DNA of 64,000 nucleotides from the NCBI GenBank assembly GCA_021732785.1, contig JAKFUG010000003.1:62001-126000 (forward strand), read 5' to 3'. This DNA is from Planctomycetaceae bacterium. GTDB lineage: Bacteria; Planctomycetota; Planctomycetia; Planctomycetales; Planctomycetaceae. Shown piece by piece: positions 1 through 64,000 of the stretch. The notes below the pieces were generated by a model. The model made no database searches. It was not told where the DNA came from and saw nothing but the letters and a program-made list of their open reading frames with translations. How positions within the stretch are numbered: the first letter of the stretch is position 1; each line of letters begins with the position of its first letter. The position numbers were made by a program, and so were the translations under genes.

Positions 1-1
1 G

Positions 2-400
2 CTCGAAGAACCGAGCATCAATCTCACGTCCATGCTGGATGTCGTGCTCAATCTGATCATTTTTTTCATGATCAGCACACAGTTTATCCAAGACGAGCGG
101 CAATACGACGTCAAGCTCCCGACCGTGTCCGAAGCGACGGCGCTCAGCGGCCAGCCGGATGAGATCGTCGTGAATATCGCGGCGAACGGCAGTCTGCAGG
201 TCAAGGGGACGAGCCTCGGCAGTCCGGAGCTCGAATTGTTGCTGAAAACCGCCCGCGAACGGTTTCCCGGTCAGGCCGTGATCGTGCGGGCTGACGGCGA
301 CGGAAAATATCAGCCCGTCATGGATGTTCTGGCCGTCTGTCGACGGGTCGGCATTCGGAATGTGTCCCTGGCCAATCGCCTGTCGGGAACCACACCCTGA
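2..400 (+). CDS. exbD: ExbD/TolR-family biopolymer transport protein, 5' partial
   Basis: The reading frame is open from the window edge, so the true start lies upstream. The first visible residues (LEEPSINLTSMLDVVLNLII) match the ExbD/TolR signature, a cytoplasmic stub followed by one membrane helix containing the conserved aspartate used in proton-driven energy transfer. The rest (about residues 45-130) is the periplasmic ExbD domain, with the usual ending in which a residue-by-residue 'digital' fold follows VIVRADGDGKYQPVMDVL. ExbD works with ExbB/MotA-type stators to energise outer-membrane transport or envelope processes. The stop codon overlaps the next start (ATGA at 400), implying translational coupling to the TonB-like/alpha-toroid protein. 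An upstream exbB is expected but lies outside the window. Confidence 0.9.
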   Translation, partial: LEEPSINLTSMLDVVLNLIIFFMISTQFIQDERQYDVKLPTVSEATALSGQPDEIVVNIAANGSLQVKGTSLGSPELELLLKTARERFPGQAVIVRADGDGKYQPVMDVLAVCRRVGIRNVSLANRLSGTTP

Positions 401-2634
401 TGACGGCCTGGTTCTATTACCTGATGGAAATTCTGACCGGCGGCCCGAATGCCTCGACGGCAGAAACGGTCCTGCGCGGCACATTGGTGGCCTGCACCTT
501 ATTCGCCTGTCTCCAGATGATGACCATGCTGGCAACACGCTGGGGTGATCATAATGCGATGACGAAATCGTTCATTCTTTCGATGCTGGTCCATTTGTGC
601 ATTGCTCTGGGCTGGGCGACCATCGCGTTGTCGCCGCCGCAGTTGCTGGAAGTCCCCGGCGATCCCGCGCCCCTGGCCATCCAAATGGTGTTGAGCGAAG
701 CGGACGACGAAGTCCCAAAGCAGGAAACGGGCAATACACCGATTTTTTCGCAGTTATCCGCATCACCGGCTGGCCAACTGACGCGGACGGAGCGAACGGC
801 GGCGACAACGGCTGCCGATGCAGCGCTCCCCCCCGCGACACCCATTCCCACCCCGCCCGTCGCTCCGGTGATGCCCGAATTGACCTCGACTCTGGAACCG
901 ACCGTAGCGGCTCCGCAAACGGCCAACTTCGCCACGCCAGCGCCGAGTGCCAAATCCCCGGCCATCGTCGCGATGATTCCCGAAGCGGCGGCGGTGGAGT
1001 CCCGGCCTGAAGTTCGCAGCAATGCCGGCAACAAAGGGCGTTTGTCCGCACAGGATCTTGCCAGAATCACTCCCAACGAGGTGACCGAACCGCCGCCCCG
1101 GACGGGGGGAGCCCAGCGATCGTCCCCGCAAATTGATGAGTCCGCCTTTGCCGTTCCGTTGGAGGTGGACGATGCGGCGCCGACGTTGCCGCGTCCGGTC
1201 GGGCCGAACGGCGACACAATCGCCCGCAAAGCGAGTCCTTCCGCAACACCCCTCGAAGATCAACCCGCAGGAGGAACACTTCCCGCGGAGGCGACCGCAG
1301 GCGGCGCACCGTCAAACGGATCGCGGTTTCAGCGTGCTGGCAGCCGGGGGCCAACGGCCGTCGCCGACAGTTCCATGACCCCCGCGCCGGGGCGCACTTC
1401 CAAACCGGTGCTGGACATGAATCGCGACCGGCTGGCCGCCGCGGCAAAACGAACGACCAGCGGCACGGGGAGTGACGACATGCTCCCCACGCCCGTCCGC
1501 CTCACGCCCACGCAGGAAGGCATCGGCACCCGGCCGCAATCCGCCGCAACCACGTATCGGCTGCGTCGTCTGGAGAAGCGGAAAGAAATCGCCCTGAAAA
1601 ACGGCGGGACCAATGCGTCCGAACGGGCGGTCGAGCGGGCACTGGCCTGGTTGAGCGATATTCAGGAAGCGGACGGATCGTGGGATGCCAGCCAATACGG
1701 CGGCGGTGTGCGGGAAGTTCGCCAGATTGAGGACGGCAAACTCGCCGGGGGAACCGAGACCGACACCGGCATCACCGGATTGGTGATTCTATCGTTCCTG
1801 GGGGCCGGTTATACCCACGAAGAAGGGGACTATGCCCGTACGGTCGATCGGGCGATTCGCTGGCTGATCGAAAACCAGCGGGTCGACGGTTATCTCGGCG
1901 GCAAAGCCCGGTATTACGACCAGATGTATTGCCACGCGATCGCCACTTATGCCCTCGCGGAAGCCTTGGGGATGCAGAATGACCCCGGTCAGTTTCCCGA
2001 ATTGCGGGAGGCCGTTGCCAAGGGAGTCTATTACATCGTCCAATCGCAGAATAGCGATGGCGGCTGGCGTTACCGGGTGGGGGCCTCCGCCAGCGATATG
2101 AGCATGTTCGGCTGGCAAATGATGGCGCTGAAAAGCTCCGAGCTCGCGGGAATCGAAGTTTCGTCCAAGACAAAAGAGGGAATGATTGCCTTTCTGCGCG
2201 AACGGAGCAAAGGCACGCAAGGCGGACTGGCGGGATATAAGGTCGAAGATGCGCCTTCTCCCGGCATGACCGCGGAAGCGTTGTTTTGCAAACAGATCTC
2301 CGGCCTGCGGCGATCCAATGCCGCCAGTATTGAAGCGGCCGATTACCTGCAGCGACATCTCCCGCGCCTGGCCGCACCAGATGAGTATTACTGGTACTAC
2401 GGCACGCTGGCTATGTATCAGTTTGGCGGCGAACCGTGGGAGCGATGGAACGGAGCGTTGCGCGATCAACTCGTGCGGCTGCAACGCCCCGGCGGTGAAT
2501 TCGCCGGAAGCTGGGACCCGGTGGGACCGTGGGGCAGCGTCGGCGGGCGTTTGTACTCGACAACGTTGTGCGTGATGTCGCTCGAAGTGTACTACCGCTT
2601 CCTGCCGCTGTATCAGGCGACCGGTCAGGAATGA
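400..2634 (+). CDS. TonB-like N-terminus fused to squalene-cyclase-type alpha/alpha-toroid domain
   Basis: A 744-residue protein that starts inside the ExbD stop codon. The N-terminus has two hydrophobic segments (about residues 25-45 and 52-78); the second sits where a TonB-type anchor would. About residues 80-400 form a Pro/Ala/Thr-rich low-complexity stretch, as in the periplasmic spacer of TonB proteins. About residues 405-735 carry repeats of the prenyltransferase/squalene-cyclase toroid type, with QEADGSWD, TGLVILSFLGAGYT, NQRVDGYLGG, QNSDGGWRY and GGEFAGSWDP. The cyclase catalytic DxDD motif is not evident, so a binding or scaffold role is more likely than terpene cyclisation. Its place after exbD suggests it is the energised partner of an ExbB/D complex. 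That is inference; the exact function is unknown. Confidence 0.7.
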   Translation: MTAWFYYLMEILTGGPNASTAETVLRGTLVACTLFACLQMMTMLATRWGDHNAMTKSFILSMLVHLCIALGWATIALSPPQLLEVPGDPAPLAIQMVLSEADDEVPKQETGNTPIFSQLSASPAGQLTRTERTAATTAADAALPPATPIPTPPVAPVMPELTSTLEPTVAAPQTANFATPAPSAKSPAIVAMIPEAAAVESRPEVRSNAGNKGRLSAQDLARITPNEVTEPPPRTGGAQRSSPQIDESAFAVPLEVDDAAPTLPRPVGPNGDTIARKASPSATPLEDQPAGGTLPAEATAGGAPSNGSRFQRAGSRGPTAVADSSMTPAPGRTSKPVLDMNRDRLAAAAKRTTSGTGSDDMLPTPVRLTPTQEGIGTRPQSAATTYRLRRLEKRKEIALKNGGTNASERAVERALAWLSDIQEADGSWDASQYGGGVREVRQIEDGKLAGGTETDTGITGLVILSFLGAGYTHEEGDYARTVDRAIRWLIENQRVDGYLGGKARYYDQMYCHAIATYALAEALGMQNDPGQFPELREAVAKGVYYIVQSQNSDGGWRYRVGASASDMSMFGWQMMALKSSELAGIEVSSKTKEGMIAFLRERSKGTQGGLAGYKVEDAPSPGMTAEALFCKQISGLRRSNAASIEAADYLQRHLPRLAAPDEYYWYYGTLAMYQFGGEPWERWNGALRDQLVRLQRPGGEFAGSWDPVGPWGSVGGRLYSTTLCVMSLEVYYRFLPLYQATGQE

Positions 2635-2647
2635 GGCGGAATCTCAT

Positions 2648-2675
2648 GAAGCCCAGGGATTCCGATCCCTGGGTC
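2648..2675 (+). repeat. Family A palindrome (GAAGCCCA...GGGTC), copy 1
   Basis: Perfect hairpin: GCCCAGGGAT and ATCCCTGGGTC arms around a four-base loop, starting 13 bases past the stop of the toroid gene. It is one of five related copies (also near 6512, 13913, 20882 and 24538), each starting within 28 bases of a stop codon. It has no downstream T-run, so a classical intrinsic terminator is not indicated. Confidence 0.75.
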
Positions 2676-2701
2676 ATTCCCCGCGCCTCGCCCCTATGTA
2701 A

Positions 2702-2736
2702 AAACCTCTCGCAGAGAAATGCTCCACGAGAGGTTT
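2702..2736 (+). terminator. Hairpin downstream of the toroid gene
   Basis: Inverted repeat AAACCTCTCG...CGAGAGGTTT, a 10-bp perfect stem with a 15-base loop, about 70 bases after the stop at 2634. The run of T after the stem is short (three), so the terminator call is tentative. Confidence 0.4.
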
Positions 2737-2745
2737 ACGTAAGGC

Positions 2746-2777
2746 TCAAAAACACCCCGCCATCAAAATGGCGGGGC
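2746..2777 (-). terminator. Intrinsic terminator of the leftward gene ending at 2800
   Basis: Read on the minus strand, a 9-bp perfect stem (CCCCGCCAT / ATGGCGGGG, four-base loop) is followed by TGTTTTTG. It lies about 24 bases past the stop codon of the 160-residue gene, the classical geometry of a rho-independent terminator. Confidence 0.75.
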
Positions 2778-2799
2778 TGCGATGGACATGCGGGTCAGC

Positions 2800-3282
2800 T
2801 CAAAGGCGAATGCCGAGGGCTTCGACGTCGCTCAGAAAGGCTTCCACCTTCTTCATGTCGTCGTGACGGGCCTGCAATTCCGCGAGTTTGCTGACGATGA
2901 GTTGCACCTTCCGCGGCGAACCGAGGCTGGCAATCAGCGAAAAGAGATGCGTTACTTCGGTCGATTGCTTCAGCAGCGAGGTGATTTTGATCATGTCCCG
3001 GAGGTTGGCCACGCTCACGTTGTTGTCTTCCATCCCGGGGACTCCGAGGGCACCGCGACGGCGCTTCGCCCCGCCGCGAATCCGGCTCCGTTGCATGGAG
3101 ACGTAATTGTCCCAGAGTTTGCCGGTAGCGCGAACTTTTTCGGCGTGTTCCGGCGACATCTTCGATACGGCATCGGAAACATCGCGGGCGGGGGCATCGA
3201 CCCCCAGGGTTCCGAGCGCTTCGCGAATGGCCTTGGAAACATTGACGCGAACGGCGACTTTCTTAGTCGTCTTCTTTGGCAT
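2800..3282 (-). CDS. Hypothetical basic protein, 160 aa
   Basis: A basic protein starting MPKKTTKKVAVRVNVSKAIR. The lysine-rich tail followed by a 'KAIREAL' helix resembles the first segment of a group of planctomycetal proteins with a predicted DNA-binding N-terminus (recollection, not searched). About residues 60-75 form a second strongly basic patch (QRSRIRGGAKRRRG), and the C-terminal half is predicted helical with heptad-like spacing. There is no signal peptide or membrane segment. The gene is monocistronic, with its own terminator downstream and a 460-base AT-rich upstream region. I do not recognise a function; nucleic-acid binding is inferred from charge only. Confidence 0.6.
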   Translation of the reverse strand: MPKKTTKKVAVRVNVSKAIREALGTLGVDAPARDVSDAVSKMSPEHAEKVRATGKLWDNYVSMQRSRIRGGAKRRRGALGVPGMEDNNVSVANLRDMIKITSLLKQSTEVTHLFSLIASLGSPRKVQLIVSKLAELQARHDDMKKVEAFLSDVEALGIRL

Positions 3283-3748
3283 CGCTTCCCTTTCTAAAGG
3301 AATGTGAAGCGCAAAGAGTACACAAATCGCATCAGTCTTTCACGCAGAGAAGACTTCTTTTTTTGTATATTTCTTTGAAAAACAAGAAGTAGTATACAGC
3401 CGTGATTTTTATTCCCGGTCCCGTGATCGACTCCCGAGTTCCATCAGGACGCCACAAGATTCCCGAGATGCGCGAATTCGATACAGTGTCGCGGAAACGC
3501 ACACACGAATGGGAACGCAGTTTCGCGGGATTGGTCCGTGATACGTAGCACCGAAAACTTACGTACTGTTAATGATGGACCATGCAGCGCACCGAATCAT
3601 CTGCGAGCGTGTTCGTCAGCATTGAAGCCGATCGCGACCGGATCCCGATCGCCGGCAGCAACCAATCAACGTCGGCAGCGCTGCCCGTCATCCTGGCTCA
3701 GCGTGATGATCTGATAATCGCGGCACGGTGGAACGATGTGCATCTTAA
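3283..3748. other. Intergenic region, no gene seen
   Basis: About 465 bases between two leftward genes. An AT-rich stretch (about 3345-3410, with a run of T and TATATTTC) probably holds the promoter of the 160-residue gene. The rest has no convincing coding frame; the open frame at 3582-3851 on the plus strand is antisense to purU for part of its length and lacks coding character. Confidence 0.5.
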
Positions 3749-4618
3749 TCAGGGTGCACTCGCTGCACGCCGCACCACCCGGTGGAAATGGAGTTCCACT
3801 TCACGATCCACAACGCGCCGGACGCCCTCGACCAGACACGACGGTTCATGATCCGTCTCCCCCTGGCGTTTGATCGTTTCCAGGGGCGTACCAGGAAAGA
3901 CAGTAAAGGTGCTTTGGTGAATAATCTGATTCCCCGCATCCAGTTCTGGCACAATAAAATGTACGGTCGCACCATAAGTGAGCATGCGGTGCTCATAGGC
4001 ATCCTCATACGGACGAAAGCCCGGAAACGGGGGCAACAATCCGTGATGAAGGTTGATAATTCGCCCTGCGAACTGCCAGCAAGTGCTGGGCGGCAGTACA
4101 CGCATGTATCGTGCCAGAATAATATAGTCGACCTGATAGTGGTCAAAGAGTTCCACCATGCGGGCATTGTCGGGATGGCCTTGCGCGTCGCCGACGGCAT
4201 GCCAGTCGACGCCGAATTGTTCGGCGACGCCGCGGCAATTGTCGCGGTTGCCAATCATGACTGCCGGTTCGGCATGCAGGCGGCGATCGCGGATCGCACG
4301 TAATAACGCCAAGGCCGGTTCCGGCCGATACGTCGTGCAAATCGCCAGTCGCGGAGGCTCCGCCTGTTCGTCACGCGTCCAGACGCGAATCGAGAGCTGT
4401 TTTTCCGTGCCGATCGCCGTCATTTCCCGCTTGAGATCGGCAAGGGTTGCGGCATCTCCCGGCCACTCGATCCGCAACAGCATGGCAAACAACCGCTCGG
4501 TATCGCGATCGTACATCTGGATTTCGTGAATGTTGGCCCCGGCGGTGGTCACGTAATGGACGATACCGTCCGCCAGTCCGCGATTGTCTGGTCCGACCGC
4601 GGTAATCACCACTTGCAT
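3749..4618 (-). CDS. purU: Formyltetrahydrofolate deformylase
   Basis: 289 residues, the normal length. It hydrolyses 10-formyl-tetrahydrofolate to formate and tetrahydrofolate, balancing the one-carbon pool and supplying formate for purine synthesis. About residues 1-75 form an ACT-type regulatory domain (VITAVGPDNRGLADGIV). About residues 90-275 form the formyltransferase fold with the catalytic triad in the expected context: Asn189 and His191 in INLHHGLLPPFPG, and Asp227 in LDAGNQII. The ATG at 4618 begins directly with the ACT strand. The usual LPAF after the catalytic histidine reads LPPF here. It appears to be monocistronic. Confidence 0.9.
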   Translation of the reverse strand: MQVVITAVGPDNRGLADGIVHYVTTAGANIHEIQMYDRDTERLFAMLLRIEWPGDAATLADLKREMTAIGTEKQLSIRVWTRDEQAEPPRLAICTTYRPEPALALLRAIRDRRLHAEPAVMIGNRDNCRGVAEQFGVDWHAVGDAQGHPDNARMVELFDHYQVDYIILARYMRVLPPSTCWQFAGRIINLHHGLLPPFPGFRPYEDAYEHRMLTYGATVHFIVPELDAGNQIIHQSTFTVFPGTPLETIKRQGETDHEPSCLVEGVRRVVDREVELHFHRVVRRAASAP

Positions 4619-4890
4619 GATTCACTGTTCCTCTGCGCACCATGTCGCCTCGTGCGGCCAACCGTAAACGCGGCTATAGAACCTGTCCTGATGAGATTGT
4701 GTCAGCGTTCCGGGCGAATGTCATCTCACATTCTGCGATGCGCCCGCCAATCTGATAGGGAAGTCGTTGCGATCTTTCGGACAGTGTTGGATTCGACGAT
4801 TCACGCTGTGTGAAGCCGCTGAATTCAATTACAATCCATTCTGAAATTTCGCTTCTCGCAGTGACGGGGCCGGAACGTGGCCTCACCAAA

Positions 4891-5931
4891 ATGGACGAAA
4901 ATCTTCGGCAACAAATTGCGACCGAAGCGGCGCGGCTGCTGCTGCGAGGCAAAGAACAGGATTTCACGGCGGCGCGAAAACGGGCCGCGCGTTGGCTGAA
5001 ACGACGCAAGTTGCGTCGGGAAGACATGCCATCGAACGCCGAGGTGCAGGTGCAGATGTATGCCCTGTCCGGCGTGATGGCTTCCGAGCGCGATCCGGCG
5101 GTCGCATGGCAAATGCGCTCATTTGCCGGTCAGTTGATGGACCTGCTTGCGGATTTGCAGCCCTGCGCGCGAGGAGCCGTTCTCGATGGGTGTGCCACAC
5201 TCGGTGCCGAGATTGTGGTCTCCGTCGTCGGCTCGCGCGATGTCGTCGCCGGACGTTTAAAAGCCGCGGGATTAAGCGTCCGAACGGTTTCCGTGACCGC
5301 TTCCGGCTCCGAGGTATCGGCGCTCTGGCAGTTGCAGATCCCGCAGCCGTTTCCGGCATTGGTGGAAGGGCGCGGTAGCGGCGGCGAGGTGTCGGGTTAC
5401 TCGCCGCAAGAACTGCGAGATGTGCTGCACTCCACGCCGTCATCGGCCGCGGAAATCCCCACGGACGAGCATCCCGATGCGTTCAGCGTTTTTGAGATGT
5501 TAATCGAGCCCCTCGCGCGGGTATCGCTCGATCCCGAATATCACCCGGAAGGAGACGCGCTCTATCACACGCTGCAAGTCTTCGAATTGGGACTGCAGGA
5601 ACGACCGTACGATGAGGAATTTCTGCTGGCGTGCCTGTTACATGATGCCGGGTTGGCGATTAATCCGCGGCATCCGGTCCTTTCGGTGATTGACGCACTC
5701 GGGACGCTGATCACGGAAAGGACGCGCGACCTCATCGAGCTCCGGCCGATTGCCGCGGAATATCTTCGCACCGGCCAATGCCCGCAACGGTTGCGGAAGT
5801 CGGAAGAATTTGAGGACGCCGTGCTCCTCGCGAAACTCGACCGTGCCGGACGCGTTCCCGGCACCCGCGTGCGGACATTGCCCGCAGCGCTCGATTTCAT
5901 CCGGCAACTGGCGACCGAGTGGGATGAGTAA
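4891..5931 (+). CDS. HD-domain protein, putative phosphohydrolase
   Basis: 346 residues from ATG 4891; an in-frame GTG at 4810 would add 27 residues without domain character. The C-terminal part holds an HD-type metal-binding core: His226 in LYHTLQVFE, His251-Asp252 in CLLHDAGL, and a later Asp in AKLDRAG. This pattern is typical of metal-dependent phosphohydrolases related to tRNA nucleotidyltransferase HD domains. The N-terminal 170 residues are helical and Arg/Lys-rich (AARKRAARWLKRRKLRRED), with no nucleotidyltransferase motif that I can see. The substrate is unknown. It is rightward and followed by a shared terminator before rpsT. Confidence 0.65.
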   Translation: MDENLRQQIATEAARLLLRGKEQDFTAARKRAARWLKRRKLRREDMPSNAEVQVQMYALSGVMASERDPAVAWQMRSFAGQLMDLLADLQPCARGAVLDGCATLGAEIVVSVVGSRDVVAGRLKAAGLSVRTVSVTASGSEVSALWQLQIPQPFPALVEGRGSGGEVSGYSPQELRDVLHSTPSSAAEIPTDEHPDAFSVFEMLIEPLARVSLDPEYHPEGDALYHTLQVFELGLQERPYDEEFLLACLLHDAGLAINPRHPVLSVIDALGTLITERTRDLIELRPIAAEYLRTGQCPQRLRKSEEFEDAVLLAKLDRAGRVPGTRVRTLPAALDFIRQLATEWDE

Positions 5932-5984
5932 TCGCCGATCAGTCACTCGTTCGCAGGCACGTTGGTTGGTCAATTTGGGAAACG

Positions 5985-6019
5985 AAAAGGACCCGCATGT
6001 GGGATTGCAGGTCCTTTTT
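5985..6019. terminator. Bidirectional terminator between the HD gene and rpsT
   Basis: AAAAGGACC (5985-5993) pairs with GGTCCTTTT (6010-6018), giving A-run and T-run flanks on both strands. It lies between the convergent ends at 5931 and 6046 and so probably ends transcription from both sides. Confidence 0.75.
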
Positions 6020-6045
6020 CCGAATTCAATTGACCGAACGCAGCA

Positions 6046-6336
6046 TTACGGGGCAGGAGCCGCCGCCGGGGCCGCGTTCGTTTTGTTGACGAGCTTGGTG
6101 AGCCGGCTTTTCAACCGCGCGGCCTTATTCTTGTGGATCAGGTGCTTGTCGGCGGCCTGATCGAGCTTCTTGATCGCCACGGCGAGCGTGGTCTTCGCAT
6201 CGTCCACCTTCGCGGCGGCAGCGTTGGCGCGAACCTTCTTGATGGTCGTCTTGAGAGCAGACCGTTGTGACTTGTTCCGTTCCCGACGGACTTCCATCTT
6301 GCGGAGGGAGCGTTTCGCGTTCGCAGTATTCGGCAT
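6046..6336 (-). CDS. rpsT: 30S ribosomal protein S20
   Basis: 96 residues, starting MPNTANAKRSLRKMEVRRER as in bacterial S20. The protein is a helical bundle that binds 16S rRNA in the body of the small subunit; the many Lys/Arg residues and the segment ADKHLIHKNKAARLKSRL are diagnostic. The extreme C-terminus is an Ala/Pro extension (about ten residues) not usual in S20. It is a single leftward gene with a terminator right after the stop, as is common for rpsT. Confidence 0.95.
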   Translation of the reverse strand: MPNTANAKRSLRKMEVRRERNKSQRSALKTTIKKVRANAAAAKVDDAKTTLAVAIKKLDQAADKHLIHKNKAARLKSRLTKLVNKTNAAPAAAPAP

Positions 6337-6511
6337 GTTCAGCGATCAATCAGGAAGGTCAAACGAAACCCCAGCCGACACACCCAATCACATGCGGGGT
6401 CCGGGGGAACTTAAAAGTGTAACGACTGAAGCCGCCCACTGCCAGCGAAGCCGGGCGGACATTTTTTCTGGGATGTAACTTATTAGCGGGTCAACGGTTA
6501 CGGTTTCAGTG

Positions 6512-6541
6512 GAGACCCAGGGATCGGAATCCCTGGGCTTC
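6512..6541 (-). repeat. Family A palindrome, copy 2
   Basis: Reads GAGACCCAGGG...CCCTGGGCTTC on the plus strand, so on the minus strand it begins GAAGCCCAGGG, 12 bases past the stop of the leftward TPR gene. Orientation and position relative to the gene match copies 1, 4 and 5. Confidence 0.75.
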
Positions 6542-6553
6542 CGGGCATTGGTG

Positions 6554-7996
6554 TTACAGGTCGTCCACGCCTTCCATCATTCCGCCGCCACGACTGCCCT
6601 GGATTTCTTCGAGGCGTTTGTGGGCGTCTTTGTAGTCGAATTCCACGGCGATCACTTCCGTGTAGTGTCGTTCTGCGGCGTCGAGATCTTTCGCTTCCTG
6701 TGCCAGCCGACCGAGCCAGTAATGGCACTCGATGAATTCGGCGGGGGTATCAGCCGCGCTGAACCGGACAACAGCTTTCTCGAACTGACGCTGAGCCAAG
6801 GCATTCTGATTCTGTTGCAGGAAGACTTTGGCGAGCGTCAGCAGCACCGGGCCTTCCATACGCACATCGCTGGAGGCTTGCTGGAGAAGCTTAATCGCCT
6901 GCGGGAACTGCTTGACTTTCACCAGCCGCTGGGCCAGTTCGAACTTCATCCGCAAGTCTTTCGGATAACGTTCGGTACGGCGTGTATAGACGTCGATTTC
7001 CTGCGCAGTCAATTCCTTATGGAGTGCCATCACCCCTTCTTTGAGGTGGGCATCATCCGGCTTTTTCAACGCTTGCTGCCGGGCGGTATCGAGGTTTTTC
7101 CGCAGCATTTCCAGTTGCACGTCTTCGGCCTGTTCCTTGATCGACGGGTCGCTGCTGGCCTCGAAGCCTTTGGTGAACCAGTCGAGCGCCTGCTGGAGTT
7201 TGCCTTCACGACGGTACAGGTCGGCGAGCTTGGTGTAGTTGTCCTTATTCGCCGGGTCTTTGCGAATCGCGCGTTGCAAGTCGGCTTCGGCGGATTCTCC
7301 GGGGCCGACAACGGCTTCGTCCCGTTTTCCGCTGACCGACGCGCCGTAACCCTGCTTCACTTCCTGTGTCGATTCCGCATGGGCGATCCCGGACTTGTGG
7401 ATCATTCCCTGCGAGTCCATCGCCTGCGCCTTCGAGCGGGCTTCACCGTCGAGCGGGTCAAGTTTGTAGATTTCCCGCCAGCAATTTCCCGCGCCGACGT
7501 AATCGTGCTTCTGGGCGCGGGCCCCGGCCAGACCCTTCCAGAATTCCTTGTTTTTCACGTCCGATTTCACCGCGAGCTCGTAGGCATACAGTGCGACATC
7601 ATCGTGACCGAGGTTCTGCGCGGCTTCCCCCACGTCGGCGTTGAGTTGCCCATCCCACGGATTGACGATCAGGCCTTCTTCGGATGCCAAGTCCATTTCG
7701 AGCCAGTTTTTGGCTCCGCGAGCCTTCTTGATCTTGCTGCGGATGCCCATCAGCCGCATGCCGGACATGCTCGCGCCGGTGCCGTTGTTTTTGTACTTCT
7801 TATAGGTGCAATTCCGCAGCATCTGACGATAGACAAGATTGCTCGGCACCAGTTGGGCGCACTGGCCGAACATCTGAATCGCGTAGTCCCAGGTTTCCTT
7901 CGCCATGGCTTCGGTGCCACGGGTCCAGCACATCGCCGCGATTTGCCGTTTACGCGGATCGTCAGAGGGAGCAGCGGTGGCCACTTCGGTCGACAT
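6554..7996 (-). CDS. TPR-repeat protein
   Basis: 480 residues from ATG 7996 (MSTEVATAAPSDDPRKRQIA). The longer open frame to 8104 would run into der and adds no domain. The protein is almost entirely helical with several tetratricopeptide-type repeats, recognisable at GTEAMAKETWDYAIQMFGQ, KDNYTKLADLYRREGKLQQ, MKFELAQRLVKVKQFPQAI and CHYWLGRLAQEAKDLDAAE. There is no signal peptide, so it is probably cytosolic. TPR proteins act as protein-protein scaffolds; the partner is unknown. The C-terminus is Gly/Met-rich (GSRGGGMMEGVDDL). It may share a transcript with der, 93 bases upstream. Confidence 0.75.
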   Translation of the reverse strand: MSTEVATAAPSDDPRKRQIAAMCWTRGTEAMAKETWDYAIQMFGQCAQLVPSNLVYRQMLRNCTYKKYKNNGTGASMSGMRLMGIRSKIKKARGAKNWLEMDLASEEGLIVNPWDGQLNADVGEAAQNLGHDDVALYAYELAVKSDVKNKEFWKGLAGARAQKHDYVGAGNCWREIYKLDPLDGEARSKAQAMDSQGMIHKSGIAHAESTQEVKQGYGASVSGKRDEAVVGPGESAEADLQRAIRKDPANKDNYTKLADLYRREGKLQQALDWFTKGFEASSDPSIKEQAEDVQLEMLRKNLDTARQQALKKPDDAHLKEGVMALHKELTAQEIDVYTRRTERYPKDLRMKFELAQRLVKVKQFPQAIKLLQQASSDVRMEGPVLLTLAKVFLQQNQNALAQRQFEKAVVRFSAADTPAEFIECHYWLGRLAQEAKDLDAAERHYTEVIAVEFDYKDAHKRLEEIQGSRGGGMMEGVDDL

Positions 7997-8088
7997 GATG
8001 TCCTCGAATCGATGACGAGAATGGTGTGGGATCGTGCTCCTGCATTCTAACAGACGGCTTCCGGTCATCGCTAGATGCCCGATACCGG

Positions 8089-9525
8089 CTATCCGTCTTC
8101 CCACTCGGTTTCCGGAACTTCCGCTTCGGCGGCGTCGAGGGCTTCCAACTCCGCGGCGTACATCGCGTCGTCTTTGGCGGCCTGCACCGGGGACTTGTCA
8201 TCGCGCGAACGGTAGTAGATTTTCAGCGGGACTTCCTTGAACGGCAGCTCTTCGCGCAGCACGCCGATCAGATACCTCTTCCAGCTTTCGTCGAACAAAT
8301 CCGCATCGTTGACCTTAAAGACGAGCGTCGGCGGCTCGACGGCGACCTGCGTCACGAACAGAATCCGCGGTGTCCGATTCTTCCGCATCGGTGGCGGCCA
8401 CTTCTTCACCGCAGCCCGCACTTGTCGATTCAGTTCGCCGGTCCCAATCCGTAGCCGCGATTGTTTGTAGATCGACTGGGCCAGATTGATCAGTTTCTTG
8501 ATGTTCTTGCCGGTGATGGCGGTGATGACCGCCGTCGGGACGTGCCGCATGTCAGCGAACGTCTTGAAGACGTACTCCGCCCACTCGCCCGGTTCCATGC
8601 CGACGGCGAGATCCCACTTGTTGCCGACGAAGATGCACGCTTTGCACTCTTCGAGAATCTCGGAGACCAGTTGCTTGTCGACGCGGGAGATTTTTTGAGA
8701 GCAGTCGAAGAACATCATCACGACACTCGCGCGGCGGATGCTCCGTTTGGCGCGGGCGAGACCGTACCACTCGACATCGTTCGCGAGACTTTTTCGCTTC
8801 CGCACGCCGGGAGTGTCGATGGCGATGAACGACTTGCCGTCGAGTTCAAACCGCACGTCGACGGAATCCCGAGTGGTGCCGGGAATCTCGCTGACGATCA
8901 TCCGCTCGGTTTCGGCGAGTTGATTGATAAACGTGCTCTTGCCGACGTTGCGGCGACCGACAATCGCGAGTTTCAGCTCCGGCTCGGCATCCATCCGGTC
9001 GCCGAGATCGCCTTCGTCCTCCGCTTTTTCAGGCAGATGTTTGATGATCGCATCGAGCAACTGGTTCTGATTCCGGCCACCGATCACGCTGGTGGTGACC
9101 AGTTCGCCTTCATACAGCGCGTGGAACTCGGCGACTTCCTTGTCGAGTTTCGGCGAATCGCACTTGTTGACGACGAGGATCTTCGGTTTGTCGATCTTCC
9201 GCAGTCGCTGGCTGACGGTGCGGTCCAGCGGCGTGATGCCGGACGGGCCTTCCACTACGAACATAATTACGTCGGCTTCGTCGATGCCGATCTGAATCTG
9301 GTGGTTGATTTCCTCTTCGAGCTCGTCCTTGTCGACGATGCCGATACCGCCGGTGTCGACGAGTTCAAAGTACCGGCCTTCGTGATGCATCAGGTAGCAG
9401 ACGCGGTCGCGTGTCACGCCGGCCATCGGGTCGACGATGGAGACCCGCTTGTGAGCGAGCCAATTCATGAGTGAGCTTTTGCCGACATTCGGCCGGCCCA
9501 CAATCGCCACTTTCGGAACGGACAT
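8089..9525 (-). CDS. der: Ribosome-assembly GTPase Der (EngA)
   Basis: 478 residues from ATG 9525 (MSVPKVAIVGRPNVGKSSLM). The in-frame extension to 9756 is unconserved. It has two tandem GTPase domains, the hallmark of Der: the first with GRPNVGKSSL, DTGG and NKCD, the second with GRRNVGKSTF, DTPG and NKWD. A KH-like C-terminal domain follows, with PPPMRKNRTPRILFVTQV. The C-terminal 40 residues are acidic and Ala-rich. Der is essential for 50S subunit maturation. It lies directly upstream of the TPR gene in the same orientation. Confidence 0.95.
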   Translation of the reverse strand: MSVPKVAIVGRPNVGKSSLMNWLAHKRVSIVDPMAGVTRDRVCYLMHHEGRYFELVDTGGIGIVDKDELEEEINHQIQIGIDEADVIMFVVEGPSGITPLDRTVSQRLRKIDKPKILVVNKCDSPKLDKEVAEFHALYEGELVTTSVIGGRNQNQLLDAIIKHLPEKAEDEGDLGDRMDAEPELKLAIVGRRNVGKSTFINQLAETERMIVSEIPGTTRDSVDVRFELDGKSFIAIDTPGVRKRKSLANDVEWYGLARAKRSIRRASVVMMFFDCSQKISRVDKQLVSEILEECKACIFVGNKWDLAVGMEPGEWAEYVFKTFADMRHVPTAVITAITGKNIKKLINLAQSIYKQSRLRIGTGELNRQVRAAVKKWPPPMRKNRTPRILFVTQVAVEPPTLVFKVNDADLFDESWKRYLIGVLREELPFKEVPLKIYYRSRDDKSPVQAAKDDAMYAAELEALDAAEAEVPETEWEDG

Positions 9526-9611
9526 CGCACCCACACTCGCATCAAAAACCATTCGGACCGAGCAGTGTAGCAGATTTCCCCCCGGCTTGCGCTGTGGGCG
9601 TTGGTAGGGTC

Positions 9612-9968
9612 TTAATTTGAAATTCTGATTGGTCGGGCAGAGTATTTCGATGACTGTGAAGGCCCGCCCCAATGCCAATCTTGGCCGAGGCTTTCGTTGG
9701 CAGACCAATACCATCCAGGACGTGCATACAACTGTGAATACTTCGAAAGATACCACTCTGCGGGCGTTTCAAGCATAACCAGCGGACGATAAATTGTGGT
9801 GACGATGTCTGCGCCGGTGTTCGTCCAACTCGATACCCAGCACGCTGGGCCGAAACTGAGTGGATATCCCACGATCAAGGATATCACACCAGCCGCGAGC
9901 CACCCTCGTTGCTTCCACGTCCATGGCGCGAACCAAGCAATGCGCTCTGGTAGCGGGCATTCTTCCAT
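9612..9968 (-). CDS. Small membrane protein, paralogue of the one at 19444
   Basis: 118 residues with one or two hydrophobic segments (about residues 24-46). The opening (RIAWFAPWTWKQRGWLAAG) and the block IYRPLVMLE match the protein encoded at 19444-19764 (RIVWFTPWMWRPWKLWA, IYQPLSRIE), so the two are paralogues about 10 kb apart. The first residues are cytosolic and basic; the C-terminal half looks extracytoplasmic and rich in Tyr/Trp. The function is not recognised. It ends 87 bases upstream of the der start, on the same strand. Confidence 0.6.
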   Translation of the reverse strand: MEECPLPERIAWFAPWTWKQRGWLAAGVISLIVGYPLSFGPACWVSSWTNTGADIVTTIYRPLVMLETPAEWYLSKYSQLYARPGWYWSANESLGQDWHWGGPSQSSKYSARPIRISN

Positions 9969-10222
9969 TCCCAGATTCTACCAACGAAAAAGCCCCGACT
10001 TATCACCGAGTTTTTTGCTTTGCACAATTCTGCACAATCGCCGCTTCATGCGGATCAGAGAATAATCACAGCCGCCCCGCCCACATTAGGGCAGGTAATC
10101 GCTTCTCCAGATGGTCGCTACGGGGTTATTCGTACCATCCGTGCTCACTTGATTCACTCTTTCCGACAAGGGACACTGCGCGGTTGGAAATTGCACCCCG
10201 CTTTTCGCATCTGGAACTGCCG

Positions 10223-11506
10223 ATGTCTGCTGATTTGACTGCCCGGCTGCTCACCGAGTTGGATCGACTGGTGCTGATCGATCCGCACACGCACATCAAT
10301 CCGCACGCCCCAGCGTCGAAAACGCTGGCGGACATCATGGGCTACCACTACTACACCGAACTCGCCCATTCGGCGGGGCTGGCGAAGTCGCGGATCGAGG
10401 AACCGGGGCTCGGGCCGAAGGAAAAAGTCGGCCGGTTGGTGGAGTGGCTCGACAAGCTCGACAACACGATCCAGGTGAGCTGGCTCATCGAGTTGTGTCA
10501 GCGGTTCTTCGGTTTTCAGGACGACCGCATCACGCCGAAGAACTGGGAAGCCCTGTACGACAACGCCGCGAAAAAGATGGCGGAGTCCGATTGGGAAACG
10601 CAGTGCCTGAAGCAAAGCGGCATCGAAAAAGTCTTTCTGACGAACGATTTTGACGATCCGCTGGCGGGGTTCGACACGGAACGCTACATCCCGTGTCTGC
10701 GGACCGATGACCTCGTGTTTCATCTCGCGAAGCCGGAAGTCCGACAACGTTTGGCGAAAGCAACGCAGATCGATGTCACCAACACGGCGACGTTGAAGGA
10801 CGCGATCAACAAGCTGTTCGTTCACTTCGTCAAGAACAACGTCAAAGCGTGTGCGATTTCATTGCCGCCGTCGTTCACTCCGCGGCAACCGGGGCTGCAT
10901 GAAGTGCGGGCGCCGTTGCAGAAGGCGCTCAACGGCGAAGCGATGACGGCCGATGAGTCCGCGCGGGTCAGCGAATTCGTCTTCTGGTCGATTGCCGAGT
11001 GCTGTGCGGACCACAAACTGCCGTTTGACCTGATGATCGGCGTCAACCGCCGCGTCTACCGGGACGGCGTGTATCAGGGACAGGATCTGTTCGATCAACG
11101 GGTCTCACTGATTCAGTATCAGGAACTGTTCAACGCCTTTCCGCAGGTGACGTTCCCGGTGTCGGTCCTCGCGCAGGCCAGCAACATGGAACTGGTGAGC
11201 TACGCGTGGATCTTCCCGAACGTCGTCACCAACGGACATTGGTGGTACTCGAACATCCCGGCTCACATCACGGTCGATACCCGCGCCCGCCTGCAAGCCG
11301 CTCCGCGGACGAAGCAGATCGGGTACTACAGCGATATGTACAAGCTGGAATTCGCGTGGCCGAAGTTCCAGATGTACCGCCGCATTCTGGCCCGTGTGCT
11401 TGCGGAAGATTTCGTCATCGACCGCCGCTGGACCGAAACCCAGGCACTCGATCTCGGCAAACAGGTGCTGCGCGGCAACGTCGAAACGATCTTCGGCGTG
11501 AAGTGA
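10223..11506 (+). CDS. Uronate isomerase-like amidohydrolase
   Basis: 427 residues from ATG 10223 (MSADLTARLLTELDRLVLID). The upstream in-frame extension to 9860 crosses the promoter region and is not conserved-looking. The N-terminal LIDPHTHINPH is the HxH metal site of the amidohydrolase superfamily. Later segments (SWLIELCQRFFGF, VFLTNDFDDPLAGFD, GHWWYSNIPAHI, SDMYKLEFAWPKF) fit the UxaC/glucuronate isomerase group, which interconverts hexuronates and ketohexuronates. It is shorter than the typical 470 residues of E. coli UxaC, so the exact substrate is uncertain. No uronate pathway genes flank it. Confidence 0.7.
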   Translation: MSADLTARLLTELDRLVLIDPHTHINPHAPASKTLADIMGYHYYTELAHSAGLAKSRIEEPGLGPKEKVGRLVEWLDKLDNTIQVSWLIELCQRFFGFQDDRITPKNWEALYDNAAKKMAESDWETQCLKQSGIEKVFLTNDFDDPLAGFDTERYIPCLRTDDLVFHLAKPEVRQRLAKATQIDVTNTATLKDAINKLFVHFVKNNVKACAISLPPSFTPRQPGLHEVRAPLQKALNGEAMTADESARVSEFVFWSIAECCADHKLPFDLMIGVNRRVYRDGVYQGQDLFDQRVSLIQYQELFNAFPQVTFPVSVLAQASNMELVSYAWIFPNVVTNGHWWYSNIPAHITVDTRARLQAAPRTKQIGYYSDMYKLEFAWPKFQMYRRILARVLAEDFVIDRRWTETQALDLGKQVLRGNVETIFGVK

Positions 11507-11524
11507 CGACCTGAATAGAGCGAA

Positions 11525-11587
11525 ACGAGCCGGAAGCGCAAGCGCCCGGTTCATTGTAGGAATCGGGCGCTTGCGCTTCCGGCTCGT
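11525..11587. repeat. Long palindrome after the uronate-isomerase-like gene
   Basis: The 24-base arms are perfect inverted repeats starting ACGAGCCGGAAGCGCAAGCG, separated by 15 bases. It fills the gap between two convergent genes (ends at 11506 and 11591). It may act as a bidirectional transcription block or be a non-autonomous palindromic repeat; there is no T-run. A partial match (CGGAAGCGCAAG) recurs near 19047. Confidence 0.75.
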
Positions 11588-11590
11588 GAA

Positions 11591-12667
11591 TTACGCCATG
11601 CTTTGCGCGGGCGTCGATGCCATCGTCAGTTGCTCATGCGCACCGCGGATCAACGATTCCGTTTCATCCCACCCAATGCAGCCGTCGGTGATGGAAACGC
11701 CGTAACGGAGTTGCGACCGATCGGGCGGCAGCGGTTGATTTCCGGCGTTGAGATTGCTTTCCAGCATCAAACCGACAAGGTTGTCGTTGCCGTCGAGGCG
11801 TTGCTGGATACACGAATTCCACGCAATCGCCTGTTTGGTGTAGTCCTTGTTCGAATTGGCGTGGCTGCAATCGACCACCAGCCGTGGCGACATCTTCGCG
11901 GCACTCAATTTCTCGGCGGCTTCGGCCAGACTCGACGCATCGTAATTCGAGCCGTTGCGACCCCCGCGAAGGACGAGGAAGCCCCACGGGTTGCCTTTCG
12001 TGTTGACGATGCACGTTTTCCCGTCGGCGTCGATTCCCAGAAAACTGTGCTGATGACGCCCGGCGAGCATGGCATCCAATGCGACCTGCAGGCTGCCGTC
12101 GGTCCCGTTCTTGTAACCGACGGGCATCGATAATCCGCTGGCCATTTGCCGGTGCGTGGGCGATTCGGTCGTCCGGGCTCCGATGGACGCCACGGTCAAT
12201 AGATCCGCGATGTACTGCGGCGTGATTGGTTCGAGCAATTCCGTCGCCGTCGGCATGCCCATTGTGGCGATTTCGAGCAGAATCCGCCGGGCCACCCGCA
12301 GCCCCGTCGAGATGTCGAACGAATCGTCGAGGTGCGGGTCGTTGATGAGCCCCTTCCATCCGACGGTCGTCCGCGGTTTCTCAAAATAGACCCGCATGAT
12401 CAGCACGATCTGATCGGCCACGTCGTCGGCGAGTTGCTTCAATTTCGCCGCGTATTCGAGAGCGGCCGTGTGATCGTGAATCGAACACGGACCGACGATT
12501 GCCATCAGCCGGCGATCTTCCCCGGACAGAATCCGTTTGACCGTCTCGCGGGAGTCGAGAATTGTGTGGACGGCGACATCCGAGATTTCCTCCTCGATTT
12601 TGAGATATCGGGGGGCAATCAGGGGCATGGTGTCGCGAACATTCACGTCGTGCAAGGGGCGCATCAT
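11591..12667 (-). CDS. aroG: 3-deoxy-7-phosphoheptulonate synthase (DAHP synthase), AroG/F/H type
   Basis: 358 residues from ATG 12667 (MMRPLHDVNVRD), close to the normal 350. It condenses phosphoenolpyruvate with erythrose 4-phosphate in the first step of the shikimate pathway. Family motifs are present in order: IVGPCSIHD, RVYFEKPRTTVGWKG, GARTTESPTHR, GYKNGTDGS, and DCSHANSNKDY near the C-terminus. The N-terminal helix region corresponds to the allosteric extension of the type I-alpha enzymes, but which amino acid inhibits it cannot be read from sequence alone. It is divergent from speE with about 310 bases between the starts. Confidence 0.9.
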   Translation of the reverse strand: MMRPLHDVNVRDTMPLIAPRYLKIEEEISDVAVHTILDSRETVKRILSGEDRRLMAIVGPCSIHDHTAALEYAAKLKQLADDVADQIVLIMRVYFEKPRTTVGWKGLINDPHLDDSFDISTGLRVARRILLEIATMGMPTATELLEPITPQYIADLLTVASIGARTTESPTHRQMASGLSMPVGYKNGTDGSLQVALDAMLAGRHQHSFLGIDADGKTCIVNTKGNPWGFLVLRGGRNGSNYDASSLAEAAEKLSAAKMSPRLVVDCSHANSNKDYTKQAIAWNSCIQQRLDGNDNLVGLMLESNLNAGNQPLPPDRSQLRYGVSITDGCIGWDETESLIRGAHEQLTMASTPAQSMA

Positions 12668-12978
12668 CGGTAAGTCTTTGGCGGCGTTGCTCTTGGGTGA
12701 ACCGACGCTTCGCGGATCACACGGAACGAAAACGGAACAGCGGTCGGGCTCTGCTTGCAGTATAGACAGCCGGGGAAGCGCCTGCCATTGGGGAACCGCG
12801 GTCAAGTCCACTCGGAAAGCTGAATTCGAGACACGAAACAACGGTCGCGGGTTCTGCCGAATGTGCATAATCCCTGCCATGTGATTTCTAACACGTGATC
12901 CCAGCGGCATGAGCGGTTACATTGAAACCGCGCGGCACAGGGTCGCGGTGAATTTTCTTCTACGGTGATGGCGACACG
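12668..12978. other. Divergent promoter region aroG/speE
   Basis: About 310 bases between the two divergent start codons. No open frame with coding character and no strong palindrome was seen. It presumably carries promoters for both genes, but I could not fix a -35/-10 pair with confidence. Confidence 0.4.
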
Positions 12979-13911
12979 ATGCCCGGTGCCCAGCTTGCGG
13001 CCGACTTGTGGATCAATGAGTACCTCACGCCGTGCGATATCTGGCAGCACGGAGTGCTGAAAGTGCTCGCGCAGCGGTCGACGCCATTTCAGGAAATGAC
13101 CGTCGTCGAGAGCGGCCCGTACGGCAAAGCGCTGATACTCGACGGCAAATGGCAGACCTGCACCGGCGACGAATTTCTGTATCACGAACCGATTGTTCAC
13201 GCCCCGTGTGCCCTGCATCGCCGACCGGAACGGGTGCTCATTGCGGGCGGTGCCGATGGCGGGGCGTTACGGGAAGCCCTCAAGTGGAAGTCGGTGAAAG
13301 AAGTCGTGGTGGCCGATATTGACGGCGATGTGATTCAGGCGTGTCGCGACTTGCTGCCGGAGATTCATCAAGGCGCGTTCGATGATCCCCGCGCCCGGAT
13401 TGCCGTCGGCGATGCGTGGGAGCTTATCGCGAACACGCCTGGCGATTGGGACGTGATCATCGCCGACCTGACCGACCCCATCGAAGAAGGCCCGGCGTAC
13501 AAACTTTTCACGAAAGAATTCTTCACACTTTGCCGCGACGCCTTGCGACCGGGCGGCGTCTTCGTGAATCAAGCCGGGTCACAGTCGCCGCCGCTGATGG
13601 ACATCACGGTGCGCGTGCTGAATACGATCGCCTCCGTGTTCGGGCAGGTGTCCGTCATCACGGCGAACGTGCCGACGTACGGGTCGTCGTGGGCCTTGGC
13701 GCTGGCGTCGGTCGAGCCGCTGGATTTGCGGCCATCGCCGGGGAAAATCGACGCACTTCTCCGGGAGCAACTCACCGCGCCGCTGCGCATGTTTGACGGC
13801 GAAGCGCTGCTGGGGATGTTGCAGATGACGAAGCTCATGCGCGACCGGCTGGCGAGCGAGACGTGTGTGTACACGGTTGAGTCGCCGCCGGTGTTCTTTG
13901 GTGGGAAATAA
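12979..13911 (+). CDS. speE: Polyamine aminopropyltransferase (spermidine synthase family)
   Basis: 310 residues. The enzyme transfers an aminopropyl group from decarboxylated S-adenosylmethionine to a polyamine. Motifs: QEMTVVESGPYGKALILDG, the DEFLYHE acceptor-site motif at residues 64-70, the nucleotide loop GGADGG at 90-95, VADIDG for ribose binding, and DLTDP carrying the catalytic aspartate. The usual GGGDGG has Ala at the third position, which is tolerated in some relatives. No adjacent speD or speA is visible, so the precise polyamine is unknown. It is followed within two bases by a family A palindrome. Confidence 0.85.
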   Translation: MPGAQLAADLWINEYLTPCDIWQHGVLKVLAQRSTPFQEMTVVESGPYGKALILDGKWQTCTGDEFLYHEPIVHAPCALHRRPERVLIAGGADGGALREALKWKSVKEVVVADIDGDVIQACRDLLPEIHQGAFDDPRARIAVGDAWELIANTPGDWDVIIADLTDPIEEGPAYKLFTKEFFTLCRDALRPGGVFVNQAGSQSPPLMDITVRVLNTIASVFGQVSVITANVPTYGSSWALALASVEPLDLRPSPGKIDALLREQLTAPLRMFDGEALLGMLQMTKLMRDRLASETCVYTVESPPVFFGGK

Positions 13912-13912
13912 A

Positions 13913-13942
13913 GAGACCCAGGGATCGGAATCCCTGGGCTTC
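13913..13942 (-). repeat. Family A palindrome, copy 3
   Basis: Reads GAGACCCAGGG...CCCTGGGCTTC on the plus strand, between the convergent ends of speE (13911) and the GspE-like gene (13970). In the minus direction it starts GAAGCCCAGGG, 28 bases past the GspE-like stop, the same orientation as other copies relative to their gene. Confidence 0.75.
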
Positions 13943-13969
13943 TGGGGTGATTGATTACTATCAGACGAG

Positions 13970-15289
13970 TTATGCGGTTTTGAAGAGCCGTTGGAGTTCT
14001 TCCAGCGACGTTTTGCCTTCGGCGACGATTCGCAAGCCGTCTTTGTGGAAGGTGAGCATTCCTTCGGTTCGCGCCTGCACTTTGATCTGATCGGCTGTCG
14101 CCCCGGTGGCGATCAGCTTGCGCATCCCTTCCGACGCGGTAATCAGTTCGAGCATGGGGGTGCGACCGATGTAGCCCACATCGTTACATTTCTCGCAGGG
14201 GTCGGGCAATTCACCGGTCTTTTCGTCCGGTTCGGGTTCCGGCTTGCGGTAGAGGACCTTGGTTTCCGGCGGCAATCCCACTTTCGCAAGCAGCTTCGGG
14301 TTGGGGCGAAAGGCTTCCTTACACGCTGGGCACAGCAAACGAATGAGTTTCGTGCTGTACGCGGCGGCGAAAACTTCGCTCACCTGTTGCGGGTCACCGA
14401 CTAACTGTGTGAGTTGGGCAACGGCCGTAGCGGCGTCTTTGGCGGGCATTTCGCCCATCACGCAACAGCGATCGGCTGCTCCCGCCCCAGCTTTCGCGAT
14501 GTCGGCGGTCTTGATCGGTTCGCTGAAAATCACGTCCGCTTCCGAGCGGATGATGCGCTCGTACGTCTGCTTGAGATCGTCTTCCGGCTTCGGCTCGAAT
14601 GCCTGAACGTTGTAGACCTCGCGGCTCCCCATGTCGACGATGGTAAACGCCGCATACTGGAACAGGTCGATGCCGCGGAGAAAGGCAAACGCCGTTGTGG
14701 TGACGCCGCTGCCCGGTCCGCCGGCGATGAGAATCAGGCCTTTTTTCTGCGAGGTCAGCTCGCGCACCTGGGCCTTGGTGGCAGCGGAGAACCCCGCCTC
14801 TTCCATGGTGCCGATCTTGATTTTCAGATTCCGCAGCCGCGCCGTCAGCCGTTCCGTGCCGTCGGGTTGCGGGGCCGTATCGATGGTGACTTCGTAGGGG
14901 ATCCCCTGGAACTCCGCTTTCACACCGCCGGCCTGCGGTTGTTTCGACTTGGGATCCAACCCGCACAGCACCTTCAGCATTTGGGTGATGGCGACCGTTT
15001 GCGGCCGCGGCATCTTCGCTCCGGCGAACGCCACGCCATCAATGTAGAACGTGCTCGAACCACGCTCGCCCTTGATGTCCACGCGCACGGTTTCGGCCCG
15101 GCGTTCGATGGCATCGGTGACGATTTCCTTCGCGGGAATCAACCCCGCCTGGGCAAGCCGCACGTTCGCCTTCATGTCGACGACGTTACCGTTTAATGCC
15201 CCCTGAAACGAGCATAACTCCCGTTCCTCTTCGTCGTCTTCATCATCGTCATCGTCGTTGTTTTTGCCGCCAAACATGCCGAAGATCAC
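13970..15289 (-). CDS. GspE/PilB-like protein with degenerate ATPase site
   Basis: 439 residues from GTG 15289, which has an AGGAG site seven bases upstream; an in-frame ATG at 15277 lacks one. The fold follows type II secretion/type IV pilus ATPases: an N2-like region (about residues 45-180), the core at 180-330, and four cysteines C320, C323, C365 and C368 as CPAC and CEKC, the zinc module of GspE/PilB. The Walker A loop reads GGPGSGVTTT: Val196 replaces the invariant lysine. The Walker B region, normally a VGEIRD-type motif, reads IFSEPIKTADIA. Catalysis is therefore unlikely. An acidic Asp/Glu run follows the first ten residues. No pilus partner is adjacent. Confidence 0.75.
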   Translation of the reverse strand: MIFGMFGGKNNDDDDDEDDEEERELCSFQGALNGNVVDMKANVRLAQAGLIPAKEIVTDAIERRAETVRVDIKGERGSSTFYIDGVAFAGAKMPRPQTVAITQMLKVLCGLDPKSKQPQAGGVKAEFQGIPYEVTIDTAPQPDGTERLTARLRNLKIKIGTMEEAGFSAATKAQVRELTSQKKGLILIAGGPGSGVTTTAFAFLRGIDLFQYAAFTIVDMGSREVYNVQAFEPKPEDDLKQTYERIIRSEADVIFSEPIKTADIAKAGAGAADRCCVMGEMPAKDAATAVAQLTQLVGDPQQVSEVFAAAYSTKLIRLLCPACKEAFRPNPKLLAKVGLPPETKVLYRKPEPEPDEKTGELPDPCEKCNDVGYIGRTPMLELITASEGMRKLIATGATADQIKVQARTEGMLTFHKDGLRIVAEGKTSLEELQRLFKTA

Positions 15290-15424
15290 AGGAAGACTCC
15301 TGGGGGAGGAAAGGGATTAGCGAGTAGGGAATAGCGAATAGCAAGAGGGTAATCGGTGGTCGGCAGAGAAGCCCGGTTATTGCCTTTTCCGGCACTTGAC
15401 ACTTGGCACTCAGCACTTGACCCA
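15290..15424. repeat. Low-complexity spacer with degenerate short repeats
   Basis: Contains GAGTAGGGAATAGCGAATAG-type degenerate repeats and CACTTGACACTTGGCACT-type repeats, between the GspE-like start and the dapA stop. It shares CGGTGGTCGGCAG with the spacer at 45013-45098. No gene is seen. Confidence 0.45.
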
Positions 15425-16312
15425 TTACAGCAATCCATAATCCACCAGCGTCTTCCGTAACCGCTTCTCATCTGCTTCACCCAGCGGTGTGAGGGGTAAA
15501 CGCAGTTCGCCGGTGTCGCGGCCGAGGAGACGCATGGCGACTTTGATGGGAATCGGGTTCGTCGCGATGCCGAGCAGATCGCGACAGAGTGTGAAGGCCT
15601 TGAAGTGCAGCTTCTGCGCTTCGGCGATGTTCCCGGCTTTCCAGGCGGCGAGTAACGCCAGCATGTCCTTCGGGACGATGTTGCCGACCACGGAGACGAT
15701 GCCACTGCCGCCCATTGCCAGGAGTGGTAACGTCAGGCTGTCGTCGCCGGAGAGGACCGACAAATTCGTTTCCGCCAGGACGCGCGACGCCTGATCCATC
15801 GACCCGGTGGCTTCCTTGATGGCGACGACCGTCCGCAGTTCGGCGATCTTCGCGATGACATCCGGCTCCATGTTCTTCGCGGTGCGGCCGGGGATGTTGT
15901 ACAGAATGATCGGCAGATCGCACGCCTCGGCGACCGCCTTGTAGTGCTGGTAAAAGCCTTCGCCCATCGGCTTGTTGTAGTACGGGGCGACCATCATCGC
16001 CCCGTCGGCCCCGGCCTGCTTGGCGTGCTTCGTCAACTGGATGGCTTCCAGCGTGCTGTTCGAGCCGGTCCCCGCCATCACCTTGATCCGCCCGGCGGCC
16101 TGCTGGCAGACGATCTCGACAACGCGGCTGTGCTCCTCGTGCGACAACGTCGGGCTTTCCCCCGTCGTCCCCACCGGACACAGGCCGTTCGTCCCCTGAG
16201 CGACGTGCCAGTCGACCAGCTTCTTCAACGCGGCTTCATCGACCCGGCCGTCCTTGAACGGCGTCACGATGGCGACCGTCAATCCCGCGAATTGTTCACC
16301 CTTGCGCGTCAT
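15425..16312 (-). CDS. dapA: 4-hydroxy-tetrahydrodipicolinate synthase
   Basis: 295 residues from ATG 16312 ([19 protein letters not shown]), the usual length. It condenses pyruvate with aspartate semialdehyde on the lysine/diaminopimelate route. Motifs: the GTTGES loop, the YYNKP motif carrying the active-site tyrosine, YNIPGRT, and the Schiff-base lysine in VAIKEATGS. The 19-residue in-frame extension upstream has no family match. It lies 57 bases downstream of the HEPN gene on the same strand, but composition differs sharply, so the two are probably unrelated functionally. Confidence 0.95.
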
Positions 16313-16368
16313 CGAAATGCCTTGAAGCTCTTGAGTTCTAATACATCTGCTCTCGCACCGGCTCGGCA

Positions 16369-16830
16369 CTAACTGAACGTTTTCTCCAGTAGCTCAACGC
16401 CGCGAACAACATTCTTCCAGTATTCTCTAATTGTCGGTAAGCCTATACCGATGTTTCTGCCATGCGCAATCTGGTGTCGATTATCAACTACTCCTTGAAT
16501 CGCTGCACGGACATCTTCACCCATTTGCGTTTCAATCGAGGTCCGAAGTTCAGGGTCGAATTCCGCGACGAGACATAATATGTTATTGAGAGCTGGGTTG
16601 ACAAATCTTTCAAGCCGCTTTCGCACGTATCTTGATACTTCCACATTTGCGTTTCGAGTAGCGTAGTCCGACACGATTAGCCTAACCGACTCTTCAACGA
16701 AGCCGGAGGCTAGGACACAAAGATACCTCGATAGATGCGACACCATTTGCGGGTCGAGTTGACCAGGCTTCACGGAATCGAAGACAGCGTTAATTCGGTC
16801 GCGATGCGCAGCAACTTGTGCGGACTTCAT
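16369..16830 (-). CDS. HEPN-domain protein, putative RNase toxin/effector
   Basis: 153 residues, all helical. It carries the HEPN catalytic signature R-x4-H at Arg118-His123 (DNRHQIAHG), in the usual loop before the last helix, and resembles the RiboL-PSP/MAE_28990-type HEPN group known beside DUF262 genes (family knowledge). HEPN proteins of this kind are metal-independent ribonucleases in toxin-antitoxin and anti-phage systems. Its start overlaps the stop of the DUF262 gene (ATGA), so the two are translated as a unit. Composition is visibly AT-richer than the neighbours, suggesting acquisition. A non-enzymatic HEPN cannot be ruled out from sequence. Confidence 0.7.
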
Positions 16831-17963
16831 TTGATCTTCCCGAATGCAGCGATCGCCTTCTTAAGTCGGACACGAACCTTCTCGTCTTGCGTCGTACCTG
16901 TGGTGAAGGCATCTTGAAACCCCTTATCGGCCGTGAGTGTAGCGAAGACCTTTTGCCAAGCCGTAGCTGTTGCAACCGTTGGGCCTTGATCCAGTCGGCA
17001 TGCCACACCAACGAGAATCGCGTCGCAGAATGCAGCGTTGAATCCCTTGATTGGGCGTAATGCAGACGAGCCGAGTTTGTCTAAGACGGTTTCCACAGTC
17101 GTGGTGAACTTTCGGCGCCATTCCTGCAACATGCTTTCATTCAAGCGACGATGCTTCCTAGCAAATCTGTTCAAAAAGTCAGACATCGGCTGCGTGTACA
17201 GGTCAGCGTTTTCGTAAAGCGCAAAGAACCTCAGGATTGCTTCTTCGTCTTTCATATGAAGGTGCGGCTTGCCGAAAAGCGTTCGCCAAGCCGGCAAAGC
17301 ATTCAATGAGGTGATCAGATCAGTGAGGGCACCTTGAAAAATACAAGTGCGAATCTCTTGAGGATACAAGAGCACTCCACCGGTATTCAGTCGCTCGAAC
17401 AAATGGTAAACGCTTGAGGGCGACGAAGTGATTTCGTCATGAGGCGAAGGATCATCTTGCCGCACAATGATCGCATGAATCAAAGAATCATCTAACCGCC
17501 GCCGGTCTTCATCGGAGAGAGCCGCATAGGTCAGGCCTCGGAAACGCTTGCTGACCCCTTCCAGCGAGAATGGCTTTCGCTTCTGTTCTGGATCTAAGAA
17601 CCCATCATAAAAGAGCCGCAAAGAGTTCAGCCGCTGTTGGCCGTCAATTACGAGAAGCCTCTGATCATCTGGATCTTTTGAAAGAAAAATCGCGGGAACT
17701 GGAAGGCCCATAAGCAACGACTCGATAAAACGAGAAGCCTTAGATGGCGACCAGATATACTTTCTCTGGAACTTTGGAACAAAAATGTCTTTGTTTCGCA
17801 TGCGCTTAACGAGAGCATCGACCGGATAGTCAGCCCCATAGCTCGTGATTGAATAGTCACCAACGTCGTTCAGGTCTTCCTCACGCTCCTGTTCGAGTTC
17901 TGCGGCGGCTTCTTCTTCGGTAGAGGAGAATTCATCCTCGACCTTCTGAGCGACAATAGCCAT
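16827..17963 (-). CDS. DUF262-domain protein (ParB/GmrSD-N-like)
   Basis: 378 residues. About residues 1-35 are acidic and Glu-rich. About residues 45-210 form the DUF262 domain, with PKFQRKYIW at 63-71 and the nucleotide-binding IDGQQR motif at 106-111, followed by LFERLNTGG. The C-terminal 170 residues are helical. There is no DUF1524-type HNH nuclease, unlike the GmrSD type IV restriction proteins, so the nuclease function may be supplied by the overlapping HEPN gene. Sampled lines here (e.g. 17161-17220, 48% G+C by count) are much less GC-rich than dapA next door (15961-16020, 72%). Confidence 0.8.
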   Translation of the reverse strand: MAIVAQKVEDEFSSTEEEAAAELEQEREEDLNDVGDYSITSYGADYPVDALVKRMRNKDIFVPKFQRKYIWSPSKASRFIESLLMGLPVPAIFLSKDPDDQRLLVIDGQQRLNSLRLFYDGFLDPEQKRKPFSLEGVSKRFRGLTYAALSDEDRRRLDDSLIHAIIVRQDDPSPHDEITSSPSSVYHLFERLNTGGVLLYPQEIRTCIFQGALTDLITSLNALPAWRTLFGKPHLHMKDEEAILRFFALYENADLYTQPMSDFLNRFARKHRRLNESMLQEWRRKFTTTVETVLDKLGSSALRPIKGFNAAFCDAILVGVACRLDQGPTVATATAWQKVFATLTADKGFQDAFTTGTTQDEKVRVRLKKAIAAFGKIK

Positions 17964-18016
17964 CGTTACCGAACCCCTAGATAAGTCAAATCGTCATTTG
18001 AAATCGCGTGCTAAGA

Positions 18017-18934
18017 TTACCGACTCCGCCAGTCGATGCCGCTCATTTCGGACAGCGCCAACAGCAGCGCGTGCGTTCCATTGCGGCCCCAGCCTTTGGC
18101 TTTGACGGACAGGTACAACTGCTCGGCGAGGGCCAACCCTGGCAGCGAGAGGCCCATCCGTTTGGACTCGGCGAGGGCGATGCCCATGTCCTTGATGAAG
18201 TGTTCGACGAAGAAGCCCGGATCGAAATTGTTGTTCATCATCCGCGGGCCGAGATTCGTCAGCGACCAGCTTCCCGCCGCTCCCGGACCGACCGATTGCA
18301 GCACCGTCGGCAGGTCGAGACCGGCTTTGTAACCGTACAACAGTGCCTCGCAGACGCCGATCATGCCCGTGCTGATCAGAATCTGGTTGGCCATTTTCGT
18401 GTGCTGTCCCGCCCCCGGTCCGCCCTGATGGACGATGGTTTTGCCCATCACCTGGAACAGCGGCGTCACCGCTTCGACCACGTCTTTGTCGCCGCCGATC
18501 ATGATCGACAGCGCGGCATTCTTCGCCCCGATATCGCCGCCAGAGACGGGCGCGTCGACGCTGTGGACACCTTTCGCCTTCGCTGCTTCATAGACCTCGC
18601 GGGCCAGAGAAGGTTCGCTCGTGGTCATGTCAACCAGCACCGCCCCGGCTTTCGCCCCGGCGAGGGCTCCGTTGTCGCCGAGCAGCACTTCCCGCACATC
18701 GCTGGGGAAACCGACGATCGAGAAAATCACGTCGGATTGCGCCGCCAGTTCCTTCGGCGACGCGGCCCACTTCGCCCCCTTGGCGATCAGCGGCTCGGCT
18801 TTTTCCTTTGTGCGGGTATAAACGGTCGCGGCATACCCGGCAGCGATGAGGTGGCCGACCATGCTCGACCCCATCACCCCCGTGCCGATCCATCCGACCC
18901 GTGTTGTTCCCGGTTTCGCGACCGTCACCGTCAT
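18017..18934 (-). CDS. NAD(P)-dependent beta-hydroxyacid dehydrogenase (3-hydroxyisobutyrate dehydrogenase / GarR family)
   Basis: 305 residues, full length. N-terminal Rossmann fold with [12 protein letters not shown] (residues 13-24), DMTTSEPS, the substrate loop [13 protein letters not shown], and the catalytic-lysine helix [12 protein letters not shown]. The family includes 3-hydroxyisobutyrate dehydrogenase, tartronate semialdehyde reductase and related enzymes; the exact substrate is not fixed by these motifs. The gene is leftward, 53 bases from the DUF262 start. Confidence 0.85.
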
Positions 18935-19065
18935 GCTGCGTGATTCCTGTTGACGAACCGTCCGGCGACACCGCGATCAACCCCGACCGCCCCGTCCCCC
19001 GCCCGATTCCAATCCCGCAGTATACCGGGCGGAGGTAGACACGTCACGGAAGCGCAAGATGGGAT

Positions 19066-19435
19066 TGTTTAGCCGCGACTCGAAGAGGAGCGCTGCCTAC
19101 GGGTCACGGCTAAACATTCCTGGTGGCTCAGATGGCGAACGCCATCTGGGGCGGCGCAGCCGCAAAGAGGACATCAGGACACGGCCCCATTTATTGGCAG
19201 AGCGGGATCGATTTGCCAGCACGCCGTGGGGATTCATCAAACGCCGCCAGAAAAAACCTCTATGCGGCTGCGCCGCCTCAGATTGCCATTGGCAATCTGA
19301 GGCACCCGCATCACGGAACTGATTTGGCATCATTTCTAAAGCTGGGGTGGCCGGGGCTGGACCGAAGGGAAGCCCCGGAACGGACGGCGCGAAGTGTTTC
19401 CGGGGCTTCATGAGTACGCTCCAGCCCCGGCCACC
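19066..19435. repeat. Cluster of three nested palindromes
   Basis: This gene-free stretch holds (i) TGTTTAGCCG (19066-19075) with CGGCTAAACA (19107-19116); (ii) a long imperfect inverted repeat, arms about 19127-19170 and 19257-19301, each containing its own small hairpin (CAGATGGCG/CGCCATCTG and CAGATTGCC/GGCAATCTG) plus GCGGCGCAGCCGC/GCGGCTGCGCCGC; and (iii) GGTGGCCGGGGCTGGA (19346-19361) pairing with 19420-19435, enclosing AAGCCCCGGAA/TTCCGGGGCTT. The last ends nine bases past the stop of the leftward membrane-protein gene. It looks like accumulated palindromic repeats. Confidence 0.75.
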
Positions 19436-19443
19436 CGCTGATA

Positions 19444-19764
19444 CTAAGGCGACGCTGGAATTTGCGGTGGAGGCGGCCTATATGGATCTGGCGGTCCAAA
19501 CACCTCTACCAGCAAGTTAAACTCGTGGTAGTAAATCGTCTCAAGCACCTCAATTCGACTTAAAGGCTGATAAATCACCATCGTGATTGGCAAGGTATAA
19601 GCCCGAGTTCGAGTTCGACCTGCGAGATAGTTCACAGGGGCCGCGGACAGCACATATCCAAACATCGCCATGACTGCGATGATTGCCCAGAGTTTCCACG
19701 GCCTCCACATCCACGGTGTAAACCAGACGATGCGTGGCGGAATGGATGGTGGTTCATGGTCCAT
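19444..19764 (-). CDS. Small membrane protein, paralogue of the one at 9612
   Basis: 106 residues from ATG 19764 (MDHEPPSIPPRIVWFTPWMW); a TTG at 19788 would add eight residues. One membrane helix (about residues 22-40) follows a cytosolic Trp-rich start. RIVWFTPWMW and VIYQPLSRIEVLE align with RIAWFAPWTW and TIYRPLVMLETPA in the paralogue. The C-terminal tail is proline-rich (PPDPYRPPPPQIP). Function unknown. It sits between a palindrome cluster and the divergent DUF1080 gene. Confidence 0.6.
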   Translation of the reverse strand: MDHEPPSIPPRIVWFTPWMWRPWKLWAIIAVMAMFGYVLSAAPVNYLAGRTRTRAYTLPITMVIYQPLSRIEVLETIYYHEFNLLVEVFGPPDPYRPPPPQIPASP

Positions 19765-19890
19765 CTCAGCACGGTACGGTGTGGACAAAGTTCGTTCAAT
19801 CGCATTTCCGCTTGCTTACCGCCCCCGCGCATCGGAGAATGCCCGGCCGTGGTGTGACAGCTTGTTTTGACCTCTTGACGGAGACGGACG

Positions 19891-20871
19891 ATGCGGTGCG
19901 GGATGCGGGTTTTCTTGGCGGCGGCGTGGTTGGGGGCCAGTGTGGTGTTCGCCGCGGACGGGCCGTCCAAGGCGGCGTTGTCTCCGGCGGATGCGGACGC
20001 CGACTTCCAATATCAGGGCGAGTACGCCGGTGAGATCACCGTCGACGGCACCACGGCGAAGTACGGCGTGCAGATCATCGCCAAAGGGAACGGCAAATTC
20101 CGGGCAGTCGGCTATCCCGGCGGTCTCCCCGGCGACGGTTTCCTCGGCGGCGAGAAGATCGAAGTCGATGGCGAACTCAAAGGGGACGGCGTCGAATTCG
20201 ATCACGACAACATCCATTCCGTCGTGAAGAACGGCGCGATCACCATCTTTGCCGACGGTCAGCAAGCCGCGAAGTTCGATAAGGTGGACCGCAAAAGCCC
20301 AACGCTCGGCATGAAGCCGCCCGCCGGAGCCAAAGTCCTGTTCAATGGCACATCCGCCGATGCCTTTGAGAATGGTAAAGTCGATCCGAACGGCCTGCTG
20401 ATTCAAGGCGTCACCAGCAAGGACAAATTCCAGAGCGCGACGCTGCATCTGGAATTCCTTCTGTCGTACATGCCCACGGCGACGGGACAGGGCCGGGCCA
20501 ACAGCGGTTGCTATCTGCAGGGTCGATATGAAGTTCAGATTCTCGATTCGTTCGGTCTCGAAGGCAAAAACAACGAATGCGGCGGGATTTACACCATCCG
20601 CGACCCGCAGGTGAATATGTGTTACCCGCCGCTGTCGTGGCAGACGTACGACATCGACTTCACCGCCGCGAAGTACGACGCCGAAGGCAAGAAGACCGCC
20701 GACGCCAAGATCACGGTGAAGCACAACGGCGAAGTGATCCACCGCGATGTGCCGCTGCCGAAGGGGACCACCGCCGCCCCGGTCGCCGAAGGCCCGCAAC
20801 CCGGCCCGCTCTATCTGCAAGACCACGGCAACCCGATCCGCTTCCGCAACATCTGGATCGTCGAAAAGTAA
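19891..20871 (+). CDS. Secreted DUF1080 (3-keto-disaccharide hydrolase-type) protein
   Basis: 326 residues; the start may be ATG 19891 or the in-frame ATG 19903. A cleavable signal peptide is clear (MRVFLAAAWLGASVVFAADG). The C-terminal half (about residues 150-326) is the DUF1080 beta-jelly-roll, with RANSGCYLQGRYEVQILDSF, NECGGIYTI and the closing DHGNPIRFRNIWIVEK. This family is expanded in planctomycetes and includes 3-keto-disaccharide hydrolases. The N-terminal 120 residues form an extra beta-rich region with a repeated 'DG' pattern. A role in carbohydrate breakdown outside the cytoplasm is inferred. Confidence 0.8.
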   Translation: MRCGMRVFLAAAWLGASVVFAADGPSKAALSPADADADFQYQGEYAGEITVDGTTAKYGVQIIAKGNGKFRAVGYPGGLPGDGFLGGEKIEVDGELKGDGVEFDHDNIHSVVKNGAITIFADGQQAAKFDKVDRKSPTLGMKPPAGAKVLFNGTSADAFENGKVDPNGLLIQGVTSKDKFQSATLHLEFLLSYMPTATGQGRANSGCYLQGRYEVQILDSFGLEGKNNECGGIYTIRDPQVNMCYPPLSWQTYDIDFTAAKYDAEGKKTADAKITVKHNGEVIHRDVPLPKGTTAAPVAEGPQPGPLYLQDHGNPIRFRNIWIVEK

Positions 20872-20881
20872 TTGTCCCCAC

Positions 20882-20910
20882 GAAGCCCAGGGACTGCGGT
20901 CCCTGGGATG
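20882..20910 (+). repeat. Family A palindrome, copy 4
   Basis: GAAGCCCAGGGACTGCGGTC followed by CCTGGGATG, 10 bases past the DUF1080 stop and in gene orientation. The inner stem is CCCAGGGAC / GTCCCTGGG with a two- to four-base loop. Confidence 0.75.
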
Positions 20911-20929
20911 TTTCAATTCATGAAGAGGA

Positions 20930-21278
20930 GTGGTCCACAGAGAACACAGAAGGACACAGAAAAGAAGAGAGGGAACCACGGAAGACACGGAAGAGGAGGG
21001 ATGGAAGAACAGAGATGAGAACTCGTTCCCACGCTCTGCGTGGGAATGCCGGGCCGCGACGCTCTGCGTCGCACGGGCGCTTCACCAGATCGGAAAGACG
21101 ACGCGGAGCGTCTCGGCCGTGTGTTCCCACGCAGAGCGTGGGAACAAGTTGGCTGATGGACTCACGTATTTCCTTCCATCCATTCTCTTCCTCTTTTTCC
21201 GTATCCTCTGTGTATTCCGTGGTTCCTTCTTCTCCCCTTTTCCTTTCTGTGCTCTCTGTGACTTCTGTGGATCACCTC
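20930..21278. repeat. Composite nested inverted repeat
   Basis: The outer arms (about 20930-21003 and 21190-21278) are diverged inverted repeats of the 'CCACAGA..ACACAGA..ACACAGAAA / GGAACCACGGAA.ACAC.GAA' type. Inside, 21025-21145 is a second inverted repeat whose arms (GTTCCCACGCTCTGCGTGGGAA and its complement) are themselves hairpins. The same outer-arm motif flanks the family B palindrome at 55848-56110. No coding sequence was identified in this 425-base gap. Confidence 0.7.
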
Positions 21279-21296
21279 CCCCGGAAATAGCCTGGC

Positions 21297-23012
21297 ATGC
21301 AGAACGCGACGATTGCCGCTTTGTTTGAAGAACTCGGCGACCTGCTGGAGTTGCAGGGGGCGAATTCGTTTCGGGTGCGGGCATATCGCAATGCGGCCCG
21401 GACGCTGGAATCGGTGTCGCAGTCCATCGCCGATGTCGTCGCCACGCCGGGGCATGATCTGACATCGCTCGAAGGCATTGGCAAGGACCTCGCGGAGAAG
21501 ATCGAAACGATCGTCACCACGGGGACGCATCCCGCATTGGAAGAAGCCCGGGCGCAGTTCCCGCCCGATGTCCGACAGATGCTGCGGATTCCCGGCATCG
21601 GCCCAAAGAAAGTCGCGGCCCTCATCAAAGAGTTGCAGATCCAGTCGCTCGCGGATCTGAAAGCCGCGTGTGAACAGGACCGCGTCGCGGCACTCAAAGG
21701 TTTCGGCAAGAAGACGCAGCAGATCATTCTCGAAGGGATGGCACATCGGGAAGCCGCCGGAAATCGCGTGTTGCTATTTCATGCCAAGTCCGCGGTGGAT
21801 GAAATCATTCGCGACCTGAGAACCGTGCCGGGTGTCGATCTGGTTTCCGAAGCGGGAAGTTGCCGACGGCGCCGCGAAACCTGTGGTGATCTCGATGTGT
21901 TGGCGACAGCGTCCGATTCGACAGCGGTCATGGACCGCTTGGCCGCGCATGCTCTCGTCGAAAAGGTGTTAGCCCGCGGTGACACCAAGCAGCGAGTACG
22001 ACTGGAAAGCGGATTAGAACTCGATCTGCGTGTGGTCCCGACGGAATCGTATGGGGCCGCGTTGCAATACTTCACCGGCTCAAAAGAACACAACATCGTC
22101 ATCCGCCGCCGGGCGCAGGAACGGGGGCTGAAAGTCAACGAGTGGGGTGTCTTCCGCGGTGAAGAAGTCGTCGCCGGATTAACTGAAGAAGACGTGTATG
22201 CGTCCGTCGGGTTGCCGTGGATTCCGCCCGAACTGCGGGAAAACCGTGGGGAAATCGAACGGGCTGAGCAGGGAACGTTGCCGACATTGGTGGAAGCCGC
22301 CGACATTCAGGGCGATCTCCACATGCACACGACGGCGAGCGACGGCGCGGCGACGATTCTCGAAATGGCTGAAGCCGCCAAAGCCCGCGGGCTGAAATAC
22401 ATCGCGATCACCGATCACTCCAAACGGGTCAGCATGGCGAACGGTCTCGATGCCACACGGCTGCGGAAGCACTGGAAGGAAATCGACAAAGTTCGTGGGA
22501 AGATCAGCGGCATCGAAATTCTCTGCGGCATCGAGTGCGACATCCTCGAAGACGCCACGATGGACCTCGACGACGATGTCCTTTCCGAAGCCGACTGGGT
22601 CATCGCGGTCCTGCACTACGGATTGAAGCAGCCGCGGGCGCAAATCATGCAACGGCTGCTCAATGCGTGTCGTAACCCGCATGTCGACATCATCGGCCAT
22701 CCCTCCGGACGACTCATCGACAAGCGACCCGGAGCGGACATCGTCTATGAAGACCTGTTCAAAGCCGCGGCTGATCACGGCGTGATGATGGAGATCAACG
22801 CCAATCCCGAACGGCTGGACCTCGACGACATCCAAGCCGCCGCCGCCAAGTCGCACGGCATTCCGATCGTGATCAACACCGATTCTCACAGCACGGACGG
22901 TTTCAACATCCTGCCGTGGGGCGTCTACCAAGCCCGCCGCGCTGGTCTCACGAAAGCCGACATCGCCAATACCCGCCCGTTCGCGGAATTCAAAAAACTC
23001 ATCCAGCGCTAG
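21297..23012 (+). CDS. polX: DNA polymerase X with PHP exonuclease domain
   Basis: 571 residues, the expected length. The N-terminal 8-kDa-like region carries helix-hairpin-helix motifs ([24 protein letters not shown]). The family X nucleotidyltransferase core has [20 protein letters not shown], with the metal-binding Asp pair, and a third Asp in LELDLRVV. The C-terminal PHP domain starts [11 protein letters not shown] and continues with [20 protein letters not shown] and NTDSHS, giving 3'-5' exonuclease metal ligands. It acts in base-excision gap filling. The protein appears complete, with no obvious loss of catalytic residues. Confidence 0.95.
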
Positions 23013-23113
23013 TCGGATGTGCCAATCAAATGGGCACGGCTTGCTTAGCGGTATCGCATTTGCTTACCGTATTCTCCGTGTGACCTCGCTCGCCTGCTGC
23101 GGAGTTTTGGAAC

Positions 23114-24535
<1,422 letters not shown>

Positions 24536-24537
24536 AA

Positions 24538-24567
24538 GAAGCCCACGGTTTCTGAACCGTCGGTCTC
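24538..24567 (+). repeat. Family A palindrome, copy 5 (diverged)
   Basis: GAAGCCCACGGTTTCTGAAC followed by CGTCGGTCTC starts two bases past the glnA stop and keeps the GAAGCCCA and GTCTC ends of the family, while the inner stem has changed to ACGGTT/AACCGT. The matched change on both arms suggests that pairing is maintained. Confidence 0.6.
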
Positions 24568-24577
24568 TGCCCCGCAA

Positions 24578-26455
24578 TCATTTCTGTAACGCCCCCGGTA
24601 CAGCAAATTCAATCGATTGTCCCTCCGCGGCGTCGGTTACGTTGACGGTGTAGGTTTCCTGCTGATCCACGACAATCGTCTGTTCTCGCGCTTCGCCACC
24701 GGCGGTCCAGCGGTGCGTGATCTGCCACGGTGATGATGGCGTGGGATCCGTTCTCACACAGTGGGCGGTCATACGAAGTTGATTGAGGGCCGGGCGGGCC
24801 TCCACGCGGAAAAACAGGGCCGGAATTGGCGTTTCGGGGACATAGGTCGTCTCCATTTCCGCGGCGATGGGTCCCACGTCGAGCGGTTGAAATCCTTGCG
24901 GACTGCCGGTGGCAACACTCCATGTCACTGTTTCGGGTTTGAGGCTGTCCGCTTTGGTGGCAAAGCGGCCGCCGAGTTGCATCCACGCAATCTGCGATCC
25001 CGCCGGCGCACCGACACGCACCGTGAACGGACCCATCACGCGCTGGTTCGCATCACCGGGGCGATACTCTTTCGGCGGTCGAATCACCGGTCGCAGAAAA
25101 CCGTTTTCATCGGCGGTGGAAGCGTCGATCACCATCGCCTGCGTGGGCAAACCGCGCTCATCGCCCGTGTGGATGCGGAATGTGTTCTCACCCGTTCGGA
25201 GCGCGGGAAATGACAACGGTGAACATTGCACCCACGTTGTCATCTTCAAGCCGCGGACCACGGCTTCACCCGGCTTGCCCTTCAGTTCCATCCGCAGTTG
25301 ATATCCATATTCGCCGGCGATCTGCTGCGTGAGATCGACTTTCGCCGGCCAGGTTTTGGTCTCAATGCTGATCCAGGTGGCACCGAAATCTTTGGAGTAC
25401 GACAACGTCGCCCCGGCGGCATCAATCTCGATCACCGCCGCGTCTTTGTCGTCCTTGCCATCTTCGATCTTGCCGACCTCGCCGACGATCGGAAAGGGCG
25501 ATGCTACACGAAAAATCGCCGAGCCTTCGCCGGCTTTGACGAGCGTCAGACCCTCTGGCGTGACGGCCACGTTCTGCAAGATGTCGACCCCATCGCGGAC
25601 ATCCGTGTCGTCCCCTTTGAGTGACGGCTCATAATCAAAGCGACCGTGGGCATATCCCGCGGGACCACCCGCGCGCGACTTCGGTCCGCGCGGAGTTTCG
25701 TTCCAGAACGCGACCAGCTTCTTGTTCTTCAATTCGGCGTCCGTCAGTTGCCAGCGCTCTCCCTGCGGTGTGGCATAGCGGGTGAAGCGCTCGCCGCGTC
25801 GCAACAACAGGCTGGCGGTATGGGCGACCGGAGCCCGCAATGCGCGGCGAGTGATTTTCGATTTCTGCCATGCCGCACGGGTGGCGGCACTGTCCGCATG
25901 CGGGAACGTCGCTGCATCGCCCAGCTTTTCCCAAAACATCGGCCCGGCCAGCAGATCGTCCCAGGTTGCAAGCTGCTGATCGGTCTTAAGGAACACCACC
26001 CGGCTCGCGGGATCGATGATTCCCCAATGTCCGCCCGATTCAATTTCGGCGAGAATGCAGGGACTTTCGCTCAACTCCACAATGCGGGCTGCCCCCCGTC
26101 CCGAGGCCTGCCACAACGCGGCAAACGCATCGGCGAACGTAGTCCGGTCGGCGAGTCCATAGTCGTGCCAGAGTTTGAGCGGGTCATTTACTTCGGCCCA
26201 CGCGGCGATTTTTTCGTTGCCTTCGCGCGGGGCATCATCGGTGATGGCGATGCGTTCGTTGAACATCACGACGAGTGACCGTGCGAAAGTGGCATCATCC
26301 AGATCCCGCCACGCCGGGTGTTGCAGCAGCGTCCGCACACTCCGCACACTCCACACATCCGGTTCACCGTTCCGTTGCACGCGCGGGGAGAACACGGCCG
26401 CCGAGACGGAGAGGGGCAACCAAAGCGTCGCGGCGAAGAAAGCCCATCGAGTCAT
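24578..26455 (-). CDS. Large secreted protein with degenerate transglutaminase-like segment
   Basis: 625 residues with an N-terminal signal peptide (TRWAFFAATLWLPLSVSAAV). About residues 90-165 resemble a transglutaminase core: TTFADAFAALWQASGRGAARIV corresponds to the Cys-helix region and GHWGIIDP to the His/Asp strands, but the position of the catalytic cysteine appears to be Thr, so activity is doubtful. The rest (about residues 250-625) is beta-rich, with a possible sugar-binding or sialidase-like fold (LSYSKDFGATWISIET has an Asp-box-like look). Function not recognised. It is convergent with glnA and divergent from the oxidoreductase gene. Confidence 0.55.
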   Translation of the reverse strand: MTRWAFFAATLWLPLSVSAAVFSPRVQRNGEPDVWSVRSVRTLLQHPAWRDLDDATFARSLVVMFNERIAITDDAPREGNEKIAAWAEVNDPLKLWHDYGLADRTTFADAFAALWQASGRGAARIVELSESPCILAEIESGGHWGIIDPASRVVFLKTDQQLATWDDLLAGPMFWEKLGDAATFPHADSAATRAAWQKSKITRRALRAPVAHTASLLLRRGERFTRYATPQGERWQLTDAELKNKKLVAFWNETPRGPKSRAGGPAGYAHGRFDYEPSLKGDDTDVRDGVDILQNVAVTPEGLTLVKAGEGSAIFRVASPFPIVGEVGKIEDGKDDKDAAVIEIDAAGATLSYSKDFGATWISIETKTWPAKVDLTQQIAGEYGYQLRMELKGKPGEAVVRGLKMTTWVQCSPLSFPALRTGENTFRIHTGDERGLPTQAMVIDASTADENGFLRPVIRPPKEYRPGDANQRVMGPFTVRVGAPAGSQIAWMQLGGRFATKADSLKPETVTWSVATGSPQGFQPLDVGPIAAEMETTYVPETPIPALFFRVEARPALNQLRMTAHCVRTDPTPSSPWQITHRWTAGGEAREQTIVVDQQETYTVNVTDAAEGQSIEFAVPGALQK

Positions 26456-26643
26456 GCCGAAGTCTCATCAGGATGAAATCCGTCAAGGTGCGTGTCATTG
26501 GGATTATGGTCGCTGCGGTGTAATGACGAAAGCGTCCGGCGAAATCCCCGGTGGCTCGCGTTGCTGTGTGGGAAGGAGAAATCCAACCGGGTACGCTATC
26601 GGGCATGTGATTTCCTCCACTGAACCACTCCGGAGCGCTTCCC

Positions 26644-27861
26644 ATGGGTTCTGTCACACGACGTTCCTTTCTGCAAACCGCGGCGGCCACCACTCTCGCG
26701 GCGGGATACACGGCCACGGCCCGCGGGTATGCGGCGAATGAGACCATCAGCGTTGGCTGCATCGGCACGGGCGGGCGGTGTCGCAAGCTGATGGAATCGC
26801 TGAACGGTCTCAAAGGGGCGAAGGTCGTCGCCGTGTGCGACATCTGGGACCAGCATCTCGCCGATGGCAAGAAACTCGCCGATCCCAATGCCTTCGCCAC
26901 GAAAGAGTACGAACGGCTGCTCGAACGGAAAGATATTGATGCGGTCATCATCGGCACGCCGGACCATTGGCATGTGCCGTTGACCATCGCGGCGTGCGCG
27001 GCGGGGAAAGATGTCTATGTCGAAAAACCATTGACGCATGACCTCAGCGAAGGGGCGGCGGTCATCGATGCGCAGAACAAACACAAGCGCATCGTGCAGG
27101 TCGGCACGCAACAGCGGAGCATGACGCACCTCATCGAAGCCCGCGAGCTGATCCAGTCCGGAGCGCTGGGAAAGATCGTCAAAATTCATCTCACGTGGAA
27201 CCGCAATCAGGACCGCATCCGCGTCACGAAGTTCGGCGTCGATCCGAAAACCGTCGACTGGAAGCGGTTCCTCGGCAATGCGAAGGACCAGCCGTTCGAT
27301 GAGTTTCGCTTCCGTCAATGGCGGTGGTTCTGGGACTTCGGCGGCGGCATCTTCACCGACCTGATGGTTCACTGGATCGATGTCGCCCATTGGTTTCTCG
27401 ATCTCGATCACCCCACGGTCGCCACCAGCATCGGCGACTGGCTGATGGCGAAGGACATCTGGGAAACGCCGGACTCCGTGCAGACGCTGCTGCAATATCC
27501 CGAGCACAACCTGCAGGCGTACTTCGAGGGGACCTTCAGCAACGCCCGTAACGGAGCCATGCTGGAACTGATGGGCAGCGAAGGCACACTCTACGTCGAC
27601 CGCGGCCGGTACGAAGTCATCCCCGAGCGGAACAAGCGGCTGCAACCGAAGGAACGGATCATGGGCACGCTGCACAAAGGGGCGGATTTCTCGGACATCC
27701 CCGACGGCGAAGCCCTGCACCTCGCCAACTGGCTGGAGTGCATCCGCACCCGCAAGACGCCGAACTCTCCCGCCGAATCCGGCGTCAGCAGCGCCTCCGC
27801 CGCCCACATGGCGAATCTCGCACTGCGATCCGGACAAGTGACGAAATGGCCGGGGAAGTAG
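26644..27861 (+). CDS. Gfo/Idh/MocA-family oxidoreductase, TAT-exported
   Basis: 405 residues. The N-terminus VTRRSFLQTAAATTLAAGYT is a twin-arginine signal, common for this family in planctomycetes. Mature part: a Rossmann fold beginning ISVGCIGTGGRC, VVAVCDIWD, IGTPDHWHVPLT, then the catalytic EKPLTHDLSE. The C-terminal alpha/beta domain contains FWDFGGGIFTDLMVHWIDVAHW. The family oxidises or rearranges sugars and cyclitols with NAD(P); folded export with bound cofactor explains the TAT route. The substrate is unknown. It is divergent from the secreted 625-residue protein. Confidence 0.9.
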   Translation: MGSVTRRSFLQTAAATTLAAGYTATARGYAANETISVGCIGTGGRCRKLMESLNGLKGAKVVAVCDIWDQHLADGKKLADPNAFATKEYERLLERKDIDAVIIGTPDHWHVPLTIAACAAGKDVYVEKPLTHDLSEGAAVIDAQNKHKRIVQVGTQQRSMTHLIEARELIQSGALGKIVKIHLTWNRNQDRIRVTKFGVDPKTVDWKRFLGNAKDQPFDEFRFRQWRWFWDFGGGIFTDLMVHWIDVAHWFLDLDHPTVATSIGDWLMAKDIWETPDSVQTLLQYPEHNLQAYFEGTFSNARNGAMLELMGSEGTLYVDRGRYEVIPERNKRLQPKERIMGTLHKGADFSDIPDGEALHLANWLECIRTRKTPNSPAESGVSSASAAHMANLALRSGQVTKWPGK

Positions 27862-27877
27862 GTGCTAAAAGAAGGTC

Positions 27878-27971
27878 GTGCCACTGCTTCGGAGTCTTCG
27901 CAGAAGCAGTGCCGATGGTGAACCCGGCGCTCGAAGACACTGCTTCTCCGCGGACTCCGAAGCAGTGGCAC
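27878..27971. repeat. Family C-related palindrome (GTGCCACTGCTTC...)
   Basis: Perfect 19-base arms GTGCCACTGCTTCGGAGTC (27878-27896) and its complement (27953-27971). Smaller repeats inside (CAGAAGCAGTG / CACTGCTTCT) can form a cruciform. It begins 17 bases after the oxidoreductase stop. Confidence 0.75.
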
Positions 27972-28111
27972 ATTCAAGTTGCAGGCATCGTTCAAACAGT
28001 GCCCGCCCGGGGAAGTGATTTCGCAGGGTGCGTAGCGACGCACCGATATGTCAATCTCCCTGCAAAACTACGTAAAACTATTTGGCGAGTACACGGTACT
28101 AAGGGACAACA

Positions 28112-28711
28112 ATGCCAAAAATCGCGCTGCCGAGCATTGGTAACATGGACTCACTCGGCGTGCTTTTTGTTCTGCTCCCAGGGCTTTTGACGTGTTTAAT
28201 CGTCAAAGCTCTGACTTCGCGCGAACGCAAACTTGATGCGGTCGAGGTTGTGCTTCATGCGCTCGCATACACGTTGATTGTGCATGCTATCTGGAGCTTT
28301 TTGAATTTATGGTCATGGATTCCTACTCCAGATATCGTGGGATTATCATCAATTTCAGTTTTGCTGGGCTTGACCGTTGCTACGGTCACATCGAAGGGAT
28401 TGCTATTTGACACTTTTCGGAAAATGGGATTAACAACTGAATCATCATGGCAGTCGACTTGGGAATCATCTTTCCGGCACGCCGCGCGGGAAAAAATGGA
28501 TTTTGCGGTTTTCCACCTTAAAGATGGACGGCGAGTAATGGGTGATGTTCGCGGGTACTCGGCCGAGCAATTGAATGGACATATCGTACTGGATCAAGTC
28601 AAATGGCTGTCAGCCGCCGGGGATCCCGTGGAAATGGATGGCATGCTCGTGCTTTGTGCGAGCGATGTCACTTTCGTTCAGTTTCTCTCAAGCAAGAAGG
28701 TATCGAAATGA
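28112..28711 (+). CDS. DUF6338-like membrane protein
   Basis: 199 residues. Three hydrophobic helices (about residues 15-33, 46-66 and 75-93) are followed by a cytosolic domain with AVFHLKDGRRVMGDVRGYSA and a late SDVTFVQF strand, matching the DUF6338 pattern as I recall it. The coding sequence is AT-richer than the surroundings (28261-28320 counts to 42% G+C), pointing to acquisition. Its stop overlaps the start of a polyproline microprotein (ATGA). Function unknown; DUF6338 genes are often seen with short proline-rich partners. Confidence 0.6.
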   Translation: MPKIALPSIGNMDSLGVLFVLLPGLLTCLIVKALTSRERKLDAVEVVLHALAYTLIVHAIWSFLNLWSWIPTPDIVGLSSISVLLGLTVATVTSKGLLFDTFRKMGLTTESSWQSTWESSFRHAAREKMDFAVFHLKDGRRVMGDVRGYSAEQLNGHIVLDQVKWLSAAGDPVEMDGMLVLCASDVTFVQFLSSKKVSK

Positions 28712-28851
28712 CAAACCAGAACATCCCTTCAACTCCGCCTACTGGCCCAGAACATGCACGAGGCGGTTGGAAACCACCATCCAAGAATCCGGCACCACCA
28801 CCGCCTCCACCGCCACCTCCGCCCCCACCTGCACCGACAAAGAAGGAATAG
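28708..28851 (+). CDS. 47-residue polyproline microprotein
   Basis: Starts in the stop codon of the DUF6338 gene. The protein is MTNQNIPSTPPTGPEHARGG, then GWKPPSKNPA, a run of about a dozen prolines, and the tail APTKKE. The translational overlap and the GWKP-type motif before the polyproline run argue that it is a real gene. A polyproline stretch of this length would need EF-P for translation. Likely a flexible partner or tether for the membrane protein; no enzymatic function is suggested. Confidence 0.6.
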   Translation: MTNQNIPSTPPTGPEHARGGWKPPSKNPAPPPPPPPPPPPPAPTKKE

Positions 28852-28897
28852 CTTTGGGGCGGCGTGGTGGCACTGATGGATTGCGATCTTGATTCGG

Positions 28898-28983
28898 TGT
28901 GCCACTGGCTCTGCCAGTGTCTTTCTTGTGGTGTGTCCGCCCGAGCCCCTTCAATGCAAGACACTGGCAGAGCCAGTGGCACA
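28898..28983. repeat. Family C palindrome, copy 1 (TGTGCCACTGGC...)
   Basis: Perfect long arms starting TGTGCCACTGGCTCTGCCAG and their complement at the right end, with about 34 bases between. Each arm is itself a hairpin (CTGGC.CT.GCCAG). A near copy is at 32761-32843. Confidence 0.8.
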
Positions 28984-29159
28984 CAAAGAGATTCACGTAC
29001 CGCGATGGCTTCCAATAGTTCAAGAGCATCGATTGAGACGACGCGGAAAGATTACATTCCCGCAATGAATGCGTGAGCGCGGCGGCGTGCGGTGGGATGC
29101 GGGGGTAGAATCCGCTCAGTTTTCACCCCCCCCCATTTCTGTTTGCAAGGGCTGCAAAG

Positions 29160-29267
29160 ATGCTTCCGGACTGGCTTACGAGTTTGCTGATGTTTCTGGG
29201 TACCATTTTCGCTGCGATTTTCGAGGTGATCACGATCCTCATTGAAATCATCGTCAAGGCTTTGTGA
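29160..29267 (+). CDS. 35-residue single-helix membrane protein
   Basis: A short open frame: MLPDWLTSLLMFLGTIFAAI and then a second hydrophobic stretch to KAL. It is preceded by AAGGG eight bases before the ATG and followed 26 bases after the stop by a strong terminator. The whole length is one long hydrophobic helix with a charged end, typical of small membrane proteins. It is too short for homology by eye, so the call rests on ribosome-binding site, codon make-up and terminator. Confidence 0.45.
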   Translation: MLPDWLTSLLMFLGTIFAAIFEVITILIEIIVKAL

Positions 29268-29292
29268 GCCATCGTTGCGAACGTTCGCTCTA

Positions 29293-29336
29293 TCAAAAAA
29301 CACGGGCGAGCCAAAATGCTCGCCCGTGTTTTTTGA
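29293..29336. terminator. Strong bidirectional terminator
   Basis: TCAAAAAACACGGGCGAGC pairs with GCTCGCCCGTGTTTTTTGA around a six-base loop, a 19-bp stem with A and T runs on either side. It separates the 35-residue gene (+) from the leftward gene ending at 29356. Confidence 0.9.
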
Positions 29337-29355
29337 TCATGAAGTCGGGCGGAAC

Positions 29356-29643
29356 TTAGCGCACGGCTTCCGCCATTTCGGACAGTTTCTCGGCGGCTTG
29401 CTGTTGGAACCGCTGGCGTTCTTCCATGCCTTCCGCGGTCCACATCAGAATCTTTTCCCGTGCTTCGGGGACGCCATTCAGCAGGGCGGCGTGCGCGGCA
29501 AGGCCGAGACTCCACACTTCCGCGACCAATGCTGTGGAGCGATTTCCCGTGAGGGCCAACCCGGCGATACCCAAGGCATACAGCCCCGCATGGTACATGA
29601 GGCATTGATCGGCCTGTTGTTCGGCGGCGTGACGTGAAATCAT
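29356..29643 (-). CDS. Hypothetical small membrane-associated protein, 95 aa
   Basis: Starts MISRHAAEQQADQCLMYHAG and has two moderately hydrophobic stretches (about residues 18-34 and 42-56), then an amphipathic charged C-terminus (MEERQRFQQQAAEKLSEMAE). It may be a peripheral or two-helix membrane protein. Phasin-like helices are a possibility, but I see no diagnostic motif. It lies 36 bases downstream of the DUF3606 gene on the same strand, so a two-gene unit is likely. Confidence 0.55.
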   Translation of the reverse strand: MISRHAAEQQADQCLMYHAGLYALGIAGLALTGNRSTALVAEVWSLGLAAHAALLNGVPEAREKILMWTAEGMEERQRFQQQAAEKLSEMAEAVR

Positions 29644-29678
29644 TTTCTCAATCCTTCTCAGTGGTGGATCTCGTTCCG

Positions 29679-29861
29679 TTATTTGTGCTGCAGCAGGTAT
29701 TCTTCAACCTTGCGTCGACTCTTCCCCACCTGTCTGGCGGCTTCGCGGACTTGTTCGGAGGTGACGCCGAGCTTTTTCACAATGTAGGCCACTTCGTAAG
29801 CCTCATGAACGTTCACCTGCGCCCGGTCTTGCCGCCCTGTTTTCCTGGGATCGTCTGACAT
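29679..29861 (-). CDS. DUF3606 small protein
   Basis: 60 residues matching the DUF3606 pattern: a charged start DDPRKTGRQDRAQVNVHEAY followed by a helix-turn-helix-like VAYIVKKLGVTSEQVREAAR and the closing KVEEYLLQHK. These proteins are short, widespread and often linked to stress conditions; the molecular role is unknown. It is likely co-transcribed with the 95-residue gene. Confidence 0.8.
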   Translation of the reverse strand: MSDDPRKTGRQDRAQVNVHEAYEVAYIVKKLGVTSEQVREAARQVGKSRRKVEEYLLQHK

Positions 29862-30235
29862 TTTTTTCTTCCTTGATGGTGGCTGACCGACCGCTGTGCA
29901 TTCTCTCCGTGCGAATGAATGCCTCGCGGACGGTCTCAGTCCGTCATAGGGGAAAGGTGCAAGCCCTATGACGCGTCCACAAAAACGCCTTTTCTTTCCG
30001 AGAGGGATCCAAAGGCGTCGGGGCCATCGGCGCGGACCCAGTGGTCATTGGTCTGGTTTGGCATTCCCTCGTCCGGTTCGGGATGAATCGCCAAAAATCG
30101 CTCGTTTTCGTGATGATCAGAACTCTTTGGCGGATGGCAAATGCGGTTTACGAGTGAAGTCTGTTCGCGGCGGGTTGTTCGCCACTGCGACAAACTCGGA
30201 ACTTCAAAACTGCCAATTGCTTGAGGAAAACCATC
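29862..30235. other. Divergent intergenic region with small hairpins
   Basis: About 370 bases between the DUF3606 start and the secreted 94-residue gene. Two hairpins are visible: CGTCATAGG (29942-29950)/CCTATGACG (29965-29973) and ACGCCTTT (29985-29992)/AAAGGCGT (30011-30018). No convincing coding frame. The hairpins could be regulatory or a terminator remnant. Confidence 0.4.
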
Positions 30236-30520
30236 ATGGCTCGTTTCGCTTCGTCCGCCGTTGCAGCTCTCGTTCTGATCGCCTCGCTGGCCGGTTCCGC
30301 TGAGGCCGGTGTTCGCCTGGCCAATGTCATCCCCAATGGTGTGAAGCAGCGGTCGGTTTCGACGACTGCGGCCGGCAACCAGAAGGTGACCAAAACGATC
30401 GTCGCCCCCAACGGAGCGACGGTCTCCAAATCGGTGGTCCACGGCCCGCAGCACGATCACGTCAAAACAACCTTCACCCGCCCCAATGGGGTCTCGACAA
30501 CGACTCGCACACGGAACTGA
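30236..30520 (+). CDS. Small secreted protein, 94 aa
   Basis: Starts at ATG 30236 (MARFASSAVAALVLIASLAG), a signal peptide with cleavage near AEAG. The mature 70 residues are Thr/Asn/Val-rich with an imperfect repeat (VANGxT...: 'APNGATVSKSVVHGP' and 'RPNGVSTTTRTRN'), suggesting a small beta structure on the cell surface. An in-frame TTG at 30221 is less likely. No family recognised. It lies 161 bases upstream of the VWA gene. Confidence 0.55.
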   Translation: MARFASSAVAALVLIASLAGSAEAGVRLANVIPNGVKQRSVSTTAAGNQKVTKTIVAPNGATVSKSVVHGPQHDHVKTTFTRPNGVSTTTRTRN

Positions 30521-30681
30521 GCAGAGATCGTGCAGAACGCAGTTCCGGGTGTTCGGGCCAACCGGGTGAATTTCCCGCAAGAATCTGTTTCACGGACTCG
30601 CCGGGGACGATACTCTATGGAGGAGAGGGGGCGGTGTTCACTGCCCGAGGCGAAACGGTTCCGCTCGAACCGGAGGGCCGC

Positions 30682-32727
30682 ATGCCGACATCGACCGAAC
30701 TCGCCGATGACGATCTCGTCTTCCTGCCGGACGAAGCGGAAGACGTCGTTTTTGAAGCCGCGGAGGAATCCCGCAAAGAAGTCGCCGTTCCGTCACGGTC
30801 GGCGAATACGCGCTGGGTCGGCACCGTGCTCAGTGTGCTGCTGCATGCCTGGCTGCTCGGCACCCTCGGCAGCATGCTCTTCGAAAACCGCCGCGTGATG
30901 TATCCGGTCGCGATTGATACTGTCTTTGATAACGTCGTCGCGCCGATCAAAGAAACCGAACCGATCAAGTACGAGCTCGCCAATCCCGGTGACGAGGAAA
31001 AGCCGCAAGCCACCTCGATCAATGCGGCGAGCATCGGCCGCGTCTTCTCGGATGTCCCCAAGCAGGAAGCGGCACCGATCACGTTGCCCGATTATGTCGG
31101 CAACTTGCCGTCGCGGCCGATGTACGACATCCCCGAAGGGACGCGTGTCAGCGACAAGGTGGTGGTGCAGGGAACGACCGGCGAAGGGATGATCCAACTG
31201 GAAGGAGCCCTCGACCGCATCACGTGGGAAGTCAGCAAGCATTTGCAGGAAAAGCGCGTGCTGCTGGTCTGGCTCATTGATGCCTCGGGAAGTCTCAACA
31301 AGCAACGTGAGGCCGTCGCCAAACGGTTGAAGCGGATCTACGGCGAATTGAACGCCCTCGAACAGCAGGAACAATTCGCGCGGCAAGACCGGCCGATTCT
31401 CACCGGCGTGGTTTCGTTCGGTCAACAAGCGAATTTCCTGACCAAAGAACCAACGGATAACTTTGCCGAGATTGTGGACGCCGTCACGCGGGCTCCGAAT
31501 GATCCGTCGGGGGTGGAAAACGTCTTCGGTGCGGTGACGCAGGTGATCGACCGCTGGCACAAGTACCGCATCGATCACGGCCGGCGGATTCTCATCGTCA
31601 CGGTGACCGACGAAGCGGGCGATGACCATGGTGCGCCGCTCGATCTCGCCATTGCCAAGTGCCGCCGATACGGAGCCGTGGCGTATGTCCTCGGCCCGGC
31701 GTCGCCGTTCGGCAAGCGTCGCGGTTATGTGCCGTACGTCGCCCCGGAAGATGGCAAGACGTATCAGATCCCCGTGGATCTCGGCCCGGAAAGCGTCGTG
31801 GTGGAGAACGTCGACATTCCGTTCTGGTATGACGGCCCGCAGTACGAAAACCTGTCGTCGGGGTTCGGGCCCTATGCGATGTCGCGACTGGTGAAGGAAA
31901 CCGGCGGCGTTTACTTCACCACGCAGATGACGACGATGGCGGGGCTCGCGACGGTGGGAACGTATGACCCGCACGTGATGAAAGCGTTTGAACCCGATTA
32001 TCGGTATGGCTCGCCGCAGGATTTTCTGATCGACATGTCGCAGCACCCGGTGCGGGCCGCGGTCTTTGCGATGGCACAATACAGCCAGACGACGTCGCTG
32101 AAAGCCAACGGCACGCCGCAGATGTCGTTCCGTCTCCAACCGAACAATTTCCGGCAGGTCTTTTCCGAAGCCCAGAAGTCGGCGGCGGTCAGCGGACTCG
32201 CCATCGACAGCATTCTCGCCCAGATGCCGCCGAATGCCGAGAAAGCGTACGACTCCGAACCGTCCCTCCGCTGGCGACTCACGTTCAGTCTCAATTACGG
32301 TCGGTTGCTGGCGCAAAAGATTCGTTCGATGGAATACAACATGGCCCTCGCCACGTTGAAGACGAGTTTCAGCGAAGCGGACATCAACAGTTCGGTGAAC
32401 CAGTTGATCTTCCGCCCGGACCGCGACGTGAACTATGCGGTCAATCTGAAGAAGCCGGCGAAGATCGCGCAGGAGCATCTGGAACGTGTGATCGCGGAAG
32501 CCCCGGGAACACCGTGGGCGGTTCTCGCCAGTCGTGAACTCCGCGACGGCTTCGGCATTCAGGTGGTGAAACGCTACATCCCGCCGCCGCCGCCACCCAA
32601 ACCGGGTCCGAAAGCCGCCGACCCCAAACCGAAGTTGCGACCGAAGTTCGCCCCCGAACCGAAAGCCGCCACGCCGCCACCGAAGCCCGCCGCCCCGAAA
32701 CCGCCACCGGTGTTGCCGAAGTTGTGA
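30682..32727 (+). CDS. Membrane-anchored VWA-domain protein
   Basis: 681 residues from ATG 30682, with GGAGG six bases upstream; an in-frame GTG at 30634 is also possible. One N-terminal membrane helix (WVGTVLSVLLHAWLLGTLGS) follows an acidic cytosolic stretch. The von Willebrand A domain begins about residue 190 with VWLIDASGSLNKQ; D200, S202 and S204 form the DxSxS metal-binding (MIDAS) motif, and TVTDEAGDDHG supplies a further Asp. The C-terminus is a Pro/Lys-rich tail. The role may be adhesion or scaffolding in the envelope. The 'short acidic N-terminus, single helix, large exterior' plan is similar to the toroid protein at 400. Confidence 0.8.
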   Translation: MPTSTELADDDLVFLPDEAEDVVFEAAEESRKEVAVPSRSANTRWVGTVLSVLLHAWLLGTLGSMLFENRRVMYPVAIDTVFDNVVAPIKETEPIKYELANPGDEEKPQATSINAASIGRVFSDVPKQEAAPITLPDYVGNLPSRPMYDIPEGTRVSDKVVVQGTTGEGMIQLEGALDRITWEVSKHLQEKRVLLVWLIDASGSLNKQREAVAKRLKRIYGELNALEQQEQFARQDRPILTGVVSFGQQANFLTKEPTDNFAEIVDAVTRAPNDPSGVENVFGAVTQVIDRWHKYRIDHGRRILIVTVTDEAGDDHGAPLDLAIAKCRRYGAVAYVLGPASPFGKRRGYVPYVAPEDGKTYQIPVDLGPESVVVENVDIPFWYDGPQYENLSSGFGPYAMSRLVKETGGVYFTTQMTTMAGLATVGTYDPHVMKAFEPDYRYGSPQDFLIDMSQHPVRAAVFAMAQYSQTTSLKANGTPQMSFRLQPNNFRQVFSEAQKSAAVSGLAIDSILAQMPPNAEKAYDSEPSLRWRLTFSLNYGRLLAQKIRSMEYNMALATLKTSFSEADINSSVNQLIFRPDRDVNYAVNLKKPAKIAQEHLERVIAEAPGTPWAVLASRELRDGFGIQVVKRYIPPPPPPKPGPKAADPKPKLRPKFAPEPKAATPPPKPAAPKPPPVLPKL

Positions 32728-32760
32728 TGACATCCGTCGGCAAACCCGACGAGCGGGATG

Positions 32761-32843
32761 TGTGCCACTGGCTCTGCCAGTGTCTTATCAATCAAGACCT
32801 GGTGTGAATCGAAAGAGAAGACACTGGCGGAGCCAGTGGCACA
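32761..32843. repeat. Family C palindrome, copy 2
   Basis: Starts TGTGCCACTGGCTCTGCCAG and ends with the complement (one mismatch, GGCGGAGCC). It fills the gap between the VWA gene and the SGNH-like gene. The spacer differs completely from copy 1, so only the arms are conserved. Confidence 0.8.
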
Positions 32844-32883
32844 CAAGAAACACCGCACCACCTCCTCAACAATTCCAGTCGCG

Positions 32884-33897
32884 ATGTTGAAAATCGCCGC
32901 CAAAATGTTGGCCCTTGCCCCGGCGTGGCTCGCCGTGCCGCTGGTGATCTGGTGCGTCGATCCGCACGGATTATTGCGACGACACCCCGCGGATCGGGAA
33001 CGTGCCGAACGGGTTGCCCAAGGGCACGACATCGTCTGGCCGGATGCCGCGAATTACCGTGGGTTTGTTGCCGAACTGATTCCCCGGATGCCGCGTTGCG
33101 ACGTTGTGGTGCTGGGATCGAGCCGCGTTTTTCGGCTGCATGCCGAGCCGTTTCGGCCGCGGTCGCTGATGAACCTGGGCATCACCTGTGCGACGTTTGA
33201 AGAACTGCGCGGCATCGTTGCGCTACTTCGCCGCGAAGGAAAACTACCCGAGCATCTGATCGTCGGGGTCGATCCGTGGACGTTGAATCCGAACCATTTA
33301 CGACGCAGCCCGGATCGTGCCCTGCGCGCCGCGGGGGCCATTGCACCAATCCCGTTGCGACAGGAAGCGATGCGAACGACATTCATCGTGATTTCCCCGG
33401 CGTACTTTCAACTCTCGTTGCGCTCGGCGGCGGGAATCGGTGAGACGGCGAGCGACAGTGGTTATCGCCGTCTGGCGGATGGTTCGTTCGTCGTTCCCGA
33501 ACTGCGGGGAACGCCCGGCGCGACTCCCGAAGAACGTGGCGATGTCCGCGTGCAGGAAGCAATCCGCGACCGCATCTGGACTGAGTATTCGTTCCTGTCC
33601 GGCGAGGAACCGTTGCAGGAAGCGTTTGCCGAGATGCTGTCCGGCGTGCCGCGAGTTTCGATTCTGCTGGTCCCGCTGCATCCCGATTTTTATCGGCACG
33701 TTCAACGCGATGCGGGCTGCCGTCATGCTTTAGAAATGGAAGCGTGGTATCGCTCGTTCGCGGCCGAACATCACATCGCGGTGGTGGGTTCGTTCGATCC
33801 CGACCGTTGCGGGATGGACCGTCGCGATTTTGTCGACGCCCACCATTGCCATGAAGCCGCGATGGCCCGCCTCGCTGAGATGTTGGCCGCGCCATGA
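32884..33897 (+). CDS. SGNH-hydrolase-like protein
   Basis: 337 residues from ATG 32884 (MLKIAAKMLALAPAWLAVPL), whose first 25 residues are a membrane anchor or signal. DVVVLGSSRVFR gives a Gly-Ser-Ser-Arg block like the nucleophile loop of SGNH/GDSL esterases, and the C-terminal DAHHCHEAAMARLAEML has the Asp-x-x-His spacing of that family. VGVDPWTLNPNHL fits the Asn-containing block. O-acyl ester hydrolysis or transfer on an extracytoplasmic glycan is plausible but not shown. The open frame extends upstream into the palindrome, which I exclude. Confidence 0.6.
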   Translation: MLKIAAKMLALAPAWLAVPLVIWCVDPHGLLRRHPADRERAERVAQGHDIVWPDAANYRGFVAELIPRMPRCDVVVLGSSRVFRLHAEPFRPRSLMNLGITCATFEELRGIVALLRREGKLPEHLIVGVDPWTLNPNHLRRSPDRALRAAGAIAPIPLRQEAMRTTFIVISPAYFQLSLRSAAGIGETASDSGYRRLADGSFVVPELRGTPGATPEERGDVRVQEAIRDRIWTEYSFLSGEEPLQEAFAEMLSGVPRVSILLVPLHPDFYRHVQRDAGCRHALEMEAWYRSFAAEHHIAVVGSFDPDRCGMDRRDFVDAHHCHEAAMARLAEMLAAP

Positions 33898-33918
33898 CCG
33901 GGGTTAAAATTCCAAGGC

Positions 33919-33990
33919 GTCGGGGCAGGGGCCCCGACCTATGATTTTAGATGGATTTTCACATCCATAGGTCGGGGCCCCTGCCCCGAC
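33919..33990. repeat. Family B palindrome, copy 1 (GTCGGGGCAGGGGCCCCGAC)
   Basis: Arms of 25 bases are exact inverted repeats (GTCGGGGCAGGGGCCCCGAC plus CTATG), separated by about 22 AT-rich bases. Each arm is itself a palindrome. It starts 22 bases after the SGNH-like stop. The flanks read TTCCAAGGC and TCTTCGAA, recurring with changes in the other copies. Confidence 0.85.
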
Positions 33991-34146
33991 TCTTCGAACT
34001 GCCCTGCACTCTGTCAATCCCGATCTGGCGTCGCTGTCGAGCAGTTCAGACGGAATGCCTTGACTCGCGGCGATCATGTGCGACAATCAGCGTTCGGGCA
34101 CCATCCGGGTGAAGGATCACGCAACACCATTGCAGGGAGGCACGTC

Positions 34147-36177
34147 ATGGGGGGACGGATTTCGTGGATCATGGTCGCGGTCGCATTGGTCGCCGCAGGC
34201 CGTGCGGTGGGTGAAGAACCGGAAATTCTTCCAGTCTGGTCTGAAGACGAATTGAGCACGATCGCTCCCGGAAATGAGCAGCGACCGCTCTTTCAAGGTC
34301 CGAAAGAACAACTCGAACTACCGTCCCGCGTTGCCGATCAAGCCCTGACGGAGACCGACGCTCCAGCACCGGTGAAGCTGTGGGAGAACGGATATCAAGG
34401 ATGGCGTTATCGACCTGCGCCGCTTGCCTTGTCGCGCGATTACCAGAAGTACTATCCGAATCTGGTTCCGGCGGCCGTCACACAGGCACTCGATGCGGGG
34501 AAATCGACAACGGTCAATCCGGCACCCGCCGGCTTGAACTTCGCGGCGGATGTGCAGTATTTCCCCGCAGCTCCCGAAAGCAAGGTTGTGCTCGTCGCAC
34601 AAAATACACCTTCCAAGCTTTCGAAGAAATCCGCGTTCGTGGCTCCGCCCGTGGCCCCCTTGGTTCTTCCCGCTGTGGCCGCACCCGCTGCCGCCGCCCC
34701 TGCGGCTGTCTGCACGCCACCCGCTGTGGCGGTGTCGTCACCGTTGTCGAAGAAGCGGCGGCAACGCCGGGCGGAATGGAGCGAAGCCTTGCAGTCCCCG
34801 GCAGAGATTGCACCCGGCGACAATGCCGAGACGATCACATTGGGGCAATTGCTGGAGCGCATCCACGCGCAGCATGGTCTGCCCGTGCGGATCGATCTGG
34901 CCCACGTTCTGCCGATGACGTCGATGGCCGAAATGACCACCGCGCGGTTGACGCCGAAACGCTCGGGGAATCAGACCGCCCGGATTCCGTCACCGCTGGG
35001 GCTCATGCCATATGGTGTGACCAACGCGTACTCAGCGGAACCCGCGCCCCCTGTTTACTCGAATCCGGGCCCGTTGTCTCCATCCAATGGCGGACCGTAT
35101 TACGCTCCGGAACCGCTGCCCGCACCGGCGACCTATGCTCCCGGCGCGATTGCCCCCCCGGTCAGTCCCGCCGCACCAGCAGCACTGAAAGCGTACAAAC
35201 CCGTCGCAGAATCGGATTATGCCTACGAGGACGAACCCACACCGCCAGTCTCGGCTGTGAAAGCGCAGGTCGTGGGCGAGAGCGTGGACGACAAGCCCGC
35301 ACCGAAGGCGGCTCCCGCCACGGACGAAAAAGAAAACGCCAACGACGAAGAGAAGTCCCAACCGCATGAAGCCGCACAAGCCATCCAGCAGATGCTCGCG
35401 GAAATGCTCAGCACGCCGGTGGACGCGAACGTCATCCATCAGCCGGGAGCCACCGTCGAGGATGTCCTGCGGCAGGCGTTTGACCGCTCGTTCCCGTTAC
35501 AGGCCCTGATCAACGCCAGCTTGTCGGAAGAGATTCCGGTGCTGGCACTGACATCGCTCTCCAAAGCGACCGAATGGGACCTCCTCGTTCTGGACGACGG
35601 CGTGCTGCTGACGACCAAATTGAACGCGAATCTCCACAAGGAAACCCGGGTCTATTCCACGCGCGAACTGGAAAAAACAGCGGGTCTCAAGGCAGAAGAT
35701 GTCGCGCGAGTGCTGACCCGCACGGTCCGTCCGTGGAGCTGGAAGAAGAACTTCCCGGAGGCCGCCACGGCGGCTGTTGCCAAGCCCGCAACCGAAGCCA
35801 AACGCTCCGCGAAGACCGGCAAAGCGCTGTCCATTCCGAAGATCGATCTCAGCCTGTTGAGCCTGTTGTTCTCTTCCCGCTCACCGCTGCCGAAGCACAT
35901 CCGGCTCGCCAGCGATGATGACAGTTCGTCGCCGATCACCATCAACGGCACCGATTCGGAGAACGTCGAGCTGACGGAAGAGCAACTCGAACTGCTCGGC
36001 CGCGCGTGGGACGGCCTGTTCCAGGTCGCGGTCTCCTCGATTCAGGTCATCTATCACGCCGATCCGCCGACGGGGGTGATTGAAGTCCTGCCGGGGATGC
36101 TGGTGATCTCGCAATCGCAGGGGGCCCACCGCGAAATCGCCGATTTGCTGGAGCAGCTTTCGCAGCCCGAGAATTGA
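34147..36177 (+). CDS. Secreted secretin-like/STN-type protein, planctomycete-specific
   Basis: 676 residues from ATG 34147 (MGGRISWIMVAVALVAAGRA, a signal peptide); an upstream TTG frame is rejected. A Pro/Ala/Tyr-rich linker spans about residues 170-420. ITLGQLLERIHAQHGLPVRI (about residues 230-250) and PGATVEDVLRQAFDRSF (about 435) resemble the beta-alpha-beta N0/STN modules of secretins and TonB receptors, and the C-terminal VLPGMLVISQSQGAHREIAD resembles the last such module in planctomycete secretin-like proteins. No membrane beta-barrel follows, so it is not a full secretin. Function unknown. A strong terminator follows. Confidence 0.6.
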   Translation: MGGRISWIMVAVALVAAGRAVGEEPEILPVWSEDELSTIAPGNEQRPLFQGPKEQLELPSRVADQALTETDAPAPVKLWENGYQGWRYRPAPLALSRDYQKYYPNLVPAAVTQALDAGKSTTVNPAPAGLNFAADVQYFPAAPESKVVLVAQNTPSKLSKKSAFVAPPVAPLVLPAVAAPAAAAPAAVCTPPAVAVSSPLSKKRRQRRAEWSEALQSPAEIAPGDNAETITLGQLLERIHAQHGLPVRIDLAHVLPMTSMAEMTTARLTPKRSGNQTARIPSPLGLMPYGVTNAYSAEPAPPVYSNPGPLSPSNGGPYYAPEPLPAPATYAPGAIAPPVSPAAPAALKAYKPVAESDYAYEDEPTPPVSAVKAQVVGESVDDKPAPKAAPATDEKENANDEEKSQPHEAAQAIQQMLAEMLSTPVDANVIHQPGATVEDVLRQAFDRSFPLQALINASLSEEIPVLALTSLSKATEWDLLVLDDGVLLTTKLNANLHKETRVYSTRELEKTAGLKAEDVARVLTRTVRPWSWKKNFPEAATAAVAKPATEAKRSAKTGKALSIPKIDLSLLSLLFSSRSPLPKHIRLASDDDSSSPITINGTDSENVELTEEQLELLGRAWDGLFQVAVSSIQVIYHADPPTGVIEVLPGMLVISQSQGAHREIADLLEQLSQPEN

Positions 36178-36190
36178 TTCGGAACCCGAA

Positions 36191-36223
36191 GCCCGGCATG
36201 ATTCTGTCTTGCCGGGCTTTTTT
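36191..36223 (+). terminator. Intrinsic terminator
   Basis: GCCCGGCA (36191-36198) and TGCCGGGC (36210-36217) form an 8-bp perfect stem followed by six T, 14 bases after the stop at 36177. Confidence 0.9.
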
Positions 36224-36267
36224 ACGCACCGACAGCGCTCATTTTCCACAGTGATAAGGATCGCCCC

Positions 36268-37518
36268 ATGCGCATGCTCGCCGTTCTGGGTTGGATGCTG
36301 GCTGTCGTTGCCCCGCTCTCCGCCGGTGATTGGCCGAATTGGCGTGGCCCCGATTTCAACGGCGTGGCTTCGGGGACGGGGTATCCTACCGAGTGGTCTA
36401 CCGACAAAAATGTGGCATGGAAAATCGAGTTGCCCGGCCGCGGGTCCTCCACACCGGTGGTGTCAGGCGATCGCCTCTTCCTCACCTGCGGCATCGACGG
36501 CAAGAACACCGTCCTCGCTTATAACCTGCTAGGCAAAGAGCTCTGGCGGGAAACCATTCATCAGGAAAAACCCGGCAAGAACAAGAAGGCTTCGGGCAGC
36601 AATTCGTCGTGTGTGACCGACGGCAAATCGGTGTTCGCCTACTTCAAGAGTGGCGATCTGGTCTGTCTCGATCTCGCGGGCAAGTCGCGTTGGCAACTGA
36701 ATCTGCAGGAAAAATTCGGCGAAGACACGCTGTGGTGGGACCTCGGGACATCGCCGGTGCTCACCAGTAAGGATTGCGTCATTGCCGTGATGCAGACCGG
36801 CGGGTCGTATGTTGTCGCGCTCGATAAAGCGACGGGCAAAGTCTCCTGGAAGGTCGACCGCAATCTCGATGCCCCGGAAGAAGCGGCCCAAAGTTACTCG
36901 ACGCCGATCGTCACGCATGAGAACGGCGAAGAGATTCTCGTGGTGCTGGGAGCCGATCATGTCACTGCGCATCACGCCAGCAACGGCGAGGAAATCTGGC
37001 GGGTGGGCGGGTTGAATCCCACGCATCACAAATACTTCCGCTCCATCGCTTCGCCTGCTTTGCTGGATGGCATCGTCATCGCCCCTTATGGCCGCGGTGA
37101 TTCCGTCACGGGAATCAAGCTCGGTGGCAAAGGAGATGTCACCGGTTCGCATATCGTCTGGAAAAAGCAGGGCAACGGCCCCGATGTTCCCACCCCGGCG
37201 GCGGCGGAGGGCAAGACCTACATTCTCGCCGATAAGGGCACGGTAACGTGTCTCGAAGTTGCCACCGGCAAGCCGTTGTGGTCGGGGCAGACCGAGAAGA
37301 GCCGCTTCGGATTCAGTTCGTCGCCGGTGCTCGCCGACGGCAAAATTTACATCACGCGCGAAGACGGCAAGACGTTCGTGCTGGCGCAGGGCGGCGAATT
37401 CAAAATCCTTGCTGAGAACGAACTCGATGGCTCACAAACCGTCGCCTCACCGGTCTTCGTCGATGGGAAAATTCTGCTGCGGACCGACACGCATCTGTAC
37501 TGCCTCGCCACCAAATAA
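36268..37518 (+). CDS. Secreted PQQ-type beta-propeller repeat protein
   Basis: 416 residues with a signal peptide (MRMLAVLGWMLAVVAPLSAG) and then DWPNWRGPDFNGVA, the typical start of the planctomycetal PQQ-like beta-propeller proteins. Repeats of the W-type blade occur throughout (VLAYNLLGKELWR, VVALDKATGKVSWKV, VTAHHASNGEEIWR, VTCLEVATGKPLWSG). There are about seven blades, which complete a propeller. No catalytic residues are evident; a scaffold or electron-transfer role is common for this fold. It is separated by 66 bases from the CocE-type hydrolase, so the two may share a transcript. Confidence 0.85.
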   Translation: MRMLAVLGWMLAVVAPLSAGDWPNWRGPDFNGVASGTGYPTEWSTDKNVAWKIELPGRGSSTPVVSGDRLFLTCGIDGKNTVLAYNLLGKELWRETIHQEKPGKNKKASGSNSSCVTDGKSVFAYFKSGDLVCLDLAGKSRWQLNLQEKFGEDTLWWDLGTSPVLTSKDCVIAVMQTGGSYVVALDKATGKVSWKVDRNLDAPEEAAQSYSTPIVTHENGEEILVVLGADHVTAHHASNGEEIWRVGGLNPTHHKYFRSIASPALLDGIVIAPYGRGDSVTGIKLGGKGDVTGSHIVWKKQGNGPDVPTPAAAEGKTYILADKGTVTCLEVATGKPLWSGQTEKSRFGFSSSPVLADGKIYITREDGKTFVLAQGGEFKILAENELDGSQTVASPVFVDGKILLRTDTHLYCLATK

Positions 37519-37584
37519 CCGCTGCAAACTGCGGGCAGCAACCGCCGTTATTTCCCTTCGACGGATACAGGAATCTCTCGGGCC

Positions 37585-39468
37585 ATGAAAAGCACGCTGT
37601 CGCGCGTATTGCAGATCGCCATTGCCGGGATGCTCGTGGCTTCAGGAGGGGATGCCCAGGAACCGACGCAGTGGGAAAGTTACATCCGGCTGCATTACAT
37701 CAAGTCGGAGCACATGGTGCCGATGCGCGACGGCGTGAAGCTCTTCACGTCGGTCTTCGTGCCGCGCGATACGACGAAGACGTATCCCATTCTGATGAAA
37801 CGGACCCCCTACAGTGTCCGGCCGTACGACGAAGACAAGTACCCGGCAAAACTCGGTCCGAGCGAACTCTTCATCAAGGCGGGGTACATCTTCGTGAATC
37901 AGGATGTCCGCGGGCGATATGCTTCCGAAGGGGAGTTCGTGCAGGTCACGCCGCACATTGCGAAGAAGACCAAGCCGACCGATGTCGACGAAAGCTCGGA
38001 CGCCTACGACACCATTGAATGGCTGCTGAAGAACATTCCGCATCACAACGGCCGCGTGGGAATGCACGGCATCTCGTACCCCGGTTTTTACGCTGCCGCG
38101 GGGATGATCGATGCCCATCCGGCATTGAAAGCGGTCTCCCCGCAGGCCCCGGTCGGGGATTGGTATTTCGACGACTTCCTGCACCACGGCTCGTTCTTCC
38201 TGGCTCATGCTTTCACGTGGCTTTCCAGTCACGATCGTGCCCGCTCGAAGCCGACCACGGAACCGGTCAAGCCGTATGTCTATCCGACTCCCGACGGTTA
38301 CAAAATGTTCCTCGAAGCCGGTTCGGTGGAGAACATCGACAAGCTGTACTTGAAAGGGGAAATTCCGTTCTGGAAGGAGATGATGCAGCATCCCAACCGC
38401 GACGAATTCTGGCAGAAACGCTCGCTGATTCCGTACCTCAAGAACGTCGCCCCCGCCGTGATGACGGTGACGGGGTGGTATGACGCGGAGGATCTCTACG
38501 GTTCGTTCAAAACGTACCAATCGATCGAGAAGCAGAATCCCAAGGTCAATAACGTGCTGGTGGTGGGCCCATGGCATCACGGTGGCTGGGCTTCGGTCGA
38601 AGGCGACAAACTCGGCCGCGTGCCGTTCGGATCAAAAACGGGCGAATTCTATCGTGCGGAAATCGAGCTGCCGTTCTTCGAGAAGTACCTCAAAGACAAA
38701 GACCTGCCCGCACCGGCGGAAGCGACCGTCTTTGAAACGGGTTCCAACGCATGGCGAACTTTCGATCATTGGCCGCCCAAGTCGACCGAGATGAAGTCCC
38801 TGTTTCTCCACGACGACGGCAAACTCGACTTCCAGGCTCCCGCCAAAGACACGACCGATGCCGCCTTCGATGAATTCGTCAGCGATCCCAACAAGCCGGT
38901 GCCGTTTGTGGAAACGATCTCACCAAAAATGGTGATCGAATACATGGTCGACGACCAGCGCTTTGCTTCGCGACGGCCGGACGTGCTGACCTATCAGACC
39001 GAACCGTTCACGGAAGACACGGTCGTTGCCGGGGCGTTGGAAGCCGACTTATGGGTCTCGACGACCGGCACCGATGCCGACTGGATCGTGAAGCTGATCG
39101 ATGTCCGGCCGGATGCACCCGAGGCAACGCCGCTCGCCGGTTATCAGATGCTGGTCCGCAGCGAAGTCTTCCGCGGCCGGTTCCGCAACGATTACGCCAA
39201 GCCCGAAGCCTTCCAGCCGGGCGAACCGACGCGTGTGCGGTTTGAGTTGCTCGACGTGCTGCATCGCTTCCAGAAGGGACATCGGTTAATGGTGCAGATT
39301 CAAAGCACCTGGTTCCCGCTGGCCGACCGCAATCCGCAGACGTATGTCGATAACATCTACTTTGCGAAGCCCGAAGATTTCCGCAAGGCCACTCACCGCG
39401 TCTACCGTTCCGCGGCCCATCCCACGAGCCTGAAATTGGGATTTCTGCCGGTGAAGCCGTCGCGCTGA
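37585..39468 (+). CDS. CocE/NonD-family serine hydrolase (peptidase S15-like)
   Basis: 627 residues with a signal peptide (MKSTLSRVLQIAIAGMLVAS). The alpha/beta hydrolase core contains the nucleophile Ser164 in GISYPGF, Asp in VTGWYDAED and His in GPWHHGG, the triad of the X-Pro dipeptidyl-peptidase/cocaine esterase family. The C-terminal part is the jelly-roll domain (VAGALEADLWVSTTGTDADW). Members hydrolyse amides or esters of amino acids; the substrate here is unknown. The protein looks full length. Confidence 0.9.
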   Translation: MKSTLSRVLQIAIAGMLVASGGDAQEPTQWESYIRLHYIKSEHMVPMRDGVKLFTSVFVPRDTTKTYPILMKRTPYSVRPYDEDKYPAKLGPSELFIKAGYIFVNQDVRGRYASEGEFVQVTPHIAKKTKPTDVDESSDAYDTIEWLLKNIPHHNGRVGMHGISYPGFYAAAGMIDAHPALKAVSPQAPVGDWYFDDFLHHGSFFLAHAFTWLSSHDRARSKPTTEPVKPYVYPTPDGYKMFLEAGSVENIDKLYLKGEIPFWKEMMQHPNRDEFWQKRSLIPYLKNVAPAVMTVTGWYDAEDLYGSFKTYQSIEKQNPKVNNVLVVGPWHHGGWASVEGDKLGRVPFGSKTGEFYRAEIELPFFEKYLKDKDLPAPAEATVFETGSNAWRTFDHWPPKSTEMKSLFLHDDGKLDFQAPAKDTTDAAFDEFVSDPNKPVPFVETISPKMVIEYMVDDQRFASRRPDVLTYQTEPFTEDTVVAGALEADLWVSTTGTDADWIVKLIDVRPDAPEATPLAGYQMLVRSEVFRGRFRNDYAKPEAFQPGEPTRVRFELLDVLHRFQKGHRLMVQIQSTWFPLADRNPQTYVDNIYFAKPEDFRKATHRVYRSAAHPTSLKLGFLPVKPSR

Positions 39469-39483
39469 TGATCCTCGCCTGAC

Positions 39484-39909
39484 TTATGGTGCGATGTCGG
39501 TGACATCCGTCAACGGGATTTGTTGGTTGTTCACGTTCAGGAATGCCTTGCCGCTGTCGACGACGACGCTATCGACCACTCCCTGGACCGTCGTCTGATT
39601 GGTGCCGGTGACGGCGGTGATGGTCTTGCCGATGAAGGACGTGGCGCTGCTGAGCTGTTGCCCCAGCGTCAATCCTTTCAGCGAATCCTCCAGTTCCAGG
39701 TTTGCCTGCAACGCGCGCAACTGCGAAATCTGGTTCAGCAATTGATCGCTGTCCAGGGGATTCGACGGATCCTGATTCTGCAGTTGCGTGATCAGCAGTT
39801 TCAGGAAGTCTTGCGATGACAGGCCGTTGAAGCCCGTCTTGCTTTTGTCGACCACCTTGATCTGCGTTTGTGCAGCAAGTTGTGCATTGATTTCCGAAGT
39901 GGAGGCCAT
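39484..39909 (-). CDS. flgD: Flagellar hook-capping protein FlgD (short)
   Basis: 141 residues from ATG 39909. The N-terminal FlgD scaffold is clear: LSSQDFLKLLITQLQNQDPSNPLDSDQLLNQ, the conserved MLVAQL-like helix being LLITQL. FIGKTITAVTG and the closing NNQQIPLTDVTDIA correspond to the start and end of the usual Ig/tudor-like hook-cap domains, so that middle part is largely missing. FlgD caps the growing hook. It is the last gene of the leftward flagellar block, 33 bases after fliK. Confidence 0.85.
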   Translation of the reverse strand: MASTSEINAQLAAQTQIKVVDKSKTGFNGLSSQDFLKLLITQLQNQDPSNPLDSDQLLNQISQLRALQANLELEDSLKGLTLGQQLSSATSFIGKTITAVTGTNQTTVQGVVDSVVVDSGKAFLNVNNQQIPLTDVTDIAP

Positions 39910-39941
39910 GGCGTGTTCGTCCTTGAACAGCGTCCGTGTGG

Positions 39942-42254
39942 TCACACACGAACATTGAGCTCTTGAAGTTGCAGAGGTCGCGTTGCCGCCGTCGGTTCAA
40001 CGGCGGCGGTCTCGCGCGGGGGTTTCAGCGTGATGGGTTGCGGTGGCGGACGTCGCGGTGGGGCATCTTGCGGTTCATAGCCGGAGTGCCCCGGCGTCTC
40101 CGACGACAGCCAGCCATTCGCGGAGGCTTCGGTCGAGATGGCTTCCACACGGGCCGGTCGATCACCCGCCCGATTTTCTACAGGAACAATGTCGATGCGA
40201 TCGATGACCGCACCGCGAGCCGACAGCGCTTCGTGCAGTTGCGGCAGGTGGTCCGTCAGCATCTGCTGTGCGAGCGCGGAGTGCGTCTCGACCCGAGCCG
40301 ACATGACCCCCTCGTGCATGCTCACGCCGACAACAATTGGCCCGAATTGCGGCGGTGTGATGCGAATCGAAAGATGCTGCCCCGACTCGTGGGCCAATCC
40401 GATGGCATCACCCAGGCGCTGCACCACCTGCTGTGCTTCGTGAATTGGTACCGGGTCGCCGAAATCGAGGGCTGGTGCCGTCAACGCGATCGATTCGCGC
40501 GGCCGCACGGATGTTGGCGCAACGACCTCCGTCGGCAAATCCTCTTTGGCCTTCGTGGACTCTTTCACCGCCACCTTCGTTGGAACACGTTCCACCACTT
40601 CCGTCGAGGTCGTCTTCTGCACGACGGTTGTCACTTCCGCTTTTTTCAACACGGCTTGCGGAAGTGACGCCGCGGGCTTAACCGGATCGGCAGGAATCAC
40701 GATTGCATCGGCACCCGCTTTCGCAACGGGTTGAGGCACGGGATTGGCTGTCACCGCAGGGCCGACCGATTCCGTGGCGGTCGGCCTGGCAACCGTCGGG
40801 ACTACGGGTGTGGCGCTCGTTGATGGCTCTACCGCTGTCGTGATTGGAATCGGCACCGGTGGGGCGACCGCTGGCAAAGCGACAGCGAGGGATGTGATCA
40901 GATCGGAAGTGACAGCGCCCTGGATGCCGTCCTCTGTTGCGGGCCGTTTCGCAGACGGTGGCTTCGCGGACGCCGATTTCGTGGGCACAGACTTTGATGT
41001 CACGCTGGGGACAGGACTTGCGGCAGCACTGCTCGCCACCGGCAAGAGTTCGGTCGATGGCGTTGGAATCACGGGCTCCAAAGCGGCAGCCAATGGGTTG
41101 GATGGCGTCAACGATCGGCGCGTCGCACTCACATCACCCGCGCTCGATCGCGCTGGCACGACGGGAACAGGCTGCGTTGCGTTGGCCACCACCGCCGTGG
41201 ATAAATTCGTCGGCTGCGGACTCGGATCTTCCTTCGTCGTCACGACCGGAACTGCGGGTTCCAAAGCCGGTGTGCCTTCTGGTTGAAGGGACGGATTCGC
41301 GACAACAGCCGGAACGACAGGGAACGTCGTCGCAAGTGGACGGACAGCGGGCGCATCGGCAACGGGGACGCTGGCAACAGGCACATTGACCGCGGTCGGA
41401 CTCGCAATCGGTGCCACGGGTTGCTGAGCGGCGGGCACGATCGATGCGCTTGCCGATCCAACCGTCTTGATGCTGACCGATTCAATGGATCGCAACGCCG
41501 GTTCTTCCACGCGGGGGGGCGCTGCAGCAATTGTGGAAACGACAGGCAACGGTTGGGGAATCGTGAACGTAATGAAAGAAGGGGTACTCGTCGGTCGCGG
41601 CGCATCGTCGTCATCGGCCGCGATCGACGGAGTGGAATCCGGCGGGGCGATTTGCGGAGCGACTTTGTTCGAAATCGGCGAGACAGGGGTGGTGAATGTT
41701 GTGACCACGAACGATGTTGTTGCCGGTGTAAAAGTGGCCTCGACCGGCGCGGCTGGTTCCGTTGTCAGGCTGCGGCGCGGCGATGGGTCAATGGTCAATC
41801 CCGCGGAGAGTCCAGTGGGAATGACGCGGCGATTCACGGCCGCCGTGGTGACCGTCGCCGCAATCGGAGGCGGGACCACTTCGCTGCGTCCCGGGGAATC
41901 AGACGGGGTGATATCCGTGAGCGCTACCAAGGTTGCGGGAATTGGCGCGGGAGTCACCTCCGTTGCCGGCGGCAAACTGGGAACGCGATGCTGCCGGTAC
42001 GCCGTCAACGCCGTTGCCGGGTCGAAGGGCAGGGCGATCGGGGCTTCCGTTGCAGGAACCGGTTGGGGTTCGCTTGCCGCGACGGTGAACGTCGCCGTGG
42101 CCAGGGGGGCAGGCGTGACGGCTGGAACCAGGGACAATGCCTGGGCGAAATCACCGGGGACGGACGCAATGGCGGCGGGATCGAGCGGCGCGGGATTCAC
42201 CGGCGCGAGCACCGGGAAGAAATCGAGTCGCGGCGAGCGATCCAGCACGTCCAT
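39942..42254 (-). CDS. fliK: Flagellar hook-length control protein FliK
   Basis: 770 residues. The first 580 are a Pro/Ala/Val/Thr-rich low-complexity region that probably acts as the molecular ruler. The C-terminal domain (about residues 610-700) has the FliK pattern: LSIRITPPQFGPIVVGVSMH, then SARVETHSALAQQML and HLPQLHEALSARGAVIDRID. FliK tells the export apparatus to switch from hook to filament when the hook is complete. The long linker would suggest a long ruler, consistent with the length variability of this gene. Nine bases separate it from the MotE-like gene. Confidence 0.85.
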   Translation of the reverse strand: MDVLDRSPRLDFFPVLAPVNPAPLDPAAIASVPGDFAQALSLVPAVTPAPLATATFTVAASEPQPVPATEAPIALPFDPATALTAYRQHRVPSLPPATEVTPAPIPATLVALTDITPSDSPGRSEVVPPPIAATVTTAAVNRRVIPTGLSAGLTIDPSPRRSLTTEPAAPVEATFTPATTSFVVTTFTTPVSPISNKVAPQIAPPDSTPSIAADDDDAPRPTSTPSFITFTIPQPLPVVSTIAAAPPRVEEPALRSIESVSIKTVGSASASIVPAAQQPVAPIASPTAVNVPVASVPVADAPAVRPLATTFPVVPAVVANPSLQPEGTPALEPAVPVVTTKEDPSPQPTNLSTAVVANATQPVPVVPARSSAGDVSATRRSLTPSNPLAAALEPVIPTPSTELLPVASSAAASPVPSVTSKSVPTKSASAKPPSAKRPATEDGIQGAVTSDLITSLAVALPAVAPPVPIPITTAVEPSTSATPVVPTVARPTATESVGPAVTANPVPQPVAKAGADAIVIPADPVKPAASLPQAVLKKAEVTTVVQKTTSTEVVERVPTKVAVKESTKAKEDLPTEVVAPTSVRPRESIALTAPALDFGDPVPIHEAQQVVQRLGDAIGLAHESGQHLSIRITPPQFGPIVVGVSMHEGVMSARVETHSALAQQMLTDHLPQLHEALSARGAVIDRIDIVPVENRAGDRPARVEAISTEASANGWLSSETPGHSGYEPQDAPPRRPPPQPITLKPPRETAAVEPTAATRPLQLQELNVRV

Positions 42255-42263
42255 GTGGCGTCC

Positions 42264-42947
42264 TCAGCCGCCACGACGTCCCGTCGGAGCAGCACTCTCA
42301 TCAATTCGCGACTGCGTGGCGTTCAGCAGCGGCACCGCGGGGTCGCCGTGATACAGCGCTTCAAAAATCTTCTGACCCCGTTCGGCCGCTTTGTCGTCTC
42401 GCTGAAAGGCCCCCAACAACCGGGCAATCGATTTCTCGGGCAACCCGCGCATCAACTCCACGTCTTCGTCCAGCGTCAGTCCCATCAACCGCTGCACGGC
42501 TTCTTCCGGGGGAGAAGCCAGCAGAATCGACCGCGACTGTTCGGTGGCGTCGCTGGCTGCTTTTTCTGCCTGACTGTTAAGGTCCTTGCGAAACGACTTC
42601 TTCAATTCATCGAACGCTTGCCGTTCGGAAATCAACTGATTCGCTAAATCCGTGGTGAGCCGTTTGAGTAATTGCAGCTCGTTTTCGCGGGCATCCAGAT
42701 CGAGAACCCGTTTCACGCGCGCGTCACGAATTTCCTGAGCCGAGATCGAGGGTGCTGTCGCGGTTTCTGCCGCTGTCTCTGTCTCCGCCGTGGCTTTTGC
42801 CACCGCGGGACTCAAGGCGCGACGAATTTCCCTCATGGTATTGCGATCCAGCGCCCCGCGCGACCACAGCAATGCTCCCGCCAGCAATTCCGCCATGACG
42901 ACGACGGCACTGACCACACCAATAAGCACCATCAACAACCGGACCAT
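42264..42947 (-). CDS. MotE-like flagellar protein
   Basis: 227 residues from ATG 42947 (MVRLLMVLIGVVSAVVVMAE), an N-terminal membrane anchor. A long coiled coil (about residues 60-150, LDARENELQLLKRLTTDLAN) leads to a compact C-terminal region with LASPPEEAVQRLMGLTLDED and LLGAFQRDDKAAERGQKIF, resembling the MgtE-N-like domain of MotE, the MotC chaperone. Position between fliJ and fliK matches MotE in other bacteria. Confidence is moderate because motE is not distinguished by a single motif. Confidence 0.6.
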   Translation of the reverse strand: MVRLLMVLIGVVSAVVVMAELLAGALLWSRGALDRNTMREIRRALSPAVAKATAETETAAETATAPSISAQEIRDARVKRVLDLDARENELQLLKRLTTDLANQLISERQAFDELKKSFRKDLNSQAEKAASDATEQSRSILLASPPEEAVQRLMGLTLDEDVELMRGLPEKSIARLLGAFQRDDKAAERGQKIFEALYHGDPAVPLLNATQSRIDESAAPTGRRGG

Positions 42948-43013
42948 CCTCAGTCTCCTATCTTCACTCCGATTGCCCCTCGGCTCTTGCCCCATGGTGA
43001 CGGGAGCCGTTTT

Positions 43014-43505
43014 TTACTCATCCGGCAAAAACTCGAAGGATTCCGCGCGCGGCTGCCACACCGCTTTCGCGAGCTTCCCGGCTTGCCACGCATCTTCACG
43101 TTCTTTTTCTTGCCGCAATTCATCCTGTGCAGTGAACTCGGCGTGCTGATGATCCCGCAGTTGTTCGAGGACTTTGACGCTTTGGTCCGCCTGAATGAGT
43201 TGCTGCCGGACTTGGGCAATGCGCTGACCGAGAATCTGCCGGACCTGCGCGACGCGCTCGGCTTCCACGGTCAATTGCCCCGCGTGATAACGTCGAGCCG
43301 ACGCCCGATCGACGTTCAACGTCGGGGTCTGCTGCAAGGCTCGCATTTCGTTCAACGTCGTGGTTCGCTCATCGAGAAAGCCCTGGCGCTGCACGCTCAG
43401 TTCCTGGTCTTTGGTCAACAACCGCGCAAGTTCCTGCCGCACCTGATCGCGACGGCTCTCGCGATAGTTCAGCAGCGACCGTAAGCGGAAATGAAACTGC
43501 GGCAT
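43014..43505 (-). CDS. fliJ: Flagellar export chaperone FliJ
   Basis: 163 residues, almost entirely coiled coil, with the FliJ-type start MPQFHFRLRSLLNYRESRRD and long Gln/Arg-rich heptads. FliJ docks under the FliI hexamer and helps unlock the export gate. The gene lies between fliI and the MotE-like gene, the standard order. The C-terminal 25 residues are less helical. Confidence 0.85.
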   Translation of the reverse strand: MPQFHFRLRSLLNYRESRRDQVRQELARLLTKDQELSVQRQGFLDERTTTLNEMRALQQTPTLNVDRASARRYHAGQLTVEAERVAQVRQILGQRIAQVRQQLIQADQSVKVLEQLRDHQHAEFTAQDELRQEKEREDAWQAGKLAKAVWQPRAESFEFLPDE

Positions 43506-43662
43506 GGCTTCCCGATGGATGCGCTGTCAGAACCTGTTTTCAAAATCCCAGAGCGGAGAGCAGAAAGCGAAAGGCGGAAAGCCGGTCACCGGAAAAAGTG
43601 CCTTTTCTGGCTTTTCGCCTTCAGCCTTCCGCAGTCACTCGGACGAATTTGAAAACGCTTTC

Positions 43663-45000
43663 TTAAGCGGCCTCGTTGTTGATTCGCTTGGAAAGACCTT
43701 CTCGCATGACGGCCAGACGGACTAAGGCTTCCTTCGCCCCGTCGAGCGAGACTTTCTCTTCCACTCGTTGTTGCAGATAACTCTGAATCGGCTTGCGCAT
43801 GTGGATCGCCGCGTCGGTGTCGGGATTGGAACCTTGTCCATACGCGCCGATGTTGATCAGGTCTTCCGATTGCTGATAGGCGGCCATCAATTGGCGCACT
43901 GATTGAGCGGCCTTGCGATGGTCTTCCTTCGCAAGTTCAGACATCAATCGCGAGATGCTGGCCAGCACATCAATCGCCGGGAAATGCCCCTGTTGGGCGA
44001 GCTTTCGCGACAGCACAAAGTGACCATCGAGAATTCCGCGGACGGCATCGGCAATTGGTTCATTCGTGTCGTCGCCTTCGACCAGCACGGTGTAAAAGCC
44101 GGTGATGCTCCCTTTTTCCGTGCGGCCGCTGCGCTCCAGCAATCGCGGCAGCAGCGCGAAGACGCTCGGCGGATAACCGCGCGTGGCGGGCGGTTCTCCT
44201 GCGGCGAGACCGATCTCCCGTTGAGCCAGCGCAAACCGTGTGACGCTGTCCATCATCAGCAACACATCGCGGCCCTGGTCACGGAAATACTCCGCGACCG
44301 ATGTTCCGAGATATGCCGCACGGAGTCGTAACAACGCGGGGTCATCCCCGGTGGCGACAATCACCACACTGCGGGCCAGGCCTTCGGAGCCGAGATCTTT
44401 TTCGATGAATTCGCGGACTTCACGGCCGCGTTCGCCGATGAGCACCACGACGTTGATGTCAGCCGTCGTCGAACGGGCGATCTGACCGAGCAACGTGCTT
44501 TTGCCGACGCCGCTGCCCGCGAAGATGCCGAGACGTTGGCCGCGACCGCACGTCAACAGGCCATCGATGGCACGCACGCCGGTCCCCAACGGAGCACTGA
44601 TCCGGGGACGCGATAATGGCGGAATCGGCGAGGGATGCAGACTCACCCGATGCGGTAACACCGCCGGGGATTTGTCGTCGATGAATCGCCCGCGGGCATT
44701 CAACACGCGGCCGAGCAGTGCATCGCCGACGCGCGCCCCGGGGGTCGATTGCAACAGATGACAGCGCGTCCCGCGGCGAATCCCCGCGAGATCACCGTAC
44801 GCCAGCAGCAAGGTTTCCTGATCATGGAAACCCACGACTTCGGCATCGATTGGACCACCGTGATCGCGTTCCAGCCGCGCGACCGCCCCGAGGGGAGCCG
44901 GAAACCCCGCGACCGCCGCCGTGAGTCCCACGATGCGCGTAACGCTCCCCGTGAGCCCGAACGGGAGAATGCGATCGATTTCATCGGTGACGGCAAGCAT
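43663..45000 (-). CDS. fliI: Flagellum-specific ATPase FliI
   Basis: 445 residues from ATG 45000 (MLAVTDEIDRILPFGLTGSV). Walker A is GSGVGKST at 162-169, followed by the conserved IGERGREVREF, the Walker B LLMMDSVTRFA, and the export-ATPase block GEPPATRGYPPSVFALLPRL. FliI powers substrate delivery to the flagellar export gate. The longer frame to 45081 crosses the repetitive spacer and is rejected. It starts the flagellar block after lptD. Confidence 0.95.
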   Translation of the reverse strand: MLAVTDEIDRILPFGLTGSVTRIVGLTAAVAGFPAPLGAVARLERDHGGPIDAEVVGFHDQETLLLAYGDLAGIRRGTRCHLLQSTPGARVGDALLGRVLNARGRFIDDKSPAVLPHRVSLHPSPIPPLSRPRISAPLGTGVRAIDGLLTCGRGQRLGIFAGSGVGKSTLLGQIARSTTADINVVVLIGERGREVREFIEKDLGSEGLARSVVIVATGDDPALLRLRAAYLGTSVAEYFRDQGRDVLLMMDSVTRFALAQREIGLAAGEPPATRGYPPSVFALLPRLLERSGRTEKGSITGFYTVLVEGDDTNEPIADAVRGILDGHFVLSRKLAQQGHFPAIDVLASISRLMSELAKEDHRKAAQSVRQLMAAYQQSEDLINIGAYGQGSNPDTDAAIHMRKPIQSYLQQRVEEKVSLDGAKEALVRLAVMREGLSKRINNEAA

Positions 45001-45012
45001 GGTATGGAAGGG

Positions 45013-45095
45013 TGATAGGTGACAGGTGGTCGGTGGTCGGCAGATTGTGAGGTGGGTGACATTCTTCCTGTCACCGGCCACCCATCACCTGCCAC
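45013..45095. repeat. GT/GG-rich imperfect inverted repeat between lptD and fliI
   Basis: AGGTGACAGGTGGTCGGTGG near the left end pairs imperfectly with CCGGCCACCCATCACCTGCC at the right. The same motif CGGTGGTCGGCAG occurs at 15350-15362. It may be a transcription brake between the two genes or a degenerate repeat. Confidence 0.5.
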
Positions 45096-48000
45096 CTAGT
45101 AATTCTGCATCAACGGTCCTAACTGCGGCGTGGTGATTCCTTTGCTGCCGAGTTTCGGTTCAATGGCGAAGACCGCCCCGACGTTGTTTTTGCTGGCATC
45201 GAAATTGAAGCCGGTGTGGAACAGGAACCATTCGCCGACGCGCGTGATCGTCAGCGCTTGTCCCCGGTTCTGACCTTCGGCGACGTCGAACGCCGTCGAT
45301 GCGGTCGAGATCCATTTGGGACTCATCTGGTAACTGTAGCTGGCGGTGAGAATCTGGCTGTTGAACGTCGACCCGGCTTCAATTTGCCGGAAACCGACAT
45401 ACAAGCTGCCGCGGACGCTGCGCTGGCTCAGCACGCCGACGCTCCACAAGTGCGGGGCATCGGGATAGAAATCCCACAAACTGCTGGCGATGATCGACGT
45501 CCGGTCGCCGACATTCCAGGCATACCGGGTGGTGAAGAGGCCGAGATTCTTGCCGAAGTTGTCGCGATTGGCATCGGGAAACAGCGTGACGCCGAGATCG
45601 AGCGTCATCCAATCCTTGATGCGTTGCCGTTCCGGCGGGCCGACTTTCGTCTGCAACCGATGTCGCCAGCCGAACCGTGCGGCGTGCATGTCGTCGACGA
45701 GTTCGTGGTACGGATCGGTCACGTTTCCACCGGCCCCGCTGCGAACCGCAAAGAATCGCGGATCGAACTGCGGCGGCAGCACGCCGCCATACGTGTTGAC
45801 CAGCAGCCGTTCGCGGAAGCGTTCCTGGGCATTGTCGTCGAATTCGTTCCATTGCGGGATCTCGGATAGCGACCGCGACGACTGGGCGTACCCGTAGTCG
45901 ACATCGAACGTCATCTTGTGATTGAGTCCGTTCAGATTGAAGATGTCGCTGCGGACGTACGGGAAGACGCGCGAGAAGAGAATGCTGGCCCGAATGCCGG
46001 CGCGGCCGTAATAACGATCAATCGAACTTTGCGTGAATCCATCGCTCCAGTATGCCGCTTCCCCCAAGGCATACGGCGCGATCTTCAACGCCCCGACATT
46101 AAACGGTGCCGTGATTTCATGCCGGGTCATCGCCACGAGACCATTGGCCGAAGTGTAATACGGCAGCGGGCTGTACAGATCGTTCGGATTGCTCGGCGGA
46201 TTTCCCTGTTGCAGCGTGGCATACCCCGCGGAGGTGTGCGTGCTCCAGTTCAGCCAACCACCGAGCAGCGGCTCGTTCAGCACATAGCCGTCGGCCTTCG
46301 GCAGCCACTGGGCATCGTTCTCGAAATTGTTGACCTGCGGCCGCGCGAGCAACGATGCCGCATAGTTCTCATCCGCCCAACGGAGGTAGCCGAGCGTTTC
46401 CTGATCTTTGCCGGTATCGAATTCGTTCTCGTAATACTGTTCGAGATAGTTGCGATCGCTGACGTAACCGAATTCGCTCTGCAAGGTCAACGTTTCACTG
46501 AAGTAGTGCCGGTCGCGAATCATCGCCCGGCCGCGATTCGCATCATCCGGTAGCAGCGATCGACGTCCGAGACCGAGGTTATCGTGCCCGTCGTCATGAA
46601 CGTAGGACGCGAGGAATTCCCCGAAGAACGGCCGCCCTTGATTATCAACGCCGCGGTACGCCCCGTCGGTCCCGACCAATGGGCCGCGTTGACTGAGATA
46701 ATCGAGTTCGAGACTCCACCGCGTGTTGTCGGGCTTGTCGAGACCGAAGAGCTGGAACGCATCCCAGCGCGTGCGGAGTTGTGTCCCGAAAACACGGTCC
46801 TGCTTGAACGTGATTGACTGAATGGGAATGCCGGGGTCTTCCGTGGGGACCGTGAGAAACGGCAGCCAGAAAACCGGCACGTCTTCCACAAACAGCGTGG
46901 CATTGTTCACGCGGGCATACGGTTTCGTTTCCAGCACCGGTTGCCCGGTGACCGGGTTGAAGGGCACGACCGCACCGTCGGCGGGGGGACTCATGATCTG
47001 ATCGACGAAGACATCGGACGCCTGCAAACGATACCCCGGCTTACCGAACTCGCTGGTTGATAACCATGCGTTTTGGGCATGGCTCGAAGTGCGCGAGGTT
47101 TGCCGTAACCGTTCGGCCCGCACGCGGACCTGTAAATCGAGATCGGGCATGAACGCCTTGAGTTCCGCGTTGTAGATCAACGCCCGTTCTTCCCGCGCGT
47201 CATAGAAAGCGCGATCGGCCCGAACGACATTGTTCCCCTGTCGGAAAACGATGTTCCCTTCGAGATAAACTTCGTACGGCGTGTCGCGGCCTTGCATGCT
47301 CTCCAACGGGTTCGCATTGCCGTTGAGCGCTGTCGTCCAGATGACCGCGCGGTCGGCGGAAAGATCGACCGTGCCGACGTCCCCCATGCCGGGGATGACG
47401 CCATCGCTGTCAATCAGCAGTTGCAATCCGCCGGTGATGAAAATGATCTGCTCGGGCGGATTCGAATTCTCCACCGGCTGCATTTGCAGGTTGAACGGCA
47501 CGGCACCGCGTTGGAAGATTCGGACGCGGCGAACCTGCCCGGGCGGGCTTTGAACCGGCAGCGCTTGCACGCCCGGCGTCGTCGGATCGAGCGTGAATTG
47601 CGTCTGCTGGAGATCGCCCCGCCGCAATCCCTTTCGGCGTTGGGTCGCCCGGCGATAGAGCGCGTCGTCTGTGGCCGGTGAATCGGTCTTGCGGCCGCGC
47701 ACCGTCAAGGTGATGCCGAGCATCGTTTCCAACTGAATCGCATGCGTGGGGGCGGAGAAGTCGCCGTCGTCCGTGCGGGCCGAGACGTTGTCTTCGAAGT
47801 AGACCGAGACTTCATCCCGCGGCGTGCTGTCATCCGTGTCGCGCTTCACCCAGACCACCATCTTCTCGGCCGTATATTCATCGGTTCCCTGAACGATGCG
47901 GCAATGCCCGCGAAAGAGTGCGACGTGAGCGGGGCCGTCCGTCCATTCCTGCGACCAGTCGGCGAAGATTTGAATCGGTGCCGGGTCGCTGGCCGCCGGT

Positions 48001-48161
48001 TTGTCGTCCTGACCCCGTAGACGGACCGCGAGCGCAGCCGAACTGGCGATGAGAATCGCCGCGGCGCACACACTCAACCAACCGCTGTGAAGTCGGCGGA
48101 AGGAGCCCGTCACGGGCAGTCCCGGAAAAATGTTCACGGTCGACAGGATTCCCCGGCTCAT
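45096..48161 (-). CDS. lptD: LPS-assembly protein LptD/OstA-like
   Basis: 1021 residues from ATG 48161 (MSRGILSTVNIFPGLPVTGS), with a signal/hydrophobic stretch (WLSVCAAAILIASSAALAV). About residues 45-330 form OstA-type beta-jelly-roll repeats (AVIWTTALNG, NVVRADRAFYDAREERALIY, ...), followed by YARVNNATLFVEDVPVFWLPFL, the transition signature to the barrel seen in LptD. The C-terminal 500 residues are rich in aromatic beta strands, as an outer-membrane barrel. It would insert lipopolysaccharide-like lipids. Cysteines for the usual disulphides are not evident. The context next to flagellar genes is unusual. Confidence 0.8.
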   Translation of the reverse strand: MSRGILSTVNIFPGLPVTGSFRRLHSGWLSVCAAAILIASSAALAVRLRGQDDKPAASDPAPIQIFADWSQEWTDGPAHVALFRGHCRIVQGTDEYTAEKMVVWVKRDTDDSTPRDEVSVYFEDNVSARTDDGDFSAPTHAIQLETMLGITLTVRGRKTDSPATDDALYRRATQRRKGLRRGDLQQTQFTLDPTTPGVQALPVQSPPGQVRRVRIFQRGAVPFNLQMQPVENSNPPEQIIFITGGLQLLIDSDGVIPGMGDVGTVDLSADRAVIWTTALNGNANPLESMQGRDTPYEVYLEGNIVFRQGNNVVRADRAFYDAREERALIYNAELKAFMPDLDLQVRVRAERLRQTSRTSSHAQNAWLSTSEFGKPGYRLQASDVFVDQIMSPPADGAVVPFNPVTGQPVLETKPYARVNNATLFVEDVPVFWLPFLTVPTEDPGIPIQSITFKQDRVFGTQLRTRWDAFQLFGLDKPDNTRWSLELDYLSQRGPLVGTDGAYRGVDNQGRPFFGEFLASYVHDDGHDNLGLGRRSLLPDDANRGRAMIRDRHYFSETLTLQSEFGYVSDRNYLEQYYENEFDTGKDQETLGYLRWADENYAASLLARPQVNNFENDAQWLPKADGYVLNEPLLGGWLNWSTHTSAGYATLQQGNPPSNPNDLYSPLPYYTSANGLVAMTRHEITAPFNVGALKIAPYALGEAAYWSDGFTQSSIDRYYGRAGIRASILFSRVFPYVRSDIFNLNGLNHKMTFDVDYGYAQSSRSLSEIPQWNEFDDNAQERFRERLLVNTYGGVLPPQFDPRFFAVRSGAGGNVTDPYHELVDDMHAARFGWRHRLQTKVGPPERQRIKDWMTLDLGVTLFPDANRDNFGKNLGLFTTRYAWNVGDRTSIIASSLWDFYPDAPHLWSVGVLSQRSVRGSLYVGFRQIEAGSTFNSQILTASYSYQMSPKWISTASTAFDVAEGQNRGQALTITRVGEWFLFHTGFNFDASKNNVGAVFAIEPKLGSKGITTPQLGPLMQNY

Positions 48162-48449
48162 GCCGACGAGACAAACGTAAGTCCCTGTCTCGTCAGAACG
48201 TGAGACCGTCACAAGGGGCGGGGAGTATATGTCCGGCGGGCAATCCGGTCAATTTGCGTTCCGGGGGCGGATCACAATCTGCAAATCATTGCCACAAAAT
48301 GGGTTAAGTGCTGTTTTTTGTGGCGCAAATGTTGCTCTGTCGCAAGGGGAATGGTCTCTGGGCCGATCACGGATGGCGTTTCTACAGCACGGTCATTCGC
48401 TAAACTTGAGCCGTTTCTGGTGTGGTGGTGCTCAATTTCGGATTTCTTT

Positions 48450-49169
48450 ATGACCGCGTTGCTGACCGATCAGACCGCTCTGGTGCTGGGAGCTTCCAGT
48501 GGAATGGGGCGGGCGACGGCGCTGCTGCTCGCCGAGCACGGAATGCACGTGACCGCCGTGGCACGACGGAGCGAGCGCTTGCACGAATTGGCCACGGCGT
48601 CACCACGCATCGTTCCGTGCGTCGGTGATGTCACGGTGGCAGACGATGTTCGCCGCATCGTGACGCAGGCGTGTTCGGCCACCGGTCGGTTGGATCTCGT
48701 GGTCTATGCGACCGGGACGAACATTCCCGGCCGAGCCCTCTTGGAAGTCACCCCGGCACGCTGGCACGAAATGCTCGCCACCAATCTCACCGGGGCGTTT
48801 CTCACCACGCAAGCCGTCGTGCCAATCCTGCGGCAACAGGGCGGCGGACTCATTGTGTACGTGGCCTCCGCAGCGGTACACCGACCAGATGTTTCCGGGG
48901 TCGCCTATCAAGCGAGCAAACACGGCTTGACCGGCTTGGCGTATGCCACGCGCGTGGAAGAACGGGACCACGGCATCCGCACGACCGTGTTGATGCCAGG
49001 CTTGTGTGACACCGAAATCCTGACGAAGCGCCCGACCCCGACGCCACAGGACGTGCTCAACCACGCGCTCGCCCCCGCGGATGTCGCCGCCGCGGTGCTG
49101 TTTCTCGCACAACTCCCGCCACGTGCCTTGGTACCGGAGTTGCCAATCGTCCCCGCACGGCTGTGGTGA
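48450..49169 (+). CDS. Short-chain dehydrogenase/reductase
   Basis: 239 residues from ATG 48450 (MTALLTDQTALVLGASSGMG). Classical SDR motifs: the nucleotide loop GASSGMGRA, NNAG replaced by YATGTN, the catalytic Ser in VYVASAAV, and YQASKHG with the Tyr-Lys pair. The substrate is unknown; the family acts on sugars, steroids or acyl chains. The start is preceded by TTTC rather than a strong ribosome-binding site. Divergent from lptD. Confidence 0.85.
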   Translation: MTALLTDQTALVLGASSGMGRATALLLAEHGMHVTAVARRSERLHELATASPRIVPCVGDVTVADDVRRIVTQACSATGRLDLVVYATGTNIPGRALLEVTPARWHEMLATNLTGAFLTTQAVVPILRQQGGGLIVYVASAAVHRPDVSGVAYQASKHGLTGLAYATRVEERDHGIRTTVLMPGLCDTEILTKRPTPTPQDVLNHALAPADVAAAVLFLAQLPPRALVPELPIVPARLW

Positions 49170-49184
49170 GCGCGGCAGCGTCAC

Positions 49185-50255
49185 TTATTGCGGATCGCAG
49201 TTATCCGGTCCCGGAATGGGCGGGCAGGGACATTGGCCCGGACACGCGGGGCACGGCATCAATCTCGGCAGCCTGATTCCACAAACGGTGACCGAATCAA
49301 ACATTCGGCGGAGGCCTTCGTATTTCGGGATCATTGGAGCGGCAGCATCGCCTCGATGGCAGACTTCGAGGCCGCAAATCCAGTCGCGGTACATATTGGA
49401 AAACCGCCGACCGATTGTGCAGGGAAGCGCGTCGATCTGCGTCAAGAGCGGGCGGACCAAGCGCATGCTGACATCCTCGACATCCATGCTGCAGCCGTGG
49501 ATGCGGGGATAGAAATCATCCGCACGCCCATAGTACCGCGCCAACTCGTGATCGCGGTCGAGGACGTACAACTCACATTTCCTCGGATTCTCCCGCAGCG
49601 CCCGCGAAGCGCGCTGCACGCGCTGATAGCTCCCACCCAAGGTCGGATCGAGCAACGCCAATTCGTGATGCTCGATGGCGTACCAATCCAGCGCTCGCAT
49701 ATCTTCGTTGTGCTGGAAGCCCAGGTCGAAGAACTGCCAGCAGTTGTCCATCAGGTCTTCGTTGAGATTGAAACCGAATTGACCATCGCGTGTGGCGCCT
49801 CGCAACAGCGGGAGTGGTCTCTGGACTTGCGCATGACCGCGGTGGACTTCTTCGTCCATTTCCAGTCGCCCTTCGACCGGAACCACGACGGTCTGATGGG
49901 GTGAAGACAGAACCGGTCCGCGGACAGCCGGGGCCAGTAAATCCGCCTGGCTGTTCCAGAGCTGGTCCACGACCGGCAAATTCGATCCCGACACCGCTTC
50001 CCGTGTGGCATTCGCGGGCCAGTTGTCTGGTGGTGGATTGAATGATCCCGTTCGTGCGGCGACCGATCCCCAGCCGGCATACCGTGCCGCGACCTGCGTC
50101 CGCACTTTCCACGCCCCGGCAACGCCAAAATTGATCATCAGCGCCAGCATGCACATCAGCGTGGGAAGAACGAGCGTCAATTCCAGTGGCGCGAGACCAG
50201 CCCGGGGGTGCAATCGCAAGGGGCAACCCTGCCATCGGCGATGTGCGGTTTTCAT
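49185..50255 (-). CDS. Large TadE-like pseudopilin protein
   Basis: 356 residues from ATG 50255. The N-terminal RAGLAPLELTLVLPTLMCML is the TadE prepilin-type helix with the Glu in the pilin position, followed by a long hydrophobic stretch. The 300-residue exterior is much larger than in classical TadE (about 150 residues), with several Cys pairs and a closing CPACPGQCPCPP. It is likely a minor pilin or tip-associated protein of the Tad pilus. It is the last gene of the leftward tad block. Confidence 0.7.
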   Translation of the reverse strand: MKTAHRRWQGCPLRLHPRAGLAPLELTLVLPTLMCMLALMINFGVAGAWKVRTQVAARYAGWGSVAARTGSFNPPPDNWPANATREAVSGSNLPVVDQLWNSQADLLAPAVRGPVLSSPHQTVVVPVEGRLEMDEEVHRGHAQVQRPLPLLRGATRDGQFGFNLNEDLMDNCWQFFDLGFQHNEDMRALDWYAIEHHELALLDPTLGGSYQRVQRASRALRENPRKCELYVLDRDHELARYYGRADDFYPRIHGCSMDVEDVSMRLVRPLLTQIDALPCTIGRRFSNMYRDWICGLEVCHRGDAAAPMIPKYEGLRRMFDSVTVCGIRLPRLMPCPACPGQCPCPPIPGPDNCDPQ

Positions 50256-50303
50256 GCTTGTGTCTCTTCGGACGCGGCGGTCCATGACCGATTACGGTAG
50301 CAC

Positions 50304-51908
50304 TCAGTGCGAGTTGACCGCGCGAAGGTCTTGATCGGTAATCGAACTTAAATTCGGTGCGCTGTAGGTGGATAAACTCGGGTGTCCGGGATGCGTTGCC
50401 AGGATCGGACCAAGATAGGTTGCCGTCGCAGGAACCAGTTTCGCGGCCCAGTTCTGATTGAACAGATCCCAACGGCGAGGCCAATTGTCATAGTGGTCGA
50501 CCCAGCAGGGATACTGTGTCCCCTGGGCATTGTAACAGGTGTAACGTGTCGACCAGGGACAGCACGCAAAACGGGCCCGCGGAATGAAAAAATGGACCTG
50601 CGCAAAAGTGACCGCATACGCCCGGTTGTCGCGCTTCAATGGGTTCTCATAGAGTCCGGGAAATAAGGGCTTCATCGGCGGCCAATACGCCCCGGCGACG
50701 AACATGTAATCCGTTTCCAGAATCGACTCGTCCGACGAATTGCTCGACGCGCACGGGGGATTCGGTTCATTCCAGCAGTCCGGGCCGAGCAGTCCTTCAC
50801 AATTCCCGCGACGCGTCTCGCGCAGCATGAACGGCAAATTGACGTCCGGGTATTCGGCATTGAGCAGGTTGTCGAGCTGTCCGCACGCGAAGATCCGAAA
50901 GAGATTGATGTAGTTCGACATCTTCGCCGTCTCCGAACCCAATCGCGGATCGGCATTGTGCGGAAATTCAAAGTACGGACTTTGCCAGAGCGTGATCCAA
51001 TCGTTGAGATATTGGTGCGACAAGCGATGGCGCTCGGAACGCGAAAGGCAGTAATAGCAGTTCTTGCTCCGATTCGAAGGCAACGCCCGACCATCCACGC
51101 CGGTTGGCGAAGGATCGACGGCGGGAATCGTCCGCGTGCGGTAGTCCGTTTCATCCGTCGTCCCGGCCTGCTCGACGGACGTTTTCCAGAACACACCCAG
51201 CAGCGGCCGATATTCGTGCAACGATTCGGTATTAGTCCCATAGCGTCGCGCGATGTCTTGTGTGGCCACCTGCGCCAATTGCGGTGTCGTTTGAATCACC
51301 GCCCGCTGAAAATGGGGAATGAACCCCCCTTCGGGAGACACCTGCCCGGCGACGGAGGGCGGATCGTCGAAATCGGGCCCTGCCAGAATGTATTCAAAAT
51401 GCGGTAGCGCAATTCGCGATTGCTGCGACGCCATCTCACTAAAACTGGCCACCATCTCTTGTTCGGTCTGGATCTTCTGAAGAATGCTGAATCCCAGTTG
51501 CGTGAATTTCGGGTGCGTCCCGTGAGCATGAAAAATCTCGCCAACCTTCTTCCAGGAAGAAAGGATATTCGGCACAAACGTGTCCGCATGCCGGTCGCGG
51601 GCTTCGCGCATGTAGGCGGTGAGGGCGAAGACTTCGCACAGCAGGTGATTGCTGAAGGCGATGGCGTTCATGCCGCGGGCGACGCACACGCCGCCGGAAT
51701 ACGCCCCGGCATCGGCCGCGTTCTGCATGCGGATTTTGTCGTCGATCTGCCGCCCCGTGTTGACGAGCAGCATCAGTAGAATCGTAAAGAGAAAAATCGC
51801 AAAGACGGACAACACGCTGATGACGCCGCGCTCATCGCGATGCACGCCGCGCAGCTTTCGCAACAGGTGCATTGTCATCGATCGCGTCATTCGCCACATC
51901 GTTTGCAC
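50304..51908 (-). CDS. TadG-like pilus-associated protein
   Basis: 534 residues; GTG 51908 has AAGGA about nine bases upstream, although several in-frame ATGs follow (51899, 51890). RDERGVISVLSVFAIFLFTI then DKIRMQNAADAGAYSGG is the typical TadG N-terminus, a single helix and the ADAA(A)LAG-like segment. The exterior has many Cys residues (CYYCLSRSERH, CCPWSTRYTCYNAQGTQYPC). It is probably a periplasmic/surface component of the Tad pilus. Confidence 0.75.
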   Translation of the reverse strand: MQTMWRMTRSMTMHLLRKLRGVHRDERGVISVLSVFAIFLFTILLMLLVNTGRQIDDKIRMQNAADAGAYSGGVCVARGMNAIAFSNHLLCEVFALTAYMREARDRHADTFVPNILSSWKKVGEIFHAHGTHPKFTQLGFSILQKIQTEQEMVASFSEMASQQSRIALPHFEYILAGPDFDDPPSVAGQVSPEGGFIPHFQRAVIQTTPQLAQVATQDIARRYGTNTESLHEYRPLLGVFWKTSVEQAGTTDETDYRTRTIPAVDPSPTGVDGRALPSNRSKNCYYCLSRSERHRLSHQYLNDWITLWQSPYFEFPHNADPRLGSETAKMSNYINLFRIFACGQLDNLLNAEYPDVNLPFMLRETRRGNCEGLLGPDCWNEPNPPCASSNSSDESILETDYMFVAGAYWPPMKPLFPGLYENPLKRDNRAYAVTFAQVHFFIPRARFACCPWSTRYTCYNAQGTQYPCWVDHYDNWPRRWDLFNQNWAAKLVPATATYLGPILATHPGHPSLSTYSAPNLSSITDQDLRAVNSH

Positions 51909-51944
51909 GTCACAGTTTTCCTTGCAAGCTGACGGTCGCGACGA

Positions 51945-51976
51945 GCACCCCGGCTGCGAGGAAGCAGCCGGGGTGC
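51945..51976. other. Hairpin between two tad genes
   Basis: A 13-bp perfect stem GCACCCCGGCTGC/GCAGCCGGGGTGC with a six-base loop, starting eight bases past the stop of the upstream tad gene at 51985. There is no T-run on the minus strand, so it may set RNA stability within the operon rather than end transcription. Confidence 0.6.
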
Positions 51977-51984
51977 GGCTTTCC

Positions 51985-53040
51985 TCACGGTTGGACGAAT
52001 GGCCGGATGGATTTGATTCCTTCGGGCACCATCGTCGCCGAGGCGGTCAGCCGCGTGGTGTACATCGTCTGGTTGAACGTGCCGGTGTCTTTGCGGATCT
52101 TCGGGCTGACATTGTCCGGCAAGCCGTCGGACCGGACCAGAAACGTCGACAGGAACCGTCCGGGACCGGGGATCAAGGCGAAGTCGTGCATCACATAGAC
52201 GGTGATCGGGTCCTGCCAGCCGACTTCCTGCGGATGAAAATGGACTTGCGGATTCGGATGATTCCGAACGTTGTAGGCGCGATAGTCGAGCGAATCGCGA
52301 CCGGCGGCGCTGCGGCCATCGCGCCATTGGATGAAGACTTGCGTCGCGGCATCGGCGTAGGCCAGCTTGTTGGCGATCCGTTGCGGAATGCGACTGTTGT
52401 TCCGGGACTGCGAGGCCAGCGCGGCGTACATTCGCTGCGATGCGGGAATCGTCCAACGCAGTTCGGGTGTCATCGCCGTGGCCCCGACGTTCCGCGATGG
52501 ACACATCGGTGCGGCCGCTTGCAGAACCGCCGAACGAATTTTACGCAGCTTGGTGCTCGGGCTGTTGGCGGTGGCTTCCACAACACTCGGATCCACATCG
52601 GTCCCCGCCGGGGTCGGCATGATCCCCAACCGGTTTTCCATTTCGAGATACCGCGACTGCCCCGTTAACGGATCGGTGCCGAAGTATTCTTCTTCATCGA
52701 TGTGGTTATCGCAGGCGTAGTTGGACGGGGGGGCGTCGACCGCGGCGGGAATCCACACGCTGGCGGCGCGAGCACCGGCAAAGGCGGCGTAGTGAATCAC
52801 CATCTCGGCGACCATCAACTGGCTCACCTGGATAATGAACATGGTGATCATCATGAAGAGTGGCAACGTCATGACGAAGGCCAGCGTTTGCACGCCGCCG
52901 CGCTGGCATCGGTGAATGTCGCCCAGCCGCCGCCATTGCCAGCGGGCCCCACCGGCGGCGAGCACAACGCGGGCCAGCACAAATGCCATCGCCAACGCAA
53001 TGAAGCACGGCCAGCACGATTCGAGCCACGCCCGTAACAT
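51985..53040 (-). CDS. TadE-like pilus protein, second copy
   Basis: 351 residues from ATG 53040 (MLRAWLESCWPCFIALAMAF), with two N-terminal hydrophobic segments. CQRGGVQTLAFVMTLPLFMM follows the TadE pattern, with TLAF/MTLP at the pilin-cleavage-like site, then VAEMVIHYAAFAGARAASVW. The remaining 270 residues are extracytoplasmic and less repetitive than the other large TadE. It begins next to a family B palindrome, which separates it from the prepilin peptidase gene. Confidence 0.7.
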   Translation of the reverse strand: MLRAWLESCWPCFIALAMAFVLARVVLAAGGARWQWRRLGDIHRCQRGGVQTLAFVMTLPLFMMITMFIIQVSQLMVAEMVIHYAAFAGARAASVWIPAAVDAPPSNYACDNHIDEEEYFGTDPLTGQSRYLEMENRLGIMPTPAGTDVDPSVVEATANSPSTKLRKIRSAVLQAAAPMCPSRNVGATAMTPELRWTIPASQRMYAALASQSRNNSRIPQRIANKLAYADAATQVFIQWRDGRSAAGRDSLDYRAYNVRNHPNPQVHFHPQEVGWQDPITVYVMHDFALIPGPGRFLSTFLVRSDGLPDNVSPKIRKDTGTFNQTMYTTRLTASATMVPEGIKSIRPFVQP

Positions 53041-53089
53041 GTTTACTCCCAGCGGAGATTGGTTATCTGGTCCGATGGAATTCAAAACC

Positions 53090-53160
53090 GTCGGGGCAGG
53101 GGCCCCGACCTATGATTGATAACAAATCATTCATCCATAGGTCGGGGCCCCCGCCCCGAC
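53090..53160. repeat. Family B palindrome, copy 2
   Basis: Same arms as copy 1 with one change in the right arm (CCCCCGCCCCGAC). It lies between the prepilin peptidase stop (53176) and the TadE-like start (53040), inside the tad block. Confidence 0.85.
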
Positions 53161-53175
53161 TCTTCAATCGGCACA

Positions 53176-53715
53176 TTACCGGAGATCCCAGCACGCTTCC
53201 AACAGGTCATAGTTCACGATGATCGCCGCCAGAAACGCCGCCGGGGCGAGAAATAACAATCGTTGCAGCGGTGCCCGGTCGGCATCGGTGAGAGGAACCC
53301 AGCCGCGAAAGTGGACGATGTTTGCCAGATGCCGCCCCGTTCGGACCAAGATGTTCCACGCCCCTTCCTGCCAGACGAGCATGGCGATGCCGCCGATGCC
53401 GCCGAGCACGAACGTCCACAGCAGCACTTCCACGCCGCGCTGCCAGCCGACAAACGCCCCAATCATCGTCAACAGTTTCAGATCACCGCCACCGAGATCG
53501 AACAGCAGAAACCCCACCAGCATCAACCCGCCGAGACCGACCGCCCCGGCAACGCCCTCTTGTGCGGACTCAGTTCCCCCTTCCAATCCCCGCAGCAAAA
53601 ACGCCAGAAACAAACCGGTGTAGGTGGTCCAGTTATAAATCCGATGCGTGCGAACATCCGTAATCGTGGCGACGATCAACAGCAGGAACAGAATGGCCAA
53701 CGAGAGCGGTGACAT
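53176..53715 (-). CDS. Prepilin peptidase, TadV/CpaA type (A24 family)
   Basis: 179 residues from ATG 53715 (MSPLSLAILFLLLIVATITD). The catalytic aspartates are in ATITDVRTHRIYN and in the GxGD motif FDLGGGDLKLLTM. It has about five membrane helices and is shorter than typical PilD, fitting the Tad-type CpaA/TadV that processes Flp and TadE/G prepilins. Located upstream of the pilin-like genes it would process. Confidence 0.85.
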   Translation of the reverse strand: MSPLSLAILFLLLIVATITDVRTHRIYNWTTYTGLFLAFLLRGLEGGTESAQEGVAGAVGLGGLMLVGFLLFDLGGGDLKLLTMIGAFVGWQRGVEVLLWTFVLGGIGGIAMLVWQEGAWNILVRTGRHLANIVHFRGWVPLTDADRAPLQRLLFLAPAAFLAAIIVNYDLLEACWDLR

Positions 53716-53782
53716 AACGGCCGATGAAGGGGAGCAGGGGAATTTGATCAGGGGTTGTGCGTTCCGCAAAGCGCAAGCAACG

Positions 53783-54001
53783 TCAGTTCCCTGTTCCTTG
53801 CTGGACTTTGCTCCCTTCGTTTTCGAGGTTTTCCATTCCCGTGTTGAAGTAGTCGCGGATTTTTGGCCAGCCGAATTTCAGAATGAAGATGAGGATCGGA
53901 ATCGCGATGGCCGCAATGATGAGAATGGTTTCCAGGCTCACGGCACCCCGTTCGTCGTGATGAATCCGTTGCCAGAGGGAGGATGAGCGGCGAGATGGCA
54001 T
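53783..54001 (-). CDS. Flp-family type IVb pilin
   Basis: 72 residues from ATG 54001 (MPSRRSSSLWQRIHHDERGA). The class IVb prepilin signal ERGAVSLETILIIAAIAIPIL places Gly before the mature hydrophobic helix with Glu at position 5 (SLE), as in Flp pilins. The remainder is short (KFGWPKIRDYFNTGMENL), typical of Flp. The longer open frame from 54121 would hide the small gene upstream. It is probably the major pilin of this locus. Confidence 0.75.
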   Translation of the reverse strand: MPSRRSSSLWQRIHHDERGAVSLETILIIAAIAIPILIFILKFGWPKIRDYFNTGMENLENEGSKVQQGTGN

Positions 54002-54042
54002 CAGAGCGGACTTTCCCGGAAGGCGATTCGATAGGAGAGCAG

Positions 54043-54219
54043 TCAGAGAAAGGGCCACGAGACCTGCACGCACAGCATTTCCCACACGAGCTGCATGATC
54101 CGCTTTCCCATGGTGACACAAACCAGCACGACCGGCAGCGTGGCGGCGATCACCAGCATGTAATCCAGGGTCGCGCCGGTGCGCGAATGAACCCCGGAGG
54201 ACAGCCGGTTTCGACGCAT
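54043..54219 (-). CDS. 58-residue pilin-like small protein at the head of the tad block
   Basis: An open frame on the minus strand from ATG 54219 (MRRNRLSSGVHSRTGATLDY) to the stop at 54043. RTGATLDYMLVIAATLPVVL has the class IVb prepilin look (Gly, then a hydrophobic helix with an Asp where pilins have Glu). The C-terminal half is VTMGKRIMQLVWEMLCVQVS and the tail WPFL. Only 41 bases separate it from the Flp gene, on the same strand. It may be a second minor pilin. Confidence 0.6.
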   Translation of the reverse strand: MRRNRLSSGVHSRTGATLDYMLVIAATLPVVLVCVTMGKRIMQLVWEMLCVQVSWPFL

Positions 54220-54458
54220 TCCTGTTCCGTGGTGAAGGGGATGTGGTCGCCGTTTCTCTTTGAAAACGATCTTACACCACGGAATTCAACGCCGCCAGAC
54301 CTTCGTTTGTGCGGATTCGTGAGCACTGGCGAGCTGTCGTCGCGGGGCGCGAAACCGCAAGCGGAGGAACGCAGCTTTCGGATTACCGGGGGAACGTCTA
54401 AAATGCGGGGCGAACCCGTAATCGTTTTGTCATCTACCGTTCGGAAGTTTCCGACACT

Positions 54459-55397
54459 ATGGCTGCCCCGGATTATTACCAGATTCTTGGCGTTTCCAAA
54501 TCGGCGACGGCCGATGAAATTCGCAAGTCGTATCGCAAACTGGCCCGCGAAAACCACCCCGATGTGAAGAAGGACGACGCGACCGCCGCCGAGCATTTCA
54601 AGCAGATTCAGGAAGCCTACGCCATTCTGGGCGACGAAGAAAAGCGCCAGCAATACGATCGCTTCGGCACTGTCTTCGGCAAGGGGGGCCCGGGAGGCCC
54701 CGGCGGCGGACCCGGACCGGGCGGCGGACACACCTGGTCGACTGGAACCGGCGGGCAAGAGTTCGACTTCGGTGACCTCTTCGGCGGCGGTTTGGAAGGA
54801 CTGTTCGGCGGCGGTCGCGGCGGAGCAGGCCGGGGTGGTCGGCGACCGGCACCCAAGGGGGACGACGTTCAAGCGACGGTGCGCGTGGCTTTCGAAACCG
54901 CGGCACGAGGCGGAAGTGTCGATTTACGACTCGATCGCGGCGGGAATTCCGAAACGCTAGCGGTGAAGATTCCCGCGGGGATCAACGATGGCGGCGTGAT
55001 GCGACTCGCCGGACAGGGGGAACCGTCACCCTACGGCGGAGCAGCGGGTGATTTATTGTTGACGGTGCAGATTGATCCGCATCGGTACTTCCGGCGGGAA
55101 GGATCCGATCTGCTGGTGGATGTGCCGATCACGCCCGCTGAGGCGGCTCTCGGTGCGAAAGTGGATGTGCCAACGCTTTCGGAAGGAACGGTCGTGCTGT
55201 CGATCCCCGCGGGGACATCGTCCGGCATGAAACTCCGTCTGCGGGGCAAAGGGGTGATTGACCCGCAGACCAAGCAAACCGGCGACCAGTTCGTGGTCGT
55301 GAAAATCGTCGTCCCGAAAGAGATTCCCGAGCCCGTCCGCGCGTTGTATCGTCAACTGTCGGAACTCGATAGCCCCCCTCGAAGCGGGTTGTGGTGA
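54459..55397 (+). CDS. DnaJ-like co-chaperone without zinc finger (CbpA type)
   Basis: 312 residues. J domain at 1-70 with the His33-Pro34-Asp35 motif that stimulates DnaK. Then a Gly/Phe-rich stretch (about residues 72-130), followed directly by the C-terminal substrate-binding domains, with VQIDPHRYFRREGSDLLVDV and VPTLSEGTVVLSIPAG. The four CXXCXGXG zinc repeats of DnaJ are absent, so it belongs to the CbpA/DjlB-like group. It overlaps the next gene by one base (TGATG). Confidence 0.9.
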   Translation: MAAPDYYQILGVSKSATADEIRKSYRKLARENHPDVKKDDATAAEHFKQIQEAYAILGDEEKRQQYDRFGTVFGKGGPGGPGGGPGPGGGHTWSTGTGGQEFDFGDLFGGGLEGLFGGGRGGAGRGGRRPAPKGDDVQATVRVAFETAARGGSVDLRLDRGGNSETLAVKIPAGINDGGVMRLAGQGEPSPYGGAAGDLLLTVQIDPHRYFRREGSDLLVDVPITPAEAALGAKVDVPTLSEGTVVLSIPAGTSSGMKLRLRGKGVIDPQTKQTGDQFVVVKIVVPKEIPEPVRALYRQLSELDSPPRSGLW

Positions 55398-55834
55398 TGA
55401 CCCGCTGCGACAAGAAACATTCTCCGATGACGATCGTGCGCCTGCCATCGGCGATGCTCCTGGGCCTGTTCGCGCTGACATTTTCGCTGTTGGTCGATCG
55501 AATTCACGCGGCCGATGTTCCCGTTCCCGACACGACATTGGTTGCTGACCCTGACTCCGATCCTGCGACGGACGGAAAGAATCCGACCCGGCCGGATGAA
55601 CAAGAGAAACGGATCAAGGTGACCGCCGGGCTGGCGGCACTCGCGGGGATTCTCATCGTGGGCGTTGTGCTCGGGGCGGTCATCATCATCTGGGCCGGCC
55701 GTTTGCGGCGCATCGTCCGCGAACCGATCCCCGCCACCGGTCGGCAAGATCCGTTCTGGTTCCTGCGTCCGGAGAAAACGATTGTTTCCGGCGACTCAGA
55801 CGAACGGGAAACCACGAATCCGGAGTCGTCATAG
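55397..55834 (+). CDS. Small membrane protein, 145 aa
   Basis: Begins at ATG 55397 overlapping the DnaJ-like stop, so it is translationally coupled. A signal/anchor region (about residues 10-28, LPSAMLLGLFALTFSLLVD) and a second helix (about residues 65-88, GLAALAGILIVGVVLGAVII) flank an acidic linker. A short cytosolic tail (GRLRRIVREPIPATGRQDPF) follows. Function unknown; a membrane partner or anchor of the co-chaperone is possible. Confidence 0.6.
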   Translation: MTRCDKKHSPMTIVRLPSAMLLGLFALTFSLLVDRIHAADVPVPDTTLVADPDSDPATDGKNPTRPDEQEKRIKVTAGLAALAGILIVGVVLGAVIIIWAGRLRRIVREPIPATGRQDPFWFLRPEKTIVSGDSDERETTNPESS

Positions 55835-55847
55835 ATCGAGCATTCGG

Positions 55848-56110
55848 AAGGGAACCACGGAATACACGGACCACACGGAAAAAGAAAATCTGCGAAGTTG
55901 CAGCAGTCGGTTGTGGGCTGGTTTGAAGAGTCGGGGCAGGGGCCCCGACCTATGGATGTGAAAATTAACTGAAAATCATAGGTCGGGGCTCCTGCCCCGA
56001 CACCTTTGCATTCCAACTGGCCAACGACCCGGCAGTCGTCCATTCCAACTCGTATTCCTTTCTCCTTCCGTGTGTTTCGTGTATTCCGTGGTTCTCTCTT
56101 TTGCTCTCTC
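55848..56110. repeat. Composite repeat: 'CCACGGAATACACGGA' arms around a family B palindrome
   Basis: The outer arms are AACCACGGAATACACGGACC (left, 55855-) and the complement CCGTGTATTCCGTGG-type sequence (right, about 56065-56100). Inside is family B copy 3 (55930-56001). The same nesting of a GC-rich palindrome within these outer arms occurs at 20930-21278. Confidence 0.7.
55930..56001. repeat. Family B palindrome, copy 3
   Basis: Arms GTCGGGGCAGGGGCCCCGAC on the left and a right arm with one change (GCTCCTGCCCCGAC). The spacer differs from the other copies. The left flank GAAGA is the complement of the right flank of copies 1 and 2 (TCTTC), so this copy sits in the opposite orientation. 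Confidence 0.85.
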
Positions 56111-56157
56111 AAGACATCCTCACCAATTCTTCGTTTCGATCATCAGGGACACGTTGA

Positions 56158-57963
56158 ATGGCGGCGGAAATTGTGCAGTTGGAATTGCTCGCGCAGATTG
56201 ATGACGTCGTGCGCCGACTGCAATGCGCCGCCGGGCGTCCGTCCGCGTGGGAACCGCTGCAGCACGCCCATTCGGTGTTGCAGCGATTGTTGCAGCGCGT
56301 CGATCCGTTGCGATTGCGCGTCGATGCCCCACTCGTTGTGGCGACATTTGGCGGCACTGGCGTCGGCAAAAGTTCGCTGGTGAATGCGCTCATTGGCGAA
56401 GACGTCGCAACCGTGGGACGGCAACGGCCCACGACGATCGCCCCGACATTGCTCGCTCATCCGGAAACCGATCTGACGGCGTATCCGCTGCCGTGGGAGG
56501 AATTGACGGTCGTGCGACGCGATGTGCCGTTGCTGCGCGATCTGCTGTTGCTCGACTGCCCCGATCCCGACACCAGCGAGACCGAAGAAGCGGGGACCAA
56601 TCTCGCGCGGCTGCACCGCATTCTGCCCGCATGTGATGTGTTGTTGTATGTCAGTTCGCAACAGAAATACCGCAGTGCGAAGGTGAGCGAGGAACTCGCC
56701 CATGCGGCGGAAACCTGCAAGCTGATCTTCGTCCAGACGCATGCCGATCAGGACGCCGACATCCGCGAAGACTGGCGGCGGCAACTCGCCCCGGCGTACC
56801 AGATCGCGGAAATGTTCTTCGTCGACAGCCGCAAAGCGATCGCCGAGCAGCAAGCCGGGATGCGACCGTCGGGAGAGATCGGCCGTTTGCTCGACTTGCT
56901 GTTCCGGGAGTTATCCGCAGCGCAGCGCGTGCGAATCCGTCGCGGCAACTTGTTTGGAGTGGTGCAGGCCACACTCGATCGGATCAACACCGAACTTGCA
57001 GAGCATGCCCCCACGGTCAAGCAGTTGGAAACGGTCCTGCAAGCGCAGCGGCAATCGCTGACAACGCGGCTTTCCACCCGGTTGCAGGACGAGCTACTCG
57101 TCAGTCGCGGCTTGTGGGAACGGCGGGTGATGGGGCAAATCGCTCAACTGTGGGGGTTCAGTCCGTTCGCGCTGGTGTTGCGGGCGTACTACAGCCAGGC
57201 GAGTTTGCTCGCTTCGTGGACACTCATGCGGGCCCAATCTTCGGCACAACTCGCGCTGTGGGGGGCGGTGCATGGCACGCGGTGGTTAGCGTCCCGGCGG
57301 CAGGAATCGACCGGTGAAGATCAGGTCGAACGGCTGGCCGCATTGCAACTCAGCGATGCGGAATTGCGTGAAGCACAGATTGTCATCGAAGGTTACACCC
57401 GCGCGGCCAAGCTGGATCGTGCTGCCGCAGACTTGAAACTCAGCACGTTGAAACAATCCGCCGCCGAAGCTGAAGACGAATTCTGGGCGTTCGCGCGGCA
57501 ACGGCTGGACGCAGCGATTCTGCAAACGGCCCGGCAACGCTCGGGATTGCTGGCACGCATTGGTTATGAAATCGTCTTTGCGATTCTGCCGATCTACTTG
57601 CTCGTGCGGATTGGTAAGAATTTTTTCTACGATTCGTGGTTTCTGGAAAAGCCGCTGCTGGAATCGCACTTCTATATTCCGGCGGCGTTGTTTCTCGGGT
57701 TGTGGACGTTGCTGATGCTTGCCCTGTTCACCGCCCGGTTGCGTGGGGGTTTGAAACGGAGCGTGCAACAACTGGCCGAAGAGTTGGCTCAATCCAAACT
57801 GGCCGCCGGTTTGTTCCCGCAGTTGGATGAGCACTGCCGTGACTACACCCGCGATACGGATGAGTTTCGCCGTCTGGCGGCGCAAGTGGCCACGGTTCGC
57901 GAACAAGTCCACGAAGTGCCGGGGCTCAGCGGGTTGCGTCCGCCTCTTCGGCTGGCACCGTAG
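56158..57963 (+). CDS. Membrane-associated dynamin-like/Era-like GTPase
   Basis: 601 residues. G1 loop GGTGVGKSSLVNALIG (about residues 64-80), G2-like RPTTIAP, G3 as LLLDCPDPDTSET (a DCPD instead of DxxG), and G4 as QTHAD (not NKxD). A long coiled coil follows (about residues 280-450). Two membrane helices are near the C-terminus (IVFAILPIYLLVRIG, IPAALFLGLWTLLMLALFTA). The layout (GTPase, helices, membrane anchor) suggests bacterial dynamin-like proteins. Its tail overlaps the leftward chorismate mutase gene by 38 bases. Confidence 0.65.
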   Translation: MAAEIVQLELLAQIDDVVRRLQCAAGRPSAWEPLQHAHSVLQRLLQRVDPLRLRVDAPLVVATFGGTGVGKSSLVNALIGEDVATVGRQRPTTIAPTLLAHPETDLTAYPLPWEELTVVRRDVPLLRDLLLLDCPDPDTSETEEAGTNLARLHRILPACDVLLYVSSQQKYRSAKVSEELAHAAETCKLIFVQTHADQDADIREDWRRQLAPAYQIAEMFFVDSRKAIAEQQAGMRPSGEIGRLLDLLFRELSAAQRVRIRRGNLFGVVQATLDRINTELAEHAPTVKQLETVLQAQRQSLTTRLSTRLQDELLVSRGLWERRVMGQIAQLWGFSPFALVLRAYYSQASLLASWTLMRAQSSAQLALWGAVHGTRWLASRRQESTGEDQVERLAALQLSDAELREAQIVIEGYTRAAKLDRAAADLKLSTLKQSAAEAEDEFWAFARQRLDAAILQTARQRSGLLARIGYEIVFAILPIYLLVRIGKNFFYDSWFLEKPLLESHFYIPAALFLGLWTLLMLALFTARLRGGLKRSVQQLAEELAQSKLAAGLFPQLDEHCRDYTRDTDEFRRLAAQVATVREQVHEVPGLSGLRPPLRLAP

Positions 57964-58741
57964 CGGTTTCTTCTTCCGGAGCGAAGTCCGGGACGAACGG
58001 TTGATTTTCCGGCTGCGCCGATCGCAATGTGGGAATCGGACCGAGAGCCTCGCGGCCGGGCATGAAGTTTTCCGGGATCGCGAGCAACGGTCCCCACGCG
58101 ACATCCCATGCTTCGCCGGAGACATGCGGTGGCAAGGGCGAACGGCGGGCATGGGCGTGTTCCATCGCCCGTTTCAGTTCGTCGGGAACGGCACCGAGAA
58201 GTTGCAGAGCCACGAGCATCCGTTCGTTCGTGACATCAATGGCCGGTCGCAAATCCTGGACGAGATCGCGTAAGTGCGTATCTTCCGGGGGCGGATGAGC
58301 TTTCCATTCCTCATAGAGCTCCGTTTGCACCCGTTTTGAAGCGTCGATCTGCGCCCGGATCACTCGTTCCGCAAATTCCGGGTGAATGCCTCGATTCATC
58401 GCCAGCTTGCGGAATTGTTCGACGAGTTCGGCTTCGCGGGCCCGATCGCTGATTGGTCGTTGTTGATGAAACTTGCTTTGCGCCACCGCCGGCATCAGCG
58501 CCAGGCGATTCCAGATGGCCGCATGCAGTTCCTCGGCGTATTCGTCTGCACGGGCGCGATCGGCGGACGAGGCTTTCAACAACGGCGGTGCTGTTTGATA
58601 GCATCCCGTGATCAGCAGCAGGATCGTCGCGCACACCACCCGAAGCTGGAGTGCGGGTGCTTGTCGCCCGCCTGACTGCGATCGCACAATGGGACCGACA
58701 CGCCGCTTGAAATCAATCTGTGAAGCAAGGAATGACATCAT
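57926..58741 (-). CDS. Secreted gamma-class chorismate mutase, predicted lipoprotein
   Basis: 271 residues from ATG 58741; an in-frame GTG at 58687 would give a more compact signal peptide. A lipobox is visible: LLLITGC with Cys47 (numbered from 58741). About residues 70-180 follow the AroQ-gamma pattern: WNRLALM, AVAQSKF, DRAREAELVEQFR, RAQIDASKRVQTELYEEW, LRDLVQDLRPAIDVTNERML. Active-site positions map to Arg79, Lys90, Arg102, Ser135, Gln139 and Arg165, all chemically conserved, so chorismate-to-prephenate conversion is plausible. A Pro/Glu-rich tail follows. A periplasmic chorismate mutase is unusual, as its substrate is made in the cytosol. Confidence 0.75.
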   Translation of the reverse strand: MMSFLASQIDFKRRVGPIVRSQSGGRQAPALQLRVVCATILLLITGCYQTAPPLLKASSADRARADEYAEELHAAIWNRLALMPAVAQSKFHQQRPISDRAREAELVEQFRKLAMNRGIHPEFAERVIRAQIDASKRVQTELYEEWKAHPPPEDTHLRDLVQDLRPAIDVTNERMLVALQLLGAVPDELKRAMEHAHARRSPLPPHVSGEAWDVAWGPLLAIPENFMPGREALGPIPTLRSAQPENQPFVPDFAPEEETATVPAEEADATR

Positions 58742-59357
58742 GTCCGCTGGCCCTGAGACAACTCCGCCGTCGCTTCCCGACTGGACTGTACCGGAAGCAC
58801 TTCCCGCTCCCAATGTCCCTTATCCCCAAGAACACTGGAACTGGCAAGCCCTAAGGACCCAACCGCTGGTCGATTCTTCCGCCTGGGTGGCCCCGACGGC
58901 GACGGTTTACGGCCGCGTGCGGCTGCAGGCCCGCAGTTCCGTGTGGTACGGCTGCGTTCTGCGGGGCGATCAGGAATGGATCGATGTCGGCGAGGAAACG
59001 AACATTCAGGATGGTTCCGTCCTGCACGTCGATGAAGGTTATCCCTGTCTTCTCGGCCGACGTGTGACCGTCGGTCATCGGGCCGTGGTCCATGGCTGCG
59101 TGGTGGAGGATGAAGCCCTGATCGGCATCGGGGCGCTGGTCCTGTCCCGCAGCGTGATCGGCAAAGGGGCGCTGATCGCTGCCGGGGCGGTCGTGCTGGA
59201 GGGGACGCAGGTTCCTCCGGGAACACTGTGGGCCGGTTGTCCGGCGCGGCAAGTGAAAGTGCTCACGCCCGAGCAGCAGCACCGCCTGGCACGCACCTAT
59301 CAGCATTACGTGAACAACGCCGTCGGACATCGGTCCGCGTTCGGAATCACGCCGTAA
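58740..59357 (+). CDS. Gamma-class carbonic anhydrase-like protein
   Basis: 205 residues from ATG 58740 (MSAGPETTPPSLPDWTVPEA), with AAGGA about eight bases upstream. A left-handed beta-helix of hexapeptide repeats starts at about residue 48. The zinc histidines are His96 (SVLHVDEGYP) and His113 and His118 (VGHRAVVHGC), exactly spaced as in the gamma-CA/YrdA group. The first 40 residues are a Pro-rich extension. The active-site Glu pair of Cam is not evident, so activity is uncertain. It is divergent from the chorismate mutase gene. Confidence 0.85.
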   Translation: MSAGPETTPPSLPDWTVPEALPAPNVPYPQEHWNWQALRTQPLVDSSAWVAPTATVYGRVRLQARSSVWYGCVLRGDQEWIDVGEETNIQDGSVLHVDEGYPCLLGRRVTVGHRAVVHGCVVEDEALIGIGALVLSRSVIGKGALIAAGAVVLEGTQVPPGTLWAGCPARQVKVLTPEQQHRLARTYQHYVNNAVGHRSAFGITP

Positions 59358-59570
59358 CGGGCTCGTCGATTCGCAACGATGGTCTGCCGTTAGAGACGGA
59401 GAAATCATTCATCCTTACCGATTCTTGACTGGCGGACGGAACGGCGGAACGTGATGATGCGGTCGCTCATCGAGTCCTTTCGTTTCTGAATCGTCTCTCC
59501 TTTCGAGATCGCGGCTTCCTTCGAACCGTCGATCAACGTTCGTTCCGCTCATTCTTATCGGAGTCTCGCC

Positions 59571-60359
59571 ATGACGGTCGATCCAGACAAGAACGCCCCT
59601 GCGCCCGTGGCGAGCCCCCCTAAAAAGCCGCGCAATCCCGTGGAGTTGTTCCTCGTCCGCGGTGGCATTGCCCTGTTAATCCTGTTGGTCGCGGTTCAGG
59701 CGCATGCCCGGCTCGGCTATGAGATGTCGCTGAAGAAGTTCAAGAACCACCTGGCCGCCGAAGAGGAAACCACCGTTCCGCTGTTGATGAAAGATGTTCC
59801 CGGAATGATCGTCGGGTTTCCCTCGCGCAGCAAAAAAGAAGACCGACATTGGCATGCCGTCGTCTACAAATGGCAAGGGATCACGCAGGCGTACGAAATT
59901 CGGATGTTGTATGACAGCACAGAAGATCAACCCGCGGTGCTGGCGATGGAAACGGCAAATCCCCCACTGGAAACGCCGATGGTCTACGACGATGCGCCGG
60001 CAGCCGAAGCGGCACCCCAGCCGGATTACGCTGCCATGGCAGGGGCCGGGCGGAGTGGACCGCGTCCTGATCCCATGACGAATGATCAAGACGGCGACGG
60101 GAAGCTCAGCAAGGAGGAAGCCCCCGAACGGATGGCCGCGAACTTCGAGGAGTGGGACACCAACAGCGACGGGTTCGTCGATCAGGAAGAAATCGCGGCA
60201 CGATTCGCCCAACGGCGCGGCGGTGGTCGGGCACCCGGAGGCGATGGCGAACGTCCGCAACGGCCTACGGCAGAAGGGGACCAGCCCTCCGCCGAGCCCG
60301 CCAAGGAGGCCGAAAAAGCCGCGGATGTTCCGGCCGATGCGGCAAAAGTCTTGCCGTAA
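59571..60359 (+). CDS. EF-hand membrane protein
   Basis: 262 residues. A cytosolic Pro-rich N-terminus, one membrane helix (about residues 28-46, [20 protein letters not shown]), an exterior beta domain (about residues 55-130), and two EF-hand loops, [12 protein letters not shown] and [12 protein letters not shown], with full calcium ligand patterns. A Pro/Glu/Arg-rich tail follows. It is probably a calcium-responsive envelope protein; no partner is known. A hairpin terminator follows at 60414. Confidence 0.8.
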
Positions 60360-60413
60360 TGGCTTTCGTTCCCGTCCGGACGCGCTCCGGGATGAGGCAC
60401 TTTCCCAAACAAG

Positions 60414-60450
60414 AACCAAGCCCGGCAGGCGACCCATGCCGGGCTTGGTT
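60414..60450 (+). terminator. Long-stem terminator-like hairpin
   Basis: AACCAAGCCCGGCA (60414-60427) pairs with TGCCGGGCTTGGTT (60437-60450), a 14-bp perfect stem, 54 bases past the EF-hand gene stop. Only the stem's own TTGGTT supplies T residues, so it is less canonical than the others. Confidence 0.65.
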
Positions 60451-60860
60451 CGTTGAAATGGGCGATTTGCACAGAATCCCGGCACTCCGCGAGCCAATCC
60501 AGCGGCGATTTCTGCCGATCTCGGCCGGATTCGGGTTCGTCATTTCGAAAAATCGGGCTTTGGTCGAAAAGTGCTGCTGGAATCCGATTGACCGAATTCC
60601 TGCCATCACTATACTCCCCCCACACAGTTAGCCGTCACATCACTCGGCAAACACAAACGGACCTCACGGGTTCGAATGGGTTTGCAGTTCGAATTGTCAG
60701 TCGTGTGCGGGTTCTCACGGTGTTTCACCGCTGTGAACCGGCACGGCGAACTCGTTCCTGAAAAATCTGTCGGCGCCTGGTGCAGGACACTTGCCCCCCG
60801 TGTTCCTGGTACCGATAGGCATTGGTTCGACTGGGGTTGCGCAACGAAAGGAATCGTCGC
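60451..60860. other. Long upstream region of paralogue 1
   Basis: About 410 bases with no gene recognised. Each of the three paralogues that follow is preceded by a similarly long non-coding region, which suggests long 5' leaders or independent regulation. Confidence 0.4.
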
Positions 60861-61421
60861 ATGAAGTATTTCGGACTGGTCCGAGGCGCCGCAGTGAGTC
60901 TGGCCGCTCTCGGGATGGTAGCTCCACAAGCTCAGGTGTACGCTCAGCAGGGGAGCAATACCAACGCCCCGATGGTCGTCAAGAGTGACGCCAAGCTGGC
61001 GGCGGATGTCGTCCTCATCGAAGGCAGCTTCGCCGGACGCGTCGTCGATCACTCCGGCACACCGCTGGTGGATCGTGAAGTGGTGGTGAAGCAAGGCGAC
61101 AAGGAAGTTGCCCGCGTCACCACCAATGAAAAGGGTGTGTTCACGGTCAAGAACGTGAAGCCCGGTAACTACATCGCCAGCTCGGGTAACACCGACGGCA
61201 ACTTCCGTGTGTGGAATGAAAAGACCGCACCGGCGTCGGCCAAGGGTCACGCGTTGCTGGTCATGGGTCAGAATGGGGCTCGCGGTGCCTTCGGTGCCGT
61301 CGATCCTTCGCTGTTGCTCCTCACCGCGGCCGTGATCGCTTCGCTGATCATCAGCGCGATCGCCCTCGGCAAGATCAACAACCTGCAAGACGATGTGGAT
61401 AAGATTCCGAAGTCCCCGTAA
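60861..61421 (+). CDS. Secreted tail-anchored single-domain protein, paralogue 1
   Basis: 186 residues from ATG 60861 (MKYFGLVRGAAVSLAALGMV), with a signal peptide cleaved near AYA/AQQ. About residues 55-120 form one carboxypeptidase-regulatory-like/Ig-type beta domain (FAGRVVDHSGTPLVDREVVV). A membrane helix follows (about residues 151-170, LLLLTAAVIASLIISAIALG), and the tail INNLQDDVDKIPKSP is shared by all three copies. It appears to be a surface protein held in the membrane by its C-terminus. Function unknown. Confidence 0.75.
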   Translation: MKYFGLVRGAAVSLAALGMVAPQAQVYAQQGSNTNAPMVVKSDAKLAADVVLIEGSFAGRVVDHSGTPLVDREVVVKQGDKEVARVTTNEKGVFTVKNVKPGNYIASSGNTDGNFRVWNEKTAPASAKGHALLVMGQNGARGAFGAVDPSLLLLTAAVIASLIISAIALGKINNLQDDVDKIPKSP

Positions 61422-61489
61422 TCGGACCGACTTCGACACGTAGTCGTTCGCGACTGATCGTTCCCCCCACGACGTTCGCGAATCGCTGG

Positions 61490-61534
61490 GCCGGTCATTC
61501 CCCTCCCCCCTGGGAATGACCGGCCTCTTTCTTT
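61490..61534 (+). terminator. Intrinsic terminator of paralogue 1
   Basis: GCCGGTCATTCCC pairs with GGGAATGACCGGC (13-bp perfect stem) followed by CTCTTTCTTT. It lies 69 bases after the stop and isolates paralogue 1 from paralogue 2. Confidence 0.85.
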
Positions 61535-61832
61535 GGACGTTCTCACCGTCCCTGTTACCGCGCGGGCTTTTGCCCCGGTGACTTTGGTCGAGTTTACCAG
61601 TTGCGCGGATTTTTCCAGTGCGACTGTAGCGACTCTGCGGATTCTTCCGATAACACCCTTTGAACCGGCAGCGGACGGCGTGTCTCCACTGTGGAGTGCG
61701 TCATGGTTCGAGCGAACTCTCCTCCGTTCTTGTTCCCAGCGTGCAAGACGATTGGGCGCCGGTTCAGTTTTCCCTGGCACACGGGCCGTGGAAAGCGCTT
61801 TCGGAACGGATTCCCAACGGAGAACAACGCAA
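61535..61832. other. Upstream region of paralogue 2
   Basis: About 300 bases between the terminator of paralogue 1 and the start of paralogue 2. No gene recognised; presumably the promoter and leader. Confidence 0.4.
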
Positions 61833-62387
61833 ATGAAAATGTTGAACTGGCTCAAAGGCACCGCCATCGCCCTCGCGGCCCTCGGGACGATGCTTCCCGC
61901 GACGCAACTGCAAGCGGCTGAGGGGAAAGCACCCCTGAAAATCGTCACGACCGAAGCCACGGTGCTCGATATCACCATGTCCGCGGAAGGCGTGTTCGCC
62001 GGCCGGGTGGTTGATCATGCCGGCAATCCCGTCGCGGATGCCGAAGTGGTCATCAGCCAGGGCAAACAATCGATCGCTAAAATCACCAGCGATCAATCGG
62101 GCGTGTTCTCCGTGAGCGGTCTGAAGGGCGGCGTTTACGACGTCCGCAGCGGCAACACCGCCGGCAGCTTCCGGATCTGGACAGCCACCGCCGCCCCGGA
62201 ATCATCCAAAGAACAAGCCTTGGTGATCCTGGGCAAGAACGGCACTCGCGGAGCGCTGGGCGGGTTGGGCGGCGGAACGCTCGTCCTCGCGGCTGCCGTG
62301 GTCGCCAGTTTGATCATTTCCGCTATTGCGATCAGCAAGCTGAATGATCTCCAGGACGACGTGAACAAAATTCCGAAATCGCCATAA
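61833..62387 (+). CDS. Secreted tail-anchored single-domain protein, paralogue 2
   Basis: 184 residues from ATG 61833 (MKMLNWLKGTAIALAALGTM); the frame upstream to 61533 is not conserved. Same plan as paralogue 1: signal peptide, beta domain (FAGRVVDHAGNPVADAEVVI), a stretch FRIWTATAAPESSKEQALVI, membrane helix (LAAAVVASLIISAIAISKLN) and the tail DDVNKIPKSP. Identity to paralogues 1 and 3 is clear throughout. Confidence 0.75.
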   Translation: MKMLNWLKGTAIALAALGTMLPATQLQAAEGKAPLKIVTTEATVLDITMSAEGVFAGRVVDHAGNPVADAEVVISQGKQSIAKITSDQSGVFSVSGLKGGVYDVRSGNTAGSFRIWTATAAPESSKEQALVILGKNGTRGALGGLGGGTLVLAAAVVASLIISAIAISKLNDLQDDVNKIPKSP

Positions 62388-62418
62388 CCAGCGCGATTCG
62401 TCGCCGTTTTGAACTCCT

Positions 62419-62466
62419 GTCGCCCGGCGATTGGTCTTAAGGACTTTCGCCGGGCGATTGTCATTT
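62419..62466 (+). terminator. Terminator of paralogue 2
   Basis: TCGCCCGGCGA pairs with TCGCCGGGCGA with a 16-base loop, followed by TTGTCATTTT. It lies 32 bases after the stop. Confidence 0.75.
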
Positions 62467-62801
62467 TCAGCGAGTTTCCCAGCCCGGCCGTTAAACTCAC
62501 CCCGTCTTATGAGACGCGAGCAACTTTGGAAAGAGTTCAGACTTTCTGATTGTTCTGGTTCCACTCGGAAATCCACTCAAACCGATATTGACCCACGGAT
62601 AGACTGTGTCGCGCCGACATTTCGTTTTTCCGGCAGGGTCGTGTTCTGGTCTTGTGAGTGTGGTTTCTCCTCCTCCGCCGAAACTCCACACACAACGATT
62701 GGTTCACCGTTCTGTTGCGAAAGCCGGAATGTTCAGCCGCACCGCAGCGGATGGGACAGGGGGTCTCTCCGGGACTCGATGGAAATGGTCAGGAGCAGTG
62801 A
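62467..62801. other. Upstream region of paralogue 3
   Basis: About 335 bases with no recognised gene, again a long leader-like region before a member of the paralogue family. Confidence 0.4.
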
Positions 62802-63362
62802 ATGAAAATCACGAATCTCGTGAAGGGCGCTGTGGTGACGCTGGCTGCCTTGGGCATGGTGATGCCTCAAGGACAAGTTCAGGCCGCCACGGGCCTCAAG
62901 ACAATCAAGGCCGTGAAGACAGTGGAAGTTTCCGCTGTCGACGTTGCCTTGAGCAATGGCAGCCTCGTGGGTCGCGTTGTCGACCACACTGGCACCGCGA
63001 TGACTTCGAAAGAAGTGGTCGTTCGCCAGGGCAAGAACGAAATCTCGAAGGTGAAGACCGACAGCAACGGCGTCTTCGCGGTTTCCAACCTCAAGGGCGG
63101 GCTGTATGAAGTCACCGCCGGTACGTCCACCGGGACGTTCCGCGTGTGGACCGAATCCGCCGCTCCGCAATCGGCCGCCGAACAAGCCATGCTCGTGGTC
63201 GGCGAAAGCGCCACCCGCGGCAACGGCTTCGGCGGACTGATGGGCGATGGCACGCTGGTTCTCACCGCCGCCGTCATTGCCACGTTGATCATCTCCGGCG
63301 TCGCGCTGAACCGGATCAACAATCTGCAAGACGACGTCAACCACATTCCGAAGTCACCGTAA
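62802..63362 (+). CDS. Secreted tail-anchored single-domain protein, paralogue 3
   Basis: 186 residues from ATG 62802 (MKITNLVKGAVVTLAALGMV). Signal peptide ending near VQAATG, a beta domain with VGRVVDHTGTAMTSKEVVVR, FRVWTESAAPQSAAEQAMLV, membrane helix (LVLTAAVIATLIISGVALN) and the invariant ending INNLQDDVNHIPKSP. A GGAGCAG ribosome-binding site precedes the ATG. The gene ends in a hairpin terminator before the convergent barstar gene. Confidence 0.75.
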   Translation: MKITNLVKGAVVTLAALGMVMPQGQVQAATGLKTIKAVKTVEVSAVDVALSNGSLVGRVVDHTGTAMTSKEVVVRQGKNEISKVKTDSNGVFAVSNLKGGLYEVTAGTSTGTFRVWTESAAPQSAAEQAMLVVGESATRGNGFGGLMGDGTLVLTAAVIATLIISGVALNRINNLQDDVNHIPKSP

Positions 63363-63403
63363 GCGACTTCGCGAATCCGTTGAGGATCGCATCGATTGGC
63401 GAC

Positions 63404-63443
63404 GTCCGCTGTTGCTCCTTCGGGAAACAACAGCGGGCGTTGT
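63404..63443 (+). terminator. Terminator of paralogue 3
   Basis: CGTCCGCTGTTG (63404-63415) pairs with CAACAGCGGGCG (63429-63440), one G-T pair, followed by TTGTTCATTTTA. It lies about 42 bases after the stop at 63362, ahead of the convergent gene ending at 63449. Confidence 0.75.
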
Positions 63444-63448
63444 TCATT

Positions 63449-63838
63449 TTACGGGCCCGTCGCAAACGGCTTCCACTCCGCGGGAACTTCCCGATCGGCA
63501 GGCCACACCACGGTGATGTGCGGCGGAGCCTCCGATTCCGATTGCAACAGGCTCTGAATCAATTCGAGATACGTCGCGCGATGCCGACTCCCCTCCGCGA
63601 ACGGCAGGCTTTCGTGTCGCAGCACGATTTCCGTATCGGCCGGCAGCCACGATCGATCGCGCAGGCAATCGTGCAGCGCGTCCCAGTTTCCACCGAAATA
63701 ACCCGGCAGCTTCAAGTGCTTCCGCATCACACCAAAGAGTTCACGCCGGGTGCGAATATGAGCCGACAACGGAACGATCACCGTTCCCGGTGGAGCGTAA
63801 CTGCGGGGATCGGTGACGATGACCAGCCGTGATGTCAT
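63449..63838 (-). CDS. Barstar-family ribonuclease inhibitor
   Basis: 129 residues. The core KLPGYFGGNWDALHDCLRD matches barstar, including the two aspartates equivalent to Asp35 and Asp39 that bind the nuclease active site; the residue equivalent to Trp38 is His. The N-terminal strand TSRLVIVTDPRS and the C-terminal VVWPADREVPAEW complete the barstar fold, with an extension compared with the 90-residue archetype. The start overlaps the stop of the ribonuclease gene (ATGA), the expected order for an immunity or antitoxin gene. Confidence 0.85.
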   Translation of the reverse strand: MTSRLVIVTDPRSYAPPGTVIVPLSAHIRTRRELFGVMRKHLKLPGYFGGNWDALHDCLRDRSWLPADTEIVLRHESLPFAEGSRHRATYLELIQSLLQSESEAPPHITVVWPADREVPAEWKPFATGP

Positions 63839-64000
63839 CCGCGCACCTTCCGAAAACTGTTGTAGTGGTCGTGGGTGTAATACGCTTCTCCGTCTTTGCC
63901 GATGATGATCCGCTGCGGTCCCGGTCCACCGATCCCCGGTGTGGGATGCACGTACTCGGTGTAATAGCCCGCGGGTTGTTTCGGCAAGCGTTTTTCCAGG
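63835..64000 (-). CDS. Barnase/RNase Sa-type guanyl ribonuclease, C-terminal part (runs off window)
   Basis: The minus-strand frame from the window edge encodes 54 residues ending at a stop that overlaps the barstar start. LPKQPAGYYTEYVHPTPGIG, PQRIIIGKDGEAYYT and HDHYNSFRKVRG match the catalytic end of the microbial ribonuclease N1/barnase family: Glu in YYTEYV, Arg in QRIII and His in HDHYNSF are in the expected order. The protein's beginning (signal peptide, first helices) lies beyond 64000. Paired with the barstar gene it forms a ribonuclease-inhibitor cassette. Confidence 0.8.
   Translation of the reverse strand, partial: LEKRLPKQPAGYYTEYVHPTPGIGGPGPQRIIIGKDGEAYYTHDHYNSFRKVRG

Follow-up and report, generated by a model that had tools for sequence, protein, structure and literature searches.

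Proline-rich proteins of fewer than 50 amino acids have been detected in P. stutzeri ATCC 14405, where mass spectrometry identified three of them with 44–114 spectral matches (PMC10433244). The accessible part of that report assigns SEP1, SEP2 and SEP5 to the same predicted operon as a DUF6338 gene (Pstu14405_RS12030), finds no peptide of the DUF6338 product in an analysis that did not cover membrane fractions, describes the small proteins as found only in P. stutzeri, which is taken to suggest the evolution of new genes, and mentions possible antimicrobial roles for proline-rich small proteins (PMC10433244). We assign these SEPs to the family described below by gene layout and composition rather than by comparison of sequences. 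Two other described proteins serve as points of reference: TcMscS, according to the part of the source available to us a miniature MscS that has only the membrane helices and β-domain and lacks the α/β-domain (PMC12334622), and BstA, described in the part seen of its source as an established prophage-encoded abortive-infection protein (PMC8585504). Among the matches listed in our literature search, we found nothing on the pair of DUF6338 and a proline-rich microprotein as a defence module.

A DUF6338 gene and its overlapping microprotein gene

We analyzed a stretch of 64,000 nucleotides from a Planctomycetaceae bacterium (the window), in which a DUF6338 gene is followed by a short proline-rich ORF (Table 1). 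The encoded protein scores 47.8 bits against the DUF6338 profile, above the Pfam curated cut-off of 26.5, and its residues 16–195 align with profile positions 10–203 of 205. It is thus a member of the family. The microprotein start codon overlaps the TGA stop of the DUF6338 gene as ATGA at 28708, and the microprotein contains exactly 12 consecutive prolines (residues 30–41). The original prediction of a DUF6338-like, three-helix membrane protein, with a 47-residue product of about a dozen prolines starting in its stop codon, agrees with these data, the three helices being those of an AlphaFold2 model.

Table 1. Features of the DUF6338-microprotein locus in the window
Feature	Position	Strand	Basis
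Inverted repeat upstream of the pair	27878..27896 / 27953..27971		Inverted arms
Shine-Dalgarno-like AAGGGA 5' of DUF6338	28101..28106	+	Consensus match only
DUF6338 membrane protein gene, 199 aa	28112..28711 incl. stop	+	ORF; PF19865 E 1.8e-12
Three predicted membrane helices, residues 14–34, 43–67, 75–95	28151..28396	+	AlphaFold2 model
Predicted Sm/LSm-fold domain, residues 108–197	28433..28702	+	Foldseek and VIA-align matches to Sm/LSm structures
Shine-Dalgarno-like AAGAAGG, 7 nt 5' of microprotein ATG	28694..28700	+	Consensus match only
Proline-rich microprotein gene, 47 aa	28708..28851 incl. stop	+	ORF; counterparts in most DUF6338 loci
Microprotein core motif GGWKPP	28762..28779	+	GGWNPP at the equivalent position of the closest homologous locus (L002)
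12-proline run and APTKKE tail	28795..28848	+	ORF; proline-plus-basic C-termini in partners elsewhere
Inverted repeat downstream of the pair	28897..28923 / 28958..28984		Inverted arms

It had been suggested that the pair is an acquired cassette, with both genes richer in A+T than their surroundings and palindromes on either side. The compositional claim holds for the DUF6338 gene, whose G+C content is 48.5% (window, 59.6%; an equally low value is found in 0.16% of 600-bp windows). It fails for the microprotein gene, whose 59.0% G+C is ordinary for the window (third codon positions, 41.7%). Inverted repeats are indeed found on both sides, but the downstream one belongs to an interspersed repeat, for which the genome contains 201 matches at up to two mismatches (104 forward and 97 reverse; control pattern, 0), and which in the window forms converging pairs ∼60 bp apart at 28897–28984 and 32764–32840. 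It therefore holds no information on a cassette boundary, and we ruled it out as a cassette end. The upstream repeat has no second copy within the 64,000-nucleotide window. Mobility of the pair is supported by the composition of the DUF6338 gene and by the plasmid carriage and prophage positions reported below, not by the palindromes.

No defence genes are recognizable among the window neighbours of the pair, a search of the window against Rfam gave no match, and no sigma-70-like promoter was found at 27800–29400. In an empty-site comparison with five relatives, the upstream flanking gene had no match at E 1e-80; the downstream flanking gene was matched at this threshold in two of the five, and the single region examined (G002) has nothing else in common with the window. 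Farther downstream lies a very hydrophobic 35-aa ORF (MLPDWLTSLLMFLGTIFAAIFEVITILIEIIVKAL, 29160–29267) that resembles a small membrane peptide gene and has a terminator-like inverted repeat 3' of it (29292–29337). The DUF6338 protein of the closest homologous locus shares 51% sequence identity with that of the window, and its microprotein reads GGWNPPAKSP where ours has GGWKPPSKNP. Another close relative (L003/L009 in G008; two pieces, 50–52%) has a shortened DUF6338 protein of 133 residues and no recognizable microprotein.

The AlphaFold2 model of the window protein, calculated from a 34-sequence alignment (pLDDT 85.9), contains the three membrane helices, further helices and six strands. 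The best 50 rows of a Foldseek search with this model come from snRNP and spliceosome structures, Sm/LSm proteins of archaea and, in one case, a Gemin6/7/8 complex (best E 1.2e-05), and VIA-align matches the model to 1i8f_B with a Z score of 9.8 (r.m.s.d. is 2.2, comparing 72 residues). A second AlphaFold model, of the distant member L139 (pLDDT 78.5), returned the same kind of Sm/LSm rows (best E 2.4e-04; Z 9.1, r.m.s.d. 2.1, 72 residues). The models thus predict that DUF6338 consists of three transmembrane helices and a further domain that very probably adopts the Sm/LSm fold. No LSm family is found among the Pfam matches of the window protein up to E 1, and an hmmsearch of the DUF6338 profile against PDB sequences returned no Sm chain up to E 10. 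By the positive-inside rule, applied to the loop that joins helices 1 and 2 (SRERKLD), the Sm-fold domain probably faces the cytoplasm, a side that the signal-less microproteins would share. We also considered a relationship to MscS channels. No MscS entry is among the best 50 rows of either fold search, rows that are filled by the Sm-like domain; the best MscS-type sequence match, YnaI, aligns over profile residues 41–101 at a non-significant E of 0.12; and the window protein ends after the β-domain, without the canonical C-terminal α/β-domain of MscS. The likeness to MscS is architectural.

Pairing and sequence motifs of the microproteins

DUF6338 is found above the cut-off in 13/392 genomes of the window's phylum, in 8/369 from a class-level sample centred on a Stenotrophomonas genome and in 3/247 from a phylum-level sample centred on a Desulfobacterales genome. 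Members were located by Pfam-based genome searches and with alignments of other members; single-protein searches with the window DUF6338 returned nothing in genome contigs, plasmids or phages, searches with L014 and L056 yielded no phage record, and a viral scan with the window protein and its closest homologue found nothing. We surveyed 89 DUF6338 loci. At 80% identity these fall into 72 clusters, of which 70 could be evaluated once L093 (no complete ORF) and L090 (contig end) had been dropped. As partners we counted ORFs of 25–115 aa that start between −180 and +350 of the DUF6338 stop and contain at least four prolines and, towards the C-terminus, PP and a basic residue. By this rule 58 of the 70 clusters have a partner, and six more were recognized by eye: L069, L072 (overlapping), L081, L095 (continuing into a dusA-like frame), L115 and L121 (degraded). 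The remaining six (L082, L083, L084, L092, L113 and L117) have no recognized partner. The microprotein frame is thus conserved in homologous loci, as expected if DUF6338 is constantly paired with a very small proline-rich protein, as had been proposed.

In L113 (4659–4901) and L117 (3' of 4504), from Rhodanobacter and Dyella, the gene after DUF6338 encodes another conserved protein, ∼60 aa in length (MLEQDRRYGNAPLLLPRSSRG...), which may have replaced the usual partner. In L095 (9540–10781), the stop-less microprotein frame runs on into a 413-aa frame resembling tRNA-dihydrouridine synthase, which may reflect fusion or decay.

In G+C-rich DNA, chance frames rich in proline occur often, and downstream of 838 control genes (other genes of at least 150 aa from the same loci) we find the tail alone in 59 cases and the core motif alone in 202, so that the microprotein might itself be a chance open reading frame. 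Core and tail in one ORF occur at 45/75 DUF6338 loci versus 10/838 controls, a comparison that applies one scoring function to both groups of loci, which are not de-replicated, with start windows of −180 to +350 (DUF6338) or −120 to +350 (controls), and that leaves out 3 of the 78 DUF6338 loci (two at an end, one without an ORF). The motif rules behind these counts were fixed after inspection of the first loci, and the tail rule differs slightly between the 58/70 and 45/75 counts. Ten microprotein comparisons gave dN/dS values of 0.04–0.29 in six cases and 0.94 in one (three amino-acid differences), with three undefined; the microproteins are under purifying selection. Together with the peptides detected from the P. 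stutzeri operon (PMC10433244), these data make a chance frame exceedingly improbable, and we regard the pairing of DUF6338 with a microprotein as real and general, with virtual certainty.

Two broad motif classes can be distinguished. One half of the DUF6338 tree consists for the most part of loci from proteobacterial plasmids and viral contigs, joined by two from actinobacterial plasmids and a few from planctomycetes. Most partners there contain between one and four GYxP motifs, GYQP being the usual form, and have PPPKKP or a variant of it as their C-terminal end. The other half, which includes the window, has GGWxPP, GxNxPP or NPP cores, often with a longer proline run before K/R. Partner genes can be arranged in tandem, with up to four copies (L124 and L129). 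Across 84 distinct partners, the C-terminal positions −4 and −5 are proline in 64 and 73 cases, and positions −2 and −3 are lysine in 53 and 54. The GYxP class requires 4 changes on the DUF6338 tree compared with a shuffled mean of 20.2 (0/500 shuffles as low), and the proline-run class 11 compared with 16.6 (2/500), with class labels assigned by rule and a weakly supported midpoint root (48/78). Motif class thus tracks the DUF6338 tree, which indicates stable co-inheritance and does not itself show binding, since the same agreement would also arise by co-inheritance alone.

The 84 partners have a median net charge of +4, and none of them contains a hydrophobic stretch of 17 residues; they are soluble, basic proteins that are probably disordered. 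Being small, proline-rich and cationic, and arranged in tandem with variable N-termini, they could be secreted antimicrobial or signalling peptides, with DUF6338 as their transporter or immunity protein, and the P. stutzeri authors raise antimicrobial roles for proline-rich small proteins in the part of their report seen here (PMC10433244). We consider this unlikely: the conserved part of the partners is the C-terminus, their N-termini do not form a conserved leader or signal peptide, no transporter, protease or modifying enzyme recurs beside the pair in the loci listed, and the three P. stutzeri products were detected in proteomics of cells (PMC10433244). Another reading sees the ORF as a regulatory peptide that stalls translation through its proline run. 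Long proline runs need EF-P, and the window microprotein has 12 prolines in succession. The long run is, however, confined to part of the family, many partners having just PP or PPP, the conserved GYxP motifs lie away from it, and the ORF is located downstream of the membrane gene rather than upstream of a regulated gene. As three stable products were in addition detected in P. stutzeri (PMC10433244), we give a stalling peptide hardly any credence.

Pfam, NCBIfam and PADLOC models gave no match for the microproteins tested, and the small ORF is missing from the gene table of a Paludisphaera plasmid, a table that is incomplete by design. The survey suggests that the microproteins are not species-specific and constitute an old, fast-changing family beyond the reach of ordinary similarity searches. 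An annotated membrane family of unknown function is thereby joined to microproteins that are readily overlooked in gene tables and by similarity searches.

Mobile, phage and chromosomal contexts

The pair is found on plasmids and as prophage cargo. We examined 15 of 19 plasmid matches. In a Mesorhizobium plasmid (L109), DUF6338 follows a nucleotidyltransferase and a SLATT gene, which PADLOC assigns to a CBASS cyclase (5.8e-125) and a SLATT 2TM effector (1.7e-61). DUF6338 lies beside TIR and caspase genes in Proteus and Curtobacterium plasmids (L112 and L115) and after E1/JAB-type genes in an Acinetobacter plasmid (L114), and the examined stretches of six plasmids (L108, L113, L116, L117, L120 and L122) contain no recognized defence or toxin-antitoxin gene. 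PADLOC models matched seven of ten hand-chosen neighbours strongly and one weakly (L110), with no match for two (L098 and the L114 metallohydrolase), a set that has no plasmid control. Besides the L109 cyclase and E1/JAB in L114, the strong matches are IetS (9.6e-26) and IetA (4.3e-68) in L036, a type IIG restriction-modification gene (7.8e-69) in L080, PifA (5e-70) in L133 and, upstream of the window's closest homologue, PDC-S27 (7.4e-215) in L069. Five DUF6338 proteins and three microproteins gave 0 matches in PADLOC-DB 2023.

In 8 of the 19 provirus loci listed, the pair is flanked on either side by frames of the opposite strand, neighbours being the longest frames. DNA similarity locates it in 2 of 5,426 E. 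coli genomes, in a prophage between an SNF2/DEAD helicase gene and a VRR-NUC gene; 155 genomes match some part of this prophage stretch. The prophage cassette of E. coli BCE049 consists of DUF6338 and a partner of 86 aa. We selected five other occupants of the slot by hand from 30 rows, one BstA case because it was so labelled. By PADLOC, two of the five encode BstA (1.4e-115; L276 and L278), one PDC-S42 (6.1e-40), one a weak match to a TIR effector and one none. Cytosine methyltransferases and Rha/Arc-type genes are found in further rows matching the prophage stretch. A TIR gene (PDC-S35, 7.6e-109) is located near the cargo slot in L274 (10600–11361), and TIR genes are annotated there in L275, L277 and L280.

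Phages also encode proteins with the partner motifs but no DUF6338. We scanned viral contigs for the DNA pattern of the PPPKKP end and obtained 117 loci with 119 PPPKKP-ending ORFs of up to 110 aa. All of the 36 ORFs that follow a DUF6338 gene contain G[YFW]xP. Among the 83 that are not preceded by DUF6338, 66 lack this motif, 14 have a literal GYQP, one has GYSP, and two have no room upstream, one of these (L256) being a known partner separated from its DUF6338. The loci of the 14 GYQP orphans extend 600 bases or more upstream of the ORF, and this stretch contains no DUF6338. Orphan designs include cysteine-rich proteins (L152, L186, L190 and L221), proteins with MASQGFKNPNQF... (L159, L184 and L240) and proteins with a hydrophobic N-terminal stretch (L176 and L195). 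By eye, some orphans lie near lysis or terminase genes in the loci examined; an unannotated 42-aa orphan ORF precedes the lysozyme gene of Aeromonas phage 4_D05, and Providencia phage PSTCR8lys encodes a 47-aa protein with GYRP and an SPPKKP end. The orphans possibly mimic the microprotein, or they could serve a shared host receptor other than DUF6338. Three viral-contig proteins (L218, L249 and L153) combine repeated RNPPPP or polyproline segments with a PPPKKP end, L218 and L249 having GYQP as well, and look like mixtures of both partner motif classes.

As a two-gene mobile module, the pair might alternatively be a toxin-antitoxin system for plasmid or prophage maintenance, with DUF6338 as the membrane toxin, the microproteins as antitoxins and no dedicated defence role; to our knowledge, arrays of up to four partners and phage orphans would be unusual for such a system. 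The good detection of the small proteins in P. stutzeri next to the lack of a DUF6338 peptide would fit this reading, in a study that did not cover membrane fractions (PMC10433244). On balance, we find a maintenance system rather unlikely.

The chromosomal contexts of the pair are mixed. In a sample of 32 chromosome or contig loci taken regardless of their neighbours, 15 are preceded within 600 bp by a frame of 130 aa or more on the same strand; some of the remaining loci lie at contig ends. Three of these 15 neighbours are defence-like (L069, L070 and L080). PADLOC gave no match at 1e-5 for 10, and the two dnaK-like genes (L083 and L084) lay outside the scan. Judged by eye, neighbours other than the defence-like three resemble housekeeping genes such as infB, mdh, pyruvate dehydrogenase, argG and dnaK. 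In L094 (8859–9422), DUF6338 and its microprotein lie between infB-like and rbfA-like genes in what looks by eye like a translation operon. In two genomes (L083 and L084), a divergent DUF6338 without microprotein is located between dnaK-like and clpB-like genes, again judged by eye.

DUF6338 might be a membrane-anchored Sm/LSm protein that functions in RNA or stress physiology and for which the microproteins act as adaptors, the defence neighbours coming only from shared mobile elements. The modelled Sm/LSm fold favours this alternative, as do the operons that appear housekeeping-like by eye, to which a copy in a pyruvate dehydrogenase-like operon (L081) may be added (infB–rbfA in L094; dnaK–clpB in L083 and L084, without partner). 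The patchy distribution of the family, unlike that of housekeeping genes, together with its prophage and plasmid carriage, the E. coli slot in common with BstA and the phage-borne motif proteins, speaks against it, and we accord it a minor, though not negligible, probability.

Possible role and comparison with known systems

In our view, the explanation that best fits these observations, with about an even chance of being right, is that the two genes form one mobile module, an accessory phage-defence membrane system regulated by its microproteins. Its components differ in strength. Direct binding of the microproteins to DUF6338 is likely, and a role in phage defence, for which plasmid and prophage contexts argue, is slightly favoured, whereas a channel held in check by the microproteins is a tentative model. 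We infer ring formation and mimicry in the same way.

The system might work as follows. The microproteins would present docking motifs (one to four G-aromatic-x-P motifs, or GGWKPP in the window), variable linkers and a conserved proline-plus-basic tail. Motif and tail may bind the Sm-fold domain, perhaps in several subunits of a ring at once, and this binding could either assemble DUF6338 or hold it in check. Infection would disturb the complex, and DUF6338, laid out much like a minimal MscS-type channel of helices and a β-domain, may damage the membrane, with abortive infection or exclusion as the outcome. Phage GYQP...PPPKKP proteins that come without DUF6338 would be mimics that bind or block it. 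This full version, an immune module in which a membrane Sm-fold protein, perhaps a ring channel, is controlled by disordered, multivalent motif microproteins whose GYQP...PPPKKP pattern phages copy, is a possibility that we put forward with reserve. If it were true, the motif itself would be a molecular battleground. Should the proposed role hold, prokaryotic immunity would gain a membrane Sm-fold effector controlled by short motifs, and phage mimics could be predicted from a simple sequence signature.

Five described systems can be compared with the pair. The P. stutzeri operon has the same order, a DUF6338 gene and then several proline-rich proteins of fewer than 50 aa seen by mass spectrometry, but the sections seen of that report describe no shared motifs, fold or mobile context (PMC10433244). 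The archaeal Sm heptamer (1i8f) and other Sm/LSm proteins share the C-terminal helix and barrel fold predicted for DUF6338, whose domain, unlike theirs, is fused behind three membrane helices and has no Pfam LSm match. MscS-type channels, TcMscS in particular, resemble DUF6338 in that membrane helices precede a small β-domain (predicted for DUF6338), the α/β-domain being absent from both TcMscS and DUF6338, but there is no significant sequence match (YnaI, E 0.12), and MscS is not known to us to have such microproteins. BstA occupies the same E. coli prophage slot as the pair, but a shared position is not a shared function, and BstA is one larger protein that, as far as we know, has neither membrane helices nor microproteins. 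The two-helix effectors of SLATT/CBASS systems are likewise small membrane proteins of defence loci, and L109 holds a SLATT gene together with DUF6338; DUF6338 nevertheless belongs to a different family, is not matched by PADLOC and brings its own microproteins.
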